A DNA stretch of 64,000 nt from Gemmatimonadaceae bacterium (GTDB taxonomy: Bacteria; Gemmatimonadota; Gemmatimonadetes; Gemmatimonadales; Gemmatimonadaceae). Under the pieces are notes generated by a model. That model searched no databases. It was given only the letters and a program-made list of their open reading frames with translations, and was not told where the DNA came from. Location of the stretch: assembly GCA_020852815.1 (NCBI GenBank), contig JADZAN010000024.1, positions 1 to 64,000 on the forward strand, given 5' to 3'. Positions 1 through 64,000 of this stretch are shown in pieces. The position numbers and the translations under genes are program-made. Position 1 is the stretch's first letter. The number at the start of each line of letters is the position of its first letter.

Positions 1-114
1 CGGAGCGAGGTGGACCAGATCGAGACGGTCGACATCGCGGCGTTCAACAAGCTGCTGCAGGCCAGCAAGGTCGACGGGGTCATCGGGAAGAAGAAACCGG
101 GGACGATCATGTAG
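1..114 (+). CDS. C-terminal fragment of an unidentified protein
   Basis: An open frame enters from the left edge and stops at TAG 112-114, giving 37 residues that end in a lysine-rich segment (GKKKPGTIM). It contains an amphipathic stretch (VDIAAFNKLLQ). This resembles the helical tail of the BNR/sortilin-type repeat proteins that also occur at 30156-33353, but the piece is too short to identify. The family suggestion is a guess; that it is the end of a coding gene is fairly likely. Confidence 0.5.
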   Translation, partial: RSEVDQIETVDIAAFNKLLQASKVDGVIGKKKPGTIM

Positions 115-231
115 CGTCCCCTGGCGTCCCCAGGCGCCTCCTCGGCTTATGTTTGTGGTGGCGGCTCGATTCCCCGCAGGGCTGACGGGGGAGTGGGTCG
201 CCACCGTTGCCTGCCGGACCATCTTCCTGCC

Positions 232-939
232 ATGACCGCACTACGCGCACTTCGCCCGTCTCGGGCCCTCCGCGGGATTCCCGCCATCGCCCTGCTCCTG
301 GCCGCCGCCGCGGCGTGCAATGGGAGCGACGCCAGTTCCCCATCCATCCCCGGCAAGATCACCCGCGTGAGCGGTGACTCGCAGTCGGTGGCGGCGGGGA
401 CGTCGCTCGTCGCGCCGATGGTGGTGAAGGTCGTGGCGCAGAATGGGTCGCCGATGCTGGGGCAGACGGTGACTTGGTCGCTGGAGACGGGGACGAGCGG
501 GACCCTCCCCTCCTCGACGAGCCTGACCGACGCCAATGGGCTGGCCTCGATCGTTTTCAACGCCGGCCAGGTGGCGGGAAAGGCGGAGGTGACGGCGACG
601 GCGGGGTCGCTCGCCGGACTCAAGTTTACGCAGACCATCGTCGCCGGGCCGGCGTCGGGGCTGGTGAAGTTCGCGGGAGACAACGCGGCAGCGCTGGTGA
701 ACGCCGGGGTCGGGCTCGTGGTGAAGGTGACCGACCAGTATGGGAATGCGGTCTCGAACGCGACGGTCTCGTGGGAGGTCACCAGCTCCGGCGGGACGCT
801 GAGCGCGGCCACGAGCACGAGCAACACGGCCGGGCTGGCCACCATCACACTCACCGTCGGTGCCGCGCCGGGGACGTATACCGTGAAGGCGACGAGCGGA
901 AGCCTTCCCGCGGCGACCTTCACCGTCACGGCGATCTAG
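232..939 (+). CDS. Lipoprotein with two bacterial Ig-like (Big-1 type) domains
   Basis: The start is ATG 232, which gives an Arg-rich n-region, a hydrophobic core (IALLLAAAAAC) and a lipobox cysteine near residue 25; an upstream in-frame start would spoil the signal peptide. After the cysteine come two tandem modules of about 90 residues. Each has the Big-1/invasin pattern: 'AGTSLVAPMVVKVVAQNG' then 'TVTWSLETG', and 'VNAGVGLVVKVTDQYGNAV' then 'ATVSWEV', each followed by a 'T..NGLASI' or 'T..AGLATI' strand. The product of 235 aa is probably anchored in the outer membrane or periplasm and binds or spaces another factor. Function is unknown; the fold call is from sequence pattern. Confidence 0.75.
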   Translation: MTALRALRPSRALRGIPAIALLLAAAAACNGSDASSPSIPGKITRVSGDSQSVAAGTSLVAPMVVKVVAQNGSPMLGQTVTWSLETGTSGTLPSSTSLTDANGLASIVFNAGQVAGKAEVTATAGSLAGLKFTQTIVAGPASGLVKFAGDNAAALVNAGVGLVVKVTDQYGNAVSNATVSWEVTSSGGTLSAATSTSNTAGLATITLTVGAAPGTYTVKATSGSLPAATFTVTAI

Positions 940-1003
940 CGGCCCGTTGCAGGAGCGGTCATCGCGTCGTGCCGGTGATGCGAGCACGGGGGCGACGAGC
1001 CGC

Positions 1004-1062
1004 GGGGTAGCCGCCGGGTAGCCGCCGGGTAGCCGCGTGGTATCCGCGGTATCGCGGCGGGA
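1004..1062. repeat. Short tandem repeat between two lipoprotein genes
   Basis: Three consecutive copies of an 11-bp unit (GGGTAGCCGCC, the last ending GCGTGG) run into a related GGTATCCGCGGTATCGCGG stretch. It lies in the 257-bp gap between the Ig-like lipoprotein and the next gene. No function is evident. A related CCGTGGTAC repeat occurs downstream of the next gene at about 2307-2335. Confidence 0.6.
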
Positions 1063-1196
1063 AAGCTGTGGGGCGCCGCGGTGATTGCGGCGCCCCCGAG
1101 CGCTTGTGGGGGTCTTGTACCAGGTGCGTGTCCGTTGGGTAGGGACCGGCGTATCCCCCACCCCGGTACGACACCCTGTCTTGGAGACTTCACCTC

Positions 1197-2237
1197 ATGT
1201 TCCGCTCCACCGTTCTCTCATTACGACCGGTGCGTGTCGTTGCGGCCGCGGCAGTGCTGCTTGGCGTAACGGCGTGCGCCGAGTTCCTCGGCACGAGTTC
1301 GGATGACACGTCGATCAGCCAGTCGCTGACGGCGGCGTTCAGCACCGTTCCGGTCGGTTTCAGCAACAACGCGTCGAGTTACGCCGGCGACACCGACGGC
1401 ATGTCGTCGCTGTGGCTTCCTGGTCCGCGGGGACAAGCCTTTGGTCGCGAGGGGTTGATGGGGGGTGGGCTCGGTGATGCCTTCGCGGGCGGCATTGCGG
1501 CCAACGCCTCGATGGGCGGCGGCGGGCGGCGTGGTCCGTTCGGCGGAAAGTTCGGCGGCGCCAGGACGTGCGAGGGAGCGTTCAACGCCGGCACGGGATG
1601 GTTTGTCTGCACGCCCGTCACCAGCAACGGCATCACGTTCAACCAGCAGATCCAGTACAAGACCGCCGCCGGCACGGTACAGTCGGCGCTGGATACAGGG
1701 ACCACCAACTCGGTGCAGGTGAAGTCGACCGTGGCGGGGACCATCTCGTTCGTGCGCGACTCCACCCGGGCGTCGTGGGAAGGGCGCAAGGGGCCGCCGC
1801 ACTTCGGGCACCTGATTGGCGACTCGACGACGGTGCTCACCGCGAACACGACGCTCAACCACGTCAGCGACCGCACGGTGACCGGGCTCGCCACCGGGAG
1901 CACGAAACGCACGGTGAACGGCACGTCGCAGGGCGAGGAGTCGACCACCGGGACGTCGAGCAAGGGGAACTTCACCGCCAAGCGCGTCGCCGCCGACACG
2001 AGCCGGGGGGTCGAGGTCCCGATCGTCGACGGCAAGCCGACGTATCCGACGGCCGGCACGGTGATCCGCGTGATGAACGCGTCGGTCACCTTCGCGGGCT
2101 CGGCGGCCACCACGGCTTCGCGCAAGGAAGTGATCACCTACGACGGCAGCGCCACGGCCAAGGTGGTGATCACGATCAACGGCGACACCAAGACGTGCAC
2201 GATGGCGCTCCCGCGCGGCCGCCCGGTCTGCCCGTAG
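1197..2237 (+). CDS. Hypothetical lipoprotein, 346 aa
   Basis: The protein starts at ATG 1197 and has a signal peptide ending in a lipobox (LLGVTAC, Cys about residue 27). A glycine-rich stretch (residues about 85-125, GGGLGDAFAGG, GGGGRRGPFGGKFGG) precedes a region rich in T, S and V with regular alternation typical of beta strands. Cys residues at about 123 and 138, and a Cys near each end of the final segment (KTCTMALPRGRPVC), could form disulfides. No family was recognised. A strong hairpin 100 bp after the stop separates it from the convergent deacetylase gene. Confidence 0.65.
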   Translation: MFRSTVLSLRPVRVVAAAAVLLGVTACAEFLGTSSDDTSISQSLTAAFSTVPVGFSNNASSYAGDTDGMSSLWLPGPRGQAFGREGLMGGGLGDAFAGGIAANASMGGGGRRGPFGGKFGGARTCEGAFNAGTGWFVCTPVTSNGITFNQQIQYKTAAGTVQSALDTGTTNSVQVKSTVAGTISFVRDSTRASWEGRKGPPHFGHLIGDSTTVLTANTTLNHVSDRTVTGLATGSTKRTVNGTSQGEESTTGTSSKGNFTAKRVAADTSRGVEVPIVDGKPTYPTAGTVIRVMNASVTFAGSAATTASRKEVITYDGSATAKVVITINGDTKTCTMALPRGRPVCP

Positions 2238-2344
2238 GCGACGCTCGTCAGGTGCAATTCTGGCGCGCCCGCCGGATCGCGTAGCGCCTGTTGGACCGCC
2301 AGGACCCGTGGTACCCGTGGAATCCGTGGTACCTGCGCAGCACG

Positions 2345-2377
2345 ACGCCCCTCGCCGGCCGTTCCGGCGAGGGGCGT
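2345..2377. terminator. Hairpin terminator between convergent genes
   Basis: A perfect 14-bp stem (2345-2358 with 2364-2377) encloses a 5-nt loop, followed on the + strand by TTTC. It lies between the lipoprotein gene ending at 2237 and the leftward deacetylase gene ending at 2405, so it can serve both. Confidence 0.75.
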
Positions 2378-2404
2378 TTCGCGCGCGCCCGTGACGCCTG
2401 GTGC

Positions 2405-3304
2405 CTAACGCTTACCGGCCGGCCGGGCGGCGCGTGTCGCGCCCGCGCGCGCCTCGGCGCTCTCCGGATCCACGACCTGGACGAAGCGCTTCATGTTCTC
2501 GGTCATCGGCACGGCCTTGAGCCGCCACCGGTTCTGGATCGAGTTCCACGGCCCGCCCGTGTAGGCGCGCGCCGCGCGGTATCCAGCGGTCCGTGTCGCC
2601 GAGTCGCCGGCGGCGGCCAGGGCGCCGAAGGGATAGGAGAAGTATTCGGTGGCGCTGGTGCCCAGGTTCTTCTGCAGCGCCTCGCGGCTGCCGGTCACCT
2701 CCTCATGCATCTGCCTGGCGTCCTTCATCTTGTCCACGCGCACGTGCAACGACGTGTGTGACCCGATGGTGAACCCCTCCTTTTGCAGCTCGCGGAGCTG
2801 CGCCCAGGTGAAGTAACGCGGGTTCCGGTCCATCGCATGGGTGAACGGGAAGAACGTCGCGGTGAAGCCTAGCTTCCTGAGGAGGGGAACGGCGTTCTGC
2901 AACTGGTTCACGCGCCCGTCGTCGAAGGTGATCACGACCGCCCTTGGCGGGAGCGTGCGCTTCCCTTCCAGCGCCTCGACCAGCGCCGTGAAGGAGACGA
3001 CCGGAATCTGGTGCGCCTTGAGGTACTGCATCTGCGCCGCGAACACCTCGGGACGCATGGTGAGGTCGGCGCCGCGCACCGCGCGCCCTTCGGCCGCCGA
3101 CTGGATGTTGTGATAGACGAGAATCGGGACGCGGAGCGAGTCGGGGACCCGCGCCTGCTGCTCGACGTTAGTCGACCATGGCGACGCAACGGGCGACACG
3201 CCTGGCGCGGCGTGCGTGACAGCGGCTGGGGCAAAGTGGCGATCGGGATCCGTCGCAGCGGTAGCCAGGAGCGGGAACAGCACGGGCAAGACGGCAGGAA
3301 TCAT
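2405..3304 (-). CDS. Polysaccharide deacetylase (NodB/CE4 family), exported
   Basis: The 299-aa protein has an N-terminal hydrophobic segment (MIPAVLPVLFPLLATAA) acting as signal or anchor. The CE4 domain follows: an entry motif (RVPILVYHNI), motif 1 TFDDG with the catalytic base and metal aspartates, and motif 2 SHTSLH with the two metal histidines. The SYPFG segment corresponds to motif 3, where a proline or aromatic is common in place of the RxPY arginine. The family removes N-acetyl groups from chitin-like, peptidoglycan or exopolysaccharide chains. It is the last of three leftward genes after a second deacetylase and a glycosyltransferase, suggesting cell-surface glycan work. A 69-bp gap separates it from the upstream gene. 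The substrate is not predictable. Confidence 0.85.
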   Translation of the reverse strand: MIPAVLPVLFPLLATAATDPDRHFAPAAVTHAAPGVSPVASPWSTNVEQQARVPDSLRVPILVYHNIQSAAEGRAVRGADLTMRPEVFAAQMQYLKAHQIPVVSFTALVEALEGKRTLPPRAVVITFDDGRVNQLQNAVPLLRKLGFTATFFPFTHAMDRNPRYFTWAQLRELQKEGFTIGSHTSLHVRVDKMKDARQMHEEVTGSREALQKNLGTSATEYFSYPFGALAAAGDSATRTAGYRAARAYTGGPWNSIQNRWRLKAVPMTENMKRFVQVVDPESAEARAGATRAARPAGKR

Positions 3305-3373
3305 GACAGAGATGACGACAGACAGTACGACGAAGGGAACGCAACAACGGCCGCAGATTCGACCGACGGGATC

Positions 3374-4075
3374 TTACACAGGAAGCCCCTCGAACGCGTA
3401 GCCGCGCGCGAGGAGTTCGGGAACGATGCGTGCCAGCGCGCCGGCCGTCTGTGTGCGATCACCCAGGGGGTCGTAGCCGTCACCGTCATGGAGCAGGACG
3501 ATGCTCCCGCCTCGCACTCCGCCCACGGTGCGACGCGCGATCTCGTGCACGCCGGGGCGGCCGCTGTCCCACACGCCGAGTGACCATCCCACGCAGCGTT
3601 GCCCCAGACGGTGCGCCGCCGGCGCCACGAATGGCGAGCGGAAGCCGTGTGGCGCGCGAAAGTGGCGCGGCGCCACGCCACAGGCATCGACAATGGCTCG
3701 CGTCCCGGCCGAAAGGTCGGCGGTGGCGCGGTTGGGGCCGGCGAGATGCAGCCGGCGGTGCGCAAAGCCGTGGTTCGCCACCTGGTGTCCCTCGGCGACA
3801 ATGCGGCGCACGAGCGCAGGCCATCGCTCCGCATGACGCCCCAGGAGGAAGAAGGTCGCGGGGACGTCATACTCGGCGAGCGTGTCGAGGATGCGAGGGG
3901 TCGCCCACACGTTGGGGCCATCGTCGAAGGTGAGCGCCACGCGCAGCCCGTCGCCGGGAAGGCGCGACAGAACGCGGCCAAAGAGGTTGCTGTTGCGGTG
4001 CAGGGCGGCGTAGCTCCCGGCACCGGCCAGGGCGATGGGGGTGAGCGATGCGAGCATTGCGATCGTGGGTGTCAC
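3374..4075 (-). CDS. Polysaccharide deacetylase (CE4), short form
   Basis: The 233-aa protein starts at GTG 4075, which overlaps the glycosyltransferase stop by 4 nt (GTGA), so translation is probably coupled. A single N-terminal hydrophobic stretch is followed by a compact CE4 domain with all canonical motifs: TFDDGPN, NHGFAH (H-x3-H) and RAPHGFRSP. The C-terminal motif LLHDGDGYDP carries the His of motif 5. This canonical set suggests an active zinc-dependent deacetylase acting on a GlcNAc-type polymer or a polyisoprenoid-linked sugar. Coupling to the GT-B glycosyltransferase suggests that the two act on the same glycan or glycolipid. Confidence 0.88.
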   Translation of the reverse strand: MTPTIAMLASLTPIALAGAGSYAALHRNSNLFGRVLSRLPGDGLRVALTFDDGPNVWATPRILDTLAEYDVPATFFLLGRHAERWPALVRRIVAEGHQVANHGFAHRRLHLAGPNRATADLSAGTRAIVDACGVAPRHFRAPHGFRSPFVAPAAHRLGQRCVGWSLGVWDSGRPGVHEIARRTVGGVRGGSIVLLHDGDGYDPLGDRTQTAGALARIVPELLARGYAFEGLPV

Positions 4076-5358
4076 GCCACCTGCTCCACATCGATGTTGC
4101 AGCCAGCGCGCGCATACGCGCCCAGCACCTGCGTGGCGACCACCGACCAGCGGAAGTCGTGCGCGCGCCGCAGCCCATGTGCCGATAGCCGCGCGCGCAG
4201 CGACGCATCGCGCAGGACGAGTACGAGCGCCTGGGCGAGCGCGTTCACGTCGTGCGCCGGGTGCATGATTGCCTCGCGCCCAGGGGTGACGACGCTGCGA
4301 AAGCCGGGAAGGTCGGTGCAGACGATCGGCGTCCCCGCGGCCATGGCCTCCAGCAGCGTGACGCCGAACGACGCGCGCGTGGTGGGGCAGGCGTACACCG
4401 TGGCCGCCGAGTAGTACGCACCCCGCTCGGCCACTTGCGACTCCGCGAAGTGAATGGACGGATTGGCGCCGGCACGCGCGCGGTAATGACGCCTGAGCGC
4501 ACCATCGCCGACAATCACCAGTCGCGCCGACGGGATGTCGCGCTGCACCAGCGGGAGCGCGTCGATCAGCATCCCCAGTTCATTGCGCGGGTCGAAGCGC
4601 CCGACGAAGAGGATGGTCGGCGTGTCCGCGTCGAAGCATGCCGGTCGTGGCAGCGCCGGGCGGAACTCGTGCGTGTCGATGCCGTTGGGGATGATCTCCC
4701 ACTCGGCGTCAAAGTAGCGCCCATGCGCTTCCGCTGCAGCTGGCGATACCGCGACCGCAACGTCGAGTTTGTCGAGCCGGCGCTGGAAGAACGGGCGCCC
4801 GCGCTCGTAGACGCGCGAGCTGGGGAACCAGGTGTGGAACGTCCCGACCACCGGCACCTGCGCGGCGTCGACGGCGGCCAGGGGAAGCGTTGGCGCCAGC
4901 GGACAGTGCACGTGCACGAGGTCGTAGCGCTGCTCGCGAAACAGCGCGCGCAACCGGTCGCGCAGCCGCCACGCCATGGTGAGTCGTGCCATCGACGCGT
5001 TGCAGCGGACGGGGAGCGAGCGCCCCACGCGAATCACATGCGAGCGATCGTCAGACGCGTCGATGGTCGAGGTGACGACGTCGACGTGGCATCCCATGCG
5101 TCGCAGTTCACGCGAGAGGTAGTGCACATGCTCGGTCACGCCGCCCAGGTGCGGGTAGTAGTACTCCGACACCATCGCGATGCGCGGTGATGCGGCTCGC
5201 CGGTCCAGCGGACGACGTTCGGCGTGTCCCAGGATGTCGGCGCGCGAGGCGTAGTCGGGGACGGGAAGGGGAGCGTCGAGCGGAGAGGTTTCGAGAGGCG
5301 GAGCGTCGTGAAGCGAAGCGTAGAGAAGGGACACGCGGTCGAGGGCTAGGCGTTCCAT
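4072..5358 (-). CDS. Family 4 glycosyltransferase (PimA-like GT-B fold)
   Basis: The 428-aa protein has the GT-B N-terminal signature MVSEYYYPHLGGVTEHV at about residues 62-78 and the hinge motif IIPNGIDTHEF. Its donor-binding C-domain includes ILFVGRFDPRNELGMLI and ASFGVTLLEAMAAGTPIV. In the usual E-x7-E motif only the second glutamate (LLEAM) is present; the first position is Ala (RASFG), whereas PimA-type enzymes have Glu there. The first 55 residues precede the conserved fold, so the true start may be an internal codon. It heads a leftward cluster with two deacetylases and is probably a cytosolic glycosyltransferase for surface glycan or glycolipid. Donor and acceptor are unknown. Confidence 0.85.
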   Translation of the reverse strand: MERLALDRVSLLYASLHDAPPLETSPLDAPLPVPDYASRADILGHAERRPLDRRAASPRIAMVSEYYYPHLGGVTEHVHYLSRELRRMGCHVDVVTSTIDASDDRSHVIRVGRSLPVRCNASMARLTMAWRLRDRLRALFREQRYDLVHVHCPLAPTLPLAAVDAAQVPVVGTFHTWFPSSRVYERGRPFFQRRLDKLDVAVAVSPAAAEAHGRYFDAEWEIIPNGIDTHEFRPALPRPACFDADTPTILFVGRFDPRNELGMLIDALPLVQRDIPSARLVIVGDGALRRHYRARAGANPSIHFAESQVAERGAYYSAATVYACPTTRASFGVTLLEAMAAGTPIVCTDLPGFRSVVTPGREAIMHPAHDVNALAQALVLVLRDASLRARLSAHGLRRAHDFRWSVVATQVLGAYARAGCNIDVEQVA

Positions 5359-5520
5359 CGCCCCGTGCCGGCAGTGCGTCGTGACCGGCAGTCGATGGTG
5401 ACGCGATCGCGTCGACGCTATCGCGTCTCGCCTAGACGGCAGATGACAGCCCCGCGTGCCGAAGGTCAGCCGTTGTCCGCTATCGCCTTGGTCCCGCGTC
5501 CCGTAGCATTCCGAAATGGA

Positions 5521-5857
5521 CCCCAGCCTTCGCTGGGGAGAGGATTGGACCCCAGCTTTCGCTGGGGAGAGGCTGGGCGCCAGCCTTCGCTGGGGAAAGG
5601 CTGGGCCCCAGCTTTCGCTGGGGAAAGGCTGGACCCCAGCTTTCGCTGGGGAGAGGCTGGGCCCCAGCTTTCGCTGGGGAGAGGATTGGGCGCCAGCTTT
5701 TTCGCTGGGGAGAGGCTGGACCCCAGCTTTCGCTGGGGAGAGGATTGGGCCCCAGCTTTCGCTGGGGAGAGGATTGGACCCCAGCCTTCGCTGGGGAAAG
5801 GCTGGACCCCAGCTCTCGCTGGGGAGAGGCTGGGCGCCAGCCTCCGCTGGGGAAAGG
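5521..5857. repeat. 12-unit array of a ~28-bp hairpin repeat
   Basis: Twelve head-to-tail units fill a 337-bp block. Each unit has a core CCCCAGC, then TTTC or close variants, then GCTGGGG: a 7-bp inverted repeat with a 4-nt loop. A 9-11 nt linker of the form AGAGGCTGGG or AGAGGATTGG follows. Read on the minus strand the loop is GAAA or GAAG. Units 3, 7 and 12 start CGCC instead of CCCC, and unit 7 has two extra T. There are no unique spacers, so this is not a CRISPR. Open frames through the block are a by-product of the 28-bp periodicity. Single or paired copies of the same core lie at 20898-20915, 43802-43819 and 43832-43849. The stretch 5359-5520 between the glycosyltransferase gene and the array shows no gene. 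Confidence 0.95.
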
Positions 5858-5896
5858 ACCTCGTCTTCTCGTCTTCTCGTCCTCTCGTCTTCTCAA
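5858..5896 (+). other. Pyrimidine-rich leader directly before the TPP-enzyme gene
   Basis: A run of CTCGTCTTCTCGTC-type repeats ends 4 nt before the ATG at 5901, with AAAGAA in between. Similar tracts precede ahcY (54861-54907) and, on the minus strand, the OsmC gene (43771-43796). No purine-rich Shine-Dalgarno sequence is present other than AAGAA. Confidence 0.6.
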
Positions 5897-5900
5897 AGAA

Positions 5901-7475
5901 ATGCAAGGCGCCGATCTCCTCATGCGCTCCCTCGCCCAGGCCGGCGTGGAGCTGTGCCTGGCCAACCCGGGCACGTCGGAAATGCACCTGGTCAAGGCGC
6001 TCGATGCAGCGCCTGCCATGCGCTCGGTCCTCACGTTGCACGAGGGTGTGGCGAGTGGGGCCGCCGATGGATGGGGGCGGATGACGGGGCGGGCGGCGAG
6101 TACGCTGCTTCATCTCGGGCCCGGATTGGCGAACGCGCTGTCCAACCTGCATAACGCGCGACGCTCGGCGACGCCGGTGGTGAACATCGTCGGCGACCAC
6201 GCCACGTATCACCTGGCCAACGACCCGCCGCTGCACAGCGATCTCCCGGCACTGGCGCGCGCGTCGTCGGCGTGGGTGGAGACGGTCGCGACGGCCGAGG
6301 CGATGGCGGGAGCAGGGGCGCGCGCCGTGGCGGCGTCGCTGGGGCCGCCGGGGGCGATCGCGACACTCATCGTCCCCGCGGATGCGGCGTGGGGCGTGGT
6401 GGAGGATGCGAGGGGAGAGGCGGCGCTGCGCGCGGCAGCCCGGGCACCGGCTGTTTATGCCGGGACTGCTCCGTCAGACGCAACGATCGATGGCGTGGCG
6501 CAGGTGCTGCGTTCAGGTGAACCGGCGGTGATCCTCCTGGGTGGACGCGCGGTGTCGCCCGCCAACGCCGAGCGCGCCGGACGCGTGGCTGCCGCAACCG
6601 GGGCCAGGTTGTGCAGCGCGCCCTTCTCCGCCATCGCCCCGCGCGGCGCCGGGAGTGTGGCCACCGAGCGGCTCCCCTACTTCCCGGAAATGGTGCTGCA
6701 ATTGCTCGCTGGAGTGCGGCATCTCATCCTCGTGGACGCACCGGCGCCGGTGGCCTTCTTCGCCTACCCGGGACTTCCGGGGCGACTGGTGCCCGAGGGG
6801 TGCAGCGTGCATGTGCTGGCCACCGGGAGCGACGACGTCGTGGCGGCGCTCGATGCGCTGGTGGTCGCCTGTGGCGCCGAAGGGGGCGCCGCGCCGCGAG
6901 TGGCGCGCGCCGTCCCGCCGGTGGCCAGCGGCGCCATCACGCCGGCCACCTTCGCGCAGACCCTTGCCGCCACGCTCCCGTCCGGGGCCATCGTGTGCGA
7001 CGAGGCCATCACGAATCGCTTTCCGTCGTTGGCCGCCACCGCCGGGGCGGCGCCGCACGACTGGCTCGACCTCACTGGCGGGTCGCTGGGGCTTGGCATG
7101 CCGATGGCGCTGGGCGCCGCCATGGCGTGCCCCGGCCGGCGCGTGGTGAACCTGCAGGCGGATGGTAGTGCGATGTACACGCCGCAGGCGCTGTGGTCGC
7201 TGGCGCGCGAGGGCGTCGATGTGACGACGATCATCCTCGCCAATCGCCGGTATCGCATCCTGGAGTACGAGCTGATGCGATTGCAGCTGACCGACGCCGC
7301 GCGCGCCCGTTCCCTCACCGACCTCTCCACGCCGCCCATCGACTTCGTGCAGCTGGCGGGATCACTCGGCGTTCCGGCGGTGCAGGTGACGACGGCGGAG
7401 GGGCTGGGCGAGGCGCTGCAACGGTCGTACGCGACCCCTGGGCCGCAGGTGATCGAGGCGATGATCGTGGAATGA
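5901..7475 (+). CDS. Thiamine diphosphate-dependent enzyme of the acetolactate synthase/benzoylformate decarboxylase superfamily
   Basis: The ATG at 5901 gives a 524-aa protein; the frame upstream runs through the repeat array and is not real. The N-terminal PYR domain carries the TPP-activating glutamate (LTLHEGVASGAADGWGR, Glu about 48). The central domain is Ala/Gly-rich. The C-terminal PP domain has the Mg-TPP motif at about residues 415-445, starting ADGSAMYTPQALWSL and closing with the Asn of ILANRR; Ala replaces the first Gly of the usual GDG. Length and motifs fit decarboxylases and ligases of 2-oxo acids such as benzoylformate decarboxylase more than true acetolactate synthase, which is longer. 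The substrate is not determined. The stop overlaps the next start by 4 nt (ATGA). Confidence 0.85.
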   Translation: MQGADLLMRSLAQAGVELCLANPGTSEMHLVKALDAAPAMRSVLTLHEGVASGAADGWGRMTGRAASTLLHLGPGLANALSNLHNARRSATPVVNIVGDHATYHLANDPPLHSDLPALARASSAWVETVATAEAMAGAGARAVAASLGPPGAIATLIVPADAAWGVVEDARGEAALRAAARAPAVYAGTAPSDATIDGVAQVLRSGEPAVILLGGRAVSPANAERAGRVAAATGARLCSAPFSAIAPRGAGSVATERLPYFPEMVLQLLAGVRHLILVDAPAPVAFFAYPGLPGRLVPEGCSVHVLATGSDDVVAALDALVVACGAEGGAAPRVARAVPPVASGAITPATFAQTLAATLPSGAIVCDEAITNRFPSLAATAGAAPHDWLDLTGGSLGLGMPMALGAAMACPGRRVVNLQADGSAMYTPQALWSLAREGVDVTTIILANRRYRILEYELMRLQLTDAARARSLTDLSTPPIDFVQLAGSLGVPAVQVTTAEGLGEALQRSYATPGPQVIEAMIVE

Positions 7476-8644
7476 CACCCACGGCTCCGCGCGCGCAGCA
7501 CCTGCTCGGCGTCTGGAATCCGAGCTACGACGCCGATGCCATGTCACAGCACCTCCAGGTGCTGTTGCAGCATGCGCGCACGTATCGGTCGAGCGGCGCC
7601 TCCGGTGATGACGGCGAGGTGTACGTGTGGTGGGGAAAGGTGCGCTCCAGCAACCGGCAGCAGCCGCTGGCGCACCTCGACCAGATTCTCGCGCTCGACG
7701 CCGCACTGCAGCACGAGCGCGCACGCGAACTCCACCTCTACCTCACCGACTATCGCTCGTTGTACGTGGCCCACGTCGCCGAGATCACGGCCGACGACGT
7801 GCTGGAGGACGACGAGCAGGAACATGTGCCCGAGTACTATCGGCGTAATCGGCTCGCGTGCGATTGCTGGTTCAAGCTGTTCGACATTCGTCGTGTAGTC
7901 TCCGAGGACACGCTGGCCGTCATCAGTGAACTCAAGCAGTTGCGGAATGCGCGCTACCACGACCGCCCGGTGTCGCTGTACGGCGGCATGGTGGATCTCC
8001 CGCTGCTCGTGTGGCGTGACGACGACGTGCGCTGGTTCGATCCGGACTTCCGCGAGCGCTACACCGACGGACGCTTCTGGGCCGAGTTCGATGCGGAGCA
8101 GGGGGGAAACGCGGCGATGCAGGGCGAGCTCCGCGACCATCGGTTCGGGGCGGTGTTGTGGAATGCGACCGATCCCGCAGCGCGCTGCTTCATTGCCTCG
8201 GCGGAACAGATCTTTCGCGCGCACCATCGAGACGCGGCGTTCGACCTGTCGCCCGTGGCCGTCAACCTGGCGCGTGCGCTGGAGCTGCAGGTCAATCGCG
8301 TGCTCCGTCAGGCGTTGCTGCGCGCGCCGGAGTCGCTGCGGTGGCACAATGTCGACGGGGTCACACGCGACCTGAGCGACGGCGGCAACTGGACACTTGG
8401 CGTGTTGGCAGAGGCGATAGGCTCCGATGGTGCGCGTGCGACGTGGCTACGCGACCACCTGCGCAACGGCTCGTGGTTTGCCGGCTCGCTCCCGGCGATT
8501 CTGCGCGACGTGGGTGAGCTTCGCAACGCGGCGGCGCACACCGAACGAGTTTCGCCGCAGGATGTGGCGCGCATGCGCTCGCGACTGGTGGGGGTGGGAT
8601 GTTCGGGGGCGTTGGTGGAATTGGCGGGGGTGGGGGTGCTGTGA
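7472..8644 (+). CDS. Uncharacterised protein with HEPN-like C-terminal region (candidate defence effector)
   Basis: The 390-aa protein starts at ATG 7472, overlapping the previous stop by 4 nt. Residues about 10-130 look beta-rich (LLGVWNPSYD, GEVYVWWGKV, LHLYLTDYRSLYVAHVAEI). This recalls small PUA/EVE-like modules, but that is only an impression. The C-terminal 130 residues look helical and contain GELRNAAAHTERVSP, an R-x4-H motif of the HEPN superfamily. A second R-x4-H (QLRNARYHDRP) occurs near residue 165. HEPN domains are commonly RNases in toxin-antitoxin and antiphage systems. It converges on the restriction gene res 84 bp away, but its own promoter is shared with the TPP gene. Function is unproven. 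Confidence 0.55.
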   Translation: MTPTAPRAQHLLGVWNPSYDADAMSQHLQVLLQHARTYRSSGASGDDGEVYVWWGKVRSSNRQQPLAHLDQILALDAALQHERARELHLYLTDYRSLYVAHVAEITADDVLEDDEQEHVPEYYRRNRLACDCWFKLFDIRRVVSEDTLAVISELKQLRNARYHDRPVSLYGGMVDLPLLVWRDDDVRWFDPDFRERYTDGRFWAEFDAEQGGNAAMQGELRDHRFGAVLWNATDPAARCFIASAEQIFRAHHRDAAFDLSPVAVNLARALELQVNRVLRQALLRAPESLRWHNVDGVTRDLSDGGNWTLGVLAEAIGSDGARATWLRDHLRNGSWFAGSLPAILRDVGELRNAAAHTERVSPQDVARMRSRLVGVGCSGALVELAGVGVL

Positions 8645-8728
8645 GGGGAGGGTGGCGGGGGCGCGGCGCGCGCAGTGTCTCGTCGGTTCAACACGCCGCA
8701 CCAACTCACTCTCGAGATCAAACATCGC

Positions 8729-11700
8729 TCACCCCAGCTCCCCCAACTCTGCCAACGCGAGCACCTGCGGAATGTCGTTCGGGTTCCGCGCCATGCGGAA
8801 CGCCCATCGCCCATACCTCCCGTCGGCGTTGACCGCCTTCACCCAGCGTTGCGCGGCGGCCTCCTTCACCTCGTCCAGCGGGTCGTAGCCCTTGGTCTCC
8901 AGGATCAGGTGCGCAACGGGATCGGTATTGAGCCGCAGGATGAAGTCGGGCCAGAACTCGTGCGACTGTCCGTCGAGCTGATACGGAATCGCGAAGCCGA
9001 GTCCTGAGTTCTTCACGAATGCGCGCACCAGATGATGCTGGTCGAAGCGCTGCGCCGCGGCCTGCTCCCACTTCGTGGTGTCGGCGACGACGAAGTTCAC
9101 GTGGCTGTGCTGCACCGCGAAGGTAGGCTTGCTGCTCCAGAAGTCCACATCGGCGGTCGATCCCTCCTCGCGCCCCGCGACATAGCGCGGCAGTTCCATT
9201 GGCTCACCCTCCGCGACTTCGGGACGAATGCCATCGAGGAGGCGCGAGCGCATGTCGGAGTAGAAGGAGCCGAGGAAGGCGTCTTCCGCCTCGTACTCCC
9301 CCTGCGCTTCGATGCGCGTCTGCACGAACTCCTCCACGATGTGGTACATCTGCGGAAAGAGCTCGTGTGCGGGGGCCTTGCTGGGGTCGGCGCTGAGATA
9401 GGTGCGTGTGAGGTCGCGGGCAAGCGCGAACATCCGGCTTTGCAGTCGCTGCGAAGCGCGATAGCTCGCGAGCGTGATCTCCTTCACGGTGCCCACGCCA
9501 AACGTCGACGGGACACCTGCCGTGTTTGGTATGAAGGTTCGCATGACCGCCGCCGGCGGAATGCGCATCGGGTCCAGCACCAGCGGCGCCACTGCGTCCC
9601 AGTCGACGACGATCTTCCGCTGGATCACCTGGCGGTACCACTCCACGCGCGGGAACCGAATCTCGAACGCAGCCCGATCGGGGAGTGCGTATACGTGCGT
9701 TCGCCTGGTGGGTTGAGGTGCTGGTGCTCCGGCCGTCGCCTTGAATGGGATCACCTCGAACGGCACACCCAGCACCTGCGCGACTTCCTCTGGCAGCAGT
9801 CCATCGTCGCCGGGCTCGTACGACACGCGCCGTAGCCCACGCCCCACCACCTGCTCGCACAGGAGCTGCGACATGAACGGGCGCAATCCCACGATATGCG
9901 TCACGGTGTTGGCGTCCCACCCTTCGGTGAGCATGCCGACGCTCACGATGCAGCGTACGTCGCGTCCAGGCGCTTCGAGTGGTCGCTCGAGCTTGTGCGC
10001 GAGTGCCTCGAAGCCATCGGGATACAGCGGCCTCCCCTGGCTGTCGCGTGGCCACTCGCGCTTGCCAATGGTATCGAGCGTGAAGCGCATCCATCGCACC
10101 TCGTCGCCCTTGGCGCCGTCCATCTCCACCTCGTCCACCACCTTGGTGTCGACGCGGATCGTGTTCACGACGCCATCGCGGTTGCGAAAGAATTCCAACG
10201 ACGACTGCGGCACGCCTGGCGGGGCGTTGCCGCTGGCGAGCCATTCATACGCGGCGCCGGCAATCCGCGTGTTCTTGCAGACGAGGATGAAGACCGGCGG
10301 GCGCTCGATCCCCGCCGTGGTCCACCGGTCGCATTCCTCCGCGTAGCTCCCCGCCATGAGGGTCAGCGGTACGTCGGCGTGCTTGAGGATCGCCTCCGGC
10401 TTGGGGCTTCCCTTCTTGCTCCCCCGCTCGGCGGATGTGAGCTGGTCGGTGATGAAGCGCCAGAGATTGAAATACTTCGCGCGATCGAGCCCGCTCGTGT
10501 CACGCAGCGCGAGCTGCGGGATCTTCACCAGCCCGCTCTCGATGGCGTCGATCAAGCCGAACTCGCTCACGACCCAGGGGAAGGGGCGGGCCGTCAGCTG
10601 CCCCACGCGCCCCAGGAAGTAGGGCGTCGCCGAGAGGTCGAGGCAGAAGTTGATCCCGCGCAGCTTATGGATCTTGTCGAGCCCCTCGATCCAGACCGTT
10701 GCTTCCTTGAAGAAGTCCTCGTCGTCACCTTCGCCAAGCAGGTCCTGTTCCTCACCGTCGGGATCAGGGCGTCGGATGCGATAGGCGTGGTGCGCCTCGT
10801 CGTTCATGACGAGGATGTTCTGCTTCCCGCCCACGGCGCGCCCCAGTACGCGCTTCACGAAGGCCGTGTCACTCTCGACGTACTCTGTCGAGCGAATGCG
10901 AACCGACTTGAGCGTGCCATCGGGATGCAACTCCGGTTCACCGATGACCTCCACGCCGCCAGAGGCAACGTGTGCCTCGAACGCCTCGAGCGTCATGTAG
11001 CGAGAACCACGCGCCGTGGTCGTTCGCTCGCCGATGATGATCTTCTCCTGGCGCACCTCGGCGACCCCCGCGCGCACCACGCGGGACGACACGCCCCCGG
11101 TGCCAGCCGGCGCCTGCGTTGCCAGCACGTGCCAGTTGGTCACCAGCACGCGGCCGCGGGCCAGGAGCGGCATGAGGTGCGCCGGCACGAGGTCGCGCGT
11201 GCGATAGAGCGATGCCTCGCCGGCGAGCGGATCGAGTTCGCGAAGGCGATCGCGGATCGTCAGGTTGGGAGTGACGATGAGGACCACGTCGCTGAATCGT
11301 CCGTCGGCGCGGTCGTTCACCTTGTTGAGGATGCTCCACGCCGCAAGCATCGCCATCACCGTCGACTTCCCCGAGCCGGTCGCCATCTTGCAGGCCAGGC
11401 GCTCGAAGCCGGTGATGCCCTTGGCGCGCTGCTCCTCCGAGACTTCCTCGCGCGGCACGTCGATGCCTTGCAGGAAGTCCGACCGTGCCTCCTTGAGGAA
11501 GATCACCGTCTCGGCGGCCTCCAACTGCGCAAAGAAGAGGCGTGTCCGCCGGTCGGGGGAGCGCCAATGTTGCAGCAGGTCGTACGTGGTGCGCGTGACC
11601 CCCGGGTAATCCTCGGCGCGCCAGCGGCGCACGCTCTCGCGGATGATGTTGACGAGGACGAGTTCGTAGCCGCGTTCGTACTCGCTCAGCTTGCGGATGA

Positions 11701-11863
11701 TGCCGTCGTCCTCCCATGGGTCGCGCTGGTCACGCGGCTGGAAGACCATGGCGGGGCGGCGGCCGTCCTTGAGTTGCGGCGTGGCGCCCTCCTGGATGAA
11801 CCAGTACTTCGACGGTTCATCGTAGGGCGGATTCTGGATGGGTTGGGCGACTTCGAAGGACAT
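8729..11863 (-). CDS. Type III-like restriction enzyme subunit (Res helicase-nuclease)
   Basis: The 1044-aa protein is a superfamily 2 helicase: motif I ATGSGKST (residues 161-168), motif II DEAH (355-358), motif III SAT (411-413) and motif VI VGRGLRR (673-679). Near the C terminus, DFILRLNT followed by LILETKG forms a PD-(D/E)xK-type nuclease motif at about residues 965-985. This architecture matches Type III Res subunits, which translocate and cut after converging on unmodified sites together with Mod. The mod gene lies upstream on the same strand, with four small genes between them. A 179-bp gap separates it from fic, so it may have its own promoter. Confidence 0.9.
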   Translation of the reverse strand: MSFEVAQPIQNPPYDEPSKYWFIQEGATPQLKDGRRPAMVFQPRDQRDPWEDDGIIRKLSEYERGYELVLVNIIRESVRRWRAEDYPGVTRTTYDLLQHWRSPDRRTRLFFAQLEAAETVIFLKEARSDFLQGIDVPREEVSEEQRAKGITGFERLACKMATGSGKSTVMAMLAAWSILNKVNDRADGRFSDVVLIVTPNLTIRDRLRELDPLAGEASLYRTRDLVPAHLMPLLARGRVLVTNWHVLATQAPAGTGGVSSRVVRAGVAEVRQEKIIIGERTTTARGSRYMTLEAFEAHVASGGVEVIGEPELHPDGTLKSVRIRSTEYVESDTAFVKRVLGRAVGGKQNILVMNDEAHHAYRIRRPDPDGEEQDLLGEGDDEDFFKEATVWIEGLDKIHKLRGINFCLDLSATPYFLGRVGQLTARPFPWVVSEFGLIDAIESGLVKIPQLALRDTSGLDRAKYFNLWRFITDQLTSAERGSKKGSPKPEAILKHADVPLTLMAGSYAEECDRWTTAGIERPPVFILVCKNTRIAGAAYEWLASGNAPPGVPQSSLEFFRNRDGVVNTIRVDTKVVDEVEMDGAKGDEVRWMRFTLDTIGKREWPRDSQGRPLYPDGFEALAHKLERPLEAPGRDVRCIVSVGMLTEGWDANTVTHIVGLRPFMSQLLCEQVVGRGLRRVSYEPGDDGLLPEEVAQVLGVPFEVIPFKATAGAPAPQPTRRTHVYALPDRAAFEIRFPRVEWYRQVIQRKIVVDWDAVAPLVLDPMRIPPAAVMRTFIPNTAGVPSTFGVGTVKEITLASYRASQRLQSRMFALARDLTRTYLSADPSKAPAHELFPQMYHIVEEFVQTRIEAQGEYEAEDAFLGSFYSDMRSRLLDGIRPEVAEGEPMELPRYVAGREEGSTADVDFWSSKPTFAVQHSHVNFVVADTTKWEQAAAQRFDQHHLVRAFVKNSGLGFAIPYQLDGQSHEFWPDFILRLNTDPVAHLILETKGYDPLDEVKEAAAQRWVKAVNADGRYGRWAFRMARNPNDIPQVLALAELGELG

Positions 11864-12042
11864 GGTCTCTTCTGCTCAGCTTGACGGCGCAACCGGCGCC
11901 TGTTACGCTTTCCACAGGTAGTGAGTCGTACCTACAACTGCTGCTGCCCGTTGATCGAGGCGAAAGTCGGCTTCATGCCGTGTGTCCGAGTTTACTCGGG
12001 CCTAGCCTCGGTGACGGGCAGTTTGTTGTCCAGTGTACCCGC

Positions 12043-13191
12043 TCAATCTTCGTACGTGACGTCGAGGATTGGCTTGCTGATGTACGACATGGGGGACACG
12101 CCCGCACGCTTGGTCAGGATGCCGAGCGCGGTCAGGTGATTCAGGTACTTCTGCGCCGTTGGAAACGAGATGTTGAGGATTCGCTGGGCGTCGGCTACGC
12201 GCACCGCCGGCGCGATGAACAGCGAATCAACGAGCGCTAGCATCTTCATCGCCGCGGCAGCAGAAAGCCGCTCTGCGAAGTCCTTCTGCAGCGCCAGCAA
12301 TCGATCACATCGCCGCATGGCATCGTCGGCCTGTTCCTTCACCCCGCGTAGGCAGAAGCCGATCCAGTCTGCCCACGCGCCATCGGTGCTGACGCGGAGC
12401 AAAAGATCCATGTAGGTGTCCTTGTTGCGGTCGAAGTAGGCGCTCATGTAGAGCCACTGTCCCGAGAGCTGGCACCATTCCTCGATGCATAACGCGAGTA
12501 GCAGTCGCCCCACTCGTCCGTTCCCATCCATGAATGGGTGGATGGTCTCGAACTGATAGTGGGCAAGGAAGGCGTCGACGAGGGGATCGCGCTGGCGCGG
12601 TTGCTGGAGGAAGTGCTCGAAGTTCTCGAGCAGATCTCCCAACTGGTGCGGTGGCGGGGGAACGAAGCGAGCGGGCTTCCCGATCTGGTTTTGTCGGGTG
12701 CGAAACTGACCGGGGTTCTGGTCCGAACCGCGCACGCCGTCCATCAGCGTGTGATGCAGCTGGCGGATGAGGTGTCGCGAGAGAGGGAGCCGGTCGGTAC
12801 CGCTGCCGCGAAGCTGCAGCGCGCGCGCATAGTTGAAGACCTCCCGCAGTGGGTTCTCTCGGTCGGTCTCGCGCGCGGGGATCGTTGGCTCCAGGTCGAA
12901 GAGCACCTGCTCCTCGGGCTCGGTATAGGTCCCCTCGAGGCTGGAGGACCGCAGCGCCTCGCGGCGCTGCAGCGGTCGCATCAGGAGCGTGGGGTTGGGG
13001 AGGTGCTTACCCACGCCATCCAGTCGCGCCAGGGCCGTCCGGGCTTCGAGGAGCATTGGCCACAGATCGGCCGGCCACTCCCATGTCGGCGGAAGGAAAT
13101 CCGGCAGAAAGGCCGCGCTGAGGTCAGGAAACCCCGTCAGCGGAACCAGCTGTCCCGGGCTCGATTTGCCAAACCTTTCCAGTGCAATCAC
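12043..13191 (-). CDS. Fic family protein (probable AMP transferase) with inhibitory helix motif
   Basis: The 382-aa protein has the full Fic core HPFMDGNGR at residues 218-226; its His is the catalytic base, and the motif is intact. An N-terminal S-x3-E-G inhibitory motif (SSSLEG, about 82-87) would block ATP in a class II Fic. The C-terminal part (about 310-382) ends in a winged-helix-like region (RVADAQRILNISFPTAQKYLNHLTAL split over two helices), as in many Fic/DOC-type regulators. Family members usually AMPylate proteins. It lies between the trio (13438-15046) and res, with an AT-rich palindrome 62-85 bp upstream. Confidence 0.9.
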   Translation of the reverse strand: MIALERFGKSSPGQLVPLTGFPDLSAAFLPDFLPPTWEWPADLWPMLLEARTALARLDGVGKHLPNPTLLMRPLQRREALRSSSLEGTYTEPEEQVLFDLEPTIPARETDRENPLREVFNYARALQLRGSGTDRLPLSRHLIRQLHHTLMDGVRGSDQNPGQFRTRQNQIGKPARFVPPPPHQLGDLLENFEHFLQQPRQRDPLVDAFLAHYQFETIHPFMDGNGRVGRLLLALCIEEWCQLSGQWLYMSAYFDRNKDTYMDLLLRVSTDGAWADWIGFCLRGVKEQADDAMRRCDRLLALQKDFAERLSAAAAMKMLALVDSLFIAPAVRVADAQRILNISFPTAQKYLNHLTALGILTKRAGVSPMSYISKPILDVTYED

Positions 13192-13251
13192 TTGGCGCCT
13201 GATTTTCAGAGGAGGGCGAGGTGCAGAAATCTTTAACGCAGGAGGCGTATC

Positions 13252-13277
13252 TTAAAATTCAACGGTCGAAATTTTAA
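13252..13277. promoter_or_regulatory. AT-rich perfect inverted repeat upstream of fic
   Basis: TTAAAATT and AATTTTAA are separated by 10 nt, a perfect 8-bp arm pair in otherwise GC-rich DNA. It lies 61 bp upstream of the fic ATG and within the 246-bp gap after the trio. Its position suggests an operator, with the C-terminal winged-helix-like part of Fic as one possible binder; that is inference. Confidence 0.5.
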
Positions 13278-13437
13278 TCAACCCTGCCCGCGTTCAATTT
13301 TTCTCCATCTCTCGCACCGCCACAGATTCACTCCCCCGATCATCAGTCACCTTCACCTGCCCCCCCGGCAGCAGAGGCGCTCGATCGTGGCGAAACAGGC
13401 GCCGCGTTCGATCCAACGGTCTGGCATTCACCGCGCG

Positions 13438-13878
13438 CTACGGTGTGCCGGCTCGTGGTCGCGAGAACACGAGTTGAACGCGGCCATACACCTTGCCCTC
13501 GAGTCCGCGAAGCTCATGGGCGATGTCGACGTGCTGCCCGAGCTTGCTGGTCCACATACCGCTCCGGAGCTGTCTGGCCGCGTGTGTCGGCATCCCCCTC
13601 GCGTTGACGAAGAGCGCGACCTTCTCGCTGTCGGGTTCCAGCGCGTCGGAAGCGCACTCTTGATATCCATGGGCGGCGAGCATCGCGCAAAACGCCTCGA
13701 CCGTCTCCAGGCGCTCAAGTCCCTCTGGCCAGTAGCCGGAGCGCGCCGGCCACCAGAATCTGGTATTGTCGCCTACTGCCCAGGCGATGCAGTTGTACTG
13801 AGGAGTTGCGGGACTGGTAATCGCGAAGGCCGACGTCGCGAGACCCGGAAAGGTCTTGCTGACATCCTCCGCACTCAC
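13438..13878 (-). CDS. Small Cys/His protein, DUF7689-like (possible cysteine-protease fold)
   Basis: GTG 13878 overlaps the upstream stop by 4 nt (GTGA) and yields 146 aa; an ATG at 13905 would give 31 nt of overlap and is less likely. Conserved-looking features are YNCIAWAVGD (Cys30), a WWP then YWPEG pair, PTHAARQL (His99), WTSKLG and DIAHEL (Asp118, His121). An Asn-Cys near the N terminus followed by a His about 70 residues later is the order of papain/NlpC-like enzymes. The family name DUF7689 is recalled from memory, and catalytic activity is inference. It is the third member of a coupled trio inside the restriction island. Confidence 0.55.
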   Translation of the reverse strand: MSAEDVSKTFPGLATSAFAITSPATPQYNCIAWAVGDNTRFWWPARSGYWPEGLERLETVEAFCAMLAAHGYQECASDALEPDSEKVALFVNARGMPTHAARQLRSGMWTSKLGQHVDIAHELRGLEGKVYGRVQLVFSRPRAGTP

Positions 13879-14303
13879 GCGCCATACCCACGCTGAGCGA
13901 GCCACGCGAGCCAGTCAGCGGTCATGTCGATGAGGCTCCCACGGTGCGCGTCCGTCACCGGATCCGCCCCGGTGAGGGCCGTGAGCGCATCAAACCAGAA
14001 ATGCGGCTCGTCTCGCAGTGCTTCCGCGATCAGCGGGATGACAGCCGGCCCGAGACCGATGATGCGCTGATAGGCAGGGTGGAGCACGATGTCCGAAAGC
14101 GACGAGGAACACACCGTGTCCGCCTTCCACGTTGCGGCCAGGTCTGCGAACAGTGCATCGAGTGGAGTCCGCGACACCGCTGCGTTGTACTGCGCGTCGG
14201 CTAGCCGCAACTGCATGCGAATCAGCGCCGACTCGGGTCCAACGGCGAAGTCGGGGTACGAGGCAACGTAGGCAGGCGGGGCGGCGAGCGAGACAGTGCT
14301 CAT
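13875..14303 (-). CDS. Small helical protein of unknown function, second of the coupled trio
   Basis: The ATG at 14303 overlaps the stop of the TIGR04255-like gene (ATGA), giving 142 aa. The C-terminal half reads as two or three helices: HPAYQRIIGLG, AVIPLIAEALRDEPHFWFDALTALTG, then MTADWLAWLAQRGY. This resembles HEAT-like helical pairs, and similar tails (HxAYQxIIGMG...HWFxALxxITG) occur in small proteins of accessory regions. It has no catalytic motif, so a binding or antitoxin-like role is possible but unproven. Confidence 0.55.
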   Translation of the reverse strand: MSTVSLAAPPAYVASYPDFAVGPESALIRMQLRLADAQYNAAVSRTPLDALFADLAATWKADTVCSSSLSDIVLHPAYQRIIGLGPAVIPLIAEALRDEPHFWFDALTALTGADPVTDAHRGSLIDMTADWLAWLAQRGYGA

Positions 14304-15046
14304 CGAAAGAGCTCGAGACACTTGGGGGTGAGACTGCGGAAGAAGACTTGGTTCTTCGCGGCACGGAGCGATTCCAACATGCGCCAGATTTCGGCGCCTT
14401 CGACCTTTCCTATGCGATTCAATTCGATGTCGAAGATCACCGGTAGGCGGTCCCTTGGGTCAACGCTCACATCGATCGTCTGATTGATGATCGCGACGGC
14501 GCCGATTTGCTCGAACGGGATGGTCAAACGCATGAAGAAGGCGGCCAATCCCTGCGGAATCCCGGTCCCGACCTCGGGAATGGTCAGGAAGTACTCCTTG
14601 AAGTCCGAGAACGGCAGCGGAACCTCGATTCGGTTGATGTAGCGCAGAGCAAGACGGGAAACGTGTGGCACACCGGTGGCCTCCGCATACGCTTCCCATA
14701 TGTCGCGCGCTTCGGCAACCAGGGACCCCCAGTCGCGATACGGTCGAAGGCGACTGATCGCGATTCCATCCGTTCGAGCCTGCACGACCTGTGTTGCGTC
14801 TGCGCTCTGAAACCGGTACCCGTTTTGAGTCGCACTCGTTCCTCCGGGCCGTGGAACGACCCCGGTTGGGGTGAGTGCGAACTCTGAGCGGACGGCGTGC
14901 ATGATCGTCCTGCCGGGATACCGATTCGCGATGCGCTCTCCGAACTGGCTGAGTGCGTCCAGGTCGATCGGGAATTCCGCCGACACGCCGAAGTCGATCA
15001 GCGCCTCGGTCAGCGGAGCGTGAGGCAGCGTCTCGTAATCAGCCAT
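14300..15046 (-). CDS. TIGR04255-like protein, first of the coupled trio
   Basis: The ATG at 15046 gives 248 aa beginning MADYETLPHAPLTEALIDFG, the characteristic N terminus of the sporadically distributed TIGR04255 family. A longer GTG start at 15106, directly after the mod stop, is possible but puts 20 extra residues before the family start. The middle contains RLALRYINRIEVP and the C terminus a helical EGAEIWRMLESLRAAKNQVFFRSLT. Members are scattered in accessory genome regions and have no defined activity. It follows mod by 60 bp on the same strand and is coupled to the next gene by 4 nt. Confidence 0.7.
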   Translation of the reverse strand: MADYETLPHAPLTEALIDFGVSAEFPIDLDALSQFGERIANRYPGRTIMHAVRSEFALTPTGVVPRPGGTSATQNGYRFQSADATQVVQARTDGIAISRLRPYRDWGSLVAEARDIWEAYAEATGVPHVSRLALRYINRIEVPLPFSDFKEYFLTIPEVGTGIPQGLAAFFMRLTIPFEQIGAVAIINQTIDVSVDPRDRLPVIFDIELNRIGKVEGAEIWRMLESLRAAKNQVFFRSLTPKCLELFR

Positions 15047-15106
15047 GTGAACAAACGTACGAGAGTGGCGCTGTGGTGCCAACTCGGCCGCAGAGTGCCG
15101 CAACAC

Positions 15107-17809
15107 TCACTTCTCCACCTCCCGCACCACCATCAGTTCATTCCCCCGATCATCAATAACCTTCACCGCCACCTTCCCCGTCGCCCCCGGCACAAAGGGC
15201 GCGCTCACCGTCCCCGCCAGGTGCTCCCACACCGCGTCGTCATACGTCCCCTTGAGCGCGCGCTTGAGGTTGTCCCAGGCGCTGGTGCGCGGGAAGAAGG
15301 CCTGGTCCACGTGGAATGACAGCTCGTTGTAGTTGGTGTCGAGCAGCCACGCCGGCACATCGTCGCCGTCGCGGCGGTCGAGCTCCATGGTGACGGGGTC
15401 GAAGACGTCGAGGCCGCGGAACTCGACCTCGTACTGGGTGGGCTCGCCGGCCTTCTGCTTGGCGGCTTTGCGCAGCACCACCTCGGGGAGCCCGCAGACG
15501 GAGAAGATCTGCGACGAGCGCATGTTCTTGAGCAGGTCGCCCATCATCACGTCGGGCGTGGCCTGCACATAGGTGGCGGGGATCCCGGTGACGTCCTCGC
15601 AGTGCTCCACCAGCTCGCGCGCGTGCGGCTGGATGGCGAAGCCGATGACGTAGAGGTGCGTGTAGTGCTTGGCGTTGGCCTCGCGCGCGGCCTCGTACAC
15701 GAGCTTCTCACTGATGGCACCGCTCTCAGGGCCGAAGACGATGGCGACGTCCTGTCCATCGGCCTTGGCTTCCGCCGAGATGACCTTGGAACGGGGCGGC
15801 CGGATCTGCGTGAGCGTGGCCGACTGGTTCCCCGCCAGCCGCAACACGGGGCTCTTGCGCAGCACCTCCAGCATGCGCTCCACGAACGACCCGTGCGACT
15901 CGGCCACGTTAGGCAGGCCGGAGTCCTCGATGCCATCCCCTTCCCAGTCGACCGGGGTGGGGATGGTGGCCTCGAAGACGAAGGGGCCGCTCACGCGCGT
16001 GATCCCTTTCTTCTCTTCAGGGCGATCGACGAGGACTTCCTGCGCCGGCGGTTCGTTGTTGGCGATGGACTTGAGGGTGATGTGCGGAACGATGCCGCCC
16101 ACCTCCTCACCCTTGCTGTTCTGCTTGCGCTTGTAGGTGAAGCCGCCGGCCGGGCCGCGCGCGTCGTCCTTGAGTTCGTACCAGGGGTAGGTGGCGGTGA
16201 GGAGGCGCTGCCGAGCGAGGGCGAGCGGGACGCGCGAGGTGTCGATGGTGATCCAGCGGCGCCCCCATTGCTCGGCGACGTAGGCGGTGGTGCCCGAGCC
16301 GCAGGTGGGGTCGAGGACGAGGTCGCCGGGGTCGGTGGTCATCAGGAGGCAGCGCTCAATGATGGACGTCGCCGTTTGAACCACGTAGTAGCGCGTCTCA
16401 CCAAAGCCCGTCAGTTTCGCGTCGGGCCAATACGAGTTGATCTCGCGAAAGGGAAACTCGTCACGATATGCCTTATACATCAGGGACTTGCCGACCGCAT
16501 GAAGCCGTCCTGCTTCCCGCAATCGTTCAATCCCCTCCCTCGAGGTCGACCAACCTCGAGCACCGGGCGGATAGAACGTCTTTCCGCCTAACTCAATCGG
16601 GAAGCGAGAGTTCTCGCTTCCTGTTTGTGAAGACAGGTCATTCAACTTTAGGATTCTGCCTTCGGGAATCGGGTCGAGCCTCAGCTTCTGTCGAACCGTT
16701 AGGTCGATAACCTCACCATCGGTGGTCTCCACACAGATGTAACGTTCGTTCGGATTCTCGAATGGGTCTCGGTCGACAAAGACGGAGCGATACCTGATGG
16801 AGTCGAAGTCCTTGGAGTACCAGAGGAGATAGTCATTGACGGTTGCAGGAAGCTGGCTCGTCTGGCCTTGCGTCTTCTTGAACGCCAGAACCATGCAACT
16901 GTTCTCCGCCCCAAACACCTCATCCATCAACTCCCGCACGTGGTGCAGATTCTCATCCGAGATCTGCACGAACACGCTCCCACTTGGGCTGAGCAGCTCC
17001 CTCGCCAGCAGCAACCGGTCGCGCAGGTACGTCAGATACGAGTGCAGCCCCAGCTCCCACGTGTCGCGGTACGCCTGCACCATCTCCGGCTCCCGCGTCA
17101 TGTCCCCGTCGTCGTTGTGCTTCACGTCCCGCTTGCGCACAAACGGCTGGAAGTTGCTCCCGAACTTCACCCCGTACGGCGGGTCGATGTAGATCATCTG
17201 CACCTGCCCACCCAGCCCCTCGTAGTGCAGCAGCGAGTTCATCACCACCAGCGAATCGCCGAGCACCATGCGGTTCACCCAGCGGTCGCGATGCTCGTAG
17301 GCGCGCAGCGTCTGGTCCACCACGCTGTGGCGCGGGTCGCTGAACAGGTCCAGCTCGGCCTGCTGCGTGCGTTCATGCCGCTGCACGCTCTCCAGGATGG
17401 CCTTGGTGCTCAGCCGCTCGTGCACAAAGAGCGGGAGCGTGGGCACATCGAACGAGAGGCGCTCGCCCTTGCCGGTCCAGTTGAGGAAGGGGCGTCCTAG
17501 CGCGGCGAGCTTGTCGGCGGCGGCCCTTGCCTCTTCCAGCGAGGTGGCGTTGCGGATGGCGGCGATGAGCGCTTCGCCCTGTTCGCGCGCCGGGTTCTGC
17601 GCATCCCAGTCGAGCGATGGCGAGAGCGAGGAGTCGTAGCGATAGGTGGCCGGCGCCTTCTTCTTGCGGAACTGTGCCTGCGTCCCCACGTCGGGGCGCA
17701 GCGGGGAGTCGGCGGTGGGGTGCGAGTAGTTCTGCGTGGCGGCGGCGCTGCCAGGCTTGGGAGCCTTGGGCTTGATGGCGGCGCCGGATGACTTCTTGCG
17801 AGCAGGCAT
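15107..17809 (-). CDS. Type III-like DNA methyltransferase (Mod)
   Basis: The 900-aa protein has the beta-class order of motifs: catalytic motif IV DPPY at residues 209-212 (MIYIDPPYGVKF), then the AdoMet motif DPTCGSGTT at 500-508. The region between the motifs is where target recognition normally sits. A long C-terminal extension of about 350 residues follows. Mod normally modifies adenine in the recognition site and is required for Res cutting. It is 25 bp downstream of a PLD-family gene and 60 bp upstream of the TIGR04255-like gene, so at least part of the island is one operon. Confidence 0.92.
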   Translation of the reverse strand: MPARKKSSGAAIKPKAPKPGSAAATQNYSHPTADSPLRPDVGTQAQFRKKKAPATYRYDSSLSPSLDWDAQNPAREQGEALIAAIRNATSLEEARAAADKLAALGRPFLNWTGKGERLSFDVPTLPLFVHERLSTKAILESVQRHERTQQAELDLFSDPRHSVVDQTLRAYEHRDRWVNRMVLGDSLVVMNSLLHYEGLGGQVQMIYIDPPYGVKFGSNFQPFVRKRDVKHNDDGDMTREPEMVQAYRDTWELGLHSYLTYLRDRLLLARELLSPSGSVFVQISDENLHHVRELMDEVFGAENSCMVLAFKKTQGQTSQLPATVNDYLLWYSKDFDSIRYRSVFVDRDPFENPNERYICVETTDGEVIDLTVRQKLRLDPIPEGRILKLNDLSSQTGSENSRFPIELGGKTFYPPGARGWSTSREGIERLREAGRLHAVGKSLMYKAYRDEFPFREINSYWPDAKLTGFGETRYYVVQTATSIIERCLLMTTDPGDLVLDPTCGSGTTAYVAEQWGRRWITIDTSRVPLALARQRLLTATYPWYELKDDARGPAGGFTYKRKQNSKGEEVGGIVPHITLKSIANNEPPAQEVLVDRPEEKKGITRVSGPFVFEATIPTPVDWEGDGIEDSGLPNVAESHGSFVERMLEVLRKSPVLRLAGNQSATLTQIRPPRSKVISAEAKADGQDVAIVFGPESGAISEKLVYEAAREANAKHYTHLYVIGFAIQPHARELVEHCEDVTGIPATYVQATPDVMMGDLLKNMRSSQIFSVCGLPEVVLRKAAKQKAGEPTQYEVEFRGLDVFDPVTMELDRRDGDDVPAWLLDTNYNELSFHVDQAFFPRTSAWDNLKRALKGTYDDAVWEHLAGTVSAPFVPGATGKVAVKVIDDRGNELMVVREVEK

Positions 17810-17834
17810 TCGCGAATGTTCGGGGTTCGCGTGG

Positions 17835-18980
17835 TCAGGCGTTGGCCCAGTTTACCCGGGCGAACAGGCGCTGGCGATATGCGCGGTCGGTGGCGGTGCG
17901 GAAGAGGATGCGGGAGTGGTGCCGCTGGTTCTGCGAGCCCGCTCTTCTAAGGAGTTCGACCTGACAGGCGATGAGCCATTCGTCGCGAAAACGTCGATCG
18001 GAAAGAAACGAGAAGTCCCGGAACGCGATGGACATCGGCGGCTCGTCGGTCTCACCGCGTTGCGCCCGGAATTGAACGTCGTCGTAGACGCGCCCGGGTG
18101 CAGACGCGTCGACCACATCGGCGTTGGCTCGAACGAGTAGCATGGCGCCGGCGATCCCGAGCGTGCGATCGTCGGCGATGTAGGGCCGCAATACCCATCG
18201 TGAGTTGATGGTGACTGGGATAAAGAACGTCCCCTCGCGAATGGTGAGGACAAATCGCTTGTCGCCGTTCTCGACGCCAAGAGCCTCCACTAGCGTGGCT
18301 ATGGATTCGAAATAGGACTCCGTCCAGCGTCGGGAGGGAGCGCCGGCGAGGTAGGCAATCAGCCGGTCTTCCGAGTCGGCCTTCCGATCGATGTCGGCTT
18401 CGGCGACGATGAGGCTAGCTGCACGCGCAGAGGCAGTCTCCGGCGCGGCCAACGGGATTGTTCGGAGCGTCGGCGTAGTCTCGCTTTCAGGGAGCGCAGG
18501 AAGGGAGGCTTCGAACTCGAGCAGCTGTTCGCGAACGATGGGGCTCGCGTGCATCCACAGAAGGTCATACCACTCCCTAATCTGTCGGACCTGACCTTCG
18601 TCTGAGACTACCGCTCCCACCTCCTGTCGCTGGAACAGCCCGCGCTCCGTGAAGTTCGCCGACCCAAACATCGCCAAGGTGGGCGACAGCGCGACCTTGG
18701 CATGCAGGTCGCGACAGTGCCGCACCTGCTGGGCGTGCTCGTGAATGAAGTCGAGAATCTCCGTCCTCGCCGGCCGCGCAAACGCACGCAACCACTCCTC
18801 CGCGTCGGTCACGAGGCGAAACTTGGGGGCGCGTCTGACCAACTCGCGAAGGATGGAAACGGACAGGTACGGCGCCGCGAGATCCAACTCGCCCGCGTCC
18901 GCGACCTCGCGCAACGCCCGCTCGAACGGCGACGCTCCCTTCCCCTCTTCCCCCGGGAACCTCAATAGCAGCTGCATCAT
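17835..18980 (-). CDS. Phospholipase D-superfamily protein (probable nuclease)
   Basis: The start is ATG 18980, with GGAGG 9 nt upstream; a frame extending to 19259 would cross the promoter palindrome and has no support. The 381-aa protein contains one PLD motif at residues 93-112: DLHAKVALSP then MFGSANFTERG (His93, Lys95, Asn109, Glu112). A single HKD motif means it would act as a dimer, as in the Nuc/BfiI nucleases. The remaining 250 residues are unfamiliar and may bind DNA or partners. It is the first gene of the leftward restriction island and sits 25 bp before mod. Confidence 0.8.
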   Translation of the reverse strand: MMQLLLRFPGEEGKGASPFERALREVADAGELDLAAPYLSVSILRELVRRAPKFRLVTDAEEWLRAFARPARTEILDFIHEHAQQVRHCRDLHAKVALSPTLAMFGSANFTERGLFQRQEVGAVVSDEGQVRQIREWYDLLWMHASPIVREQLLEFEASLPALPESETTPTLRTIPLAAPETASARAASLIVAEADIDRKADSEDRLIAYLAGAPSRRWTESYFESIATLVEALGVENGDKRFVLTIREGTFFIPVTINSRWVLRPYIADDRTLGIAGAMLLVRANADVVDASAPGRVYDDVQFRAQRGETDEPPMSIAFRDFSFLSDRRFRDEWLIACQVELLRRAGSQNQRHHSRILFRTATDRAYRQRLFARVNWANA

Positions 18981-19165
18981 CCTCCCGATCCTCCTCCCGC
19001 ACACATGACATGGCCGAGCCGAGTGCCCAGTCGCGACTGCGCGGCACGTTGCGGCCAGAACAACCGACTGTCCAGCCCGCCCAGCGCCGCCGTGCGCCCC
19101 GCTCGTCATCGCCCCCGCGACACCCCGCGAGGGAATCGCCGACACCCGCCCCCTGAAGTTGCACA

Positions 19166-19187
19166 TATATAACCATAGAGTTATATA
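19166..19187. promoter_or_regulatory. Perfect AT-rich palindrome between divergent operons
   Basis: TATATAAC and GTTATATA are separated by 6 nt, an exact 8-bp inverted repeat. It lies 186 bp before the PLD gene start (leftward) and 27 bp before the ATG at 19214 (rightward). The TATATA runs could also serve as -10 elements. It is a good candidate operator for the restriction operon, the haem-protein pair, or both. Confidence 0.6.
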
Positions 19188-19213
19188 GATGGACCGACGC
19201 TCCCAGAGGGACA

Positions 19214-19870
19214 ATGCCAGTGGTTGCCCAGCGCCTACGCTCGCAGCGGGTGTGGCCAATGATCTTCCTGTTGATGGGAAGCGCGCACTTCTTCTTCGTC
19301 ACTCCGCTCGAAGCGCAGGGGGCGCAGAAGGCGCAGGGGCAGGGCGCCGCCGCGGCGCTCCCGCCGGCACGCGCGGCAGTCGCGCGCGCGGTCCACGAGG
19401 TCGAGGCGCTGGATCTCCTGCGCTCGACGCTGGCGCAGTCCTTTGCGGCTGGCGGCATGGCGGCCACCGACTCGACCTTCGCGCAGGTGTGCAAGCCGGT
19501 GAAGGGGAAGGCGATGGCGCTGGCCAGGGAGACAGGATGGTCGATTGCGCAGCTCGCCGAACGCAACCGGAATCCCGATAACGCACTCGACGCCGAGTCG
19601 CGCCGCGCATTTCGCGCGATGCAACAGGACCCGGCGCTCATGAGCATGACGCGCCGCGCGACGATGCGCGGCGAGACGGGAACGCGTTACTTTCGACGCA
19701 TCACCGTGGAGCCGGCGTGCCTCGCCTGTCATGGCGCGCGCGACCGGCGTCCCGATTTCGTGCAGAAGAACTACCCCGCGGACCGGGCCTACGGCTTTGC
19801 AGCTGGCGACCTGCGCGGGGTGTACTCGGTCTTCATCCCCGACTCGGCCGCGGCCGCCGGTCGGCGGTAG
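19214..19870 (+). CDS. c-type haem protein with DUF3365/Tll0287-like domain
   Basis: The 218-aa protein has a signal-like N terminus (MIFLLMGSAHFFFVTPLEAQ, split at about residues 16-35). The DUF3365-type domain ends with the single haem-binding motif CLACHG and the sequence YGFAAGDLRGVYSVFIPD. Proteins of this type are exported, covalently bind one haem c and are thought to sense redox state or gases. It is followed 45 bp later by another single-haem cytochrome gene, suggesting a small electron-transfer or sensing pair. Confidence 0.8.
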   Translation: MPVVAQRLRSQRVWPMIFLLMGSAHFFFVTPLEAQGAQKAQGQGAAAALPPARAAVARAVHEVEALDLLRSTLAQSFAAGGMAATDSTFAQVCKPVKGKAMALARETGWSIAQLAERNRNPDNALDAESRRAFRAMQQDPALMSMTRRATMRGETGTRYFRRITVEPACLACHGARDRRPDFVQKNYPADRAYGFAAGDLRGVYSVFIPDSAAAAGRR

Positions 19871-19915
19871 GACCCTCGGAGCGCCGGCCGGATCTCCGGC
19901 GCAGGGAACGAACGT

Positions 19916-20467
19916 ATGCGGTTGAACCGGAGCTTTCGGTCGGTTGTGAACGTGACGACGCGCATCCCGACGCGCGCGACGAGGGGTATCGCCGCAGCGC
20001 TCGGCGTTGCCATCGCGATGACGGCGTCCGATGCGTTGGCACAGGGCGACGCCGCGCGCGCTGCCCAGCTCGCCCAGGGCAAGCAGCTCGTCTCGACGGT
20101 CTGCGCCGCGTGCCACACCGAGCAGCCGCCGCCCAAGCTGGCGCCGCCGCTCTCCCACGTGTCGCGGCGCTATCGCATGCTGAACCAGGGCGACCGCGAC
20201 AAGGCGCTGGCGCGCATCGTGGCCTGGATCAAGGCGCCGGCCAAGGAGAAGTCGCTGATGCCGGCCATGGCCATCGAGCGCTTCGGACTCATGGCCCCGC
20301 TCCCGCTTCCCGACAGCCAACTACAGGCAGCGGCAGCCTATGTCTGGTCGCTCTCCGAGGGCGACTCGACGATGGGAGGCGGGATGGGGAACATGCGCGG
20401 GATGCAGCATGGGCACATGGCCGACACGTCGAAGATGAAGGACACCACCACGCTCAAGCGGCCATAA
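19916..20467 (+). CDS. Single-haem cytochrome c with Met/His-rich tail
   Basis: The 183-aa protein has an N-terminal signal peptide (IAAALGVAIAMTASDALAQ). One CAACH haem motif lies at about residues 63-67, and PLSHVSRRYR and MPAMAIERFG follow; the latter Met could be the axial ligand. The last 35 residues are rich in Met, Gly and His (MGGGMGNMRGMQHGHM), a composition seen in copper-binding tails. Its role is periplasmic electron transfer, possibly copper-linked. It lies 45 bp after the DUF3365 gene. Confidence 0.8.
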   Translation: MRLNRSFRSVVNVTTRIPTRATRGIAAALGVAIAMTASDALAQGDAARAAQLAQGKQLVSTVCAACHTEQPPPKLAPPLSHVSRRYRMLNQGDRDKALARIVAWIKAPAKEKSLMPAMAIERFGLMAPLPLPDSQLQAAAAYVWSLSEGDSTMGGGMGNMRGMQHGHMADTSKMKDTTTLKRP

Positions 20468-20598
20468 TACGACGAACGCCGGGACCGCTGGGCGCGTTAG
20501 GTGTACGAATCAGGGTGTGTCTCGCGCCACCGCGCCGTGGTATCGTGGTGACGTTCGAGATGTCGCGGGGAATCACGACCTACCGGGAGGCTGACTGC

Positions 20599-20868
20599 AT
20601 GGCATCGCTCGCGAAGACGGCACAGAGGGCCAGGAAGGCTGCGCTCAAGAAGGAGCAGGTGGTCGAGAAGTCGGTGAAGAAGGCGGTCACGAAGGGTGTC
20701 GCAAAGGCCGAGAAAGGGGCCAAGGCACTGGCAACCAAGGTGGCCGACAAGGTCACCGGGCGGGACAAGAAGAAGAAGGCGCTCAAGCGGGCGGCCGTAG
20801 GCGCCGCCGTCGTCGCGGGGCTCGCCGCGGCGGGCGTCGCGGTGGTCAAGGCGCGGAAGAAGAGATAG
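20599..20868 (+). CDS. Lysine-rich small protein (histone H1-like composition)
   Basis: The ATG at 20599 is preceded by GGGAGG at 9 nt spacing and yields 89 aa. The N-terminal 65 residues are alternating Lys/Ala-rich (KKAVTKGVAKAEKGAKALATK), similar to bacterial H1-like proteins. A hydrophobic stretch (AAVGAAVVAGLAAAGVAVV) near the end precedes KARKKR. The basic part may bind nucleic acid or phospholipid, and the hydrophobic segment suggests a tail anchor. No family was recognised. Confidence 0.6.
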   Translation: MASLAKTAQRARKAALKKEQVVEKSVKKAVTKGVAKAEKGAKALATKVADKVTGRDKKKKALKRAAVGAAVVAGLAAAGVAVVKARKKR

Positions 20869-20869
20869 A

Positions 20870-20890
20870 GGGCGGACGGGGGACGGGGGA
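20870..20890 (+). other. G-rich tract immediately after a stop codon
   Basis: GGGCGG then two GGGGGAC units begin 1 nt after the stop at 20868. The same sequence follows the ahcY stop at 56407. With the inverted C-rich tract at 21034-21066 it flanks a hairpin terminator. Confidence 0.6.
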
Positions 20891-20897
20891 CAGCTTG

Positions 20898-20915
20898 CCC
20901 CAGCGAAGGCTGGGG
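20898..20915. repeat. Single copy of the dispersed CCCCAGC hairpin repeat
   Basis: CCCCAGC, a GAAG loop and GCTGGGG form a 7-bp inverted repeat, in the opposite orientation to the array at 5521-5857. Confidence 0.85.
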
Positions 20916-20928
20916 GGAGACGGGAGTG

Positions 20929-20962
20929 CGAGGGGGCGGACGCGTGAGCGTCCGCCCCCTCG
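20929..20962 (+). terminator. Perfect 15-bp hairpin with GTGA loop
   Basis: Stem 20929-20943 pairs with 20948-20962, followed by CGATTTG. It is placed after the lysine-rich gene and before tldD-like. The flanking GGGAGTGC before the stem and TTTGCT after it also frame the hairpin downstream of ahcY. Confidence 0.75.
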
Positions 20963-21033
20963 CGATTTGCTGCGCTGGATTCCAACATCCCCGCGCCCCC
21001 GCACGTACCCCCCCAGAGTTGCACGCCACCGAA

Positions 21034-21066
21034 CTCCCGTCCCCTGTCCCCCGTCTCCCGTCCCGT
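21034..21066 (+). other. C-rich tract abutting a start codon (i-motif/G4-capable)
   Basis: Five runs of 3 to 5 C separated by 2 to 4 nt end directly at the ATG of 21067. The opposite strand could fold as a G-quadruplex. No Shine-Dalgarno sequence is present between the tract and the ATG. Confidence 0.55.
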
Positions 21067-22698
21067 ATGCCCTTCTCCCGTCGTGATTTCGTGTCCACCT
21101 CCGCTGCGGCCGCGGCCGCGCTGGGGGTTGGGCACCTTACCCCGCGCGTGGCGGCGGCGATGTCGGTTGGTCCCGACGCGCTGCCGCTGCAGGACCCGGC
21201 GTTCAAGCAACTGGCGATGCGCGCCCTCGAGGCGGCGAAGGGGGCCGGGGCGTCGTACGCCGATGTGCGCATCTCGCGCAACCGGACGCAGAACGTTTTC
21301 ACGCGCGAGCGGCGCGTGCAGGGGGTCGTGGACAACGAGACGTTCGGCTTCGGCGTGCGCGTCCTCGTGAACGGGGCCTGGGGGTTTGCCGCCAGCAGCA
21401 CGATCACGCCGGAGGAGATCGTGCGCGTGGCGCGCCAGGCGGCCCGCCAGGCGCAAGCGTCGCGCCCCACGCAGCTCAAGCCGGTCGTCCTGGCCCCCGG
21501 GCAGGCGCCGGTGACCGACGGCACCTGGAAGTCGCCGATCCAGAAGGACCCCTTCGACGTCCCGATCGAGGAGAAGGTGCAGTTGCTCCTGGCGGCGAAT
21601 GAGGCGGCGCTCAAGGTGAAGGGGGCGCGCTTCTGCACCTCGTCGATGTTCTTCCTGCGGGAGGAGAAGACCTACGCCAACACCGATGGGAGCTACACGG
21701 TCCAGACGATCTACCGCGCCCAGCCGTCGCTGACGGTGACGGCGGTGTCGGCCGACTTCACCGACTTCCAGTCGCGCCAGTCGACGGACATCCAGCCCAA
21801 GGGGCTCGGCTACGAGCACGTCACCAACGCCAACCTGGTGACCAACGCGACCAAGTGGGCCGAGCAAGCGGTGGAGAAGCTCTCGGCCAAGCCGGTGGAG
21901 GTGGGACGTTACGACCTGGTGCTGCACCCCACGCACTTGTGGCTGACGGTGCATGAGGCGTGCGCGCACCCCACGGAGCTGGACCGCGCGCTGGGCTATG
22001 AGGCCAACTATGCGGGGACGTCGTTCGCCGCGCCGCCGGAGAAGACGTTAGGCACCCTCAAGTTCGGCTCGCCGCTCATGAACGTGCGCGGTGACCGCTC
22101 GCAGGCCGGCTCGCTCTCGGCGTGCGGCTGGGACGACGAAGGGCAGAAGCCCGACGACTTCATGATCATCGAGAAGGGGATCCTCGTGAACTACCACGCG
22201 ATTACCCGCATGCAGGCCCCCTTTCTCGACTGGTGGTACCGGAAGAACGGGAAGCCGCTCAAGTCGCAGGGGTGCTCGTACTCGCAGAGCTGGGCCGACG
22301 TGCAGTTCGAGCGCATGCCCAACGTGTCGCTCATGCCGGGGACGACCGAGCGCTCGTTCGAGGACATCATCGCGGCCACCGACAAGGGGATCGCGATCGT
22401 GGGCGACGGGTCGTTCTCGATCGACCAGCAGCGCTACAACGCGCAGTTTGGCGGACAGCTGTTCTATGAGATCAAGGGAGGCAAGGTCGTTGGCATGCTG
22501 AAGGACGTGGCCTACCAGATTCGCACGCCGGAGTTCTGGGCGGCGATGGACATGATCGGCGGACCGAAGAGTTACGAACTGTGCGGCGCCTTTGGCGATG
22601 CCAAGGGACAACCCTCGCAATCGAACGCCGTATCGCATGGGTGCGTCCCGACGCGCCATCGCCAGATCAACGTGATCAACACCGGGAGGCAGGGATGA
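21067..22698 (+). CDS. TldD-family metalloprotease with Tat-type signal
   Basis: The 543-aa protein starts with a twin-arginine leader (MPFSRRDFVSTSAAAAAALG). The TldD fold carries the zinc motif HEACAH (HExxxH) in HPTHLWLTVHEACAHPTELD. The family cleaves unfolded or modified peptides such as the microcin B17 precursor. Unlike cytosolic E. coli TldD, this copy appears to be exported. It overlaps the next gene by 4 nt (ATGA), giving a TldD/TldE-like pair that normally forms a heterodimer with zinc only in TldD. Confidence 0.85.
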   Translation: MPFSRRDFVSTSAAAAAALGVGHLTPRVAAAMSVGPDALPLQDPAFKQLAMRALEAAKGAGASYADVRISRNRTQNVFTRERRVQGVVDNETFGFGVRVLVNGAWGFAASSTITPEEIVRVARQAARQAQASRPTQLKPVVLAPGQAPVTDGTWKSPIQKDPFDVPIEEKVQLLLAANEAALKVKGARFCTSSMFFLREEKTYANTDGSYTVQTIYRAQPSLTVTAVSADFTDFQSRQSTDIQPKGLGYEHVTNANLVTNATKWAEQAVEKLSAKPVEVGRYDLVLHPTHLWLTVHEACAHPTELDRALGYEANYAGTSFAAPPEKTLGTLKFGSPLMNVRGDRSQAGSLSACGWDDEGQKPDDFMIIEKGILVNYHAITRMQAPFLDWWYRKNGKPLKSQGCSYSQSWADVQFERMPNVSLMPGTTERSFEDIIAATDKGIAIVGDGSFSIDQQRYNAQFGGQLFYEIKGGKVVGMLKDVAYQIRTPEFWAAMDMIGGPKSYELCGAFGDAKGQPSQSNAVSHGCVPTRHRQINVINTGRQG

Positions 22699-24113
22699 GC
22701 GCGCCGCGTTCACTGTTTGTCGAGGGGGCGCCGATCCTCTCGCGCGACGAGGCGCAGGCGCTGGCCAAGCGCGTCCTCTACTTCGCCACGGCCGACTCCA
22801 CGCGCGTCACGATCCGCAGCGCGGCGCGCGCCAACTCGCGCTTTGCCGTGAACCAGATCTCGACGGCGGGAGACAACTTCGACACGGTCGTCACGGTCCT
22901 CTCATCGTTTGGCAAACGCTCGGCAACCGCCACGACCAACAAGCTCGACGACGCGGCGCTGCAACAATGCGTGGCCAACTCGGAGAACCTGGCGCGCCTC
23001 TCGCCCGAGGACCCCGAGGCCATGCCCGAACTCGGCCCCCAGCAGTACGCCGAGTCGAACGGGTGGAGCGATGCAACCGCGCTGCTCGATCCCGTGGCGC
23101 GCGCGGCGGCGATCCAGCAGGTCACCGAGCCGGCGCGCGCCGCGGGGCTCGTCTCCACCGGCTACATCGAGTCGCGCGGGACGGCGCTGGCCATCGCCAA
23201 CAGCAAGGGATTGTTTGCCTATTCGCGAACCACCGAGGCCGTGCTGACGACCACCGTGCGCACCGCCGACGGGATGGGGTCGGGGTGGGGCGGGACCGCG
23301 CACTGGGACTGGTCCCGGATCGACGCCAAGGCGTTAGGCGCCACGGCGATCCAGAAAGCCAAGGCGTCGCAGAACCCGGTGGCCATCGAGCCGGGGCGCT
23401 ACACCGTGGTGCTCGAGCCAACCGCCGTCGGCAACCTGGTGCAGCTCATCCAGGGGGCACTCAACGCGCGCAGCGCCGACGAGGGGCGCTCGTTCTTCAC
23501 CAAGGCCGGCGGCGGCAACAAGGTCGGGATGAAGGTCATGGACGAACGCGTGACGATCTTCACCGACCCGCTCGACCCCGACATCGGGACCAACACCTTC
23601 TCCGGCGATGGCCTTCCCACCGGTCGCACGGTGTGGATCGAGAACGGCGTGGTGAAGAACCTCGCTTATGACCGCTTCTGGGCGCAGAAGCAGGGGAAGG
23701 AGGCAAACACCGGTGGTGGCGGTGGCGGGTTTGGCGGTGGCGGCGGCTTTGGTGGCGGCGCCGGGCTCAAGATGCTGGGGAGCGACCAGTCGCTGGAGGC
23801 ACTGATTGCGGGAACCGAACGCGGCATCCTCGTCACGCGCTTCTGGTACATCCGCCCGGTCGATCCGCGAACGGTGCTTTACACCGGGCTCACGCGCGAC
23901 GGGACCTTCCTCATCGAGAAGGGGAAGATCACCAAGTCGGTGAAGAACTTCCGCTTCAACGAGTCGCCCATCTTCATGCTCAACAACCTGGAGGCGATGT
24001 CGCGTGCGGTGCGGGTGAGTGCCAGCGAGAGCGGGAACACCGGGCAGGCAATCGTCGTCCCGGCGATCCGCACGCGCGATTTCTCGTTCACGAGCCTGAG
24101 CGACGCGGTGTAG
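22695..24113 (+). CDS. TldE/PmbA-family partner protein
   Basis: ATG 22695 is coupled to the tldD-like stop and gives 472 aa. It has the PmbA/TldE fold pattern (VVLEPTAVGNLVQLIQGALNA, split) but lacks HExxxH, as expected of the non-catalytic subunit. A Gly-rich insertion of about 22 residues (GGGGGGFGGGGGFGGGAG) lies at about residue 340, probably a flexible loop near the active site. No signal peptide is visible, which is odd if TldD is exported by Tat; the subunit may ride along with its Tat partner. Confidence 0.85.
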   Translation: MSAPRSLFVEGAPILSRDEAQALAKRVLYFATADSTRVTIRSAARANSRFAVNQISTAGDNFDTVVTVLSSFGKRSATATTNKLDDAALQQCVANSENLARLSPEDPEAMPELGPQQYAESNGWSDATALLDPVARAAAIQQVTEPARAAGLVSTGYIESRGTALAIANSKGLFAYSRTTEAVLTTTVRTADGMGSGWGGTAHWDWSRIDAKALGATAIQKAKASQNPVAIEPGRYTVVLEPTAVGNLVQLIQGALNARSADEGRSFFTKAGGGNKVGMKVMDERVTIFTDPLDPDIGTNTFSGDGLPTGRTVWIENGVVKNLAYDRFWAQKQGKEANTGGGGGGFGGGGGFGGGAGLKMLGSDQSLEALIAGTERGILVTRFWYIRPVDPRTVLYTGLTRDGTFLIEKGKITKSVKNFRFNESPIFMLNNLEAMSRAVRVSASESGNTGQAIVVPAIRTRDFSFTSLSDAV

Positions 24114-24157
24114 GCGCGCGGCGGGAGCGCTGCGCATTTCCAACGATCTCGTGCAAG

Positions 24158-24184
24158 ACGCGCCCGGTGCACTGCCGGGCGCGT
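24158..24184 (+). terminator. Hairpin terminator after the tldD/tldE pair
   Basis: A 10-bp stem (24158-24167 with 24175-24184) with a 7-nt loop is followed by TTGCGTTG. It closes the tldD/tldE operon. Confidence 0.65.
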
Positions 24185-24278
24185 TTGCGTTGCAGCGGTG
24201 GCGATCCAGCGCACCGCCGCCCGCCGGTGCTGGACAACGCCGGCGCCGAAGCAGACGTTACGCCCTCCCACCACGTCC

Positions 24279-24941
24279 ATGTCACGCGTCGCCTTCATTC
24301 ACGCCCTCCCCGAGTCCCTCGCCCCGCTCGACGCGGAGCTGGCGCGCACGTGGCCTGGCTGCGAGACGATGCACCTCATGGACGACTCGCTGTCGGCGGA
24401 CCTCGCGCGGTCGCCGCACGGGCTCGACGAACGATTCGACGCCCGGTTCCTGGCGTTAGGCGCGTACGCCGTGTCGACCGGGGCGTCGGGCATCCTCTTT
24501 ACCTGCTCGGCGTTCGGGCGCTGCATCGATGGCGTGCGCCGGCAGTATCCATCGCTCCCGGTGCTCAAGCCGAACGAGGCGATGATCGACGAAGCAACAG
24601 CGGCGGCGAGCGGGGCGCCTGTCGGCCTCGTGGCAACCTTCGCCCCCACGCTGGCGTCGATGGTTTCGGAGTTCCCGGCGGCGGTCGACGTGCGCACGTC
24701 GCTGGCGGTGGGCGCGCTCGTGGCGCTGCGCGCAGGCGACCTCCAGCGCCATGACGCCCTCGTCGCCGAGTCGGCCCAGCGGCTCGTGACGGCCGGGTGC
24801 GCCATCATTGCATTGGCGCAGTTCAGCATGGCGCGCGCCGCGAGCGAGGTGCACGCGCAAACCGGCGTGCCGGTACTGACCACCGTGGAGAGCGCAGTCC
24901 GCCGGCTGCGCGCGCGGGTGGAGGGCGCAGCCCGTGCGTGA
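24279..24941 (+). CDS. Aspartate/glutamate racemase-family protein
   Basis: The 220-aa protein has two symmetric Cys/Ser-type half motifs of the Asp/Glu racemase fold: ILFTCSAFG (Cys at about residue 75) and IIALAQFSMARAA at about 180. In true racemases the second motif carries Cys, but here it has none; only the first Cys is available. GPVGLVATFAPTLASM-type segments fit the GLxAT pattern. It may be a maleate isomerase or hydantoin racemase-like variant. The substrate is not predictable. Confidence 0.65.
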   Translation: MSRVAFIHALPESLAPLDAELARTWPGCETMHLMDDSLSADLARSPHGLDERFDARFLALGAYAVSTGASGILFTCSAFGRCIDGVRRQYPSLPVLKPNEAMIDEATAAASGAPVGLVATFAPTLASMVSEFPAAVDVRTSLAVGALVALRAGDLQRHDALVAESAQRLVTAGCAIIALAQFSMARAASEVHAQTGVPVLTTVESAVRRLRARVEGAARA

Positions 24942-25013
24942 CCTGCTTTCGTTCGTTGGCGTGACAGGGGAGGGGTGCGCCGCCCGATGACTGACCTTTC
25001 ACCAGAGGGAGTG

Positions 25014-26738
25014 ATGTACCACCACGACCGACACCTTCGGGCTCGACGCATAACGGGACAGCGCTCGGCGCTCGCGCTCGCGCTGGCACTCGCGCTGGCA
25101 CTGCTCGTGGCGCGTCATGGCGAGGCGCAGGACGCACGCCGTGCGGCAACGGCGCCGGCGGGGCCGCCCTACGACGTCGTCATTCACGGCGGGCGCATCG
25201 TCGACGGCACCGGCTCTCCGTGGTTTGTCGCCGACGTGGCAATCGCCAACGGCCGCATTGCCGCTATCGGGCGCATCGCGCCGGCGCAGGCAAGGCGCGC
25301 CATCGATGCGACCGGGCTCGTGGTCGCGCCGGGCTTCATCGACATGATGGGGCAGACGGCGACTCCCTTCCTTGCCAATCCCAACAGCGCCTTCAACCTG
25401 CTCTCGCAGGGAATCACGACCATCAACGCCGGCGAGGGTGGTTCGAGCGCCCCGCTCGACGCCGAGCAGGCAAGGCGCGCCGGGTGGTCCACCATGCGCC
25501 AACTCTTCGCCAGGCTCGACTCGGCGGGGATGCCGATGAACATGGTGCAGACCGTTGGGCACACACAGTTGCGCGAGATCGTCATTGGCGACAAGGACCG
25601 GCAGGCGACGCCGGAAGAGCTCGAGCGCATGCGCGACTACGTGCGCGAGGCGATGGAAGCGGGTGCCATCGGCGTCTCGACGTCACTCATCTATCCGCCG
25701 GCGATCTACGGCTCCGAGTCGGAGATTGCCGAACTGGCCAAGGTGGCCGGCCAGTACGGCGGCCGCTACTTCACCCACATGCGCAACGAGGGCGATCGCC
25801 TGCTGGAGGCCATCGACGAGGCGCTGCGCATTGGGCAGGCCGCGGCGACGCCGGTGCACATCTTCCACCTCAAGACGGCAGGGCAGGGCAACTGGGGAAA
25901 GATGGATCTCGCGCTGGCGCGCATCAAAGCGGCGCGTGCCGCCGGTCAGCAGGTCGGTGTCGACATCTACCCGTACATCAACAACGGGCTCGGCATTCGC
26001 GCGCTCATCCATCCCCGGCATGCAGCTGACGGCGAGGCGGACCTGCTGCGCAAGCTCGGCGACCCGGCGGCGCGCGCCGAGATGCGGCGCGAGATGGAAA
26101 CGCTCGGCGGATGGGAGAACTGGTATGCTCACGCCGGAAAGGACTGGGACCGCATCATCGTGTCGGGGCTCGCGGCGCCGTACACGAAGTACTCGGGCAC
26201 GTCCATCGGCGACATCGCGCGCGCCGTGGGCAAGGACCCGTGGGACATCTTCTTCGAGCTGGCGCCAACGACGGCGGGCGCCATGCCGCAGTCCATGTCC
26301 GAAGCCAACAAGATCAAGGCGATGCGCGAGGAGTTCACCTCGTTCGACACCGACGCCGGCCCGCTCGACCCGTCGCAGACGCTCGTGCACCCGCGTGGCT
26401 ACGGCGCCTTTCCGCGCCTGCTCGGCCGCTACGCGCGCGACCTCGGGGTGCTGACGCTGGAGGCCATGGTCCACCGCATGAGCAGCGTGGCCGCCAACGA
26501 GATCGGCGCGTACGATCGCGGGAAGCTGGCGCCCGGACTGGTGGCCGACGTGGTGATCTTCGACGCGGCGACGATCCGTGACCGCGCGACGTTCGCCGAG
26601 CCGACGCTTGCCTCGGAGGGGGTGCGCTATGTGCTGGTGAACGGCGGCGTGGTGCTGGAAGACGGCAAGTACAACGGTGCGAAGCCGGGGCGCGTGATTC
26701 GCGGGCCCGGCTACCGCGCGACGCCTGCAACGCGTTAG
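25014..26738 (+). CDS. D-aminoacylase/N-acyl-amino-acid amidohydrolase-like, lacking the first HxH
   Basis: ATG 25014 is preceded by AGAGGGAG. The 574-aa protein begins with a leader (ALALALALALLVARHGEAQ) and is therefore probably periplasmic. It shows the amidohydrolase entry DVVIHGGRIVDGTG and the later ligands THMRNEGD, HIFHLKTAG and HPRGYGAF. The usual GFID-x-H-x-H metal pair is replaced by GFIDMMGQT, so the binuclear centre must be altered. Related D-aminoacylase-like proteins with GFIDMxGQ exist, so this is a subfamily rather than an error. The end SxGVRYVLVNGGVVLEDG is typical. Confidence 0.8.
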   Translation: MYHHDRHLRARRITGQRSALALALALALALLVARHGEAQDARRAATAPAGPPYDVVIHGGRIVDGTGSPWFVADVAIANGRIAAIGRIAPAQARRAIDATGLVVAPGFIDMMGQTATPFLANPNSAFNLLSQGITTINAGEGGSSAPLDAEQARRAGWSTMRQLFARLDSAGMPMNMVQTVGHTQLREIVIGDKDRQATPEELERMRDYVREAMEAGAIGVSTSLIYPPAIYGSESEIAELAKVAGQYGGRYFTHMRNEGDRLLEAIDEALRIGQAAATPVHIFHLKTAGQGNWGKMDLALARIKAARAAGQQVGVDIYPYINNGLGIRALIHPRHAADGEADLLRKLGDPAARAEMRREMETLGGWENWYAHAGKDWDRIIVSGLAAPYTKYSGTSIGDIARAVGKDPWDIFFELAPTTAGAMPQSMSEANKIKAMREEFTSFDTDAGPLDPSQTLVHPRGYGAFPRLLGRYARDLGVLTLEAMVHRMSSVAANEIGAYDRGKLAPGLVADVVIFDAATIRDRATFAEPTLASEGVRYVLVNGGVVLEDGKYNGAKPGRVIRGPGYRATPATR

Positions 26739-26750
26739 GCGCCCGGCGCG

Positions 26751-27497
26751 CTACCGCTTGTCGAGGAAGGCGCGGAAGATGGACCGCGCCTCGTCGCCTT
26801 GCAGCAGGCGATCGAAGTGCGGAAGCTCCTCGTCGATCGCCTCGCGCACCGTGCGACCCTGGGGGCGCCTGAGGAGCGCCTTGGTCGTCATCAGCGCGTC
26901 GCGTGGCTGCCTGGCCAGGCGCTCGGCGATGGCGGTGGCGAGCGAGAGTACGGCGTCGGCGGGGACCACGCGATTCACGATCCCCGCGCGCTGCGCCGTG
27001 GGCGCGTCGAAGTAGTCGCCGAGCATGAGGAGCTCGGCGGCCAACCGATGTCCGGCGAGTTGCGGGAGGAGGAGCGACGACCCCGCCTCGGGGGAGAGTC
27101 CCAGCGGAACGAAGGGGAGCTGGAAGCGCGCATCCTCGGCGGCGATGACCAGGTCGCAGTGCAGGAGCATCGTCGTCCCGATGCCGATCGCGAGCCCCCC
27201 GACGGCTGCAACGATCGGCTTGGTGAACTGCGATATGGCGTAGAGAAAACGGGGCCCCTCGCGCTCGGCACTAGCGGCGCCGTGCAGGAAGTCGCCGACG
27301 TCGTTGCCGGCGGTGAAGAGGTCCTCCTGTCCGCGCAGCAGCACCGCGCGCACCTCGCTGTCGCGCGCGGCGTCGTCCAGGGCGTCGCTCATGCCGCGGT
27401 ACATCGCCAGCGTGATCGCGTTCTTCTTCTCGCGCCGTGAAAGCTCGATGGTGCAAACGCCGTCGGCCTTGGCGGTGAGGATGTGCGCAGTGCTCAC
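26751..27497 (-). CDS. Enoyl-CoA hydratase/isomerase family protein
   Basis: GTG 27497 begins the protein at STAHILTAKADGVCTIEL; the frame further upstream has no conserved content. The 248-aa crotonase fold contains RREKKNAITLAMYRGM, the oxyanion-hole segment GNDVGDFL and KPIVAAVGGLAIGIGTTMLLHCDLV (in two parts), and SPEAGSSLLLPQ, which carries the catalytic glutamate position. It is probably a 2-trans-enoyl-CoA hydratase or isomerase acting in fatty-acid or amino-acid CoA degradation. It sits between two hydrolase genes on the opposite and same strands without obvious partners. Confidence 0.88.
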   Translation of the reverse strand: MSTAHILTAKADGVCTIELSRREKKNAITLAMYRGMSDALDDAARDSEVRAVLLRGQEDLFTAGNDVGDFLHGAASAEREGPRFLYAISQFTKPIVAAVGGLAIGIGTTMLLHCDLVIAAEDARFQLPFVPLGLSPEAGSSLLLPQLAGHRLAAELLMLGDYFDAPTAQRAGIVNRVVPADAVLSLATAIAERLARQPRDALMTTKALLRRPQGRTVREAIDEELPHFDRLLQGDEARSIFRAFLDKR

Positions 27498-27534
27498 GAG
27501 CGACTGGGGATGGAGGTGATGACGGTCGTTCCGG

Positions 27535-28710
27535 TCAACCGCCCCAGACGTCGCGCATGAGGCGCACGAAGTTGCCGCCGATGATCTTCTCCACGCGCGC
27601 CTCGGAGTGCCTGCGGGCCAGGAGGGCGTCGGCAATGCGCTCGAGGCGGCGCGGGGTGTTGAGGTCCGGGACGAAGAAGTAGACCTCGGGGTCCTCGCCA
27701 GGCGCCGCGATCCCCGCCTTCTGCCGTCGCGCCACGAACTCTCGGTGTTCGCGCTTGTACTCATCGGTGACCTCGTGCGGGGTAATGGAGAGGTCGCTCC
27801 CGATCCCCACATGATCCTCGCCGCAGACGTTGAGCGCGTGCTCGATGTGGCGCACCACGTCGTCGAGCATGGGCTGGCGCCCCGGCGTGAGGAAGGGCAT
27901 GAGGTAGATGCCGATCACGCCGCCCTTGTCGGCCATGGCCTTCAACTCGATGTCGCGCTTGTTGCGCGGGACGTCGGCCAGCGCGGCGCACCCGGAGTGC
28001 GTGATCGCGACCGGACGCGCCGACGCGGCAATTCCGTCGGCGGTGGTGCGCTGGCCGCAGTGCGACAGGTCGACCATGACGCGCTGCCGGTCCATTTCGG
28101 CCACGAGGTCGCGCCCGAAGGTGCTGAGCCCCGCATTGCCCGGCTCCAGGCTTCCATCGCCCACCAGCGAGCGCGTGTTGTAGGTGAGCTGGATGATCTT
28201 CACGCCGTACGCGGCAAAGATCGCGACCGTCGACAGGTCGCTCCCGATGGGTTCGACTCCCTGGAAGCCGTAGATGAGGCCGAGTCGCTTTGTGCGTTTA
28301 GCCTCGGCGAGGTCGGCCACCGAGCGCACGCGCACCAGCACGTCGCCGTGCAGGTTGAGTTCGCGTTCCCACGCCCCGATGCTGCGCATCGTGGCGGCGA
28401 AGTCGCCGCCGTTCACGGTGAGGTTGATTCCCGTGATGCCCGACTGCGCGGCGTTGCGCACCATGGCGTCGCTGAGCGGCGTGCGCGGCTGCACCGAGTT
28501 GAAGGGGCCGGGCGAGGCGAGGCAGTCGATGACCGTGGCGCGCTCGTAGCCCGGCCAGGGCGCGTGCATCGCGTCGGCCGCTGCCTTCCCGTCAGGCGCA
28601 ATCGCTGGAACGATCGGAATGGCGGCGCCCAGCGCGGGGAGCGCGGCCGCCCCCGCTAGTCGCGTCACGGCGCCGCGGCGCGTGCAGCGCTCGTGGAAGA
28701 AGTCGGACAT
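27535..28710 (-). CDS. Membrane dipeptidase (peptidase M19) with Tat-like signal
   Basis: The 391-aa protein has a Tat-like signal (CTRRGAVTRLAGAAALPALG). M19 motifs include MVDLSHCGQ and THSGCAALADVPRNKRD, and GEDHVGIGSDLS near the metal site. The classic N-terminal HxD (DGHND) appears as VIDCLASPG, so the first zinc ligand pair is altered. M19 enzymes cleave dipeptides including D-amino acid-containing ones. It is on the same strand as the enoyl-CoA hydratase gene and the neighbouring proline iminopeptidase. Confidence 0.8.
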   Translation of the reverse strand: MSDFFHERCTRRGAVTRLAGAAALPALGAAIPIVPAIAPDGKAAADAMHAPWPGYERATVIDCLASPGPFNSVQPRTPLSDAMVRNAAQSGITGINLTVNGGDFAATMRSIGAWERELNLHGDVLVRVRSVADLAEAKRTKRLGLIYGFQGVEPIGSDLSTVAIFAAYGVKIIQLTYNTRSLVGDGSLEPGNAGLSTFGRDLVAEMDRQRVMVDLSHCGQRTTADGIAASARPVAITHSGCAALADVPRNKRDIELKAMADKGGVIGIYLMPFLTPGRQPMLDDVVRHIEHALNVCGEDHVGIGSDLSITPHEVTDEYKREHREFVARRQKAGIAAPGEDPEVYFFVPDLNTPRRLERIADALLARRHSEARVEKIIGGNFVRLMRDVWGG

Positions 28711-28758
28711 GTCGGTAACGGTGTCGGTAACGGTGTCGGTACGGGTAATGGGTAGGCA

Positions 28759-29856
28759 CTACCGCACAGCCTTGAACGCCCCGCTGTCCACGTCCTTCAG
28801 GAACGCCATCACCCCCGTGAACCACGTCTCCTGGTCGTCGTAGAGCGCGAGATGACTCCCCTTGGGGCAATAGAGATAGCGCCCGTTCTTCACCGTTTTC
28901 GCAATCATCTCCATGTGCTTGGGGTCCATCGTGTCGTACTGCGCACCCACCGACAGGATGGGGACCGTGAGCTTGGGGAGGTCGGCCACGCGATCCCACT
29001 TCTCCAGCTTTCCGCTCGCCCCCAGCTCGCTGGGCCCCTGCATGGGGATGTAGATGTCGTTGTTGACGTGCTTGAAGGCGCGGTTCACCGGGTCGGGCCA
29101 CTCGGCGGCCGGCATGCGGATGAGGTGCTTCTCGTAATGGTTGGGGATGAGCAGCTCCATGTAGCGCGGATTGGCGTAGTCCTTCTTCGCCTCCAGCGCC
29201 TTCACCTCGGCCAGCACCTTGGGATCCATTGCCGGCATCAGCACGTCGTTGGCGTACTTCACGTACTCGGGGATGCTCGCCATCATGTTCGAGATGATGA
29301 GCCCCTTGAGGTGCTCCTGGTACTTGAGCGCGTACTCCATCCCCAGCAGCCCGCCCCACGAGTTGCCCAGGATGTAGAAGTTGCCCTTGTCCAGGCCTAA
29401 CGCCACGCGCACCTGCTCCACTTCCTCGACAAAACGGTCCAGGTTCCACAGCGACGAATCCTTGGGCTGTTCGCTGTAGTAGGAGCCAAGCTGGTCGTAG
29501 TAGTAGTACTCGATCCCTTCCTTGGGGAAATACGAGTCGACCGCCTCGAAGTACTCGTGGGTCATTCCCGGGCCGCCGTGCAGCAGGAGGACCTTGATGC
29601 GCGGGTTGTTGCCCACGCGCTTGGTCCAGACCTTGAACGTCCCCTTCGGCGTCTGGATCGGGATCATGCGAATCCCACCGGCCAGGATGTCGGCGCGCCC
29701 GGTGGTGTCGAAGTACGACGCGGTGGAAACCGGCGCACCATTGTCGGCGCTTGCCGGCGGCGCCGACTGCGTGGTGCACGCGGCCAGGAGGAGCGTGCTC
29801 GCGGTGGCGGCCGCGAGGGAGGCAGCGACGGCGAGAGGGCGCTGTGGAAGTCGCAT
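28759..29856 (-). CDS. Proline iminopeptidase-like alpha/beta hydrolase lipoprotein
   Basis: ATG 29856 gives a signal peptide with lipobox LLLAAC, so the 365-aa protein is a lipoprotein. It has the family S33 features HGGPG (oxyanion hole) and GNSWGG (nucleophile Ser). The acid/His pair lies in VGAQYDTMDP and GSHLALYDD. It resembles proline iminopeptidases. The M19 dipeptidase gene lies 48 bp downstream, across a GTCGGTAAC repeat, and the two could share a transcript for peptide degradation. Confidence 0.85.
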   Translation of the reverse strand: MRLPQRPLAVAASLAAATASTLLLAACTTQSAPPASADNGAPVSTASYFDTTGRADILAGGIRMIPIQTPKGTFKVWTKRVGNNPRIKVLLLHGGPGMTHEYFEAVDSYFPKEGIEYYYYDQLGSYYSEQPKDSSLWNLDRFVEEVEQVRVALGLDKGNFYILGNSWGGLLGMEYALKYQEHLKGLIISNMMASIPEYVKYANDVLMPAMDPKVLAEVKALEAKKDYANPRYMELLIPNHYEKHLIRMPAAEWPDPVNRAFKHVNNDIYIPMQGPSELGASGKLEKWDRVADLPKLTVPILSVGAQYDTMDPKHMEMIAKTVKNGRYLYCPKGSHLALYDDQETWFTGVMAFLKDVDSGAFKAVR

Positions 29857-30103
29857 GGCAGCACGGGTTGGGGGGGATACCGCGGCCCGGTGGCCGGAGC
29901 CACACGGCGGGGGACGCGCTAAGGTACGCCGCGTCCCCCGCGTCGGAAACTCGCGCCCCCGCCCCCAGCCGCGCCCCCACCCCATCCCCCAATCGCAGCG
30001 CCGCGCGCCGCGCCCCCGTATGACAGGCGAAACATCATTTGCGCCGCGCCCCCCGCGCGCCCCAATTGATGTGCACACCGTTCAGACGCGCGCGACGACT
30101 CGA

Positions 30104-30150
30104 CTCCCGTCTCCCGTCTCCCGTCTCCGTCCCCCGTCTCCCGTCCGCCC
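30104..30150 (+). other. C-rich tract abutting the BNR-protein start
   Basis: Repeated CTCCCGTCTCCCGT units with six C runs end 5 nt before ATG 30156. The minus strand can form G-quadruplexes. The tract is about 250 bp from the divergent hydrolase start at 29856. Confidence 0.55.
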
Positions 30151-30155
30151 TTCCC

Positions 30156-33100
30156 ATGCCCCAACCGCTACATCGCACCGCGCTGGTCACCGCATTGCTC
30201 GTCGCATCGGTGGCGGCTGCGAGCACGCTGGCCGCACAGCGCCGCCGCCCCGCCGATCCCAACGCCCCCGTGCCGGCGCAGCCATATCGCTTCGAGTTCC
30301 TTGGCCCCGCCACCGGCGGGCGCTTCGCCTCGATGGCCGGCGTCGAAGGCGACACCGCGACCTGGTACGCCGGCTCGGCGTCCGGCGGCATCTGGAAGAC
30401 GACCGATGGCGGCGCCAACTGGGTCCCGATCTTCGACGACCAGCCAGTGCAGGCCGTTGGCGCGCTGGCGGTGGCACCAGGCAACCGCAACATCGTCTGG
30501 GCCGGTACGGGTGAAGGGTGGACGGTGCGCGAGTCCGACATCCAGGGCGACGGGATCTACAAGTCGACCGACGAAGGGAAGACGTGGGTGCACATGGGGC
30601 TCCGCGAGACGGGACGCATCTCGCGCATTCTCGTGCATCCGAAGAACGCCGACGTGGTGTACGTCTGCGCGTTAGGCAGGGCGACGGGACCGCAGGAGGA
30701 GCGCGGCGTCTACAAGACGATGGACGGCGGGAAGACCTGGACCCGCTCGGCGTTCGTCGATGTGAACACCGGCTGTTCGGACCTTGCGATGGACGCCAAG
30801 GACCCCGAGGTCCTCGTGGCGGGAATGTGGCAGGTGGTGATGAAGTCCTGGGGGCTCACGTCCGGCGGTCCGGGGAGCGGGATCTGGATGACCCGCAACG
30901 GCGGGACGACGTGGAAGAAGGTCGAGCACCCGGGGCTCCCCAAGGCACCGATCGGGAAGGTGGGCGTCGCCATCGCACCCACCAACTCCAACCGGATCTT
31001 CGCCCTCATCCAGACGCTCAACCAGGGTTCACTCTGGCGCTCCGATGACGGCGGCACCTCGTGGCAGGTGGTGAGCTGGCAGCGCTCGCTCATCGGGCGC
31101 GCCGGCTACTACATGCACCTGGCGGTGAACTCGGGGAACCAGGACGAGGTGTACGTGGCCAACTCGTCATTCTGGCGCTCGATGGACGGCGGCAAGACGT
31201 TCGAGGATTCGCGCTGGGGGGGCGACACGCACGACATCTGGATCTCGCCGAGCAACCCGGATCACTTCGGCCTCACCGACGACCTGGGCTTCACCATCAC
31301 GACGACGCACATGAAGCAACGGCGTCGCGTGGCGCTCAACAACGGGCAGATGTACCACGTGGCGGTCGACAACCGGATCCCGTACTGGGTCTACTCCAAC
31401 CGGCAGGACAACGGGACGATGCGCGGCCCCTCCGATGGCATGGAGCGCGGGACGCCGATTCCCAACGCCGGCAACCGCGAGCTCCCCTACGGCATGACCG
31501 CCGACGGAGTCCGCGATTGGGACCACGGCATCGGGGGTTGCGAGTCGGGCTTCACCCTTCCCGACCCTAACGATCCCGACGTGATCTGGGCCACGTGCTA
31601 CGGCAACAAGGTCACACGCTACGATCACCGGATGCAGACGGCGCGCTCGGTGCAGCCGTACCGCATCACGCTCGACTCGCCGCCGGACGACATCAGGTAT
31701 CGCTGTCACTGGACGGCGCCGATGGCGATCGATCCGTTCGATACGCAAACGGTCTACTACGGCTGCCAGGTCATCTTCCGCACCAGCAACAAGGGGCAGA
31801 GCTGGGACATCATCTCCCCCGACCTGTCGATGAAGGATCCGTCGAAGATCAAGCCGAGCGGCGGCGTGATCGGCGACAACCTGGGGCAGTTCTACGGCTC
31901 GGTGGTCTTCGCGATCGCACCGTCCAAGGTGCAACGCGGGCTCATCTGGGCCGGGACAAACGACGGAAAGGTGTGGGTCACGCGCAACGGCGGCTCCGAG
32001 TGGACCGACCTCACGAAGAACATCACGGGGATGCCGGCGTGGGGGACGGTACGCAAGATCGAGCCGTCACCGCACGACGCGGCCACCGCCTACGTCGTCG
32101 TGGACCTGCACACGAACGACGATCGCCGTCCGTACCTCTACAAGACGAGTGACTACGGCAAGACGTGGAAGAGCGTGGTGGGCAACCTGCCCAGCGCGCA
32201 TCCGCTCGACTATGTGCTGAGCGTGGCCGAGCATCCCGACCGGAAGGGCATGCTCCTCGTCGGCACCGGGCACGCGTTCCACTATTCGCTGGACGATGGC
32301 GCGACGTGGACGCAGTACCAGGTGGGGCTTCCGGCAGCGCCGGTGACGTGGATCGAGATCCCCAAGGGGTGGAACGATGCGGTCGTCTCGACCTACGGGC
32401 GCGGGCTGTGGGTGTTGCGCGACCTCAAGGCGTTGCAGGAGGGGGGCGTTGCGGCGGCCGGCAACGCGCTGTTTGCCCCGCACCCCGGTATTCGCCGCGC
32501 GCGCGAGGGGCGCGCCGACCTCACCTTCCGCGCCGCCGACACGACGGTGGTGGCGCTGGAGATCCGTGACGCGACGGGGCGCCTGGCCCGCACGCTCAAG
32601 GTGAAGCCACGCCCCGGCCTCAATCGCGTGGTCTGGGACCTGCGCTACGACCTGGCGGTCCCCGTGGCGCTGCGCACGTCGCCCCCCGACAACCCCTACA
32701 TCTGGGACGAACCACCCTACAAGGGGAAAGATACGCGCCCCATTGCCCATTGGGGGATCCAGCAGCCGCAGTCGCAGGGGCCGCTCGCCGCGCCGGGGCA
32801 GTACTCCGTCACGCTCGTCGCCGGCGCTCAGTCGTTCACGCAGCCGTTCACCGTCCTCAAGGCGACCGACGTCCCCGCCACGGTCGACGACCTCCTGGCC
32901 TCGACCGACGCCCAGGTGCGCGTGCGCGACCGCCTGACCGAGACGGCGAACGTGGTGAACCAGCTCGAGGTGCTGCGAAAGAACATCGAGGACCAGGTCA
33001 AGGCCAACGCCAGCAATGCCGCCGCGGTGAAGGCGCTCAAGGAGATGGACCAGAAGATGCTCGACATCGAGCTCATCCTCCTCTCGCGCCACGACCTGCA

Positions 33101-33353
33101 CTCCGACGACAAGTGGTTCGTCGAGACGTACCGCACCTACCTCTCGCTTTTGTGGCTGGCGGGCGAGATCGGGAGCGGCGCCGGCGACGTGGCCGGCGGC
33201 GCCGACTGGCGCCCGACCGACTCGTCGCTGCAGACGCTGAAGGAACTGGAGGCCGACCTCGAGCGCGCCAAGGCAGCCTTCAAGGTGCTCATGGAGAAGG
33301 AGCTCCCCGCCTTCAATGCCAGGATGAGTGCCCTCCTCAAACCCATCGCCTGA
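30156..33353 (+). CDS. BNR/VPS10-like repeat protein (sortilin-type beta-propeller), 1065 aa
   Basis: ATG 30156 starts a signal peptide (ALVTALLVASVAAASTLAAQ). The next 700 residues contain repeated propeller signatures of the BNR/Asp-box type (S/T-x-D-G-G-x-T/N-W), for example SGGIWKTTDGGANW, GIYKSTDEGKTW, GVYKTMDGGKTW and YKTSDYGKTWK. The last 300 residues, after an Ig-like strand region, are helical (QVRVRDRLTETANVV). The family covers sialidase-like and sortilin-like proteins; in Gemmatimonadota and Bacteroidetes such proteins are exported and of unclear substrate. It is followed 9 bp later by the next gene. Confidence 0.85.
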   Translation: MPQPLHRTALVTALLVASVAAASTLAAQRRRPADPNAPVPAQPYRFEFLGPATGGRFASMAGVEGDTATWYAGSASGGIWKTTDGGANWVPIFDDQPVQAVGALAVAPGNRNIVWAGTGEGWTVRESDIQGDGIYKSTDEGKTWVHMGLRETGRISRILVHPKNADVVYVCALGRATGPQEERGVYKTMDGGKTWTRSAFVDVNTGCSDLAMDAKDPEVLVAGMWQVVMKSWGLTSGGPGSGIWMTRNGGTTWKKVEHPGLPKAPIGKVGVAIAPTNSNRIFALIQTLNQGSLWRSDDGGTSWQVVSWQRSLIGRAGYYMHLAVNSGNQDEVYVANSSFWRSMDGGKTFEDSRWGGDTHDIWISPSNPDHFGLTDDLGFTITTTHMKQRRRVALNNGQMYHVAVDNRIPYWVYSNRQDNGTMRGPSDGMERGTPIPNAGNRELPYGMTADGVRDWDHGIGGCESGFTLPDPNDPDVIWATCYGNKVTRYDHRMQTARSVQPYRITLDSPPDDIRYRCHWTAPMAIDPFDTQTVYYGCQVIFRTSNKGQSWDIISPDLSMKDPSKIKPSGGVIGDNLGQFYGSVVFAIAPSKVQRGLIWAGTNDGKVWVTRNGGSEWTDLTKNITGMPAWGTVRKIEPSPHDAATAYVVVDLHTNDDRRPYLYKTSDYGKTWKSVVGNLPSAHPLDYVLSVAEHPDRKGMLLVGTGHAFHYSLDDGATWTQYQVGLPAAPVTWIEIPKGWNDAVVSTYGRGLWVLRDLKALQEGGVAAAGNALFAPHPGIRRAREGRADLTFRAADTTVVALEIRDATGRLARTLKVKPRPGLNRVVWDLRYDLAVPVALRTSPPDNPYIWDEPPYKGKDTRPIAHWGIQQPQSQGPLAAPGQYSVTLVAGAQSFTQPFTVLKATDVPATVDDLLASTDAQVRVRDRLTETANVVNQLEVLRKNIEDQVKANASNAAAVKALKEMDQKMLDIELILLSRHDLHSDDKWFVETYRTYLSLLWLAGEIGSGAGDVAGGADWRPTDSSLQTLKELEADLERAKAAFKVLMEKELPAFNARMSALLKPIA

Positions 33354-33362
33354 GGTAACCCG

Positions 33363-34112
33363 ATGCCATCCTCCCTGCGCCGCGACATCCGCCTCCTCAA
33401 GGCCTGGGCGCTCGCCTCGTCCACCATTGCCCTCGTCCTGAGCGTGGCGGCATTCCGCCAGCCGCAACCGCCGGCGCAGGAGAAGGCGCGCTTCGGCGAG
33501 ATCGACGTGGAGCGCATCAACGTCGTCGAGCCCGACGGCAAGCTGCGCCTCGTCATCTCCAACCGCCCGCGCTCCATCGGGCCGATCTACAAGGGGAAGC
33601 CGTTCGGCTATCCCGGCGGGTCGCGCCCGGGGATCATCTTCTTCAACGATGAAGGGACGGAGAACGGCGGGCTCACCTTCGAGGGGAAGGCCGGCCCCGA
33701 CGGGAAGTACAGCGCCTCCAGCGGCTTCTCGTTCGACCAGTTCAACCAGGACCAGATCCTCTACTTCCAGTATCGCGAGCAGAACGGCGTGCGGCGCACC
33801 GGCCTCACCATCGCCGACCGCGCCAGCACCGACATCTTCGACATGGTGGCGGAGCGCGACTCGATCATGAAACTCCCCGCGGGCGCGGTGCGCGACGAGG
33901 CCATGAAGCAGTGGGCCGCGCCGCGCAACGGCGTCCCGCTGATGGCCGAACGCGTCTACGTGGGGCGCGACCCGGCGAAGAACGCGGTGATCAACCTCTC
34001 CGACCCCAACGGGAAGACGCGCCTCCGCCTCAAGGTCGACTCGTTAGGGACGGCCTCGCTGGAGTTCCTCGACGCGGCCGGGGCGGTCACGGCCCGTTTC
34101 CCCGGGCGCTGA
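33363..34112 (+). CDS. Conserved hypothetical membrane-anchored protein
   Basis: The 249-aa protein has one N-terminal hydrophobic helix (ALASSTIALVLSVAAF) and then a soluble region. Two segments look related: DVERINVVEPDGKLRLVISNR and AVINLSDPNGKTRLRLKVDS (shown in part), both D/NG-rich beta turns with paired strands. Family unknown. The gene lies 9 bp after the BNR-protein gene and ends before a hairpin terminator, so the two may be co-transcribed. Confidence 0.65.
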   Translation: MPSSLRRDIRLLKAWALASSTIALVLSVAAFRQPQPPAQEKARFGEIDVERINVVEPDGKLRLVISNRPRSIGPIYKGKPFGYPGGSRPGIIFFNDEGTENGGLTFEGKAGPDGKYSASSGFSFDQFNQDQILYFQYREQNGVRRTGLTIADRASTDIFDMVAERDSIMKLPAGAVRDEAMKQWAAPRNGVPLMAERVYVGRDPAKNAVINLSDPNGKTRLRLKVDSLGTASLEFLDAAGAVTARFPGR

Positions 34113-34150
34113 CGCCCGGCGGGACGACCCGTTACATTCCGGATGTAGGG

Positions 34151-34181
34151 ACGCGCGCCGTCGGTCACCGACGGCGCGCGT
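34151..34181 (+). terminator. Near-perfect palindromic terminator
   Basis: A 14-bp stem (34151-34164 with 34168-34181) and a 3-nt loop (positions 34165-34167) lie 39 bp after the gene ending at 34112. A few T residues (TGTCGCGTTC) follow. Confidence 0.7.
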
Positions 34182-34261
34182 GTCGCGTTCGGCAGTGCCG
34201 ATCCCCGTGCGCCACGCGCGGAGACCTCCCATTCCTCGAACCTGCGCTTCCGCCCTCGCCC

Positions 34262-35125
34262 ATGCGCCTCCGACTCGACTCCAGGCCGACGACTGCCCTC
34301 CCTTCCCGCGCCGCTGCGTGCGCAAGCGTCGTTGCGTGCGCGAGCGTCGCTGCGATCGCGGTGGCGGTTGCCGTCGCGGGCACCGTCGCGATGGCGGTTC
34401 CGCGGCGCGTGGCGGCACAGGGAAAGCCCGCGGCCCAGCCGCCCAAGCCGTGGTCGGGAAGCGTCGAGGCCGCGGCATCGCTCTACCAGGGGAACACAGA
34501 CCAGCGCGCGCTTTTCACCAAGGCAGAGCTCGGGCGCGCCGACAGCACGGTGCAGCTGCGAGGCTCGCTCTCGTTCGGCTACGCCGACGCGGCGCGCGAC
34601 TCGCTCCCGCGCGACGTCACCAAGCGCACGTGGCTGGGAACGCTCAACCTGGACTATCACCCGTACGAGCACCTCTCCCCCTTCATGTTCGTGAACTACG
34701 AGGCGTCGTACGAGAAGCGCGTCCTCGATCGCGTTGGCGTGGGCGTGGGCGGCAAGGCGGTGCTGTTCCAGAGCGGGGCCACCGAGGCCAACCTGTCGCT
34801 GGCGATGCTCGCCGAGCGGCTGCGCCCCACGGCGCTCTCGCCCGATACGGAAACGGTCTCGGCGGCACGATGGTCGGGGCGGGCGCGCTTCAAGCATCAG
34901 TTCGACGCGCGCCTCAAGCTGCTGCACACCACGTTCTGGCAGCCGCGCGTGAGCGACCTCGAGAGCTACACCGTGAACTCGACATCGGAGCTGTCGTATG
35001 CGATGCGGCAGTCCACGTCGTTCACCGTGTCGTACCTGGCGCTGTATGACAGTGCGGCGCGCACGCGAGGCGCACGCAGCAATAACGATGCGCAGATCCT
35101 GTTTGGAGTGAAGACCGGCTTCTAG
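34262..35125 (+). CDS. DUF481 family outer-membrane protein
   Basis: ATG 34262 gives 287 aa with a long hydrophobic leader (VACASVAAIAVAVAVAGTVA). The mature protein has alternating beta strands, starting KPWSGSVEAAASLYQGNTDQ and ending NDAQILFGVKTGF, with the C-terminal aromatic of outer-membrane barrels. DUF481 proteins are predicted salt-responsive or barrel proteins of unknown function. Confidence 0.75.
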   Translation: MRLRLDSRPTTALPSRAAACASVVACASVAAIAVAVAVAGTVAMAVPRRVAAQGKPAAQPPKPWSGSVEAAASLYQGNTDQRALFTKAELGRADSTVQLRGSLSFGYADAARDSLPRDVTKRTWLGTLNLDYHPYEHLSPFMFVNYEASYEKRVLDRVGVGVGGKAVLFQSGATEANLSLAMLAERLRPTALSPDTETVSAARWSGRARFKHQFDARLKLLHTTFWQPRVSDLESYTVNSTSELSYAMRQSTSFTVSYLALYDSAARTRGARSNNDAQILFGVKTGF

Positions 35126-35241
35126 ACGCACCACGGCGCCAACAGGCAGGCAACGTCACGCCCGCTTTGTGCGCTACCCAACGGCGCGCCCGGAGCACGG
35201 GGGGCAGCTTCTCCAGTACCCCTCGCTACTGGAGACATGCC

Positions 35242-35676
35242 ATGCGTCGTTTGTCCATCACCACACTCGCGCTCGCCGTCGCGTCCACGTCGGCGCTCGC
35301 CCTCACCGTATCGAACGTCACCTGGTCTGGGAAGATCAGCGCGACCGACGAGGCCAAACTGAGCGGCAACGCCTCGATGAAGGCGACCGCGGACGAGAAG
35401 GGAACCGAGGTCAGCGTCATGCTCATGGGCGACGCGAACGGAACCACGCGCCCGTGGCACATCCATACGGGGAGCTGCGCCACCGGCGGCCCCATCTTTG
35501 GAGATGCAAAGGCCTACACACCGCTCACCACGTCGTCGAGCGGACACGCCACGGCCTCGGCCACGCTCGCCGTCGCCGTCCCCGACACCGGTTCCTACTT
35601 CGTCAACATCCACGAGTCCACCGGCAACCTGGGGAAGATCGTGGCGTGCGGCGACCTGACGAAGCAGAAGATGTAG
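35242..35676 (+). CDS. Cu/Zn superoxide dismutase-like (CHRD/SOD-like) exported protein
   Basis: The 144-aa protein has a signal peptide (LALAVASTSALA). It contains WHIHTGSCATGG and, near the end, IVACGDLTKQ, the Cu/Zn-SOD-like His and disulfide-Cys positions. The His set is incomplete compared with SodC (only two metal-site histidines plus HESTGN), so dismutase activity is doubtful. It may be a SOD-derived binding domain. The start is ATG 35242; GGAGACATGCC lies just upstream. Confidence 0.65.
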   Translation: MRRLSITTLALAVASTSALALTVSNVTWSGKISATDEAKLSGNASMKATADEKGTEVSVMLMGDANGTTRPWHIHTGSCATGGPIFGDAKAYTPLTTSSSGHATASATLAVAVPDTGSYFVNIHESTGNLGKIVACGDLTKQKM

Positions 35677-35687
35677 GCACCCTTGCG

Positions 35688-35715
35688 CTGACGCGCGTCC
35701 CCGCGCGCGCGTCAG
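35688..35715. terminator. Hairpin between convergent genes
   Basis: A 10-bp stem (35688-35697 with 35706-35715) with an 8-nt loop lies just after the SOD-like stop at 35676, with no T tract. Confidence 0.5.
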
Positions 35716-35775
35716 TGCGTGCGCGCCACAGTGCGCGCCACAGTGCGCGCGTCAGTGCGTGCGTGAGTGCGCGCG
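35712..35775. repeat. Short tandem repeat with GTCAGTGCGTGC-type units
   Basis: Three or four imperfect 12- to 16-bp units built from GTGCGCGC, GCCACA and GTCAGTGC fill the gap between the convergent genes. It is followed directly by the end of the small gene at 35776. Confidence 0.6.
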
Positions 35776-35958
35776 TCAGTGCTGGTGCGACTTCGCGATC
35801 ATCCGCAGCATCTTGAGGTTGATCGCGATGAAGCGCAGCAGTTGCCACGGGAGAAAGGTGCGCAGGGCGCGTGTGCGCCGCGTGGCCACCGGGACGTACG
35901 ACTCCTCGGTGTAGGGCGCTGGCGCCTGGCGGCTCGACGGGGTGGGGATGATGGGCAT
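35776..35958 (-). CDS. 60-aa protein linked to sulfide:quinone oxidoreductase
   Basis: ATG 35958 follows AGGAGA at a good spacing, and the stop lies at 35776. The N-terminal half is Pro-rich and unstructured (MPIIPTPSSRQAPAP). The C-terminal 30 residues form a basic helix (LLRFIAINLKMLRMIAKSH). It starts 11 bp after the SQR stop on the same strand, so it is probably translated from the same message. Its function is unknown; the conserved-looking amphipathic tail could bind membrane or the flavoprotein. Confidence 0.7.
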   Translation of the reverse strand: MPIIPTPSSRQAPAPYTEESYVPVATRRTRALRTFLPWQLLRFIAINLKMLRMIAKSHQH

Positions 35959-35969
35959 CGCTGGGTCTC

Positions 35970-37427
35970 CTACTCCGGAATGAACTGCCAGCCGAGCTTC
36001 GCTTTCGCCTTCCAGATGAAGGCGTGGTGGAGGAAGTGCTTGATCCAGTGGGCCGCGAGCCCGATCTCGCCAAAGGTGAAGCGCAGGTCGCGCCCCGTGC
36101 CGGGAAAGCGCTTGTAGTCGGGGACCACGGGATACATGGTCATGGCCGCCGCCGAGCCGGTGAGGAAGCCTTTGCCGGCAGATGCAACGCAGGCGGCCCC
36201 CATCTCGGCCATCGAGGCGCGATGCGCCGGCGCGCCGGCACCCTTGAGGATGCGATCGGCGATCGTGTTGGCCACCGCGCGCCCCATGATCCCGCTGGGC
36301 ATCCCCGTGCGCGGTGGCGACGGGGCAATCAGCGTCCCGTTGGGACTCTTGAACGGCTTGGATAGCTGATGCGGCGGCGCGAAGGCAATGCCCACCGCCC
36401 AGATGTTATCGAAGCTGGGGCTCTGGTATGTCGTGGGCCAGTCGCCAGGCGCCCACTCCTCGAACGGCTTGACCGCATAGTCGGCGTCGACGCGCATGAA
36501 GCCGCTCGGCGCGAACAGCTCGGCCGTCGTGTCGTTTCCCGCACGGTCGAACGACTTGAGGCCCACACCTCCAAACGGCGGCAGCAGCATGGCGAAGTCG
36601 AAGCGTAGCGAGTGCCGCGTGCCGTCGAGCGTCTCGTAGTACACCTCGCCCGGCGCCACGCGCTCCACGTGCGCCTGCAGGATCCACTTGATCCCGCGTT
36701 CTGCGTACAGCGACTCCGCCCACGTCTTGCTGTGCGTCACGAAGCCGCCCACCTCCAGGTGCAACCCGGCGACGCCGAAGTCACCCAGCTCGTGCTCGTT
36801 GGAGAGGTAGTAGATGTCGGCCAGGTGGCGCAGCCCGCGCGTGCGGAGCTCGTGCTCCACGTTGAACACGTACTCGAAGGCGGCGCCCTCGCACGTGCAG
36901 GTGCCGTGGCTCGTGCCAATCACCAGCACCTGGCGCTCGCCGGCGCGCAGCCTGGCAATCACCGCTTCCAGTTCCTTGGCCGTGTGCTCCGCGTGCGCGG
37001 CGGTACAGACCGAGAGCGAGTGCCCATCGGGGCCCAGCCCCTCGACCGCGCCGAAGTTGAGCCTGGGGCCCGTCGCGTTGACGAGGTAATCGTATGGGAC
37101 GTGCTCGACCTCGCCGCGGCGCGAATCGCTCGTGTGCTCGACCACGACGTACGGCGACGCGCCGGTCGCATCGCCCTCGGGGTGGATCTCAGTCCCCTTG
37201 GCCTGGAGGTAACGGATCCCGAGCTTCTGGTAGACGGGGGCGAGCGGGAAGGTCACGTCCTCGCTGGTCATGCGTCCCACGCCCACCCAGATGTTGGAGG
37301 GAATCCAGTTCCACCGGGAATTGGGGGAAACGACCACGATCTCGTGCTCACGCCCCAGGCGCTGCCGGAGACGGGTGGCCGCGGTGTGGCCGGAGATGCC
37401 GGCTCCCAGAATCACGGTACGGCTCAT
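35970..37427 (-). CDS. Sulfide:quinone oxidoreductase-type flavoprotein
   Basis: The 485-aa protein starts with the FAD-binding Rossmann motif TVILGAGISGHTAATRLR. It has NATGPRLNF, the second nucleotide motif VLVIGTSHGTCTCEG, which carries two Cys, and C-terminal FAD contacts (GIAFAPPHQ, IMGRAVANTIADRI). Such proteins oxidise sulfide to polysulfide or sulfur at the membrane and pass electrons to quinone. It is divergent from a rhodanese gene and followed by a 60-aa gene. The nearby palindrome suggests co-regulation. Confidence 0.82.
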   Translation of the reverse strand: MSRTVILGAGISGHTAATRLRQRLGREHEIVVVSPNSRWNWIPSNIWVGVGRMTSEDVTFPLAPVYQKLGIRYLQAKGTEIHPEGDATGASPYVVVEHTSDSRRGEVEHVPYDYLVNATGPRLNFGAVEGLGPDGHSLSVCTAAHAEHTAKELEAVIARLRAGERQVLVIGTSHGTCTCEGAAFEYVFNVEHELRTRGLRHLADIYYLSNEHELGDFGVAGLHLEVGGFVTHSKTWAESLYAERGIKWILQAHVERVAPGEVYYETLDGTRHSLRFDFAMLLPPFGGVGLKSFDRAGNDTTAELFAPSGFMRVDADYAVKPFEEWAPGDWPTTYQSPSFDNIWAVGIAFAPPHQLSKPFKSPNGTLIAPSPPRTGMPSGIMGRAVANTIADRILKGAGAPAHRASMAEMGAACVASAGKGFLTGSAAAMTMYPVVPDYKRFPGTGRDLRFTFGEIGLAAHWIKHFLHHAFIWKAKAKLGWQFIPE

Positions 37428-37484
37428 GGCGGACCTCGCGGGAGAAGTGGTAGGCGTGCGAGCGACCGGAGGGGCGGCCGATTG

Positions 37485-37508
37485 TCAACTATATTCCTAC
37501 ATGGTTGA
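37485..37508. promoter_or_regulatory. Operator-like inverted repeat between SQR and rhodanese genes
   Basis: TCAACTAT, 8 nt, ATGGTTGA: 7 of 8 arm positions match. It lies 58 bp before the SQR start and 114 bp before the rhodanese start, in an AT-richer patch. This is where an ArsR-type sulfide sensor such as BigR/SqrR usually binds, although no such regulator gene lies nearby. Confidence 0.5.
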
Positions 37509-37621
37509 TTAACGGCGCGCAAGTGTGCAGATTGTCCAACAGGGGCGCTCGCCGGCTCGTGCCGGGCCGCTGAGCGCCCGTGCTCACACGCGCCCGCACG
37601 CACCCACCAGGAGAGAGACGG

Positions 37622-37906
37622 ATGGCGAAGTACCGCAACAAGACGGTCGACGTGGTGATCGACGTGCGCTCGCACATCGAGTACTGGCTGGGACACCTGC
37701 CCGGCGCCAGGTGCATCCCCGTGGGATCGATCGATCACGGCATCACGCAGCATCCCGAGATCACGCTCGACTCCAACATCCTCGTCTACTGCGCGAGCGG
37801 AGCGCGCTCGGCGAGCGCGGCGAGCACGCTGCGCGGCATGGGCTATCGCCGGGTGGTGGACGCGGGCGGTTACGCCGAGGCACGCCAGCACTTCGATGAA
37901 AACTGA
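37622..37906 (+). CDS. Rhodanese-like sulfurtransferase
   Basis: ATG 37622 yields 94 aa: a single rhodanese domain with DVRSHIEYWLGHLPGA (CH2A-like) and the active loop YCASGARSAS containing the catalytic Cys. Single-domain rhodaneses of this kind handle sulfane sulfur, consistent with the divergent SQR gene producing polysulfide or thiosulfate. A purine-rich GGAGAGAGACGG precedes the start. Confidence 0.88.
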   Translation: MAKYRNKTVDVVIDVRSHIEYWLGHLPGARCIPVGSIDHGITQHPEITLDSNILVYCASGARSASAASTLRGMGYRRVVDAGGYAEARQHFDEN

Positions 37907-37987
37907 ACGCAGCGGACACCGACGGACGCCAGCCGGCGCCGCAGCGCCACGGGTGGCCGTGGCGTAAGGCTTACCCCCTAAACGAGA

Positions 37988-38020
37988 AACGCGGGGCCGC
38001 CCGGTGGGCGACCCCGCGTT
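37988..38020. terminator. Bidirectional hairpin terminator
   Basis: Arms 37988-38002 and 38006-38020 form a long stem with one mismatch, located between the rhodanese stop and the convergent TonB receptor stop. Confidence 0.75.
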
Positions 38021-38044
38021 GGTTCGTGCGTCGGACGACGGCTT

Positions 38045-40840
38045 CTAGAACTCGACCTTGAAGCCCAGTTGCGCCTGGCGAGCGGCAAACGCGCCCGTGG
38101 CTACGCCGTACGAGGTGATCGGCGTCGTGCCGCTGAACTTCTGGCCGCCGAACGCCGAGATGTTCTCGCTGTTGAACAGGTTGAACACCTCGGCCATGAC
38201 CGTGATCTTCTGCGACCCGCGCTGGATGAGCGGGCGCTGCAGACGCAGGTCCACCGTGCGATACCAGTTCTTCCACGCATTGTCGGGGCGCTGGATGCGA
38301 TCCGGGCCCACAAAGTCGTCGAAGGTGACGTTGTTGTTGTTCAGGTCCTTGCCGTCGATGGCCACGTACGGACGCGGCGAGGCGACCGAGGTGATGGTCG
38401 AGGCCTGGATCCCGAGCGGAAGCTTGTTGATCGTCGAGAGCACGAGGCGATGGCGCTCGTCGCCCGTGGTGTACTGCATCTGGTACGACGACCGGTTGGG
38501 GAAGACGTTGGCCAGGTTGCCGTCGAAGTCGGACTTATAGAAGCCGAGCGTGTAGGCGAGGTTGAAGCGCTGGCCGTTCTTGCTGTAGGTCGCCTGCGTC
38601 ACCAGGCCGTCGAACTTGGCCTTGCCAAAGTCGTCCCACAGCACGATGTCGCCGTACGCCGGGCTGAGGACGCGCGCGTTGGTCGTGCGGTTGAACCAGT
38701 TGGCGTTGAGGCGGACGTACAGGTTGCTGATGTCCTGGTGGACGTAGTCGACGTTGAAGCCGAAGGCCTCGGTGAACTGGTGCCCGACACCCAGCGAGAA
38801 CTGGTGGTTCTCCGGGGTCCGCATGAGGTTCTTGACCAGCACCGGCGAGAGCGGGGCGGTGGCGCCGCCAGCCGCAATGCGCTGGCGCAGCACCGCCGGA
38901 TCCTTCGTCCCCGGGTTGGCGAAGGTGTACGATCGCCAGGTGGAGTTGAGGCGCTCCTGGAAGCCGATGAACGACGTCACTCGATCGTAGAGGATCGCGA
39001 AGCCGCCGCGCACGAAGGTGCGGTTCTGCTTGGTCGGGTCCCACGAGAACGAGAGGCGCGGCGAGAAGTTGTTCAGGTCGTTCTTGCGGTTGCCGCGATT
39101 GATGAAGTCATTGAGCTCCGCGCGCGAAGTGAGGCGCACGTCGTTGGCCCACGGCACGGTGTAGTCGTTGTTGAGCGTGTTGATCTCGGCGTCGTAGCGC
39201 AGCCCGAGGTTCACCGTGAGGTTCTCGATGGGACGCCACTCGTCGTTGATGTAGAAGCCGGTGGTGTACCCCGTCGCCGTCGCGCGCGCATCGGCCGTTC
39301 CAGTGGGGTCGTTGAATCCCACGGAGATCGAGGCCGAGTTCGGGAGGCTCGAGGTGTCGGTGAGGAAGTTGAACGACCCGAACCGGTTGGACGGGAGGTA
39401 CTGGCTTCCGTTGATCTTCGACAGCTCGCCGCCAAACTTCACGAGGTGGTTGCCGCCCCAGTTCTCCAGGTTGTATGTGGAGCGGTTCACGAGGCGGAAG
39501 TGCTTCTCGCGCAGTTCGAGCGGAAAGCCCGAGGTCCCGGTAATGATCCCCGGATACGTCGACGTGGGCCCCGGCAGCAGCGGCGCCTCGGTGTGATCCC
39601 ACTGCACGTACTGCAGCGAGAACTCATTCACGAGGTTGGTCGTCGGGAGCCAGCGGTGGCGGAGTTGCGCCGTGTTGATCAGGTACTCCTGCGAGATTCC
39701 GGCGTCCTGCGATGAGCGCCCGCCGTAGTTCCCCTCGCCATCGAGAATGCGCGTCGACCACATGACGTCGTACGTGCTCTTCTCCGTGGGCGTCGCCGTG
39801 AGGCGCGTGAAGAACGTGTGGTTCTTCTGCGGCGCGAGGAACGATCCCTTGTACTTCTGCCACGCGGTGTAGGTCGTGGCGGGAACGACGTCGATGTAGT
39901 TGTCGGTGAGCGTCCCTTCGTAGCTGCCGGCGAAGTAGAGCTTCCCCTTCGCAATCGGGCCGCGGAGGTTGAGGCCGAACTGGTTGCGGCCATACTTCGG
40001 GAGCTGCGCGTTGCTCGACTGCTGGATGAACGTGCGGGCGATGAAGTCCTTCCCCTGGTAGAAGCCGAAGGCCGACCCTTCCCACTTGTCGGTCCCGCGA
40101 CGGCTCACCGCCGAGATGACGTAGCTCCCGGCGCGCGAGTACTCGGCGTCATACGGATTGAGGTAGACGCGGAACTCTTCCAGCGCTTCCTGCGGCAACG
40201 GCGACCCGGTCTGCGGAATGCCGACCAGGTTGCCGTTGTACAGCGACTTCATCTCCACGCCGTCCATGTAGAGGTTGATGAAGCGCAGGTCCGGTGCTCC
40301 ACCCGCCGAGGGGAGGGCGCGCCCCTGCTGCGGCGCGTAGCTCTTCACCCCGGGGGCGATGGCGGCAAGGTTCATCACGCCGCGCGCGTTCATCGGGAGG
40401 TTCTCGATCTCCTCCTTGAGGACTGGCGCCGAGATGGACAGGCGCTGCACTTCCACCTGCTTCACCCGCTCGGCCGTGACCGCGACCGCCTGCAGTTCGG
40501 TGGCTCCCTTCTCCATCACGATCGTCAGGCGGGCGCGCTGCCCAATGACGAGCTGCACCGAGTCCTGCACCGGCTTGTAGCCCAGCGCGCGGACGTCGAT
40601 CGCGTACTTTCCGGAGTAGAGCCCCAGCACGACGAACTCGCCGTTCTGGCGCGTGGTAAGGTTGCGGCGTTCACTTGTGGCAATGTTGGTGACGACGATC
40701 TGCGCGCCGGCGATCGGTTCACCTTCCTTCCCGCTCACGTTGCCTTCGAGCGTGATGGTGTTTTGCGCCTGGACCGACGTGGACGTGGCAAGCCAACCCA
40801 GCGTCGCGACGGCAAGGGCTCGGACAACCCAAGTTCGCAT
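38045..40840 (-). CDS. TonB-dependent receptor with carboxypeptidase-like regulatory domain
   Basis: ATG 40840 gives 931 aa with a signal (ALAVATLGWLATSTSVQAQ) and an N-terminal CarboxypepD_reg-like domain (ITLEGNVSGKEGEPIAGAQIVV, in part). A plug region (INLYMDGVEMKSLYNG) and a barrel with long extracellular loops follow, ending in FKVEF. Barrel features such as GSAFGFYQGKDF, YEGTLTDNY and FRGGFAILYDRV are typical of the OmpA-less SusC/TonB family in this phylum. It imports an unknown substrate such as siderophore, peptide or glycan. The divergent gene's first possible ATG is only 28 bp away, so their promoters overlap unless that gene starts later. Confidence 0.85.
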   Translation of the reverse strand: MRTWVVRALAVATLGWLATSTSVQAQNTITLEGNVSGKEGEPIAGAQIVVTNIATSERRNLTTRQNGEFVVLGLYSGKYAIDVRALGYKPVQDSVQLVIGQRARLTIVMEKGATELQAVAVTAERVKQVEVQRLSISAPVLKEEIENLPMNARGVMNLAAIAPGVKSYAPQQGRALPSAGGAPDLRFINLYMDGVEMKSLYNGNLVGIPQTGSPLPQEALEEFRVYLNPYDAEYSRAGSYVISAVSRRGTDKWEGSAFGFYQGKDFIARTFIQQSSNAQLPKYGRNQFGLNLRGPIAKGKLYFAGSYEGTLTDNYIDVVPATTYTAWQKYKGSFLAPQKNHTFFTRLTATPTEKSTYDVMWSTRILDGEGNYGGRSSQDAGISQEYLINTAQLRHRWLPTTNLVNEFSLQYVQWDHTEAPLLPGPTSTYPGIITGTSGFPLELREKHFRLVNRSTYNLENWGGNHLVKFGGELSKINGSQYLPSNRFGSFNFLTDTSSLPNSASISVGFNDPTGTADARATATGYTTGFYINDEWRPIENLTVNLGLRYDAEINTLNNDYTVPWANDVRLTSRAELNDFINRGNRKNDLNNFSPRLSFSWDPTKQNRTFVRGGFAILYDRVTSFIGFQERLNSTWRSYTFANPGTKDPAVLRQRIAAGGATAPLSPVLVKNLMRTPENHQFSLGVGHQFTEAFGFNVDYVHQDISNLYVRLNANWFNRTTNARVLSPAYGDIVLWDDFGKAKFDGLVTQATYSKNGQRFNLAYTLGFYKSDFDGNLANVFPNRSSYQMQYTTGDERHRLVLSTINKLPLGIQASTITSVASPRPYVAIDGKDLNNNNVTFDDFVGPDRIQRPDNAWKNWYRTVDLRLQRPLIQRGSQKITVMAEVFNLFNSENISAFGGQKFSGTTPITSYGVATGAFAARQAQLGFKVEF

Positions 40841-40934
40841 CTGGTAGGATCTCCCGGGGGTGTGAGACATGAGGGCAGGACGATGCATCGACGAAGGAGC
40901 TGCAAAACGGGCGACGCATTCGCGATGCGCGAAA

Positions 40935-42404
40935 GTGTCAGGGAATACGCTGCGGGCGTCAATACGGATTCCGCTGGCGGCGGTCATTGCCGGGCTGGTG
41001 GTGTCTGGCAGGGGCGAAGCGCAGGATCGCGCCATCAGGCGTTGCGTGGATGACACGACCCGGGTGCTTCCGGCGAGCGTGCCGCGGGAGACGGTCGACA
41101 CCATTGCCCCCGGCATCACCTATACCTGCCTCCTGCGCCCCGAGGGACCCTGGCTCGTGCACGTGGCGACGATCGACCTCCCCACCGCGCGCGCGCGCGG
41201 CTACGCGCTGGATGGCGTGCGCGCCCACGACCGCATGGTGGGGCGCGAACGCGTGAGTGCCATGGCGGCGCGCCTGCGCGCGCGAGGGGAGCGAGCGCTG
41301 GCGGCCATCAATGCCGACTTCTTCGACCTCGGCACCGGCGAGGTGGAGAACAACCATGTGGTCCGCGGCGAGTGGGTGAAGGGCGCCGTGATCACCGACT
41401 CGCCCCACGACGATTTTGACAACGCGCACACCCAGTTCGCGGTGGACCGGCGCGGACGGGTGCGGATGGGGCGCTTCGAGCTGCACGGCGCAGTGCGCGC
41501 CGCAGGGCGTACGCAGCCACTGGTGGGGGTGAACTACCGCCCGCCGCGCACCAGCGGGCTCGTCCTCTACACCCCCTGGTACGGCGCCGTGACGCTGAGT
41601 GACACGCTGTCGCTCGCGCAATCGGGCGTGCGGCCGCCGCCCGAGCGCGACCCGGACGCGACGCCGCCGGGTGCAACACCGGCGCGAGGGGCGCCACCTC
41701 CCTCCGTCTCGCAACTGCGCGCCGACAGCGCCCGTGCCGCGCGGCTCGCCGCCACGCACGACGCGGTCGAGGTGACGCTGACGGGGGCCGGCGCGCGCGG
41801 CGACACGCTGCTGTATCGCGTCTCGCCGGCACCAGCGCACGTGGGCGGGGCGATGCCTATCCCGCCGCGCGGCGCGGTGCTGAGCGCCACCGGCGACTCG
41901 GCCATCGCCTTCGTGCGCGCGCTGGCGCGCCGCGGAACACTGGTGCGCGTGGTGGCTGGGCTGGGCGCGCCCCCCTTTGCGCCGCGTACCTCGGTGGGTG
42001 GCTGGCCGCGCGTGGTACTCGACGGGGCGAACGTGGGGGTGCGCGCCGACTCGCTGGAGGGGACTTTTCCGCGCTTCTCGACGGCGCGACACCCGCGCAG
42101 CGCCATCGCCCTGTCGCGCGACTCCACGAAGCTGATGCTGGTCGTGGTGGATGGGCGGCGCGCGTGGAGCGTGGGGATGTCGCTTGCCGAGCTGGCCGAC
42201 AACCTCATCGCGCTGGGGGCGTATCAGGCGATGAACCTCGACGGCGGGGGGTCGAGCGCGCTGTGGCTGGCGGGAGAGGTGGTGAACTTTCCCTCCGATC
42301 CCTCGGGAGAGCGCGCGGTGGGGAATGCGCTCGTGGTGCGTGCCACGCGCCCCGATCGCGTTGCAGGTGGCGGGGTGGGGGCGGCGCCCCGCCCCCGGCG
42401 CTAG
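40935..42404 (+). CDS. Phosphodiester glycosidase-domain (NAGPA-like) exported protein
   Basis: The start is uncertain. ATG 40869 lies only 28 bp from the divergent TonB receptor start. GTG 40935 gives a clean signal peptide (NTLRASIRIPLAAVIAGLVVSG) and is preferred. Residues then show a beta-rich region ending in the NAGPA-type motif MNLDGGGSSALWLAG, the expected acidic/Gly turn of the phosphodiester glycosidase domain, and a metal-site-like AINADFFDLGTGE. NAGPA removes N-acetylglucosamine from phosphodiester-linked sugars, but bacterial members have undefined substrates. A second member lies at 51685-52674. Confidence 0.75.
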   Translation: MSGNTLRASIRIPLAAVIAGLVVSGRGEAQDRAIRRCVDDTTRVLPASVPRETVDTIAPGITYTCLLRPEGPWLVHVATIDLPTARARGYALDGVRAHDRMVGRERVSAMAARLRARGERALAAINADFFDLGTGEVENNHVVRGEWVKGAVITDSPHDDFDNAHTQFAVDRRGRVRMGRFELHGAVRAAGRTQPLVGVNYRPPRTSGLVLYTPWYGAVTLSDTLSLAQSGVRPPPERDPDATPPGATPARGAPPPSVSQLRADSARAARLAATHDAVEVTLTGAGARGDTLLYRVSPAPAHVGGAMPIPPRGAVLSATGDSAIAFVRALARRGTLVRVVAGLGAPPFAPRTSVGGWPRVVLDGANVGVRADSLEGTFPRFSTARHPRSAIALSRDSTKLMLVVVDGRRAWSVGMSLAELADNLIALGAYQAMNLDGGGSSALWLAGEVVNFPSDPSGERAVGNALVVRATRPDRVAGGGVGAAPRPRR

Positions 42405-42416
42405 GCGCGGGGCTGC

Positions 42417-43178
42417 ATGAACGCCGGATTCAGCGACCACTTTGCGCGCCAGGCCGGGGGATACGCGGCCTTTCGACCGCAATACCCGGTGGCAATGATC
42501 GCGTCCATTGCGGCGCTGGCGCCATCGCGCGCACGCTGCTGGGATGTGGGGACCGGGAATGGGCAGGCGGCGCTGCAGCTGGCGGTGCACTTCGACGAGG
42601 TGGTGGCGACCGATGCCAGCGCGCGCCAGCTCGAGCACGCCGTGCCACACCCGCGCGTGACGTACCGGGTGGCCCCCGCCGAGCACGCGCCGCTCGCCGA
42701 CGCGTCGGTCGACCTGGTGACGGTGGCGCAGGCGCTGCACTGGTTCGACCTTGCCGGCTTCTACCGTGAGGTGCAACGCGTGGCGCGCCCCGGGGCGGCC
42801 ATTGCCGCGTGGAGCTACGACCTGCTCACGGTCGACGATTCCGTCGATGCGGCGGTGCGCTGGTTCTACGCCGAGCGCGTGGGGCGCTACTGGCCACCGG
42901 AGCGGCGGCACGTCGAGTCGCGCTACGCCACGCTCGACTTCCCCTTTGCCCCGCTCCCCGTGGAGGCGCCGCCGATCGAGGCGTGGCTCGATCGCGACGG
43001 GTTGGTCGGCTTCATCGGGAGCTGGTCGGCGCTCGCGCGGGCCCGGGAGGGCGAGGGTGGGGACCCGCTGGAGGAGTTTGCGCTACGGCTGGCTAGCGCG
43101 TGGCCCGACGCAAACGAGCGGCGACTCGTGCGGTGGCCGGTGGTCGCGCTGGCGGGGCGGGTGCGCGAGGCGCGTTAG
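42417..43178 (+). CDS. Class I SAM-dependent methyltransferase (type 11)
   Basis: The 253-aa protein has the SAM motif CWDVGTGNGQAALQL, motif post-I VVATDASARQLEHA and the typical DLVTVAQALHWFD (motif IV region), followed by GAAIAAWSYD. The family methylates small molecules, often lipids or quinone intermediates. It starts 13 bp after the phosphodiester glycosidase gene. The substrate is unknown; the HWF signature resembles methyltransferases near lipid or polyketide genes. Confidence 0.85.
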   Translation: MNAGFSDHFARQAGGYAAFRPQYPVAMIASIAALAPSRARCWDVGTGNGQAALQLAVHFDEVVATDASARQLEHAVPHPRVTYRVAPAEHAPLADASVDLVTVAQALHWFDLAGFYREVQRVARPGAAIAAWSYDLLTVDDSVDAAVRWFYAERVGRYWPPERRHVESRYATLDFPFAPLPVEAPPIEAWLDRDGLVGFIGSWSALARAREGEGGDPLEEFALRLASAWPDANERRLVRWPVVALAGRVREAR

Positions 43179-43179
43179 G

Positions 43180-43310
43180 CCTCCAGGCGCAGGGTGCTGG
43201 CGCGTTAGGCGTTGGCGCGCTGGCGCTGGGGCCGGCGCTGGGGCCGGCGCCGGCGCTGGCGTGTCAGGCGCTGGGCGCGGGCACAGCGCCTGCGCCCGCG
43301 CCGGCAATCG
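43180..43310. repeat. GC-rich low-complexity spacer with CGTTAGG copies
   Basis: The gap holds GCGCTGGGGCCGGC units and CGTTAGGC at about 43175 and 43205. It could fold into several hairpins, some of which may end transcription. No gene is seen. Confidence 0.6.
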
Positions 43311-43769
43311 TCAGGGAGCCGCGGGCTCCACCCGCACGGGGAAGTTCATCGAGTTGGCGAGGAAGCACAGCTCGTGCGCCCGCTCGTGCAGCTGACGGAT
43401 GAGGGCTGCGTCGGGGGCGCCGCGGAACGAGGCGCGGGGACGCAGGACCGCGTCGGTGAATCGCCCCCCGCCGTCGGGTGCAATGACCAGCGTCGCCTCA
43501 GGGGAGTCTTCATATCGCTCCACCACCACGCCGGCGTCGGCGCAGAGGTGCAGGAACCAGAGCATGTGGCACGACGCGAGCGACCCCACGAGGAGCTCCT
43601 CCGGGTTGTAGCGCGTCGCGTCGCCGCGAAACGCGGCATCGGACGACCCGGGCAGGAGCGGCTTGTCACCGGCGAAGTACTCGTGATCCCGGCTGTAGCC
43701 GCGATAGGTCGCCGTGCCGGAGCCGAGGTTGCCGGTCCAGCGGAGGCTGAGGTGGAAGTGGTGGTGCAC
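43311..43769 (-). CDS. OsmC family peroxiredoxin-like protein
   Basis: GTG 43769 yields 152 aa starting VHHHFHLSLRWTGN, the usual OsmC N terminus; a further frame upstream runs through repeat sequence. The two redox positions are visible: GSLASCHMLWFLH (first Cys) and HELCFLANSMNF (second Cys). OsmC proteins reduce organic hydroperoxides. Its 5' region contains a CTCGTCTTCTC pyrimidine tract followed by ACGAAA and two hairpin repeats (43802-43849), the same leader class as the TPP-enzyme gene. Confidence 0.85.
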   Translation of the reverse strand: MHHHFHLSLRWTGNLGSGTATYRGYSRDHEYFAGDKPLLPGSSDAAFRGDATRYNPEELLVGSLASCHMLWFLHLCADAGVVVERYEDSPEATLVIAPDGGGRFTDAVLRPRASFRGAPDAALIRQLHERAHELCFLANSMNFPVRVEPAAP

Positions 43770-43801
43770 TTTCGTGAGAAGACGAGAGGACGAGAAGCCT
43801 G

Positions 43802-43849
43802 CCCCAGCGAAGGCTGGGGACGAGAAGCCTGCCCCAGCGAAAGCTGGGG
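43802..43849. repeat. Two dispersed CCCCAGC hairpin copies
   Basis: Copies at 43802-43819 (GAAG loop) and 43832-43849 (GAAA loop), each with a 7-bp CCCCAGC/GCTGGGG stem, sit 30 bp apart in the 5' region of the OsmC gene. Their orientation is opposite to the 5521-5857 array. Confidence 0.9.
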
Positions 43850-43908
43850 ACGAGAGGCTGGAGACGAGGGGCGTGCCGCAGCGAGGGCGAGAAAGGTGCG
43901 ACGCTAAG

Positions 43909-44613
43909 CTAGCGCGCCGGGGAGAATTCAATGACACCGGCGCTGCCGGGAGCCGTGGGGTCGCCGTCGCGCGGGCCCTTGGGGCCGCCGCGCCGCACCT
44001 TGGCGCTCGCGTCGGTCACGTCGATCGCCACGTAGGCCGTCCCCGTCAGGTGCACCTCGGGGATCGCATCGTAGTCGACGCCCTCCCGGCGGCCGGGGAA
44101 GTAGCGCTCGATGAGCGCGTACGAGGCCAATAGCTGCTCCTCGCGATCGACCACCACGCGCCCCACCCCGAAACAGACCGCGCTGCGGTAGTTCACCGAG
44201 TGATAGAGCGCCGTCCGCGAGTAGACCAACCCGTCGACCAGCGTCACCGACACGCACACCGCCTTCCCCGTCGCCAGGTGCTGCATGAGGCGCGAGTGGT
44301 GCGCCCCGTGGATGTAGATGGTCCGCGGGCGCGAGGCGTGAACCGCATACGTCATCGGGATCACGACCGGCCCCTCATCGTCGGCAATGCCCACGTGCGC
44401 CACCAGCCCGTCGCGCAGGATGGCGCCGATCTCGTCGGGCGCGGTCCTCTCTGGATGTACGCGCACGTGCGTCCGGTCAGAAGTCGGCACGAATCCGGTG
44501 GGAGTCGCGAGCGGAGTAGCGAGCGGAGTAGCGAGCGGAGTAGCGAGCGGAGTGGCGAGCGGGGTGTCGAGAGGCGTGGTGAGAGGAGTCGCCTCGGTCG
44601 GTGGCTGGGACAT
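43909..44613 (-). CDS. Pyridoxamine 5'-phosphate oxidase-fold FMN-binding protein
   Basis: The 234-aa protein begins with an unstructured 40-residue stretch of TPLA repeats (five or six copies of a 12-bp unit, GAGCGGAGTAGC type), then the split-barrel domain: LVAHVGIADDEGPVVIPMTY, YIHGAHHSRLMQHLATGKAVCVSV (in part) and YRSAVCFGVGRVV. Members reduce or bind flavin substrates; NimA-type nitroimidazole reductases share the fold. The divergent MocR regulator suggests pyridoxal-linked or flavin-linked control. The repeat number may vary between strains. Confidence 0.8.
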   Translation of the reverse strand: MSQPPTEATPLTTPLDTPLATPLATPLATPLATPLATPTGFVPTSDRTHVRVHPERTAPDEIGAILRDGLVAHVGIADDEGPVVIPMTYAVHASRPRTIYIHGAHHSRLMQHLATGKAVCVSVTLVDGLVYSRTALYHSVNYRSAVCFGVGRVVVDREEQLLASYALIERYFPGRREGVDYDAIPEVHLTGTAYVAIDVTDASAKVRRGGPKGPRDGDPTAPGSAGVIEFSPAR

Positions 44614-44696
44614 GCGCCTGCGAATGAAGGGTAGGGCGGCGGGTAGCGGAACACTCGGCTCCCGGGTGACTTTACCTGATCTCTGGGCTTATGCAA

Positions 44697-44730
44697 ACGG
44701 CCAGAAGACGAACTCTTGATACGGCCAGAA
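44697..44730 (+). promoter_or_regulatory. Direct repeats upstream of the MocR gene
   Basis: ACGGCCAGAA occurs at 44697-44706 and again at 44721-44730, start to start 24 bp, the second ending on the A of the MocR start. MocR/PdxR-type regulators typically bind paired direct repeats one to two helical turns apart in the divergent promoter region. Confidence 0.5.
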
Positions 44731-46355
44731 TGACTCGGCGCAGATCGACCACGCCGCTTGCCGTCGCGCTCGATCCGCGCGCCGGGGTCCCGCTCCAGCG
44801 GCAGCTCTATGAAGCACTGCGCGATGCGATCCTCGATCGGCGCCTCGCACCAGGGACGCGCCTCCCCGGCTCGCGCGCCCTGGCCGAGTCGCTCGAAGTC
44901 TCGCGCACCACCGTGGCGCTCGTCTTCGAGCAGCTGGGGGCCGAGGGATACCTGCGCGGCGAGGCACGCTCAGGGACGTTCGTGGCGCGCGTCCTCCCCG
45001 ATGTCCACCTGCGGGCCGCCCCACGCCCGACCGCCGAGGGCGGCCCCTCGCACCGCCGTCGCGCCTCACGCAGCGCGCCGATGGACCGCTCGGGACGCGC
45101 TTCGCCACCTTCGCCCACGCCCGCCCTGCTCGCCACGCCCGCCACACCAACCACGCGCACCGAGCACGGCACGCCCGCCACGCCCGCACTCTCACGGCGC
45201 GGGTTGCTGCTGGCGGGGTTGTCGATCACCTCGTCGCCAATGCACGCCCTCACCGGGGCGCGCGCGTTCCGGCTCGGGACGCCGGCGCTCGAGCAGGTGC
45301 CGTTGCAGCTGTGGGGGCGCCTCCTCTCGCGGCGGTGGCGGCGACTCACCGCGCCCCAACTGGCGTATGCCGAACCGTTCGGTGCCCCCGTGTTGCGCGA
45401 GGCGATCGCGAGCTACGTGCGGCACGCGCGCGCGGTGCGCTGCGAGGGCGACCAGGTCATCGTCGTCAGCGGCGCCCAGCAGGCGTTCGATCTCTGTGCC
45501 CGCGTTCTCCTCGACCCGGGCGACGGCGCCGCCATCGAGGACCCCGGCTACCGCGGAGCGCGCGCCGCGCTCGTCGCCTCCGGTGCCACCCTCGTCCCCG
45601 TCCCGGTCGACCACGACGGCCTCGACGTGGATTCGCTCGACGCGCTCCCGGTGGCGCCGCGCCTCGCCTGCGTCACGCCGTCACACCAGTTCCCGTTAGG
45701 CGTCACGCTCAGCGCGGCCCGGCGCCTGGCGCTCCTCGACTGGGCACGCCGCCACTCGGCATGGATCGTCGAGGACGACTTCGACAGCGAGTACCGCTTT
45801 CGCGGGCGCCCGCTCCCTTCGCTGCAGGGCATGGATCGCGACGGACGCGTGGTCTACGTGGGGACGTTCAGCAAGACGCTCTTTCCCGCGTTGCGCCTGG
45901 GCTACCTCATTGCACCGAGCTCCCTCGTGGACGCCTTCGCCCGCGCCCGCGCCGCGGTCGATCGACACCCCTCCACGCTGGAGCAGCTCGTCCTGGCCGA
46001 CTTCATCGCCGACGGCCATCTCGCGCGGCATGTGCGCCGCATGCGCGCCCTCTACGCCGAGCGACAGGAGACGCTGCTCGCGCTCCTGTCGGAACGCGCC
46101 CACTGGCTCGAACCGACGCCGGTCGATGCGGGGATGCACCTGGTGGCGTGGCTGCCGCCCTCGTGCAACGACCAGCGACTCGCGGCACGCGCGCTGGACG
46201 CCGGCGTGGTGGCATCGGCGCTTGGCACGTTGAGTCTCGCACCGCTGACGCGCGGTGCACTCCTCCTTGGATTCGCCGGATTCGATGGTGACGCCATGTC
46301 GCGCGCGCTCGACGTGCTGGGTCGCGTGGCGCGCGAGGCAGGGGTTGCCCAGTAG
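44730..46355 (+). CDS. MocR/PdxR-type GntR-aminotransferase transcription regulator
   Basis: ATG 44730 is preferred over 44691 because the latter lies within the regulatory repeats. The 541-aa protein has a GntR winged helix (LQRQLYEALRDAIL, then LAESLEVSRTTVALVFEQL), an Ala/Pro/Thr-rich linker of about 70 residues, and a fold-type I aminotransferase domain. Its PLP lysine lies in YVGTFSKTLFPALRLGY. Such regulators sense PLP-linked ligands and control a neighbouring gene, here the divergent FMN-binding protein gene 116 bp away. Confidence 0.85.
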   Translation: MTRRRSTTPLAVALDPRAGVPLQRQLYEALRDAILDRRLAPGTRLPGSRALAESLEVSRTTVALVFEQLGAEGYLRGEARSGTFVARVLPDVHLRAAPRPTAEGGPSHRRRASRSAPMDRSGRASPPSPTPALLATPATPTTRTEHGTPATPALSRRGLLLAGLSITSSPMHALTGARAFRLGTPALEQVPLQLWGRLLSRRWRRLTAPQLAYAEPFGAPVLREAIASYVRHARAVRCEGDQVIVVSGAQQAFDLCARVLLDPGDGAAIEDPGYRGARAALVASGATLVPVPVDHDGLDVDSLDALPVAPRLACVTPSHQFPLGVTLSAARRLALLDWARRHSAWIVEDDFDSEYRFRGRPLPSLQGMDRDGRVVYVGTFSKTLFPALRLGYLIAPSSLVDAFARARAAVDRHPSTLEQLVLADFIADGHLARHVRRMRALYAERQETLLALLSERAHWLEPTPVDAGMHLVAWLPPSCNDQRLAARALDAGVVASALGTLSLAPLTRGALLLGFAGFDGDAMSRALDVLGRVAREAGVAQ

Positions 46356-46482
46356 ACAAGGGAGCGGCACCCGCTAAGGTTGAGAAGCCGCCGGTCGGCA
46401 CGCACCAGGCCAACTCACAAATGCTCGACGGCTCCTGGTCGACGCAGCGCGCTCCGCACTCCTCATCGTTCCGTCTTCTGCC

Positions 46483-47706
46483 ATGGCCTCGCCGACGCAC
46501 TTCGACGCCCCGCCGAGCGATTCGCCCGACGCACGGAGATGCGTGTTGCACGAGGCGTTGCGCGCCTTCCCGGCGTCGCTCTTCCAGTTCGACCCGCGCA
46601 TGAAGGACGGGTGGTACACCGACCGGTACTTCAAGCGCACGGCCAACACCATCGCCTTCGATGGGCGCGACCCGGTGGTGCAGGTGCAGGTCTTCGCCAA
46701 GCAGCACGGGATCATCGCCGGCGTGTATGAGGTGATCCGCATGTTGCAGACGCAGTTGGCGCGGCATCCGTACGGCGGGCGCGGCCACACCATCCGCGAC
46801 TTCACCATCGAGACGCTGATCGACGGCGATCCGCTCTCTCCGCGCGAGACGGCGCTCCTCATCACCGGCCCCTACATCGCCTTTGCGCATCTCGAGACCG
46901 ACTACCTCGGGGTGCTGGCGCGGCGGTCGCTGGTGGCGACCAACGTGCGGCGCGTGATGGACGCGGCGCACGGCAAGCCGGTGATCTTCATGGGGGCGCG
47001 CCACGATGACTGGCGCGTGCAGACGCCGGATGGCTACGCGGCGCGCGTGGGCGGGGCGGGGAGCGTGTCGAGCGATGCCGGGGGGGCCTGGTGGGGGGCC
47101 TCCGGGGTCGGGACCATGCCGCACGCGATGATTGCGGCCTTTGGCGGCGATGTGGTGGCGGCAACGCTTGCCTTCACGCGTTACTGCCTGGCGCACGAGC
47201 CCGACGTGAAGGTCGTGTCGCTGGTCGACTATCACAACGACGTGGTGCGCGACACGCTGGCGGTGGCCCGCGCGATGCAGGCCACCTTTGGAGCAGGGTC
47301 GCTGGCGGGGGTGCGTGTCGACACCAGCGAGCGCCTGGTGGACAGTTCGCTCGCCGCCGACGCGGCCGCGCGCGGGCGGGACGGGCTCACCGGCGTGAAT
47401 CCCGAACTCGTGCGCCGCCTGCGCGCCGCCCTCGATGGCGCTGGCTTTCCCGAGGTAGGGATCATCGTGTCGGGGGGCTTCACCCCGGCCAAGATCCGCC
47501 ACTTCGAGCGCGAAGGCATTCCCGTTGCCGGGTATGGCGTCGGCTCCTCGCTGCTCGGTCACAACGATGGCGACGCCGACGGCCTCCTCAACTCGTTCGA
47601 CTTCACGGCCGACATCGTGACCGTCGATGGCCACCTCGAGAGCAAGGTCGGTCGCGGCTTCGTCCCCAACGCGCGCCTGGTGCCGGTCGATGTTGCCGCG
47701 CTCTAG
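46483..47706 (+). CDS. Nicotinate phosphoribosyltransferase family protein
   Basis: The 407-aa protein matches short nicotinate phosphoribosyltransferases. It shows the N-terminal DGWYTDRYFKRTANTI (alignment of Asp/Tyr ligands), VSLVDYHNDVVRDTL, GVRVDTSERLVDS, GIIVSGGFTPAKI and a final GFVPNARLVPV. It converts nicotinate and PRPP to NaMN in the Preiss-Handler NAD route. The following nicotinamidase-like gene overlaps its 3' end by 14 nt, so the two form a nicotinamide-to-NaMN salvage pair. Confidence 0.85.
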   Translation: MASPTHFDAPPSDSPDARRCVLHEALRAFPASLFQFDPRMKDGWYTDRYFKRTANTIAFDGRDPVVQVQVFAKQHGIIAGVYEVIRMLQTQLARHPYGGRGHTIRDFTIETLIDGDPLSPRETALLITGPYIAFAHLETDYLGVLARRSLVATNVRRVMDAAHGKPVIFMGARHDDWRVQTPDGYAARVGGAGSVSSDAGGAWWGASGVGTMPHAMIAAFGGDVVAATLAFTRYCLAHEPDVKVVSLVDYHNDVVRDTLAVARAMQATFGAGSLAGVRVDTSERLVDSSLAADAAARGRDGLTGVNPELVRRLRAALDGAGFPEVGIIVSGGFTPAKIRHFEREGIPVAGYGVGSSLLGHNDGDADGLLNSFDFTADIVTVDGHLESKVGRGFVPNARLVPVDVAAL

Positions 47707-48406
47707 GCCCCTCGTCGGCTGGGTGGTCGACGTGCAGCACGACTTCATGCGTCCCGACGGGCGGCTCTACGTCCACGACCTGTTTGACGCCAGCGACGCC
47801 GGCGCCACGAAGGCAACGCCGGCCATCGTGCGCACCGTGGCGTGGATGCGTGCGCATTGCGACGTCGTCGTCTTCACGGGCGATTGGCACGACTACGGCG
47901 ATCGTGAGATCGACCCCGTTTCCCCCGATCCCACCAGGGGGACGTATCCGCCGCACTGCATGGGACTCTCCGCAGACGAGTCGGAGCGGAGTGGCGCCGC
48001 GATCATTCCCGAGATCGATCCGGGGAGCGAGGTGCTCATCCTTCCCCGCGACGCGAACGACGCGTTGGCGCGATCGGTGGCGCAGCGCGCCGTCGACGAA
48101 CGGCGCGCGGTGTTCGTGCAGAAGCGCGAGTTCTCGGTCTTCGAGGGGAACGACGGAGCGAACGCCTTCGTGGAGGCGTTGCGCCAGGCACTCGGCGGTC
48201 AGCCGCGCTTCGTCGTGTGCGGCGTGGCCACCGACGTCTGCGTGAAGCAGGCGGTCGATGGCCTCCTGGATCGATCGCTCCCGGTTACCGTCGTGCGCGA
48301 TGCGACGTGGTCGCTCGGCCTTCTGGATGAAGCGGCGACGTTCGGGGCGTGGCAGGCGCGCGGTGCGACGCTCGCGGCATCGCCGGACCCGGCAACGGGG
48401 CCCTGA
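47693..48406 (+). CDS. Isochorismatase-family nicotinamidase-like protein
   Basis: ATG 47693 overlaps the preceding gene by 14 nt; the frame before it is not conserved. The 237-aa protein has the PncA-type Asp and metal region (DVQHDFMRPDGRLYV, TGDWHDYGDREI, YPPHCMG) and the catalytic Cys in FVVCGVATDVCVKQA. Nicotinamidase turns nicotinamide into nicotinate, feeding the phosphoribosyltransferase encoded just upstream. It ends 15 bp from a convergent gene. Confidence 0.85.
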   Translation: MPRSRPLVGWVVDVQHDFMRPDGRLYVHDLFDASDAGATKATPAIVRTVAWMRAHCDVVVFTGDWHDYGDREIDPVSPDPTRGTYPPHCMGLSADESERSGAAIIPEIDPGSEVLILPRDANDALARSVAQRAVDERRAVFVQKREFSVFEGNDGANAFVEALRQALGGQPRFVVCGVATDVCVKQAVDGLLDRSLPVTVVRDATWSLGLLDEAATFGAWQARGATLAASPDPATGP

Positions 48407-48421
48407 ACCACGCGCCGGCTT

Positions 48422-49003
48422 CTAGAACGTGAGCCCCACCCGCAGCCCGACGCCTTGACGTCCGTCGCGCACCGTGGGCGACCACGAGACGCGACCGGGG
48501 AGCGGCAGTCGCATCCATCCCTCGTCGGCGAATCGTGAACCGACGATCGCTCCAACCACGCCGCCCACCACCAACCCCACGCCGGCGGTCACGCCGCGGT
48601 CGTACTGCCTGGACTTGTCGCTCGGCTTCAGGAGTCCGGTGACGCCCCAGAAGAGGAGGGCGCCCGCGGGAGCGCCGATTGCCGCGCCCTTGAGCATGGG
48701 CTTCCGGTTGTAACGCTCGTCGCCCTTGCTGATCTCGAGCCGGGTGATCTGGTCGGTGGTGAGCGTCCAGATTCCGCGGCCGGCGCCGGCCTCGATGAAG
48801 ACGGCGGTGTCGCCCCGCATCTCGAGGAAGTTGCCGATGAGTGGGGCAACCAGGGTTGTGGCCGAGACGCGGACGCGGGCCCCCGGAGTAACGGGGAGCG
48901 CGGTGGAAGAGGCTGGCGTAGCGGGCCTGGCCTGCTGTGCCCCTGCCGGAAGGGCGAGGGCGGCGAGCAGGGCGGCGGCCGGGGCGATGTTCAGGAGACG
49001 CAC
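48422..49003 (-). CDS. Hypothetical exported protein with glycine-zipper
   Basis: GTG 49003 yields 193 aa with a signal peptide (LNIAPAAALLAALALPAGAQ). Following beta-rich residues (RVRVSATTLVAPLIGNFLE) there is a Gly-zipper-like pair of membrane-type helices (KGAAIGAPAGALLFWGVTG and GVTAGVGLVVGGVVGAIVG). The protein ends in GLRVGLTF, resembling an outer-membrane barrel terminus. The family is not recognised, and ATG 49075 would add 24 residues without a signal. Confidence 0.6.
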   Translation of the reverse strand: MRLLNIAPAAALLAALALPAGAQQARPATPASSTALPVTPGARVRVSATTLVAPLIGNFLEMRGDTAVFIEAGAGRGIWTLTTDQITRLEISKGDERYNRKPMLKGAAIGAPAGALLFWGVTGLLKPSDKSRQYDRGVTAGVGLVVGGVVGAIVGSRFADEGWMRLPLPGRVSWSPTVRDGRQGVGLRVGLTF

Positions 49004-49342
49004 GGATGCTCCATCGGAGCGCAAGGTGAAGTCGGCGCGGGCGTTACACCCGAAGTATACCCGCCTTCGGTCCATTTGCCGCCACCGCGGGGGCGGCGAG
49101 CGACTCAGGGACCGGGTCCAGGGGATGGCCCCAGCGAATGGATGACGATCGTTGCACGCTCAGTGCCACAGGCGCCGCGCACGGTTGGAGGGAGCCTGTG
49201 ACTCCGGTATGTTGCGTTACCGGCCATCTACGCTGCCACGGTATGCACGCCATGGTACGAAAGTCATGGCAGGCGCACTGTGCAGGGCCCGCAGGGTGTT
49301 GGACCGACCACCAACGCGCTTGTCGCCGATCTGGAGGGGATC

Positions 49343-50659
49343 ATGACGCATGCCGCCGACGTCAACGACGTAACCGCCCTGGTCCGTGTCCCTCGCCGGC
49401 CTGGGCGCGTGTCGACCCCAGTCGGGACGCTGGAAGGGTCGGCGATTCTCAAGATCGCCGGCGAGATCCGCCAGCGTGTCGCGGCCGGGGAGAAGGTCTG
49501 CAACCTGACGGTGGGCGATTTCGACCCGCGCCAGTTCCGCATCCCCGCCTCGCTGGAGCAGGGGATCGCGCACGCACTCGCGCGCGGCGAGACAAACTAT
49601 CCGCCGGGGGCCGGCCTTCCCGCGCTGCGCGATGCGGTGCTGGCGTACTATGAGCGCTCGTTAGGGCTGCGCTACCCGCCGGAGTCGGTCATCGTCACCT
49701 CGGGGTCGCGCCCCGGGGTGTACGGGACGTATGCGACGCTGGTAGACCCGGGCGATCGCGTGGTGTACCCCGCGCCCAGTTGGAACAACAACTACTACTG
49801 CCACATGGTTGGCGCGGTGGCGGACCCGGTCTCGACGACCGCCGAGGAGTCGTTCATGCCGTCGGCGGAGGTGTTGGCGCCGCACCTGCGCGGGGCGCGG
49901 ATGCTCGCGCTCAACTCGCCGCTCAATCCCTGCGGCACCGTGTTCACCGCCGAGTCGTTAGGCACCATCTGCGACCTCGTGCTGGAGGAGAACGCGCGGC
50001 GCTCGCGCTCGGAGCGCCCGCTGTACCTCATGTACGACCAGGTGTACTGGCAGCTCACCTTCGGCGACACGGTGCACGTGGATCCCGTTACGCTGCGTCC
50101 CGAGATCGCGAAGTACACGATCCTCATCGACGGCATCTCGAAGGCGTTTGCCGCCACCGGGGTGCGGGTGGGGTGGGTGCTGGGCCCCACCGACGTGATG
50201 GAGTCGATGAACAACTTCCTGAGTCACGTGGGGACCTGGGCACCGCGCGCCGAGCAGGTGGCAACGGCGGCGCTCCTCCTTTCGGAGGACGCGATCGCCG
50301 ATTTCCGGCGCCAGCTCATTGCCGGCGTGCAGGCGCGGCTCGATGCGCTCTATGGCGGGATCTCGGCGCTCAAGGCGCAGGGCTTTGCCGTCGACGCGAT
50401 CGCGCCGCAGGGGGCCATCTACCTCAGCGCCCGCTTCAACTTGTACGGCAAGACGACGCCACACGGTGACGTCCTGAGGACGAGCGAGGACATTCGCGGC
50501 TGGCTGCTGCGTGAGGCGGGGCTCGCCGTCGTCCCCTTCCACGCCTTTGGGGCTGAGGGCGAAAGCGGCTGGTGCCGCCTCTCGGTGGGCGCGGTGAGCG
50601 TCGAGGACATCTCGGCGGCGCTGCCGCGCCTGGCCGCCGGACTCGCTGCGCTTGGTTAG
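49343..50659 (+). CDS. Aminotransferase class I/II, aspartate/aromatic type
   Basis: ATG 49343 follows GGAGGGG at 4 nt, giving 438 aa. Motifs include GETNYPPGAGLPALRDAV, the Asn/Asp region ALNSPLNPCGTV then MYDQVYWQL, and the PLP Schiff-base lysine in LIDGISKAFAATGVRVGW. The C-terminal Arg is in the SGWCRLSVGAVS segment. It transfers amino groups among oxo acids; the exact substrate is not clear. The 268-bp gap to the previous divergent start holds no gene. Confidence 0.85.
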   Translation: MTHAADVNDVTALVRVPRRPGRVSTPVGTLEGSAILKIAGEIRQRVAAGEKVCNLTVGDFDPRQFRIPASLEQGIAHALARGETNYPPGAGLPALRDAVLAYYERSLGLRYPPESVIVTSGSRPGVYGTYATLVDPGDRVVYPAPSWNNNYYCHMVGAVADPVSTTAEESFMPSAEVLAPHLRGARMLALNSPLNPCGTVFTAESLGTICDLVLEENARRSRSERPLYLMYDQVYWQLTFGDTVHVDPVTLRPEIAKYTILIDGISKAFAATGVRVGWVLGPTDVMESMNNFLSHVGTWAPRAEQVATAALLLSEDAIADFRRQLIAGVQARLDALYGGISALKAQGFAVDAIAPQGAIYLSARFNLYGKTTPHGDVLRTSEDIRGWLLREAGLAVVPFHAFGAEGESGWCRLSVGAVSVEDISAALPRLAAGLAALG

Positions 50660-50755
50660 GGCACGGCGCGGAACTCGCGGGGCGCCACGGCGCCCCGCAT
50701 CCATTCCGCTCGCCTGGTGACTGCCCGCATCTCCCACCCCTCGTCGCCCCCTCCC

Positions 50756-51376
50756 ATGCGCCCTCGCCGCCAGACGTCCGCGGTTCGCCTCGCCATGCTC
50801 CTCGCGCTCGTTATCTGCAGCGCGCTCGTCGCGCGTTCGTCGGCTGCCCACGCGCAGGGGACGATTCCCCCAAGGGACGAGCAGGTTGCAGCTGCCGTCC
50901 TCCCGCTTCCCCCCGAGATGCGTGCCTCCGCGCGCGTGCTGGGGTACAACGCCAGGGGGGAGTTGGTCGAGTTGCGCGCCGGCACGATGATGACCTGCCT
51001 GGCGCGCGATCCCAAGGCGCCGCGCTTCCACGTCGCCTGCTATCACGAATCGATGGAGCCGTTCATGGCTCGCGGGCGCGAGCTGCGCGCCAAGGGGGTG
51101 ACCAACGCCGCCGAGATCGACTCGATGCGTTTTCGCGACGTGAGGTCGGGGAAGATCGCGATGCCCAGGTTCCCGGCGGCGCTCTACTCGCTCACCGACG
51201 GCAGCTTCGACGCCAGGAGCGGGACCGCGCCCGGGGCCAGGCACCTGTACGTGGTCTACATCCCGTATGCAACCGCGGAGAGCACCGGACTCTCCACCAG
51301 GCCTAACGGGAACCAGCCGTGGATCATGTTTCCCGGCACGCCCAAGGCTCACATCATGTTCACCCCGACGATGTAG
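50756..51376 (+). CDS. Exported protein of unknown function, 206 aa
   Basis: ATG 50756 gives a signal peptide (LAMLLALVICSALVARSSAAHAQ). The mature part contains two Cys (MMTCLARD and FHVACYHESME) and an acidic/basic pattern. It ends with HIMFTPTM. No family was recognised. The next gene starts 2 bp after the stop. Confidence 0.6.
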   Translation: MRPRRQTSAVRLAMLLALVICSALVARSSAAHAQGTIPPRDEQVAAAVLPLPPEMRASARVLGYNARGELVELRAGTMMTCLARDPKAPRFHVACYHESMEPFMARGRELRAKGVTNAAEIDSMRFRDVRSGKIAMPRFPAALYSLTDGSFDARSGTAPGARHLYVVYIPYATAESTGLSTRPNGNQPWIMFPGTPKAHIMFTPTM

Positions 51377-51378
51377 CG

Positions 51379-51654
51379 ATGCACGGCGCGCGCTTTCCCT
51401 GGGTCGCCGTGGCCAACGTGGGGACGGGATGGGAGGCGGACCTCGTGGTTGCACGCCTCGATGCGGAGGGGATTCCCGCTCGCAGCCGCGGCAACGACCT
51501 GGTGGGGATCTTTGGCCCGGGCTTCCAGGGGGCGAGCGCGCGCGGCCACCTGGTCGAGGTGCCGACGCCGTACGCCGAGCGCGCGCAGCGACTGCTGGCG
51601 CGGCCGCCAGGCCTCGAGGGGTTCGACGAGCCCGAGGACGAGGATCCCGCGTGA
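51379..51654 (+). CDS. DUF2007-type putative signal-transducing protein
   Basis: ATG 51379 gives 91 aa. The fold is a small ferredoxin-like domain: WVAVANVGTGWEADLVVARLDAEGIPARSRG and HLVEVPTPYAERAQRLL (parts), with a glycine/aromatic turn between. DUF2007 proteins resemble small PII-like domains and are regulators or ligand sensors of unknown target. It follows the secreted protein gene closely. Confidence 0.75.
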   Translation: MHGARFPWVAVANVGTGWEADLVVARLDAEGIPARSRGNDLVGIFGPGFQGASARGHLVEVPTPYAERAQRLLARPPGLEGFDEPEDEDPA

Positions 51655-51684
51655 CCGTGGTGATGGCGCGCGCCTAACGAAGCG

Positions 51685-52674
51685 TTACTTCCCGGCCACG
51701 AGCGCGAGGGGAACGTTGCGCAGCCCCTGCCACCTCCGCGGCGCCGCACCGGCCCGCTCGCGCACGAGGAGTTGCGCCGAGAGGCCGCCATCGAGCATCA
51801 GCGCGCGGACCGCACCCAGTCGTCGCATCGCTTCCGCCATCTCCGGCGTGGTGGGGCCAATGGGGGTGCGGTCGGGGAGCGTGCCGCCCGCATAACGCGA
51901 GAGGGCGATGACCACCCGGCCGTCGCGACGGATGCCGATGGCGAGACGGGTGTCGCGATGCGTGAGATCCACCTGCGCGGTGGCGGGGCACAGGGCCGCG
52001 GGCGGGGCGCCGTCACCCGTCAGGAGCAACGGATAGGACTGCAGCGCCTCGCGCAGCGCGGGAGTGCCGCGCCATTGTGCGATGTCGCCCGGGGCGATGA
52101 TGTCGACCGCGCCAGCGGTATCTGTCACCAGGGCACCGGCGAGCGTGCCACTCCCCGGCGCTTGCCACTCGCGCCCGCGATGCACGACCCATCCCCATGG
52201 GCCGTCGTCACCGAACTGCCCGGCGTTGAGCGCGACGCGCGCGTCCGCGGGCGCGACGCCGAGATGCCAGGGCTGGAGAACGCCGTCCTTCTGCACGAGG
52301 TCGAGCGAGAGGCGCAGCCGCCGGGGATCGAACGTGACCACCACGAGGCGCACCGGGATGCCGCGCTCGCCGAGACGCACGGGCCACGTGCTCCACTGCA
52401 CCTCGTCGCCACGCCATTCGAGCCGTGGAGCGAGGCCGTAGGCCGGCTCGGCGGCAGGGTTGCAGCTGATGGCCTCCACCGCGGTGGCGGGCGCCATGGC
52501 TGCGGGGCGCCCGCGCCGCGCACCCGCACCCCTCGGTGCCTGTGCAGACGTGACGCCGGCAGGCGCGAATGTCGCGGCGGTCGCCACCGCCAGCAGCACG
52601 GCGCGCCCGGCCCATGCCGCGACCGCGCGCGCCGGCGCCCGAGGACGGGAAAGCCTAACGATAACTGGCGCCAA
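51685..52674 (-). CDS. Second phosphodiester glycosidase-like exported protein
   Basis: The start is TTG 52674, which begins immediately after the stop of the upstream gene (stop then TTG), so it is coupled to gene 52675-53610. The 329-aa protein has a hydrophobic leader (AWAGRAVLLAVATAATFAPAG) and the domain signatures VALNAGQFGDDGPWGWVV and RALMLDGGLSAQLLV, comparable to the NLDGGGSS of the copy at 40935-42404. The bacterial function is unknown. Confidence 0.7.
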   Translation of the reverse strand: MAPVIVRLSRPRAPARAVAAWAGRAVLLAVATAATFAPAGVTSAQAPRGAGARRGRPAAMAPATAVEAISCNPAAEPAYGLAPRLEWRGDEVQWSTWPVRLGERGIPVRLVVVTFDPRRLRLSLDLVQKDGVLQPWHLGVAPADARVALNAGQFGDDGPWGWVVHRGREWQAPGSGTLAGALVTDTAGAVDIIAPGDIAQWRGTPALREALQSYPLLLTGDGAPPAALCPATAQVDLTHRDTRLAIGIRRDGRVVIALSRYAGGTLPDRTPIGPTTPEMAEAMRRLGAVRALMLDGGLSAQLLVRERAGAAPRRWQGLRNVPLALVAGK

Positions 52675-53610
52675 CTACCAGCCGCGCAGGTCCGAAGTCC
52701 CCGACCAGGTGAGCGCGTTGCTCTTGAACAGCGGCGCCATCTTCACCAGCTCGTCGCGATGGAGCGCAAGCACGGCGAGTTCCTCGTCCGTAAAGACCCC
52801 TTCCTTCCCCAGCTTGGTGGCGGGAACGAGCCCGGCCTCGCCCAGGGCGTAGAGCGCGGCGCGCTCGCGCACCATCGCAAACTGATGGCGCGTCATGGCC
52901 GACAGCGCCGGCTCCTCAACGGTGAGCGTGCGGAAGTCGTCGTCGACGCCGCCCGCGCTCTTCATCGCCTGCACCTCGAGGAACGCTGCGGGGGCGTACG
53001 GCATCGGTCCGCACTTGGACATCGCACCGACCATCGTGGCCGTGGCCGCGTACGTCGCGACCTGGAGGGAATCCTCGAGATAGACGCGCTTGCGCATGTC
53101 GGTCCCGGCCAGTGCGTCGTTGTGGCGCTTGAGCATGGCCTGCTGACCGGCGATCAGCTTCTGCGCGGCGGCCACATTGGTCTGCGATGGCATGGCTCCA
53201 GCGTTGCTCGACTTGTCCACGCACGACTTGACCGCGTCACGCTTGGTCTCGTAGGCCCGCTTTTCGGCTTCGGCGGTCGCGATCGCCTGCGCCTGCTGGC
53301 TCGCCGACTTGAGCGACGCGAGGACCATCGTCAGGCGATCGGCGGTGATGCTGATGTCGATCTTCGCGGCGCCGGACGCGCTGCCACTGGTGCTCACTCC
53401 CGCGGCGGCGGCGGCCTTGGTCGTGGCCGAGTCCTTTCCGCCCGACGCTGCATTCTTCGCGGCGTCCTTGGCGAGCTTCTTGAGCCGCCCCGCGATCTGG
53501 GCGTGCGCCGACAGCGGCGTCAGTGACAGCGCGAGTAGCACGGCCAATCCGCGCCCGACGAACAAGAGGCGTGCTTGGCGCGCCGAGGAACGGACGGGAC
53601 GGATGCGCAT
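52675..53610 (-). CDS. Helical exported protein of unknown function
   Basis: ATG 53610 yields 311 aa with a signal (VGRGLAVLLALSLTPLSAHAQ). The mature protein is strongly helical with Ala/Lys-rich segments (RLKKLAKDAAKNAASGGKD) and a KSASQQAQAIATAEAEKRAYET coiled-coil-like stretch, described here in parts. Two Cys occur (KSCVDKS, SKCGPMPY). The family is not recognised. It is upstream of, and directly adjacent to, the phosphodiester glycosidase gene. Confidence 0.6.
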   Translation of the reverse strand: MRIRPVRSSARQARLLFVGRGLAVLLALSLTPLSAHAQIAGRLKKLAKDAAKNAASGGKDSATTKAAAAAGVSTSGSASGAAKIDISITADRLTMVLASLKSASQQAQAIATAEAEKRAYETKRDAVKSCVDKSSNAGAMPSQTNVAAAQKLIAGQQAMLKRHNDALAGTDMRKRVYLEDSLQVATYAATATMVGAMSKCGPMPYAPAAFLEVQAMKSAGGVDDDFRTLTVEEPALSAMTRHQFAMVRERAALYALGEAGLVPATKLGKEGVFTDEELAVLALHRDELVKMAPLFKSNALTWSGTSDLRGW

Positions 53611-53820
53611 GGTCGGGGAGTGTGAAGGGAACGGGTTGGTGGGTGGTCCGAGGCGCTCACGAAAGGGAACGCGGTGCGGCGATGGCGGAGAACGTCGCGC
53701 AGGCGCGGGGGCCCCACTCTGTAGGACGCGCAATGTGCAGACCAACAACGGAGACATGAAGACTCCCCGAGCGAAGGCTGGACCCGAGACTCGAAACGGA
53801 AAGCTGCCGCGCCCTCGGAC

Positions 53821-53868
53821 TTGACGCGCGGCGAGGTTGCTTTTAGCCTTTCATCCGGCTTCACGGAT
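53821..53868 (+). promoter_or_regulatory. Candidate promoter and operator of the ArsR-methyltransferase gene
   Basis: A -35-like TTGACG at 53821 and -10-like TAGCCT at 53844 are 17 bp apart. Downstream lies an exact ATCCG, 6 nt, CGGAT inverted repeat (53853-53868), 4 bp before the ATG at 53873. A repressor at this site would block the start region. Confidence 0.5.
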
Positions 53869-53872
53869 CAAC

Positions 53873-54832
53873 ATGGCGGCACCTGCGACCCTCGACCATC
53901 TCAGCACTCTCGCCGACTCCACCCGGAGCCGGCTGTTGCTCGTGCTCGAACGCCACGAGATGGCGGTCACGGAACTCTGTGCCGTGCTTCAACTTCCCCA
54001 GTCCACCATCTCGCGCCACCTCAAGGTGCTGGGCGATGAACGCTGGGTGGAGAGCCGCGCCGAGGGGACGTCGCGCGTGTACCGGCTTGCCGCCACCCCC
54101 GACGAATGGGCGGCGCGACTGTGGCCCGTCGTCCGCGAGAGCGTCCAGCGAACGGCGATCGCGGAGCAGGACCTGGCGCGGGAGGGGGCGGTCCTCGCCA
54201 GCCGCCGGACACGCGCCCGCGAGTTCTTCGCGACAGTGGCGGGGGAGTGGGAGTCGGTGCGCACCGAACTGTTTGGCGACTCGCTCGACCTCCGGTTGGC
54301 GCTCTCGCTCCTCGAGCCGGAGGCGGTGGTCGGAGATCTGGGGTGCGGGACCGGTCATCTCACCTCGCTCGTTGCCCCGCACGTGGCGAGGGTGATCTCG
54401 GTTGACGGTTCGGAAGAGATGCTCGCCGCGGCGCGCGCGCGCGTGAGCGGGATGGCCAACGTGGAGTTGCATCTCGGCGACCTCGAGGCGCTCCCGCTGG
54501 GCGACGGCGTGCTGGACATGGCGATCCACTCCCTGGTGCTGCACTACGTGGCCGACCCGGGCGGTGCCATCGCCGAGGCGGCGCGCGTGCTGCGACCGGG
54601 CGGCCGGTTGGTCGTCCTCGACATGATGCCGCACGAGCGGGATGACCTGCAGCAGCGCATGGGGCACGTGTGGCGCGGTTTCCCGGAATTGCAGCTGGCC
54701 GCGTGGTTCGCCGCGGCCGGACTGGAGCAACGGCGCTACACCGCGCTCCCCGTCGACCAATCGGCGCGCGGACCAACGCTCTTCACCGCCAGCGCGCGCA
54801 AGCCACCCCTCGCACAACCGTCAGACCACTAG
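53873..54832 (+). CDS. ArsR-family regulator fused to a SAM methyltransferase
   Basis: ATG 53873 gives 319 aa. The first 95 residues are an ArsR winged helix (DSTRSRLLLVLERHEMAVTEL, LQLPQSTISRHLKVL). The rest is a class I methyltransferase with the SAM motif VVGDLGCGTGHLTSLV, LLHLGDLEALP-type motif II and HSLVLHYVADP. Such ArsR-methyltransferase fusions sit next to S-adenosylhomocysteinase in methionine-cycle operons and resemble SahR-type sensors of S-adenosylhomocysteine. The ahcY gene 92 bp downstream supports that role. Metal-binding Cys motifs typical of ArsR metal sensors are not evident. Confidence 0.85.
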   Translation: MAAPATLDHLSTLADSTRSRLLLVLERHEMAVTELCAVLQLPQSTISRHLKVLGDERWVESRAEGTSRVYRLAATPDEWAARLWPVVRESVQRTAIAEQDLAREGAVLASRRTRAREFFATVAGEWESVRTELFGDSLDLRLALSLLEPEAVVGDLGCGTGHLTSLVAPHVARVISVDGSEEMLAAARARVSGMANVELHLGDLEALPLGDGVLDMAIHSLVLHYVADPGGAIAEAARVLRPGGRLVVLDMMPHERDDLQQRMGHVWRGFPELQLAAWFAAAGLEQRRYTALPVDQSARGPTLFTASARKPPLAQPSDH

Positions 54833-54846
54833 CTCCAAACCGTTAG

Positions 54847-56406
<1,560 letters not shown>

Positions 56407-56433
56407 GGGCGGACGGGGGACGGGGGACGGGAG
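56407..56433 (+). other. G-quadruplex-capable G-rich tract after the ahcY stop
   Basis: Four runs of at least three G are separated by 2-5 nt immediately after the stop codon. The same type of tract follows the stop at 20868. Confidence 0.6.
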
Positions 56434-56434
56434 T

Positions 56435-56462
56435 GCAAACGGCGCCGTGCGGCGCCGTTTGC
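56435..56462 (+). terminator. Perfect hairpin terminator of ahcY
   Basis: A 12-bp stem (56435-56446 with 56451-56462) with a GTGC loop is followed by TTTTC, a clear rho-independent terminator. Confidence 0.85.
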
Positions 56463-56490
56463 TTTTCATGCACGAGTCCTGTAGGGTGCG

Positions 56491-56541
56491 CCCCGTCTCC
56501 CGTGTCCCGTCTCCCGTGTCCCGTCTCCCGTCTCCCGTCCC
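56491..56541. other. C-rich tract after a leftward gene
   Basis: CTCCCGTGTCCCGT-type units, with C runs separated by 4-nt GTCT or GTGT, end 13 bp from the stop of the leftward gene (56555). On the minus strand it is a G-rich tract following that stop. Confidence 0.55.
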
Positions 56542-56554
56542 GCTACTCGTTCCC

Positions 56555-57394
56555 CTACTTCGTCCAGACCGCGACGAGTCCGCACCACGACTCGCGCTGC
56601 ATCCCCGTGAGCGATGGTGGAACGGAGCCTGGGCCGACGTAGATCTCGATGCCGTGGATCTCCTTGGGATCGAGGTCGTCGAGGCTCGAGATCCCGGCGC
56701 GCACGATGCCGTCCACCATGATGCGCAGGACGCACGGGCCGCCGCCCGCCGACTTCGAGACGAGCGACGGATTCGCCCCGCGGTTCGAGACGACCAGCCG
56801 TGTCGACGCCGAGTCGACGACGCGGACGGTGGCCATCCCACGAAAGAGGTCGGTCATGCGAACTGGCCGCCGGCGATCGATGTCGGTCTCCGTGAGGAAC
56901 TTCCCTAACGATCCCGAGATGCGGCGGCGCTCGAAGTCGGCCCAACGCCCCTCGGGGACGCCATTGCTGTTGCGGTCCTCCACGCGCAGCTCGGAGAGCT
57001 CCTGTACCGCAGGGGCGAGCGTGATGTCGAGCGCCATGAAGTCGATGCCGCTGTCGTCGAGGGCGCGCGCATAGCGGCGGAAGCCGCGTCGCACCACCAC
57101 CAGGGAATCGCCGGGGCGAACGGGAAAGTCCAGCCGTGCCGTGCCGCGCCCATCGGTCTGCACCGTGCGCGTACTATCCAATCGCGCGAACAGCCGCGCA
57201 CCAGCGACCGGGTTGCGCGTCGCGGAGTCGCGAACCAGGACCTGGACAGTGAGCTGGCGTGCGGGGGACTGCGCGGGGAGCTGCGCATGTGCGCGGCCCG
57301 GGACGGAGCAGAGCGCCAGGGCACCGCCAAGTGCAACGATCGCCGTGCCGGTTCGCGAGCCGAAGACCGCAGGTCGGGTGACACGACGTGGCAT
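56555..57394 (-). CDS. Exported TonB-plug-like protein without a barrel
   Basis: ATG 57394 gives 279 aa with a signal (AIVALGGALALCSVPGRAHAQ). A carboxypeptidase-regulatory-like domain (VQVLVRDSATRNPVAGARLF) is followed by a plug-type region (MTDLFRGMATVRVV, then LRIMVDGI and IEIYVGPG). It ends after a short conserved stretch (GLVAVWTK) with no barrel. It may gate another receptor or bind a ligand. The strand is opposite to DUF2339, with a 153-bp divergent gap. Confidence 0.75.
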   Translation of the reverse strand: MPRRVTRPAVFGSRTGTAIVALGGALALCSVPGRAHAQLPAQSPARQLTVQVLVRDSATRNPVAGARLFARLDSTRTVQTDGRGTARLDFPVRPGDSLVVVRRGFRRYARALDDSGIDFMALDITLAPAVQELSELRVEDRNSNGVPEGRWADFERRRISGSLGKFLTETDIDRRRPVRMTDLFRGMATVRVVDSASTRLVVSNRGANPSLVSKSAGGGPCVLRIMVDGIVRAGISSLDDLDPKEIHGIEIYVGPGSVPPSLTGMQRESWCGLVAVWTK

Positions 57395-57547
57395 GATCCA
57401 CCTGGCACGGGGAGGTAAAGCGGCCAGCCAACCGGGATTCAACATCGCGCGTCGCCGCCGAGGTCCGCCAGTGCGTTGCCGGGGTGGCGGCGCGGCCGTC
57501 GCCCATGCATTGTGCGTGACTTCTCGAACCATGGCTCGCACCACCAC

Positions 57548-59680
57548 ATGTCCGACACTTCGCGCCTCGACGCACTCGAACTGGCGGTGGCCCGCCTGGC
57601 CAGGGAACTGGTAGCGCTGCGCTCGGAGGTGCGTGCAGCGCGCCCGGTCCCGGACCCCCAATCTGCGCCTCGCGGCGTAGCACCTCACGACGTTGCGCCT
57701 CGTCCGGTGGAGACGACCGTGCACGAGCATGCGAGCGGTGCGCCGCGGCATGCGCCGTACGTCTCGGACGAGCTGCGCCGCATGGCATCCGCTCCGTCGT
57801 CGTCTGCACAACAGGCGCCGCCAGCGCCATTGCCGCCGGTGCCACCGAGATCACCGCGCGCCGGATCGGCGCCGAGCGCTGCTGCGTGGTCTCCGTCGTT
57901 TCGCTATCTCGAGCGCGAGAACCTCGAGAGCTTGATCGGGCGCTACGGAACGCTCGCGCTGGCGGCGTTCACGATCCTGATGGGGGTCGGCGCCTTTGTT
58001 GGATGGGCGGTCCGCAACGGGCTCATCGGCCCCGAGGTGCGCGTGGCGCTGGGGAGTGTGGCGGCGATCGGCGTGGCGATGGTCGGGCTGCGATTGCGCC
58101 GCGGCGACTCGCCGCGCTTCGGGAGCGTCCTGCTTGCCCTCGCGCTCGCCATCATGCACGTCGTGTGTTGGGGGGCGGGGCCGCTGCTGCAGGTGGTGCC
58201 GGGTGCCGTGGCGCTCGTCGTCGCCGCGGCGTCGTCGGCGGCGCTTTCCACCCTCGCCATTCGCGAGGAGGACCAGTCGCTCTTCAACATCGGGTTTGGC
58301 GGTGCGCTGTTGGCGCCCTTCGTGACGTCGACGCGCACCGGTGACCCGGTGCTCCTCCTCCTGTACGGCGGGTTTGTGCTGGCGGCCGGGATGCGCGCAA
58401 TGCGCGATCGCGCGTGGGCCAGGACGCCCTTTGTCCTTGGCCTGGGAGTCGCCGCCTACACAGCGGCAGCGAGCGGGCAACTGGCAGATGAGGAGACGAT
58501 GGTGCGCGCCGTGGCGCCGGCGCTCTTTGCCGTCGCTGTCGCGTGGTTGTCGATCCTCCTCGTGCAGGGGCGTGCGCGCGAGCGTGTCGCCGTCACGGCG
58601 CTGCTGGCGGCGCTGGGAGCCATCGCCAATATGCATCCGCTCCCCGCCTGGCAAGCGATCCGGCCACCACTGGCAGCGCTGGTTACCATCTCGGGCTTCC
58701 TCGTGCTCACGGCGCAAGGGGCCACGCGCTGGATGGGAGTCCTCGTGGGGCTCGTGATCCCCGCGGGGAGCTGGCTGGTGGCAATTTCCCCCCTGCAGGG
58801 CGTGGATGCGCGCCCCGACGGAATTACCTCCCTGCTCTGGGCAGTTGGTTGCGCCGTCGCTGCATGGTACGATCGCGATGGCGCGCGGCGGTGGACCGCC
58901 TTCACGGCGACGGCCATTGGCGGAATGGCGCTGGTGATCCTGCTCGAGGGGAACGACCAGGCGACGGCGATCGCTCTCGCGGGGTACGCGGCGGCGGTGT
59001 CTCTGGTGCTGCGCCAGGTCCCGTTAGGCGGGATCGCGTTCGCGGCGGGGGGATGGCTGTCGGTGGCCACCGCGCTGGCGTTCCATCTCCTCGACCGTCG
59101 TGACGACTGGCTCCCGCGGCCCTTCCTCACCAGTGCGTCGGGCGTCGCGGCGGTGGTCTGCGCGGCGTGGTTTGTCTTTGCCTGGAACTGGGCGCGCATG
59201 GGAATGGCGGCCGGTTCCGCCGCCTTCGACCTGCGGCGGAACCTGGCGCGCATCCTCGGCGCCGTCGTCACCTTCGCGTGGGTGCATGTCGAGCTGCAGC
59301 ACACCGTCTCGCTCGATGTCTCCACCTTTCTCCTCGTTGCGTACTACGCGGTGACCGGTGTGGCGGCGATCGGCGTGGGACGCGCGCGCGCCATTCCGCC
59401 GCTGCGGCACGTTGGGCTGGCGCTGGCGGTCCTGGCCGCGATCAAGGCGATGCTGGCGACGTCGTCGCTGGGGATCGGGTGGCGCGTGGGGGGCTATCTC
59501 CTCGCGGGTGCCTTCCTGCTGGGCGTGGCGTACTGGTATCGCGGGCGCGGTGCAGGGCCCGGTGAAGCGACAGCCGATGTGCATTCCGGCGCGCCTCACA
59601 GTTCGCCCACTGGTGACGGCGCCTCCCGTGGCTCCGCCAATGGCGCCGCGGACAGCTCCGCCGAGGGCGTCGCGATGTGA
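57548..59680 (+). CDS. DUF2339 multi-spanning membrane protein
   Basis: ATG 57548 gives 710 aa. The N-terminal 130 residues are a coiled-coil start (LDALELAVARLARELVALRSEV) and a Pro/Ala-rich linker. Then about 16-18 hydrophobic helices follow (for example LALAAFTILMGVGAFVGWAV, shown in part). The family DUF2339 has unknown function and is found in the inner membrane. The tail is hydrophilic and Ser/Gly-rich. Confidence 0.85.
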   Translation: MSDTSRLDALELAVARLARELVALRSEVRAARPVPDPQSAPRGVAPHDVAPRPVETTVHEHASGAPRHAPYVSDELRRMASAPSSSAQQAPPAPLPPVPPRSPRAGSAPSAAAWSPSFRYLERENLESLIGRYGTLALAAFTILMGVGAFVGWAVRNGLIGPEVRVALGSVAAIGVAMVGLRLRRGDSPRFGSVLLALALAIMHVVCWGAGPLLQVVPGAVALVVAAASSAALSTLAIREEDQSLFNIGFGGALLAPFVTSTRTGDPVLLLLYGGFVLAAGMRAMRDRAWARTPFVLGLGVAAYTAAASGQLADEETMVRAVAPALFAVAVAWLSILLVQGRARERVAVTALLAALGAIANMHPLPAWQAIRPPLAALVTISGFLVLTAQGATRWMGVLVGLVIPAGSWLVAISPLQGVDARPDGITSLLWAVGCAVAAWYDRDGARRWTAFTATAIGGMALVILLEGNDQATAIALAGYAAAVSLVLRQVPLGGIAFAAGGWLSVATALAFHLLDRRDDWLPRPFLTSASGVAAVVCAAWFVFAWNWARMGMAAGSAAFDLRRNLARILGAVVTFAWVHVELQHTVSLDVSTFLLVAYYAVTGVAAIGVGRARAIPPLRHVGLALAVLAAIKAMLATSSLGIGWRVGGYLLAGAFLLGVAYWYRGRGAGPGEATADVHSGAPHSSPTGDGASRGSANGAADSSAEGVAM

Positions 59681-59735
59681 TGTCGCTCGCCATGCGCGCC
59701 CCGCGCGCCCCGCGCGACGCACCGTCACGATGACG

Positions 59736-60380
59736 TCAGCGCGAGGGCTCGTGCGGGTGCGGGTGCGGGTACTCGTGCGCCTGCGCCTGCGCCACGGCCG
59801 CGCGCCAGCCGCGAACGGCGGCGAGGGCGACTTCGAGTCGTGCCGCGCCCGTCCCGGCAACTGGGAGGACGCGGGCACCCAGCTCCGCCAGGCGCGCCGA
59901 GAAGGCGTTGTGCAGCTGGCGGCGCGCCGCGGGGCGGTCACGCACGCCGTCGGCGAGCCAGGGAAGGTCGGGGGTGCACAGGAGGTAGAGCGGCGCCAGG
60001 CGCTCCCGCGCTGCCGCCCAGATCCAGGGCGGGCACTCGCCGTAGTAGTGCTCGGCGTAGACCGTGGTGCTCACCACGTCGGTGTCGAGGATGAGCGGGG
60101 GCGCCTCCGTACCGCCAGACGCAACGCCCCACCGTTCGCGCCACTCGGCCATGGCCGCCTCTTCGGTCGCCAGCTGCCCGGTGGCGATGGGCGAGACGTC
60201 GTCGGCGGTGAGCGCACGTTGCAGCTGCTGGGCATGCGTGCGGGCGAACTCGGGGAGCCAAGCCGTTCCCAGTGCCTCCGCGAGTTGCCGTGCGAGTGTG
60301 GTCTTCCCGGTGCTCTCGGAGCCGGTGACGACGATGCGCGGGACCGGCGGCTCGCTCCACGCGCGCCTCCCCTCAGGCAT
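59736..60380 (-). CDS. NadR-type ribosylnicotinamide kinase-like ATPase
   Basis: ATG 60380 overlaps the pnuC end (60373) by 8 nt; ATG 60419 would add 13 residues and overlap by 47 nt. The 214-aa protein has a P-loop VVTGSESTGKTT, then LPEFARTHAQQLQ and DTDVVSTTVYAEHYYG (Asp of the kinase). This matches the C-terminal kinase domain of NadR, phosphorylating nicotinamide riboside to NMN. The C terminus is a His/Pro-rich repeat (EYPHPHPHEP). It pairs with PnuC to couple uptake and trapping of the riboside. Confidence 0.85.
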   Translation of the reverse strand: MPEGRRAWSEPPVPRIVVTGSESTGKTTLARQLAEALGTAWLPEFARTHAQQLQRALTADDVSPIATGQLATEEAAMAEWRERWGVASGGTEAPPLILDTDVVSTTVYAEHYYGECPPWIWAAARERLAPLYLLCTPDLPWLADGVRDRPAARRQLHNAFSARLAELGARVLPVAGTGAARLEVALAAVRGWRAAVAQAQAHEYPHPHPHEPSR

Positions 60381-60999
60381 GCGCCGCGCGCCGAGCGTCG
60401 TAGGAGCGCTTCCAGTCACGCAGCCCCAGCGCCGCCAGGATGAGGAAGACCCCGTACTGGAAGGCGGTGAAGTTGAGGTGCTTGAGGAAGAGGAACATCC
60501 AGACGTAGACCACGTCGAGGACGATCCAGAGCGCCCAGTTCTCGAGGATCTTGCGGGTCATCATCCACTGCGCGATGAGCGAGAAGACGGAGAGCGTCGC
60601 GTCCAGATAGGGGAGGGCGGCGTCGGTGGTGCGATGCAGGAAGGTGCCCAGGGCGGCGGCCCCGGCCAGGCCAATTGCGCCTAACGAGATGGCCACGCGC
60701 GGCGTGAGGCGCGAGACGTGCAGCTCGGTGCGGTTCTCCCCGCCGAACTTCCACTCGTACCAGCCGTAGACCGAGAGGCACAGGTAGATCACCTGCAGCG
60801 CCGCGTCGGCGTAGAGCTTCTCGCGAAAGAAGAGGATCGCGTACAGCCCGACGTTGACGATGGCCGTGGGCCAGCTCGCGATGTGCTCGCGCGTGCTGAG
60901 CCAGACACTGACCAAGCCGAAGACAACGGCAGTCCCCTCGAGCGGGGTGAGCGAGGCCAGGACGCCGCGAAGGAAGTCGCCGATGAGGTCGCCGTTCAT
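60373..60999 (-). CDS. pnuC: Nicotinamide riboside transporter PnuC
   Basis: The 208-aa protein has about seven membrane helices and the PnuC signatures GLYAILFFREKLYADA, LSVYGWYEWKFGG, DATLSVFSLIAQWMMTRK and ENWALWIVLDVVYVWMF. PnuC moves nicotinamide riboside by facilitated diffusion, driven by phosphorylation inside. The overlapping NadR-type kinase gene supports this. No riboswitch was detected upstream. Confidence 0.93.
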   Translation of the reverse strand: MNGDLIGDFLRGVLASLTPLEGTAVVFGLVSVWLSTREHIASWPTAIVNVGLYAILFFREKLYADAALQVIYLCLSVYGWYEWKFGGENRTELHVSRLTPRVAISLGAIGLAGAAALGTFLHRTTDAALPYLDATLSVFSLIAQWMMTRKILENWALWIVLDVVYVWMFLFLKHLNFTAFQYGVFLILAALGLRDWKRSYDARRAAHA

Positions 61000-61062
61000 G
61001 GCGCCAAGCTACGGTGCCGCACCACCACGGGCGACCGGAAGCTGCCGTCCGGCACCGCGCGG

Positions 61063-62364
61063 CTAACGCGGCTCGATGCGCAGGAGGCGGTCGTCCTGGG
61101 CCTGCGGGGAACCGCGCCCGTCGCGGTTGCTCGTCCCCACGTAGACTCGCCCATCCGGGGCGACGGCGATTCCCCGCAAGCGCCCGTACGTCCCCGCGAA
61201 CAGTGTCTCCTGCGCGGTGACGCTGCGCCCGTCGCTGGCAAGGGTGAGACGATGGAGCGCGCTCCCCTTGAGCGAGGTGAAGAGGAGGCTTCCCCGCCAC
61301 GCCGGGATGAGCGCGGCGTCGTAGTACACCGCGCCGGCAGGGGCAATGGTCGGTGTCCACGTCGCCAGCGGCTCGGCGACGTTGTTGGCGGTGCAGAAGG
61401 CGCGCTCGTTAGGGCCGGCGTCGCCGTCGCACATCCCGCGCACGTCGGGCCAGCCGTAGTTGCGCCCTCCCTCGATGCGGTTCACCTCGTCGTTGTCGCT
61501 CGGGCCGTGCTCGGTGGAGTAGAGCGCACCGCCAGGCGCAAAGGCGAGCCCCTGCGGGTTGCGGTGCCCCATGGAGTAGACGTAGCCGCCAAGCGTGTTG
61601 TCCGGCGCCGGCGCGCCGTCGAGCGTCATGCGCAGGATCTTTCCCCCAAGCGACGTGCGGTCCTGCGGCAGGGCGGTGTTGGAGGCGTCGCCCATCGTCA
61701 CGTACAGCAGGCGGTCCGGGCCCACGGCGAGGCGCGCGCCGTTGTGCACCGAGCTTCCCGGGAGGTTGTCGAGCAACGTTTCGCTCGCGCCTAACGACGA
61801 ACCGTTCCAGCGCATCCGCACCACGCGGTTGCGCACCCCATTGGCCCCCTGGTAGGTGTGTGCTGCGTACACGTACGGCTGCGTGGCCCAGTCCGGGTGA
61901 AAGGCGAGCCCCATCAACCCCCCCTCCCCGGTCTCGCTCACCGTCAGGCTCCCCGCCCGGGTCGCCGCGCCAGTTGCGGGATTCACGCGCGTGATCGTCC
62001 CCGGGCGCTCGCTCAGCCACAGCGCGCCGTCCGGCCCCCACGCCACTTCCCAGATGGTGTCGAAGCCGCCAGCCACCGTGGTCACCAGCAGTTGATCGGC
62101 GGTGGGCGGGGTGCCATTGCCGGGACAACAATCGGTGGGGTCGTCGCTGCCGCACGCCGTGGCCGCGAGCACGGCGACGGTCGCGATCGTGGCGATGAGG
62201 GCGACAGGCGCACGCAGCGCGTCGCGGGAATGCGCGGCGAAGTGCCGGACCGCGGAGGCGCCGCCTACGGCGCGCGTCCCCCGCGCCCATCGCGTCCATC
62301 GCGTCCATCGCGTCCGCCGCGTTGGCGCGTCCCCGATCTTGTCGCGACTTTCGGCCGTACCCAT
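61063..62364 (-). CDS. PQQ-type glucose/sorbosone dehydrogenase-like lipoprotein
   Basis: ATG 62364 follows GGGAGA at 6 nt. The 433-aa protein has an Arg/Trp-rich leader with a CGTCCAT-type repeat (RWTRWTRW) and a lipobox LAATAC. The propeller domain has the GSDH motifs LMGLAFHPDWATQPYVYA, NHLSLGPDG-type LAVGPDRLLYVTMGD, GHRNPQGLAFAPGG and EHGPSDNDEVNRI. Family enzymes oxidise aldoses with PQQ in the periplasm. Some members lack PQQ. Two Cys pairs (DPTDCCPGN; GMCDGDAGPNERAFC) could form disulfides. Confidence 0.8.
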   Translation of the reverse strand: MGTAESRDKIGDAPTRRTRWTRWTRWARGTRAVGGASAVRHFAAHSRDALRAPVALIATIATVAVLAATACGSDDPTDCCPGNGTPPTADQLLVTTVAGGFDTIWEVAWGPDGALWLSERPGTITRVNPATGAATRAGSLTVSETGEGGLMGLAFHPDWATQPYVYAAHTYQGANGVRNRVVRMRWNGSSLGASETLLDNLPGSSVHNGARLAVGPDRLLYVTMGDASNTALPQDRTSLGGKILRMTLDGAPAPDNTLGGYVYSMGHRNPQGLAFAPGGALYSTEHGPSDNDEVNRIEGGRNYGWPDVRGMCDGDAGPNERAFCTANNVAEPLATWTPTIAPAGAVYYDAALIPAWRGSLLFTSLKGSALHRLTLASDGRSVTAQETLFAGTYGRLRGIAVAPDGRVYVGTSNRDGRGSPQAQDDRLLRIEPR

Positions 62365-62535
62365 TTCGCGTCTCCCTGACTCTCCTGCATCCTTAGCACC
62401 GGCTGATGGGTACAAGTTCCGCAGTGCCTCCGCCGCCAGCGGTGACCGGGCACACGCCATGGGCCGTCAGCATCCGCCAGCACACACGGAAGCGCCTGCG
62501 GCTGGCTCTTCCTGACCATTCCACGCGTACTCCGA

Positions 62536-64000
62536 GTGCTCCCCCACCCGCGCGGCACCACCTTCGTCAGATCGACGGCCGGTGCCATGGCTGGCACCAT
62601 TCTCGGTGCCATCGCCCTGCTCGCCTCCTCCGCGTGCGCGATCATCAACCCGCGGCCGCTCGTTCCCACCCCTGCCGACTCGGCGCTCGCACGCGCGCTG
62701 CTCGATGAGGCGCTGACCACCTATTGGCGACACGAACTCCCGCGCAACCACGAGCTCGCCCTCGCCAACGGGCTCGGTGTGTCACTCCTCCCCGACGTCT
62801 CGTCGCAGGGACGCAAGGCCGACCTGCGCACGGCGCAGTCGGTGACGAACGCCCTGGACCGGGTCAACGTCGCCGCGCTCTCGCAAGGCGACTATGTCAC
62901 GTCACTCGCCCTGCGCTGGGAGATGGACGCGCAGGCCGAGGCGGTCGCCTTCTCCAGCGCCGATTTCTCCTTCCTGTCGCCCGCCGCCTCGCCGGTGCGA
63001 ACGCTCTCGGAGATCTACCGCTTGCAGCCGATGGCGTCGACGGCCGGTGCGGAGCGGTACCTCTACTTCGTGGAGGCGATGGCGTTCGTCCTCGATCGCA
63101 TGAAGCTGGCGCTGGAGGAACGTCGTGTGCGCGGCTACGTGGCGCCGCGCGAGACGGTGGAATCGGCGCTGGCGTTCTATCGATCCCTTCGCGCGTTAGG
63201 GCCCAACGGACCGTGGGCGCTGTCGCCCGAACGCCTGGCGCCGTTCGACAGCGCGAGCCGCGAGGTCATTGTGCGCGAGGCGTCGCTCACGCTGTCACAG
63301 CGCGTGTACCCGGCGCTCGACGACTTCGTGGCATATCTCGATTCGGCCTACCTCCCGATTGCATCCAGCCGCGCCGGGCTGTGGCAGTATCCCGGGGGAA
63401 AGGAGCTGTACCGCCATCTCCTGCGCCGGCACTCCTCGCTCGACGTCCCGCCGGAGGAGGCGCACCGGGTGGGGCTGGGTGAGCTGCGCCGCATCGACTC
63501 GACGCTGGCGCTGCTGCGCGCGCGGGAGCACTGGAACCCGGGTGCGCGCGCCTTCCAGGACTCGTTGCGCCTGACGATGGTGGCGCCGTCGTCGCTCGAT
63601 GCCGTGCGCAACCAGGTCGAGGCACACCTGCGGCGCCTGGAGAAGGGGCTGGAAGCGCAGTTCGCCGAGGCGCCGGCGCGCGATGCGACCATCCGCGCCG
63701 CCTCGCCCGCCGAGGCGCTCCTCTGGCCCGACGGGACGTACCTGCCGGCGAGCATGGCCGCCGAGGTGGGGGAATTGCTGCTGACGGATCGCTGGCGCAC
63801 CCCCGCCTTCCAGGCGGCGATCGCGTCGCGCACCTACCGCGCGCTCGTTCCCGGCCGCCACCTCGAGGCCGCCATGACGCGCGGCAATCCCGCCGTCCCC
63901 GCCTTTCGCCGGCACCTCGAGACTCCCGGCTACTCCGACGGATGGGCGCAGTATGCGGCGTCGCTCGCAGGCGAGATGGGGATGTACGCCGCGCCGCTCG
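62536..64000 (+). CDS. DUF885-family lipoprotein, truncated by the window end
   Basis: The reading frame runs through the window edge. GTG 62536 gives a leader with two Arg and a lipobox (ALLASSAC). ATG 62587 would leave a leader without basic residues, so the GTG start is preferred but not proven. The mature protein is helical with the DUF885 signatures YLYFVEAMAFVLDRMK and PGRHLEAAMTRGNPAV, and ends at the edge with GYSDGWAQYAASLAGEMGMY. Here the PGHHLQ motif is PGRHLEA, one His fewer than usual. DUF885 proteins include putative zinc peptidases, so activity is uncertain. Confidence 0.8.
   Translation, partial: MLPHPRGTTFVRSTAGAMAGTILGAIALLASSACAIINPRPLVPTPADSALARALLDEALTTYWRHELPRNHELALANGLGVSLLPDVSSQGRKADLRTAQSVTNALDRVNVAALSQGDYVTSLALRWEMDAQAEAVAFSSADFSFLSPAASPVRTLSEIYRLQPMASTAGAERYLYFVEAMAFVLDRMKLALEERRVRGYVAPRETVESALAFYRSLRALGPNGPWALSPERLAPFDSASREVIVREASLTLSQRVYPALDDFVAYLDSAYLPIASSRAGLWQYPGGKELYRHLLRRHSSLDVPPEEAHRVGLGELRRIDSTLALLRAREHWNPGARAFQDSLRLTMVAPSSLDAVRNQVEAHLRRLEKGLEAQFAEAPARDATIRAASPAEALLWPDGTYLPASMAAEVGELLLTDRWRTPAFQAAIASRTYRALVPGRHLEAAMTRGNPAVPAFRRHLETPGYSDGWAQYAASLAGEMGMYAAPL

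Follow-up and report, generated by a model that had tools for sequence, protein, structure and literature searches.

Organisation of the three-gene locus

This locus raises the question of what three small, overlapping genes do between the mod and fic genes of a type III restriction locus. They lie in the window, by which we mean the whole 64,000-nucleotide stretch of DNA that was analysed, and the first-pass annotation had taken them for the genes of one stoichiometric complex, possibly a sensor, a scaffold and a protease or nuclease, regulated by its mod-fic surroundings. On a single strand the order is a PLD-family protein, mod, the trio, a SoFic-like Fic protein and a BPTD_3080-family res (Table 1). 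The three genes do overlap by 4 nucleotides each (ATGA, then GTGA), with coordinates, strand and frames as first proposed. The first gene matches the NCBIfam model TIGR04255 at 117.5 bits over model positions 2-251 of 252 (cut-off 30) and the third matches the Pfam model PF24738, DUF7689, at 134.8 bits over positions 2-117 of 118 (gathering cut-off 22.6). The second, which we call MID, has no family match in Pfam, NCBIfam or PADLOC, and none of the three proteins has a match in PADLOC, the 2023 version of which holds the systems described or proposed by then. Rfam and tRNA searches gave no feature within the 64-kb window, and a scan for promoters and terminators gave signals at or below chance.

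Table 1. Features of the trio, of its host restriction locus and of the related fusion proteins.
Feature	Position	Strand	Match or remark
Gene 1, TIGR04255 family protein, 248 aa, exchangeable front gene	14300..15046	-	NCBIfam TIGR04255
Gene 2, MID, 142 aa, undescribed family, constant DUF7689 partner	13875..14303	-	
Gene 3, DUF7689 protein, 146 aa from GTG, predicted papain-like cysteine hydrolase	13438..13878	-	PF24738
ATGA stop/start overlap, genes 1/2	14300..14303	-	Sequence; recurs in other loci
GTGA stop/start overlap, genes 2/3 (likely)	13875..13878	-	Sequence
Degenerate mod 3'-end copy downstream of the trio, in frame VKVTDDRGSESVAVREMEKN*	13301..13380	-	Insertion footprint
mod, type III-like DNA methyltransferase (host locus)	15107..17809	-	PF01555; PADLOC MTase_III 501 bits
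Fic protein, SoFic-like, further cargo	12043..13191	-	PF02661; PADLOC SoFic 331 bits
res, BPTD_3080 family restriction endonuclease (host locus)	8729..11863	-	NF046055 996 bits, cut-off 800
DUF7689-MID fusion proteins	L128:2845-3843 and L129:63-1058		Bacteroidales plasmids

At the junction between TIGR04255 and MID a 4-nucleotide overlap is found in 35 of 37 other loci (27 ATGA and 8 GTGA), a count to be read knowing that a TGA stop after A, G or T suffices to create one and that the script chose the start nearest to the TGA. Since such overlaps arise easily by chance, it is their recurrence across phyla, together with a frame that, in 36 listed loci, stays open from the overlap start as far as the MID domain, that constitutes real evidence of coupling. 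The MID/DUF7689 junction is looser, being exactly -4 in 24 of 79 loci and mostly an overlap of 7-14 nucleotides or a near-abutting arrangement in the remainder. For the window, the sequence makes the 4-nucleotide overlap at this second junction likely, short of proof because an alternative upstream GTG at 13905 would give a DUF7689 protein of 155 aa.

MID and DUF7689 form an obligate pair

A scan of a one-genome-per-species collection found 248 places encoding relatives, and the best 80 of the 248 were kept. By their titles these come from about a dozen phyla, including Nitrospirota, Planctomycetota, cyanobacteria, proteobacteria and Myxococcales as well as Caldilineaceae, Acidobacteria, Verrucomicrobia and others. 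MID stands directly upstream of DUF7689 in all 80 of these best loci, and 37 of them have TIGR04255 as the gene directly before MID. The same holds on viral contigs, where each of 19 DUF7689 loci has MID and 7 have TIGR04255. Of the 298 genomes analysed from the phylum of the window, 6 have DUF7689 and 36 have TIGR04255; all 6 DUF7689 carriers have MID immediately upstream, and in 4 of them TIGR04255 completes the trio. The pairing of MID with DUF7689 is thus obligate and the pair is a fixed unit, and co-occurrence outside this locus, on which the first-pass annotation had staked its reading, is found among the best 80 loci, as the pair in all of them and as the whole trio in 37. These sets were chosen by DUF7689, so what they establish is that DUF7689 keeps MID; the reverse need, of MID for DUF7689, does not follow. 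Indeed, two loci (L011 and L012) carry a MID-like domain and no DUF7689 match in the available stretch.

Furthermore, in two Bacteroidales plasmid proteins (L128 and L129) DUF7689 and MID are fused into one chain in reversed order. The fusion protein of B. xylanisolvens has a lipoprotein-like signal at its start, as read from the sequence. The idea of one functional unit is supported by pairing, fusion and recurring overlaps, although TIGR04255 is not obligatory. Because TIGR04255 is absent from part of the loci and also heads other cassettes, the fixed unit is the MID-DUF7689 pair. As for the proposed stoichiometric complex of the trio products, the coupling and the fusion suggest that one may form.

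Some further observations concern the pair. The L128 fusion protein begins like a lipoprotein and its gene lies near a MAC/perforin-domain gene, and in one genome the pair is tandemly duplicated (L016:2097-4021), a TGA interrupting the second DUF7689. Kinship of MID with a phage repressor was considered and set aside, since the PDB sequence match reached E 0.2 and was treated as chance; membrane anchoring of MID was also rejected, its N-termini being mostly not hydrophobic.

DUF7689 is a predicted papain-like hydrolase

Cys30, His99, Asp118 and His121 of DUF7689, numbered from the GTG start, are placed in the papain-like order in which they had been read. Across 82 relatives N29, C30, H99, R102, W109, S111, K112 and D118 never vary, and H121 is kept in at least 90% of these. 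The AF2 model, built from the 82-sequence alignment, has a mean pLDDT of 95.8; in it a helix begins at Cys30, and His99 and Asp118/His121 lie on the strands that follow. Foldseek against the PDB gave a best E of 0.083, to a Josephin-type cysteine protease, with no significant match, and a BFVD fold search gave no match at E 0.001 or better. In VIA-align papain-like cysteine hydrolases take nearly all of the top places, with Z at most 5.8. Among them are NlpC/P60 3h41 (Z 5.8, 91 residues, 3.4 A), AvrPphB 1ukf (Z 5.8, 120 residues, 3.6 A) and the papain-like toxin 9l5u (Z 5.1); other matches are MepS, CwlO, the T6SS amidases Tae1 and Tae3, the ComA peptidase domain and a transglutaminase. As these matches are consistent and the residues conserved, though each match is weak alone, the model makes membership of the papain-like fold class likely; with Z at most 5.8 and no significant Foldseek E, the fold class is supported and the family is not. 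In Pfam only PF24738 is listed for DUF7689 up to E 1, by HMMER, which has limited sensitivity to remote NlpC/P60 kinship, and a PDB sequence search gave no convincing solved-structure relative of TIGR04255, MID or DUF7689. The invariant residues and the fold matches of the model thus agree with the Cys-His papain-like protein that the first reading had predicted, and its alternative suggestion of a nuclease finds no support, no nuclease signature being present in the trio.

No signal peptide was seen in the DUF7689 protein of the window. The Bacteroides fusion retains the Cys, the His and the counterpart of H121, whereas its residue at the D118 position is Arg, which is why we take Asp118 and/or His121 as the candidate third catalytic residue. 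Since this fusion looks exported and carries the Arg, not every DUF7689 member need act inside the cell.

The front gene varies between cassettes

In loci without TIGR04255 the front slot is filled in part by unrelated small families, namely a (about 119 aa, FDYIKSN), b (about 225 aa, TDIRPVF), c (about 90 aa) and d (one case); in many others, ORF-based calls identified no front gene. The substitute families that were searched have no Pfam or NCBIfam match above cut-off. A remote kinship of the front families with each other found no support in the two pairs compared by hhalign, b with TIGR04255 and b with a. Searches for the front families on plasmids and for TIGR04255 in the phages collection gave no match. 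On a MID+DUF7689 tree obtained by a quick method, the front type changes 17 times on the best tree compared with a shuffled mean of 34.9. Well-supported branches force few of these 17 changes, hence repeated exchange of the front gene is, from these sequences, likely rather than demonstrated. The AF2 model of the TIGR04255 protein has a pLDDT of 95; a function by fold was not adopted for it, the best matches (guanidino kinases at Z 9.0, also TBP and AdoMetDC-like folds) being taken as a common alpha/beta arrangement.

TIGR04255 also occurs without MID. Behind it there is then a different middle gene, encoding for instance an HTH protein or a member of a 'WDGYGA' family, and after that a third gene; TIGR04255 cassettes elsewhere are often triples. 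Known toxin domains are found in the third position, with RES in L164 (1.1e-11), Zeta_toxin in L169 on a Vibrio plasmid (3.1e-12) and HEPN in L170 on a Thermus plasmid (4.2e-6); each of these occurs once in about 40 TIGR04255 cassettes, whose third genes mostly match no family. Moreover, a Fic gene takes the third position in L203, behind front family b and a middle gene. A broader reading, which we regard as quite possible and still short of probable, is that TIGR04255 and the unrelated front families head undescribed combinatorial three-gene cassettes of the form X-Y-Z. The front and the variable middle component would control an effector (RES, zeta, HEPN, Fic or DUF7689), and DUF7689 would represent a class, new in bacteria, of cysteine-hydrolase toxins that act inside the cell. 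Separately, L152, L158, L161, L163, L166 and L168 share a recurring, uncharacterised type of third gene, placed behind TIGR04255 and a variable middle gene; its product has a 'QGD'-like motif early on and a 'CD' motif further along, and no match in Pfam or PADLOC.

The trio as cargo between mod and res

Just downstream of the trio the 3' end of mod recurs as a degenerate, in-frame copy that closes with a stop. Its positions 13301-13357 are 82% identical over 57 nucleotides to the mod 3' end at 15111-15167, and the local alignment scores 74, where the best of 300 shuffles reached 28. Among relatives of the same mod, the interval between mod and res is empty in plasmids of Mycobacterium, Shinella and Agrobacterium. 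Elsewhere it holds DUF3800 (L224, L225, L228 and L240), an AAA_21 ATPase (L227), two HEPN-nucleotidyltransferase (HEPN-MNT) fusions (L230), a HepT-like protein (L234) or proteins without assigned family (L226 and L236). Because the interval of the relatives is empty or filled otherwise, sequence comparison indicates that the mod/res slot (window 12043-17809) is variable and here has the trio and Fic as its cargo. Like toxin-antitoxin systems, the cassette has a mobile, patchy kind of spread (6 of 298 genomes, and the footprint), and known toxin domains are found in its sister cassettes. The proposed regulation by the mod/fic context is accordingly not upheld: most loci have no adjoining restriction genes, and the trio has the look of cargo that was inserted.

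The surroundings hold other features. The PLD-family protein just upstream of mod (17835-19007) is weakly similar to the defence proteins DrmC and DpdK. An HP0729-family-like protein with a Pua-like domain (7475-8644; 109 bits, below the equivalog cut-off of 250) is convergent with res. At 5517-5857 a 28-bp GC-rich unit occurs 12 times in tandem; the array is open in several frames, so that the ORFs listed over it are doubtful.

Proposed function and alternative explanations

The explanation that we favour, and consider somewhat more probable than otherwise, is that the trio is a transferable tripartite effector cassette, most likely of the toxin-antitoxin or abortive-infection kind, with DUF7689 as the effector. 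Indeed, the trio has the adjacent, co-translated small genes with conserved pairing by which toxin-antitoxin modules are recognised. DUF7689 would be a small, probably cytoplasmic papain-like cysteine hydrolase, with Cys30 as nucleophile, His99 as base and Asp118 and/or His121 as third residue. It may act on a protein or peptide-like target of the cell by cleavage, deamidation or other hydrolysis, and such catalysis would be toxic. MID, the obligate partner made by coupled translation, would most likely hold, position or inhibit DUF7689, and TIGR04255, the exchangeable front component, would most likely regulate or sense; inhibition may thus lie with MID and/or TIGR04255. The trio has been inserted as cargo downstream of mod, in a slot that in relatives is either empty or occupied by other cargo, often of toxin type. 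Its role would be one in defence, to which the restriction genes near some of the trios and the cassettes in phage-like contigs, both described below, point indirectly.

We give a distinctly lower probability to a non-toxic regulatory or processing module, in which DUF7689-MID would be a protease, amidase or transglutaminase-like enzyme for an ordinary task and TIGR04255 a ligand-binding regulator, the proximity to restriction genes reflecting merely that sporadic genes gather in islands. That most loci have no defence neighbours, that papain-like folds have many non-toxic functions, that the Bacteroides fusion looks exported and that the TIGR04255 model weakly resembles known alpha/beta folds would all suit such a module. 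It accounts less well for the sporadic spread within the phylum and the insertion footprint at the window locus, or for the RES, zeta, HEPN and Fic cassettes and the HEPN-MNT cargo in the same mod/res slot. Nor does it fit the presence of the cassette in phage-like contigs. In two viral contigs it lies between terminase and portal-like genes, named by reading their sequences; of these L130 has front family a and L144 has TIGR04255.

A dedicated accessory of restriction-modification (RM), e.g. a guard triggered by inhibited restriction or a control of Mod/Res, appears improbable. The type I RM enrichment near the trios argues for it. Within 1.5 kb of TIGR04255-type trios there are 8 type I specificity subunits and 7 HsdR N-terminal domains in 84, along with 5 N6_Mtase; the 84 proteins from beyond 5 kb include one MTase_I, and their top families contain no specificity subunit. 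For type I RM as a whole this gives 15/84 near and 1/84 far (Fisher p 0.0003, proteins of the same locus not being independent). Moreover, five loci (L048, L049, L082, L116 and L120) have the trio flanked by HsdR and HsdM, all on one strand, and the window trio itself sits in a mod/res slot. Against this, most of the best 80 loci have no RM neighbours, relatives of the same mod/res pair are without the trio or have other cargo, and the copies in phage-like contigs come without RM. The RM-neighbour label needs 7 changes on the MID+DUF7689 tree. A large 'FRG' cluster of neighbours was left unused, being apparently in part a single-linkage artefact of repeat proteins.

Finally, the fixed three-protein complex of the first-pass annotation (a sensor, a scaffold and a protease or nuclease, under regulation from the mod-fic surroundings) is very unlikely, for although the coupling and the papain-like enzyme are confirmed, TIGR04255 is not constant, a nuclease signature is lacking and the genomic context is not conserved.

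Relation to known systems and significance

DUF7689 shares with NlpC/P60, AvrPphB, Tae and papain-like contact-dependent toxins the Cys-His-polar order, the Cys at a helix N-terminus and the His on the following strand. Unlike the NlpC/P60 relatives it has no sequence similarity to solved structures, and it has its own invariant motif, HxxRQL..G.W.SK.G...D..H, and a linked partner, MID. Hyperpromiscuous antitoxins and combinatorial Panacea/DUF4065 networks have been described (PMC8832971, PMC10440598). The trio resembles such type II toxin-antitoxin modules in its small overlapping genes, its sporadic and mobile occurrence and one component with several partners. It differs from type II toxin-antitoxin systems in having three genes and no described antitoxin domain, and any neutralisation among its proteins is putative. 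RES, HEPN, zeta and Fic proteins are found as third components of cassettes that begin with TIGR04255 or another front family; to judge by predicted fold and chemistry, DUF7689 is no relative of theirs. A precedent comes from Vibrio cholerae, in which a type I RM operon contains TgvAB, a GmrSD-type system of modification-dependent restriction (PMC11411939). The window trio is likewise an independent module carried within an RM operon; unlike TgvAB, the trio has no nuclease-like domain and is mostly found outside RM loci. A literature search, for which subscription papers were mostly beyond reach, found no paper naming TIGR04255 or DUF7689.

Three families without described function, TIGR04255, MID and DUF7689, are hereby joined into one testable unit. 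The mod/res slot of this restriction lineage is also shown to be an exchange site for toxin-type cargo. If the toxin or defence reading is true, a papain-like hydrolase would act inside bacteria under the control of a two-protein partner set, and one front component would serve several effectors, comparable to the Panacea network.
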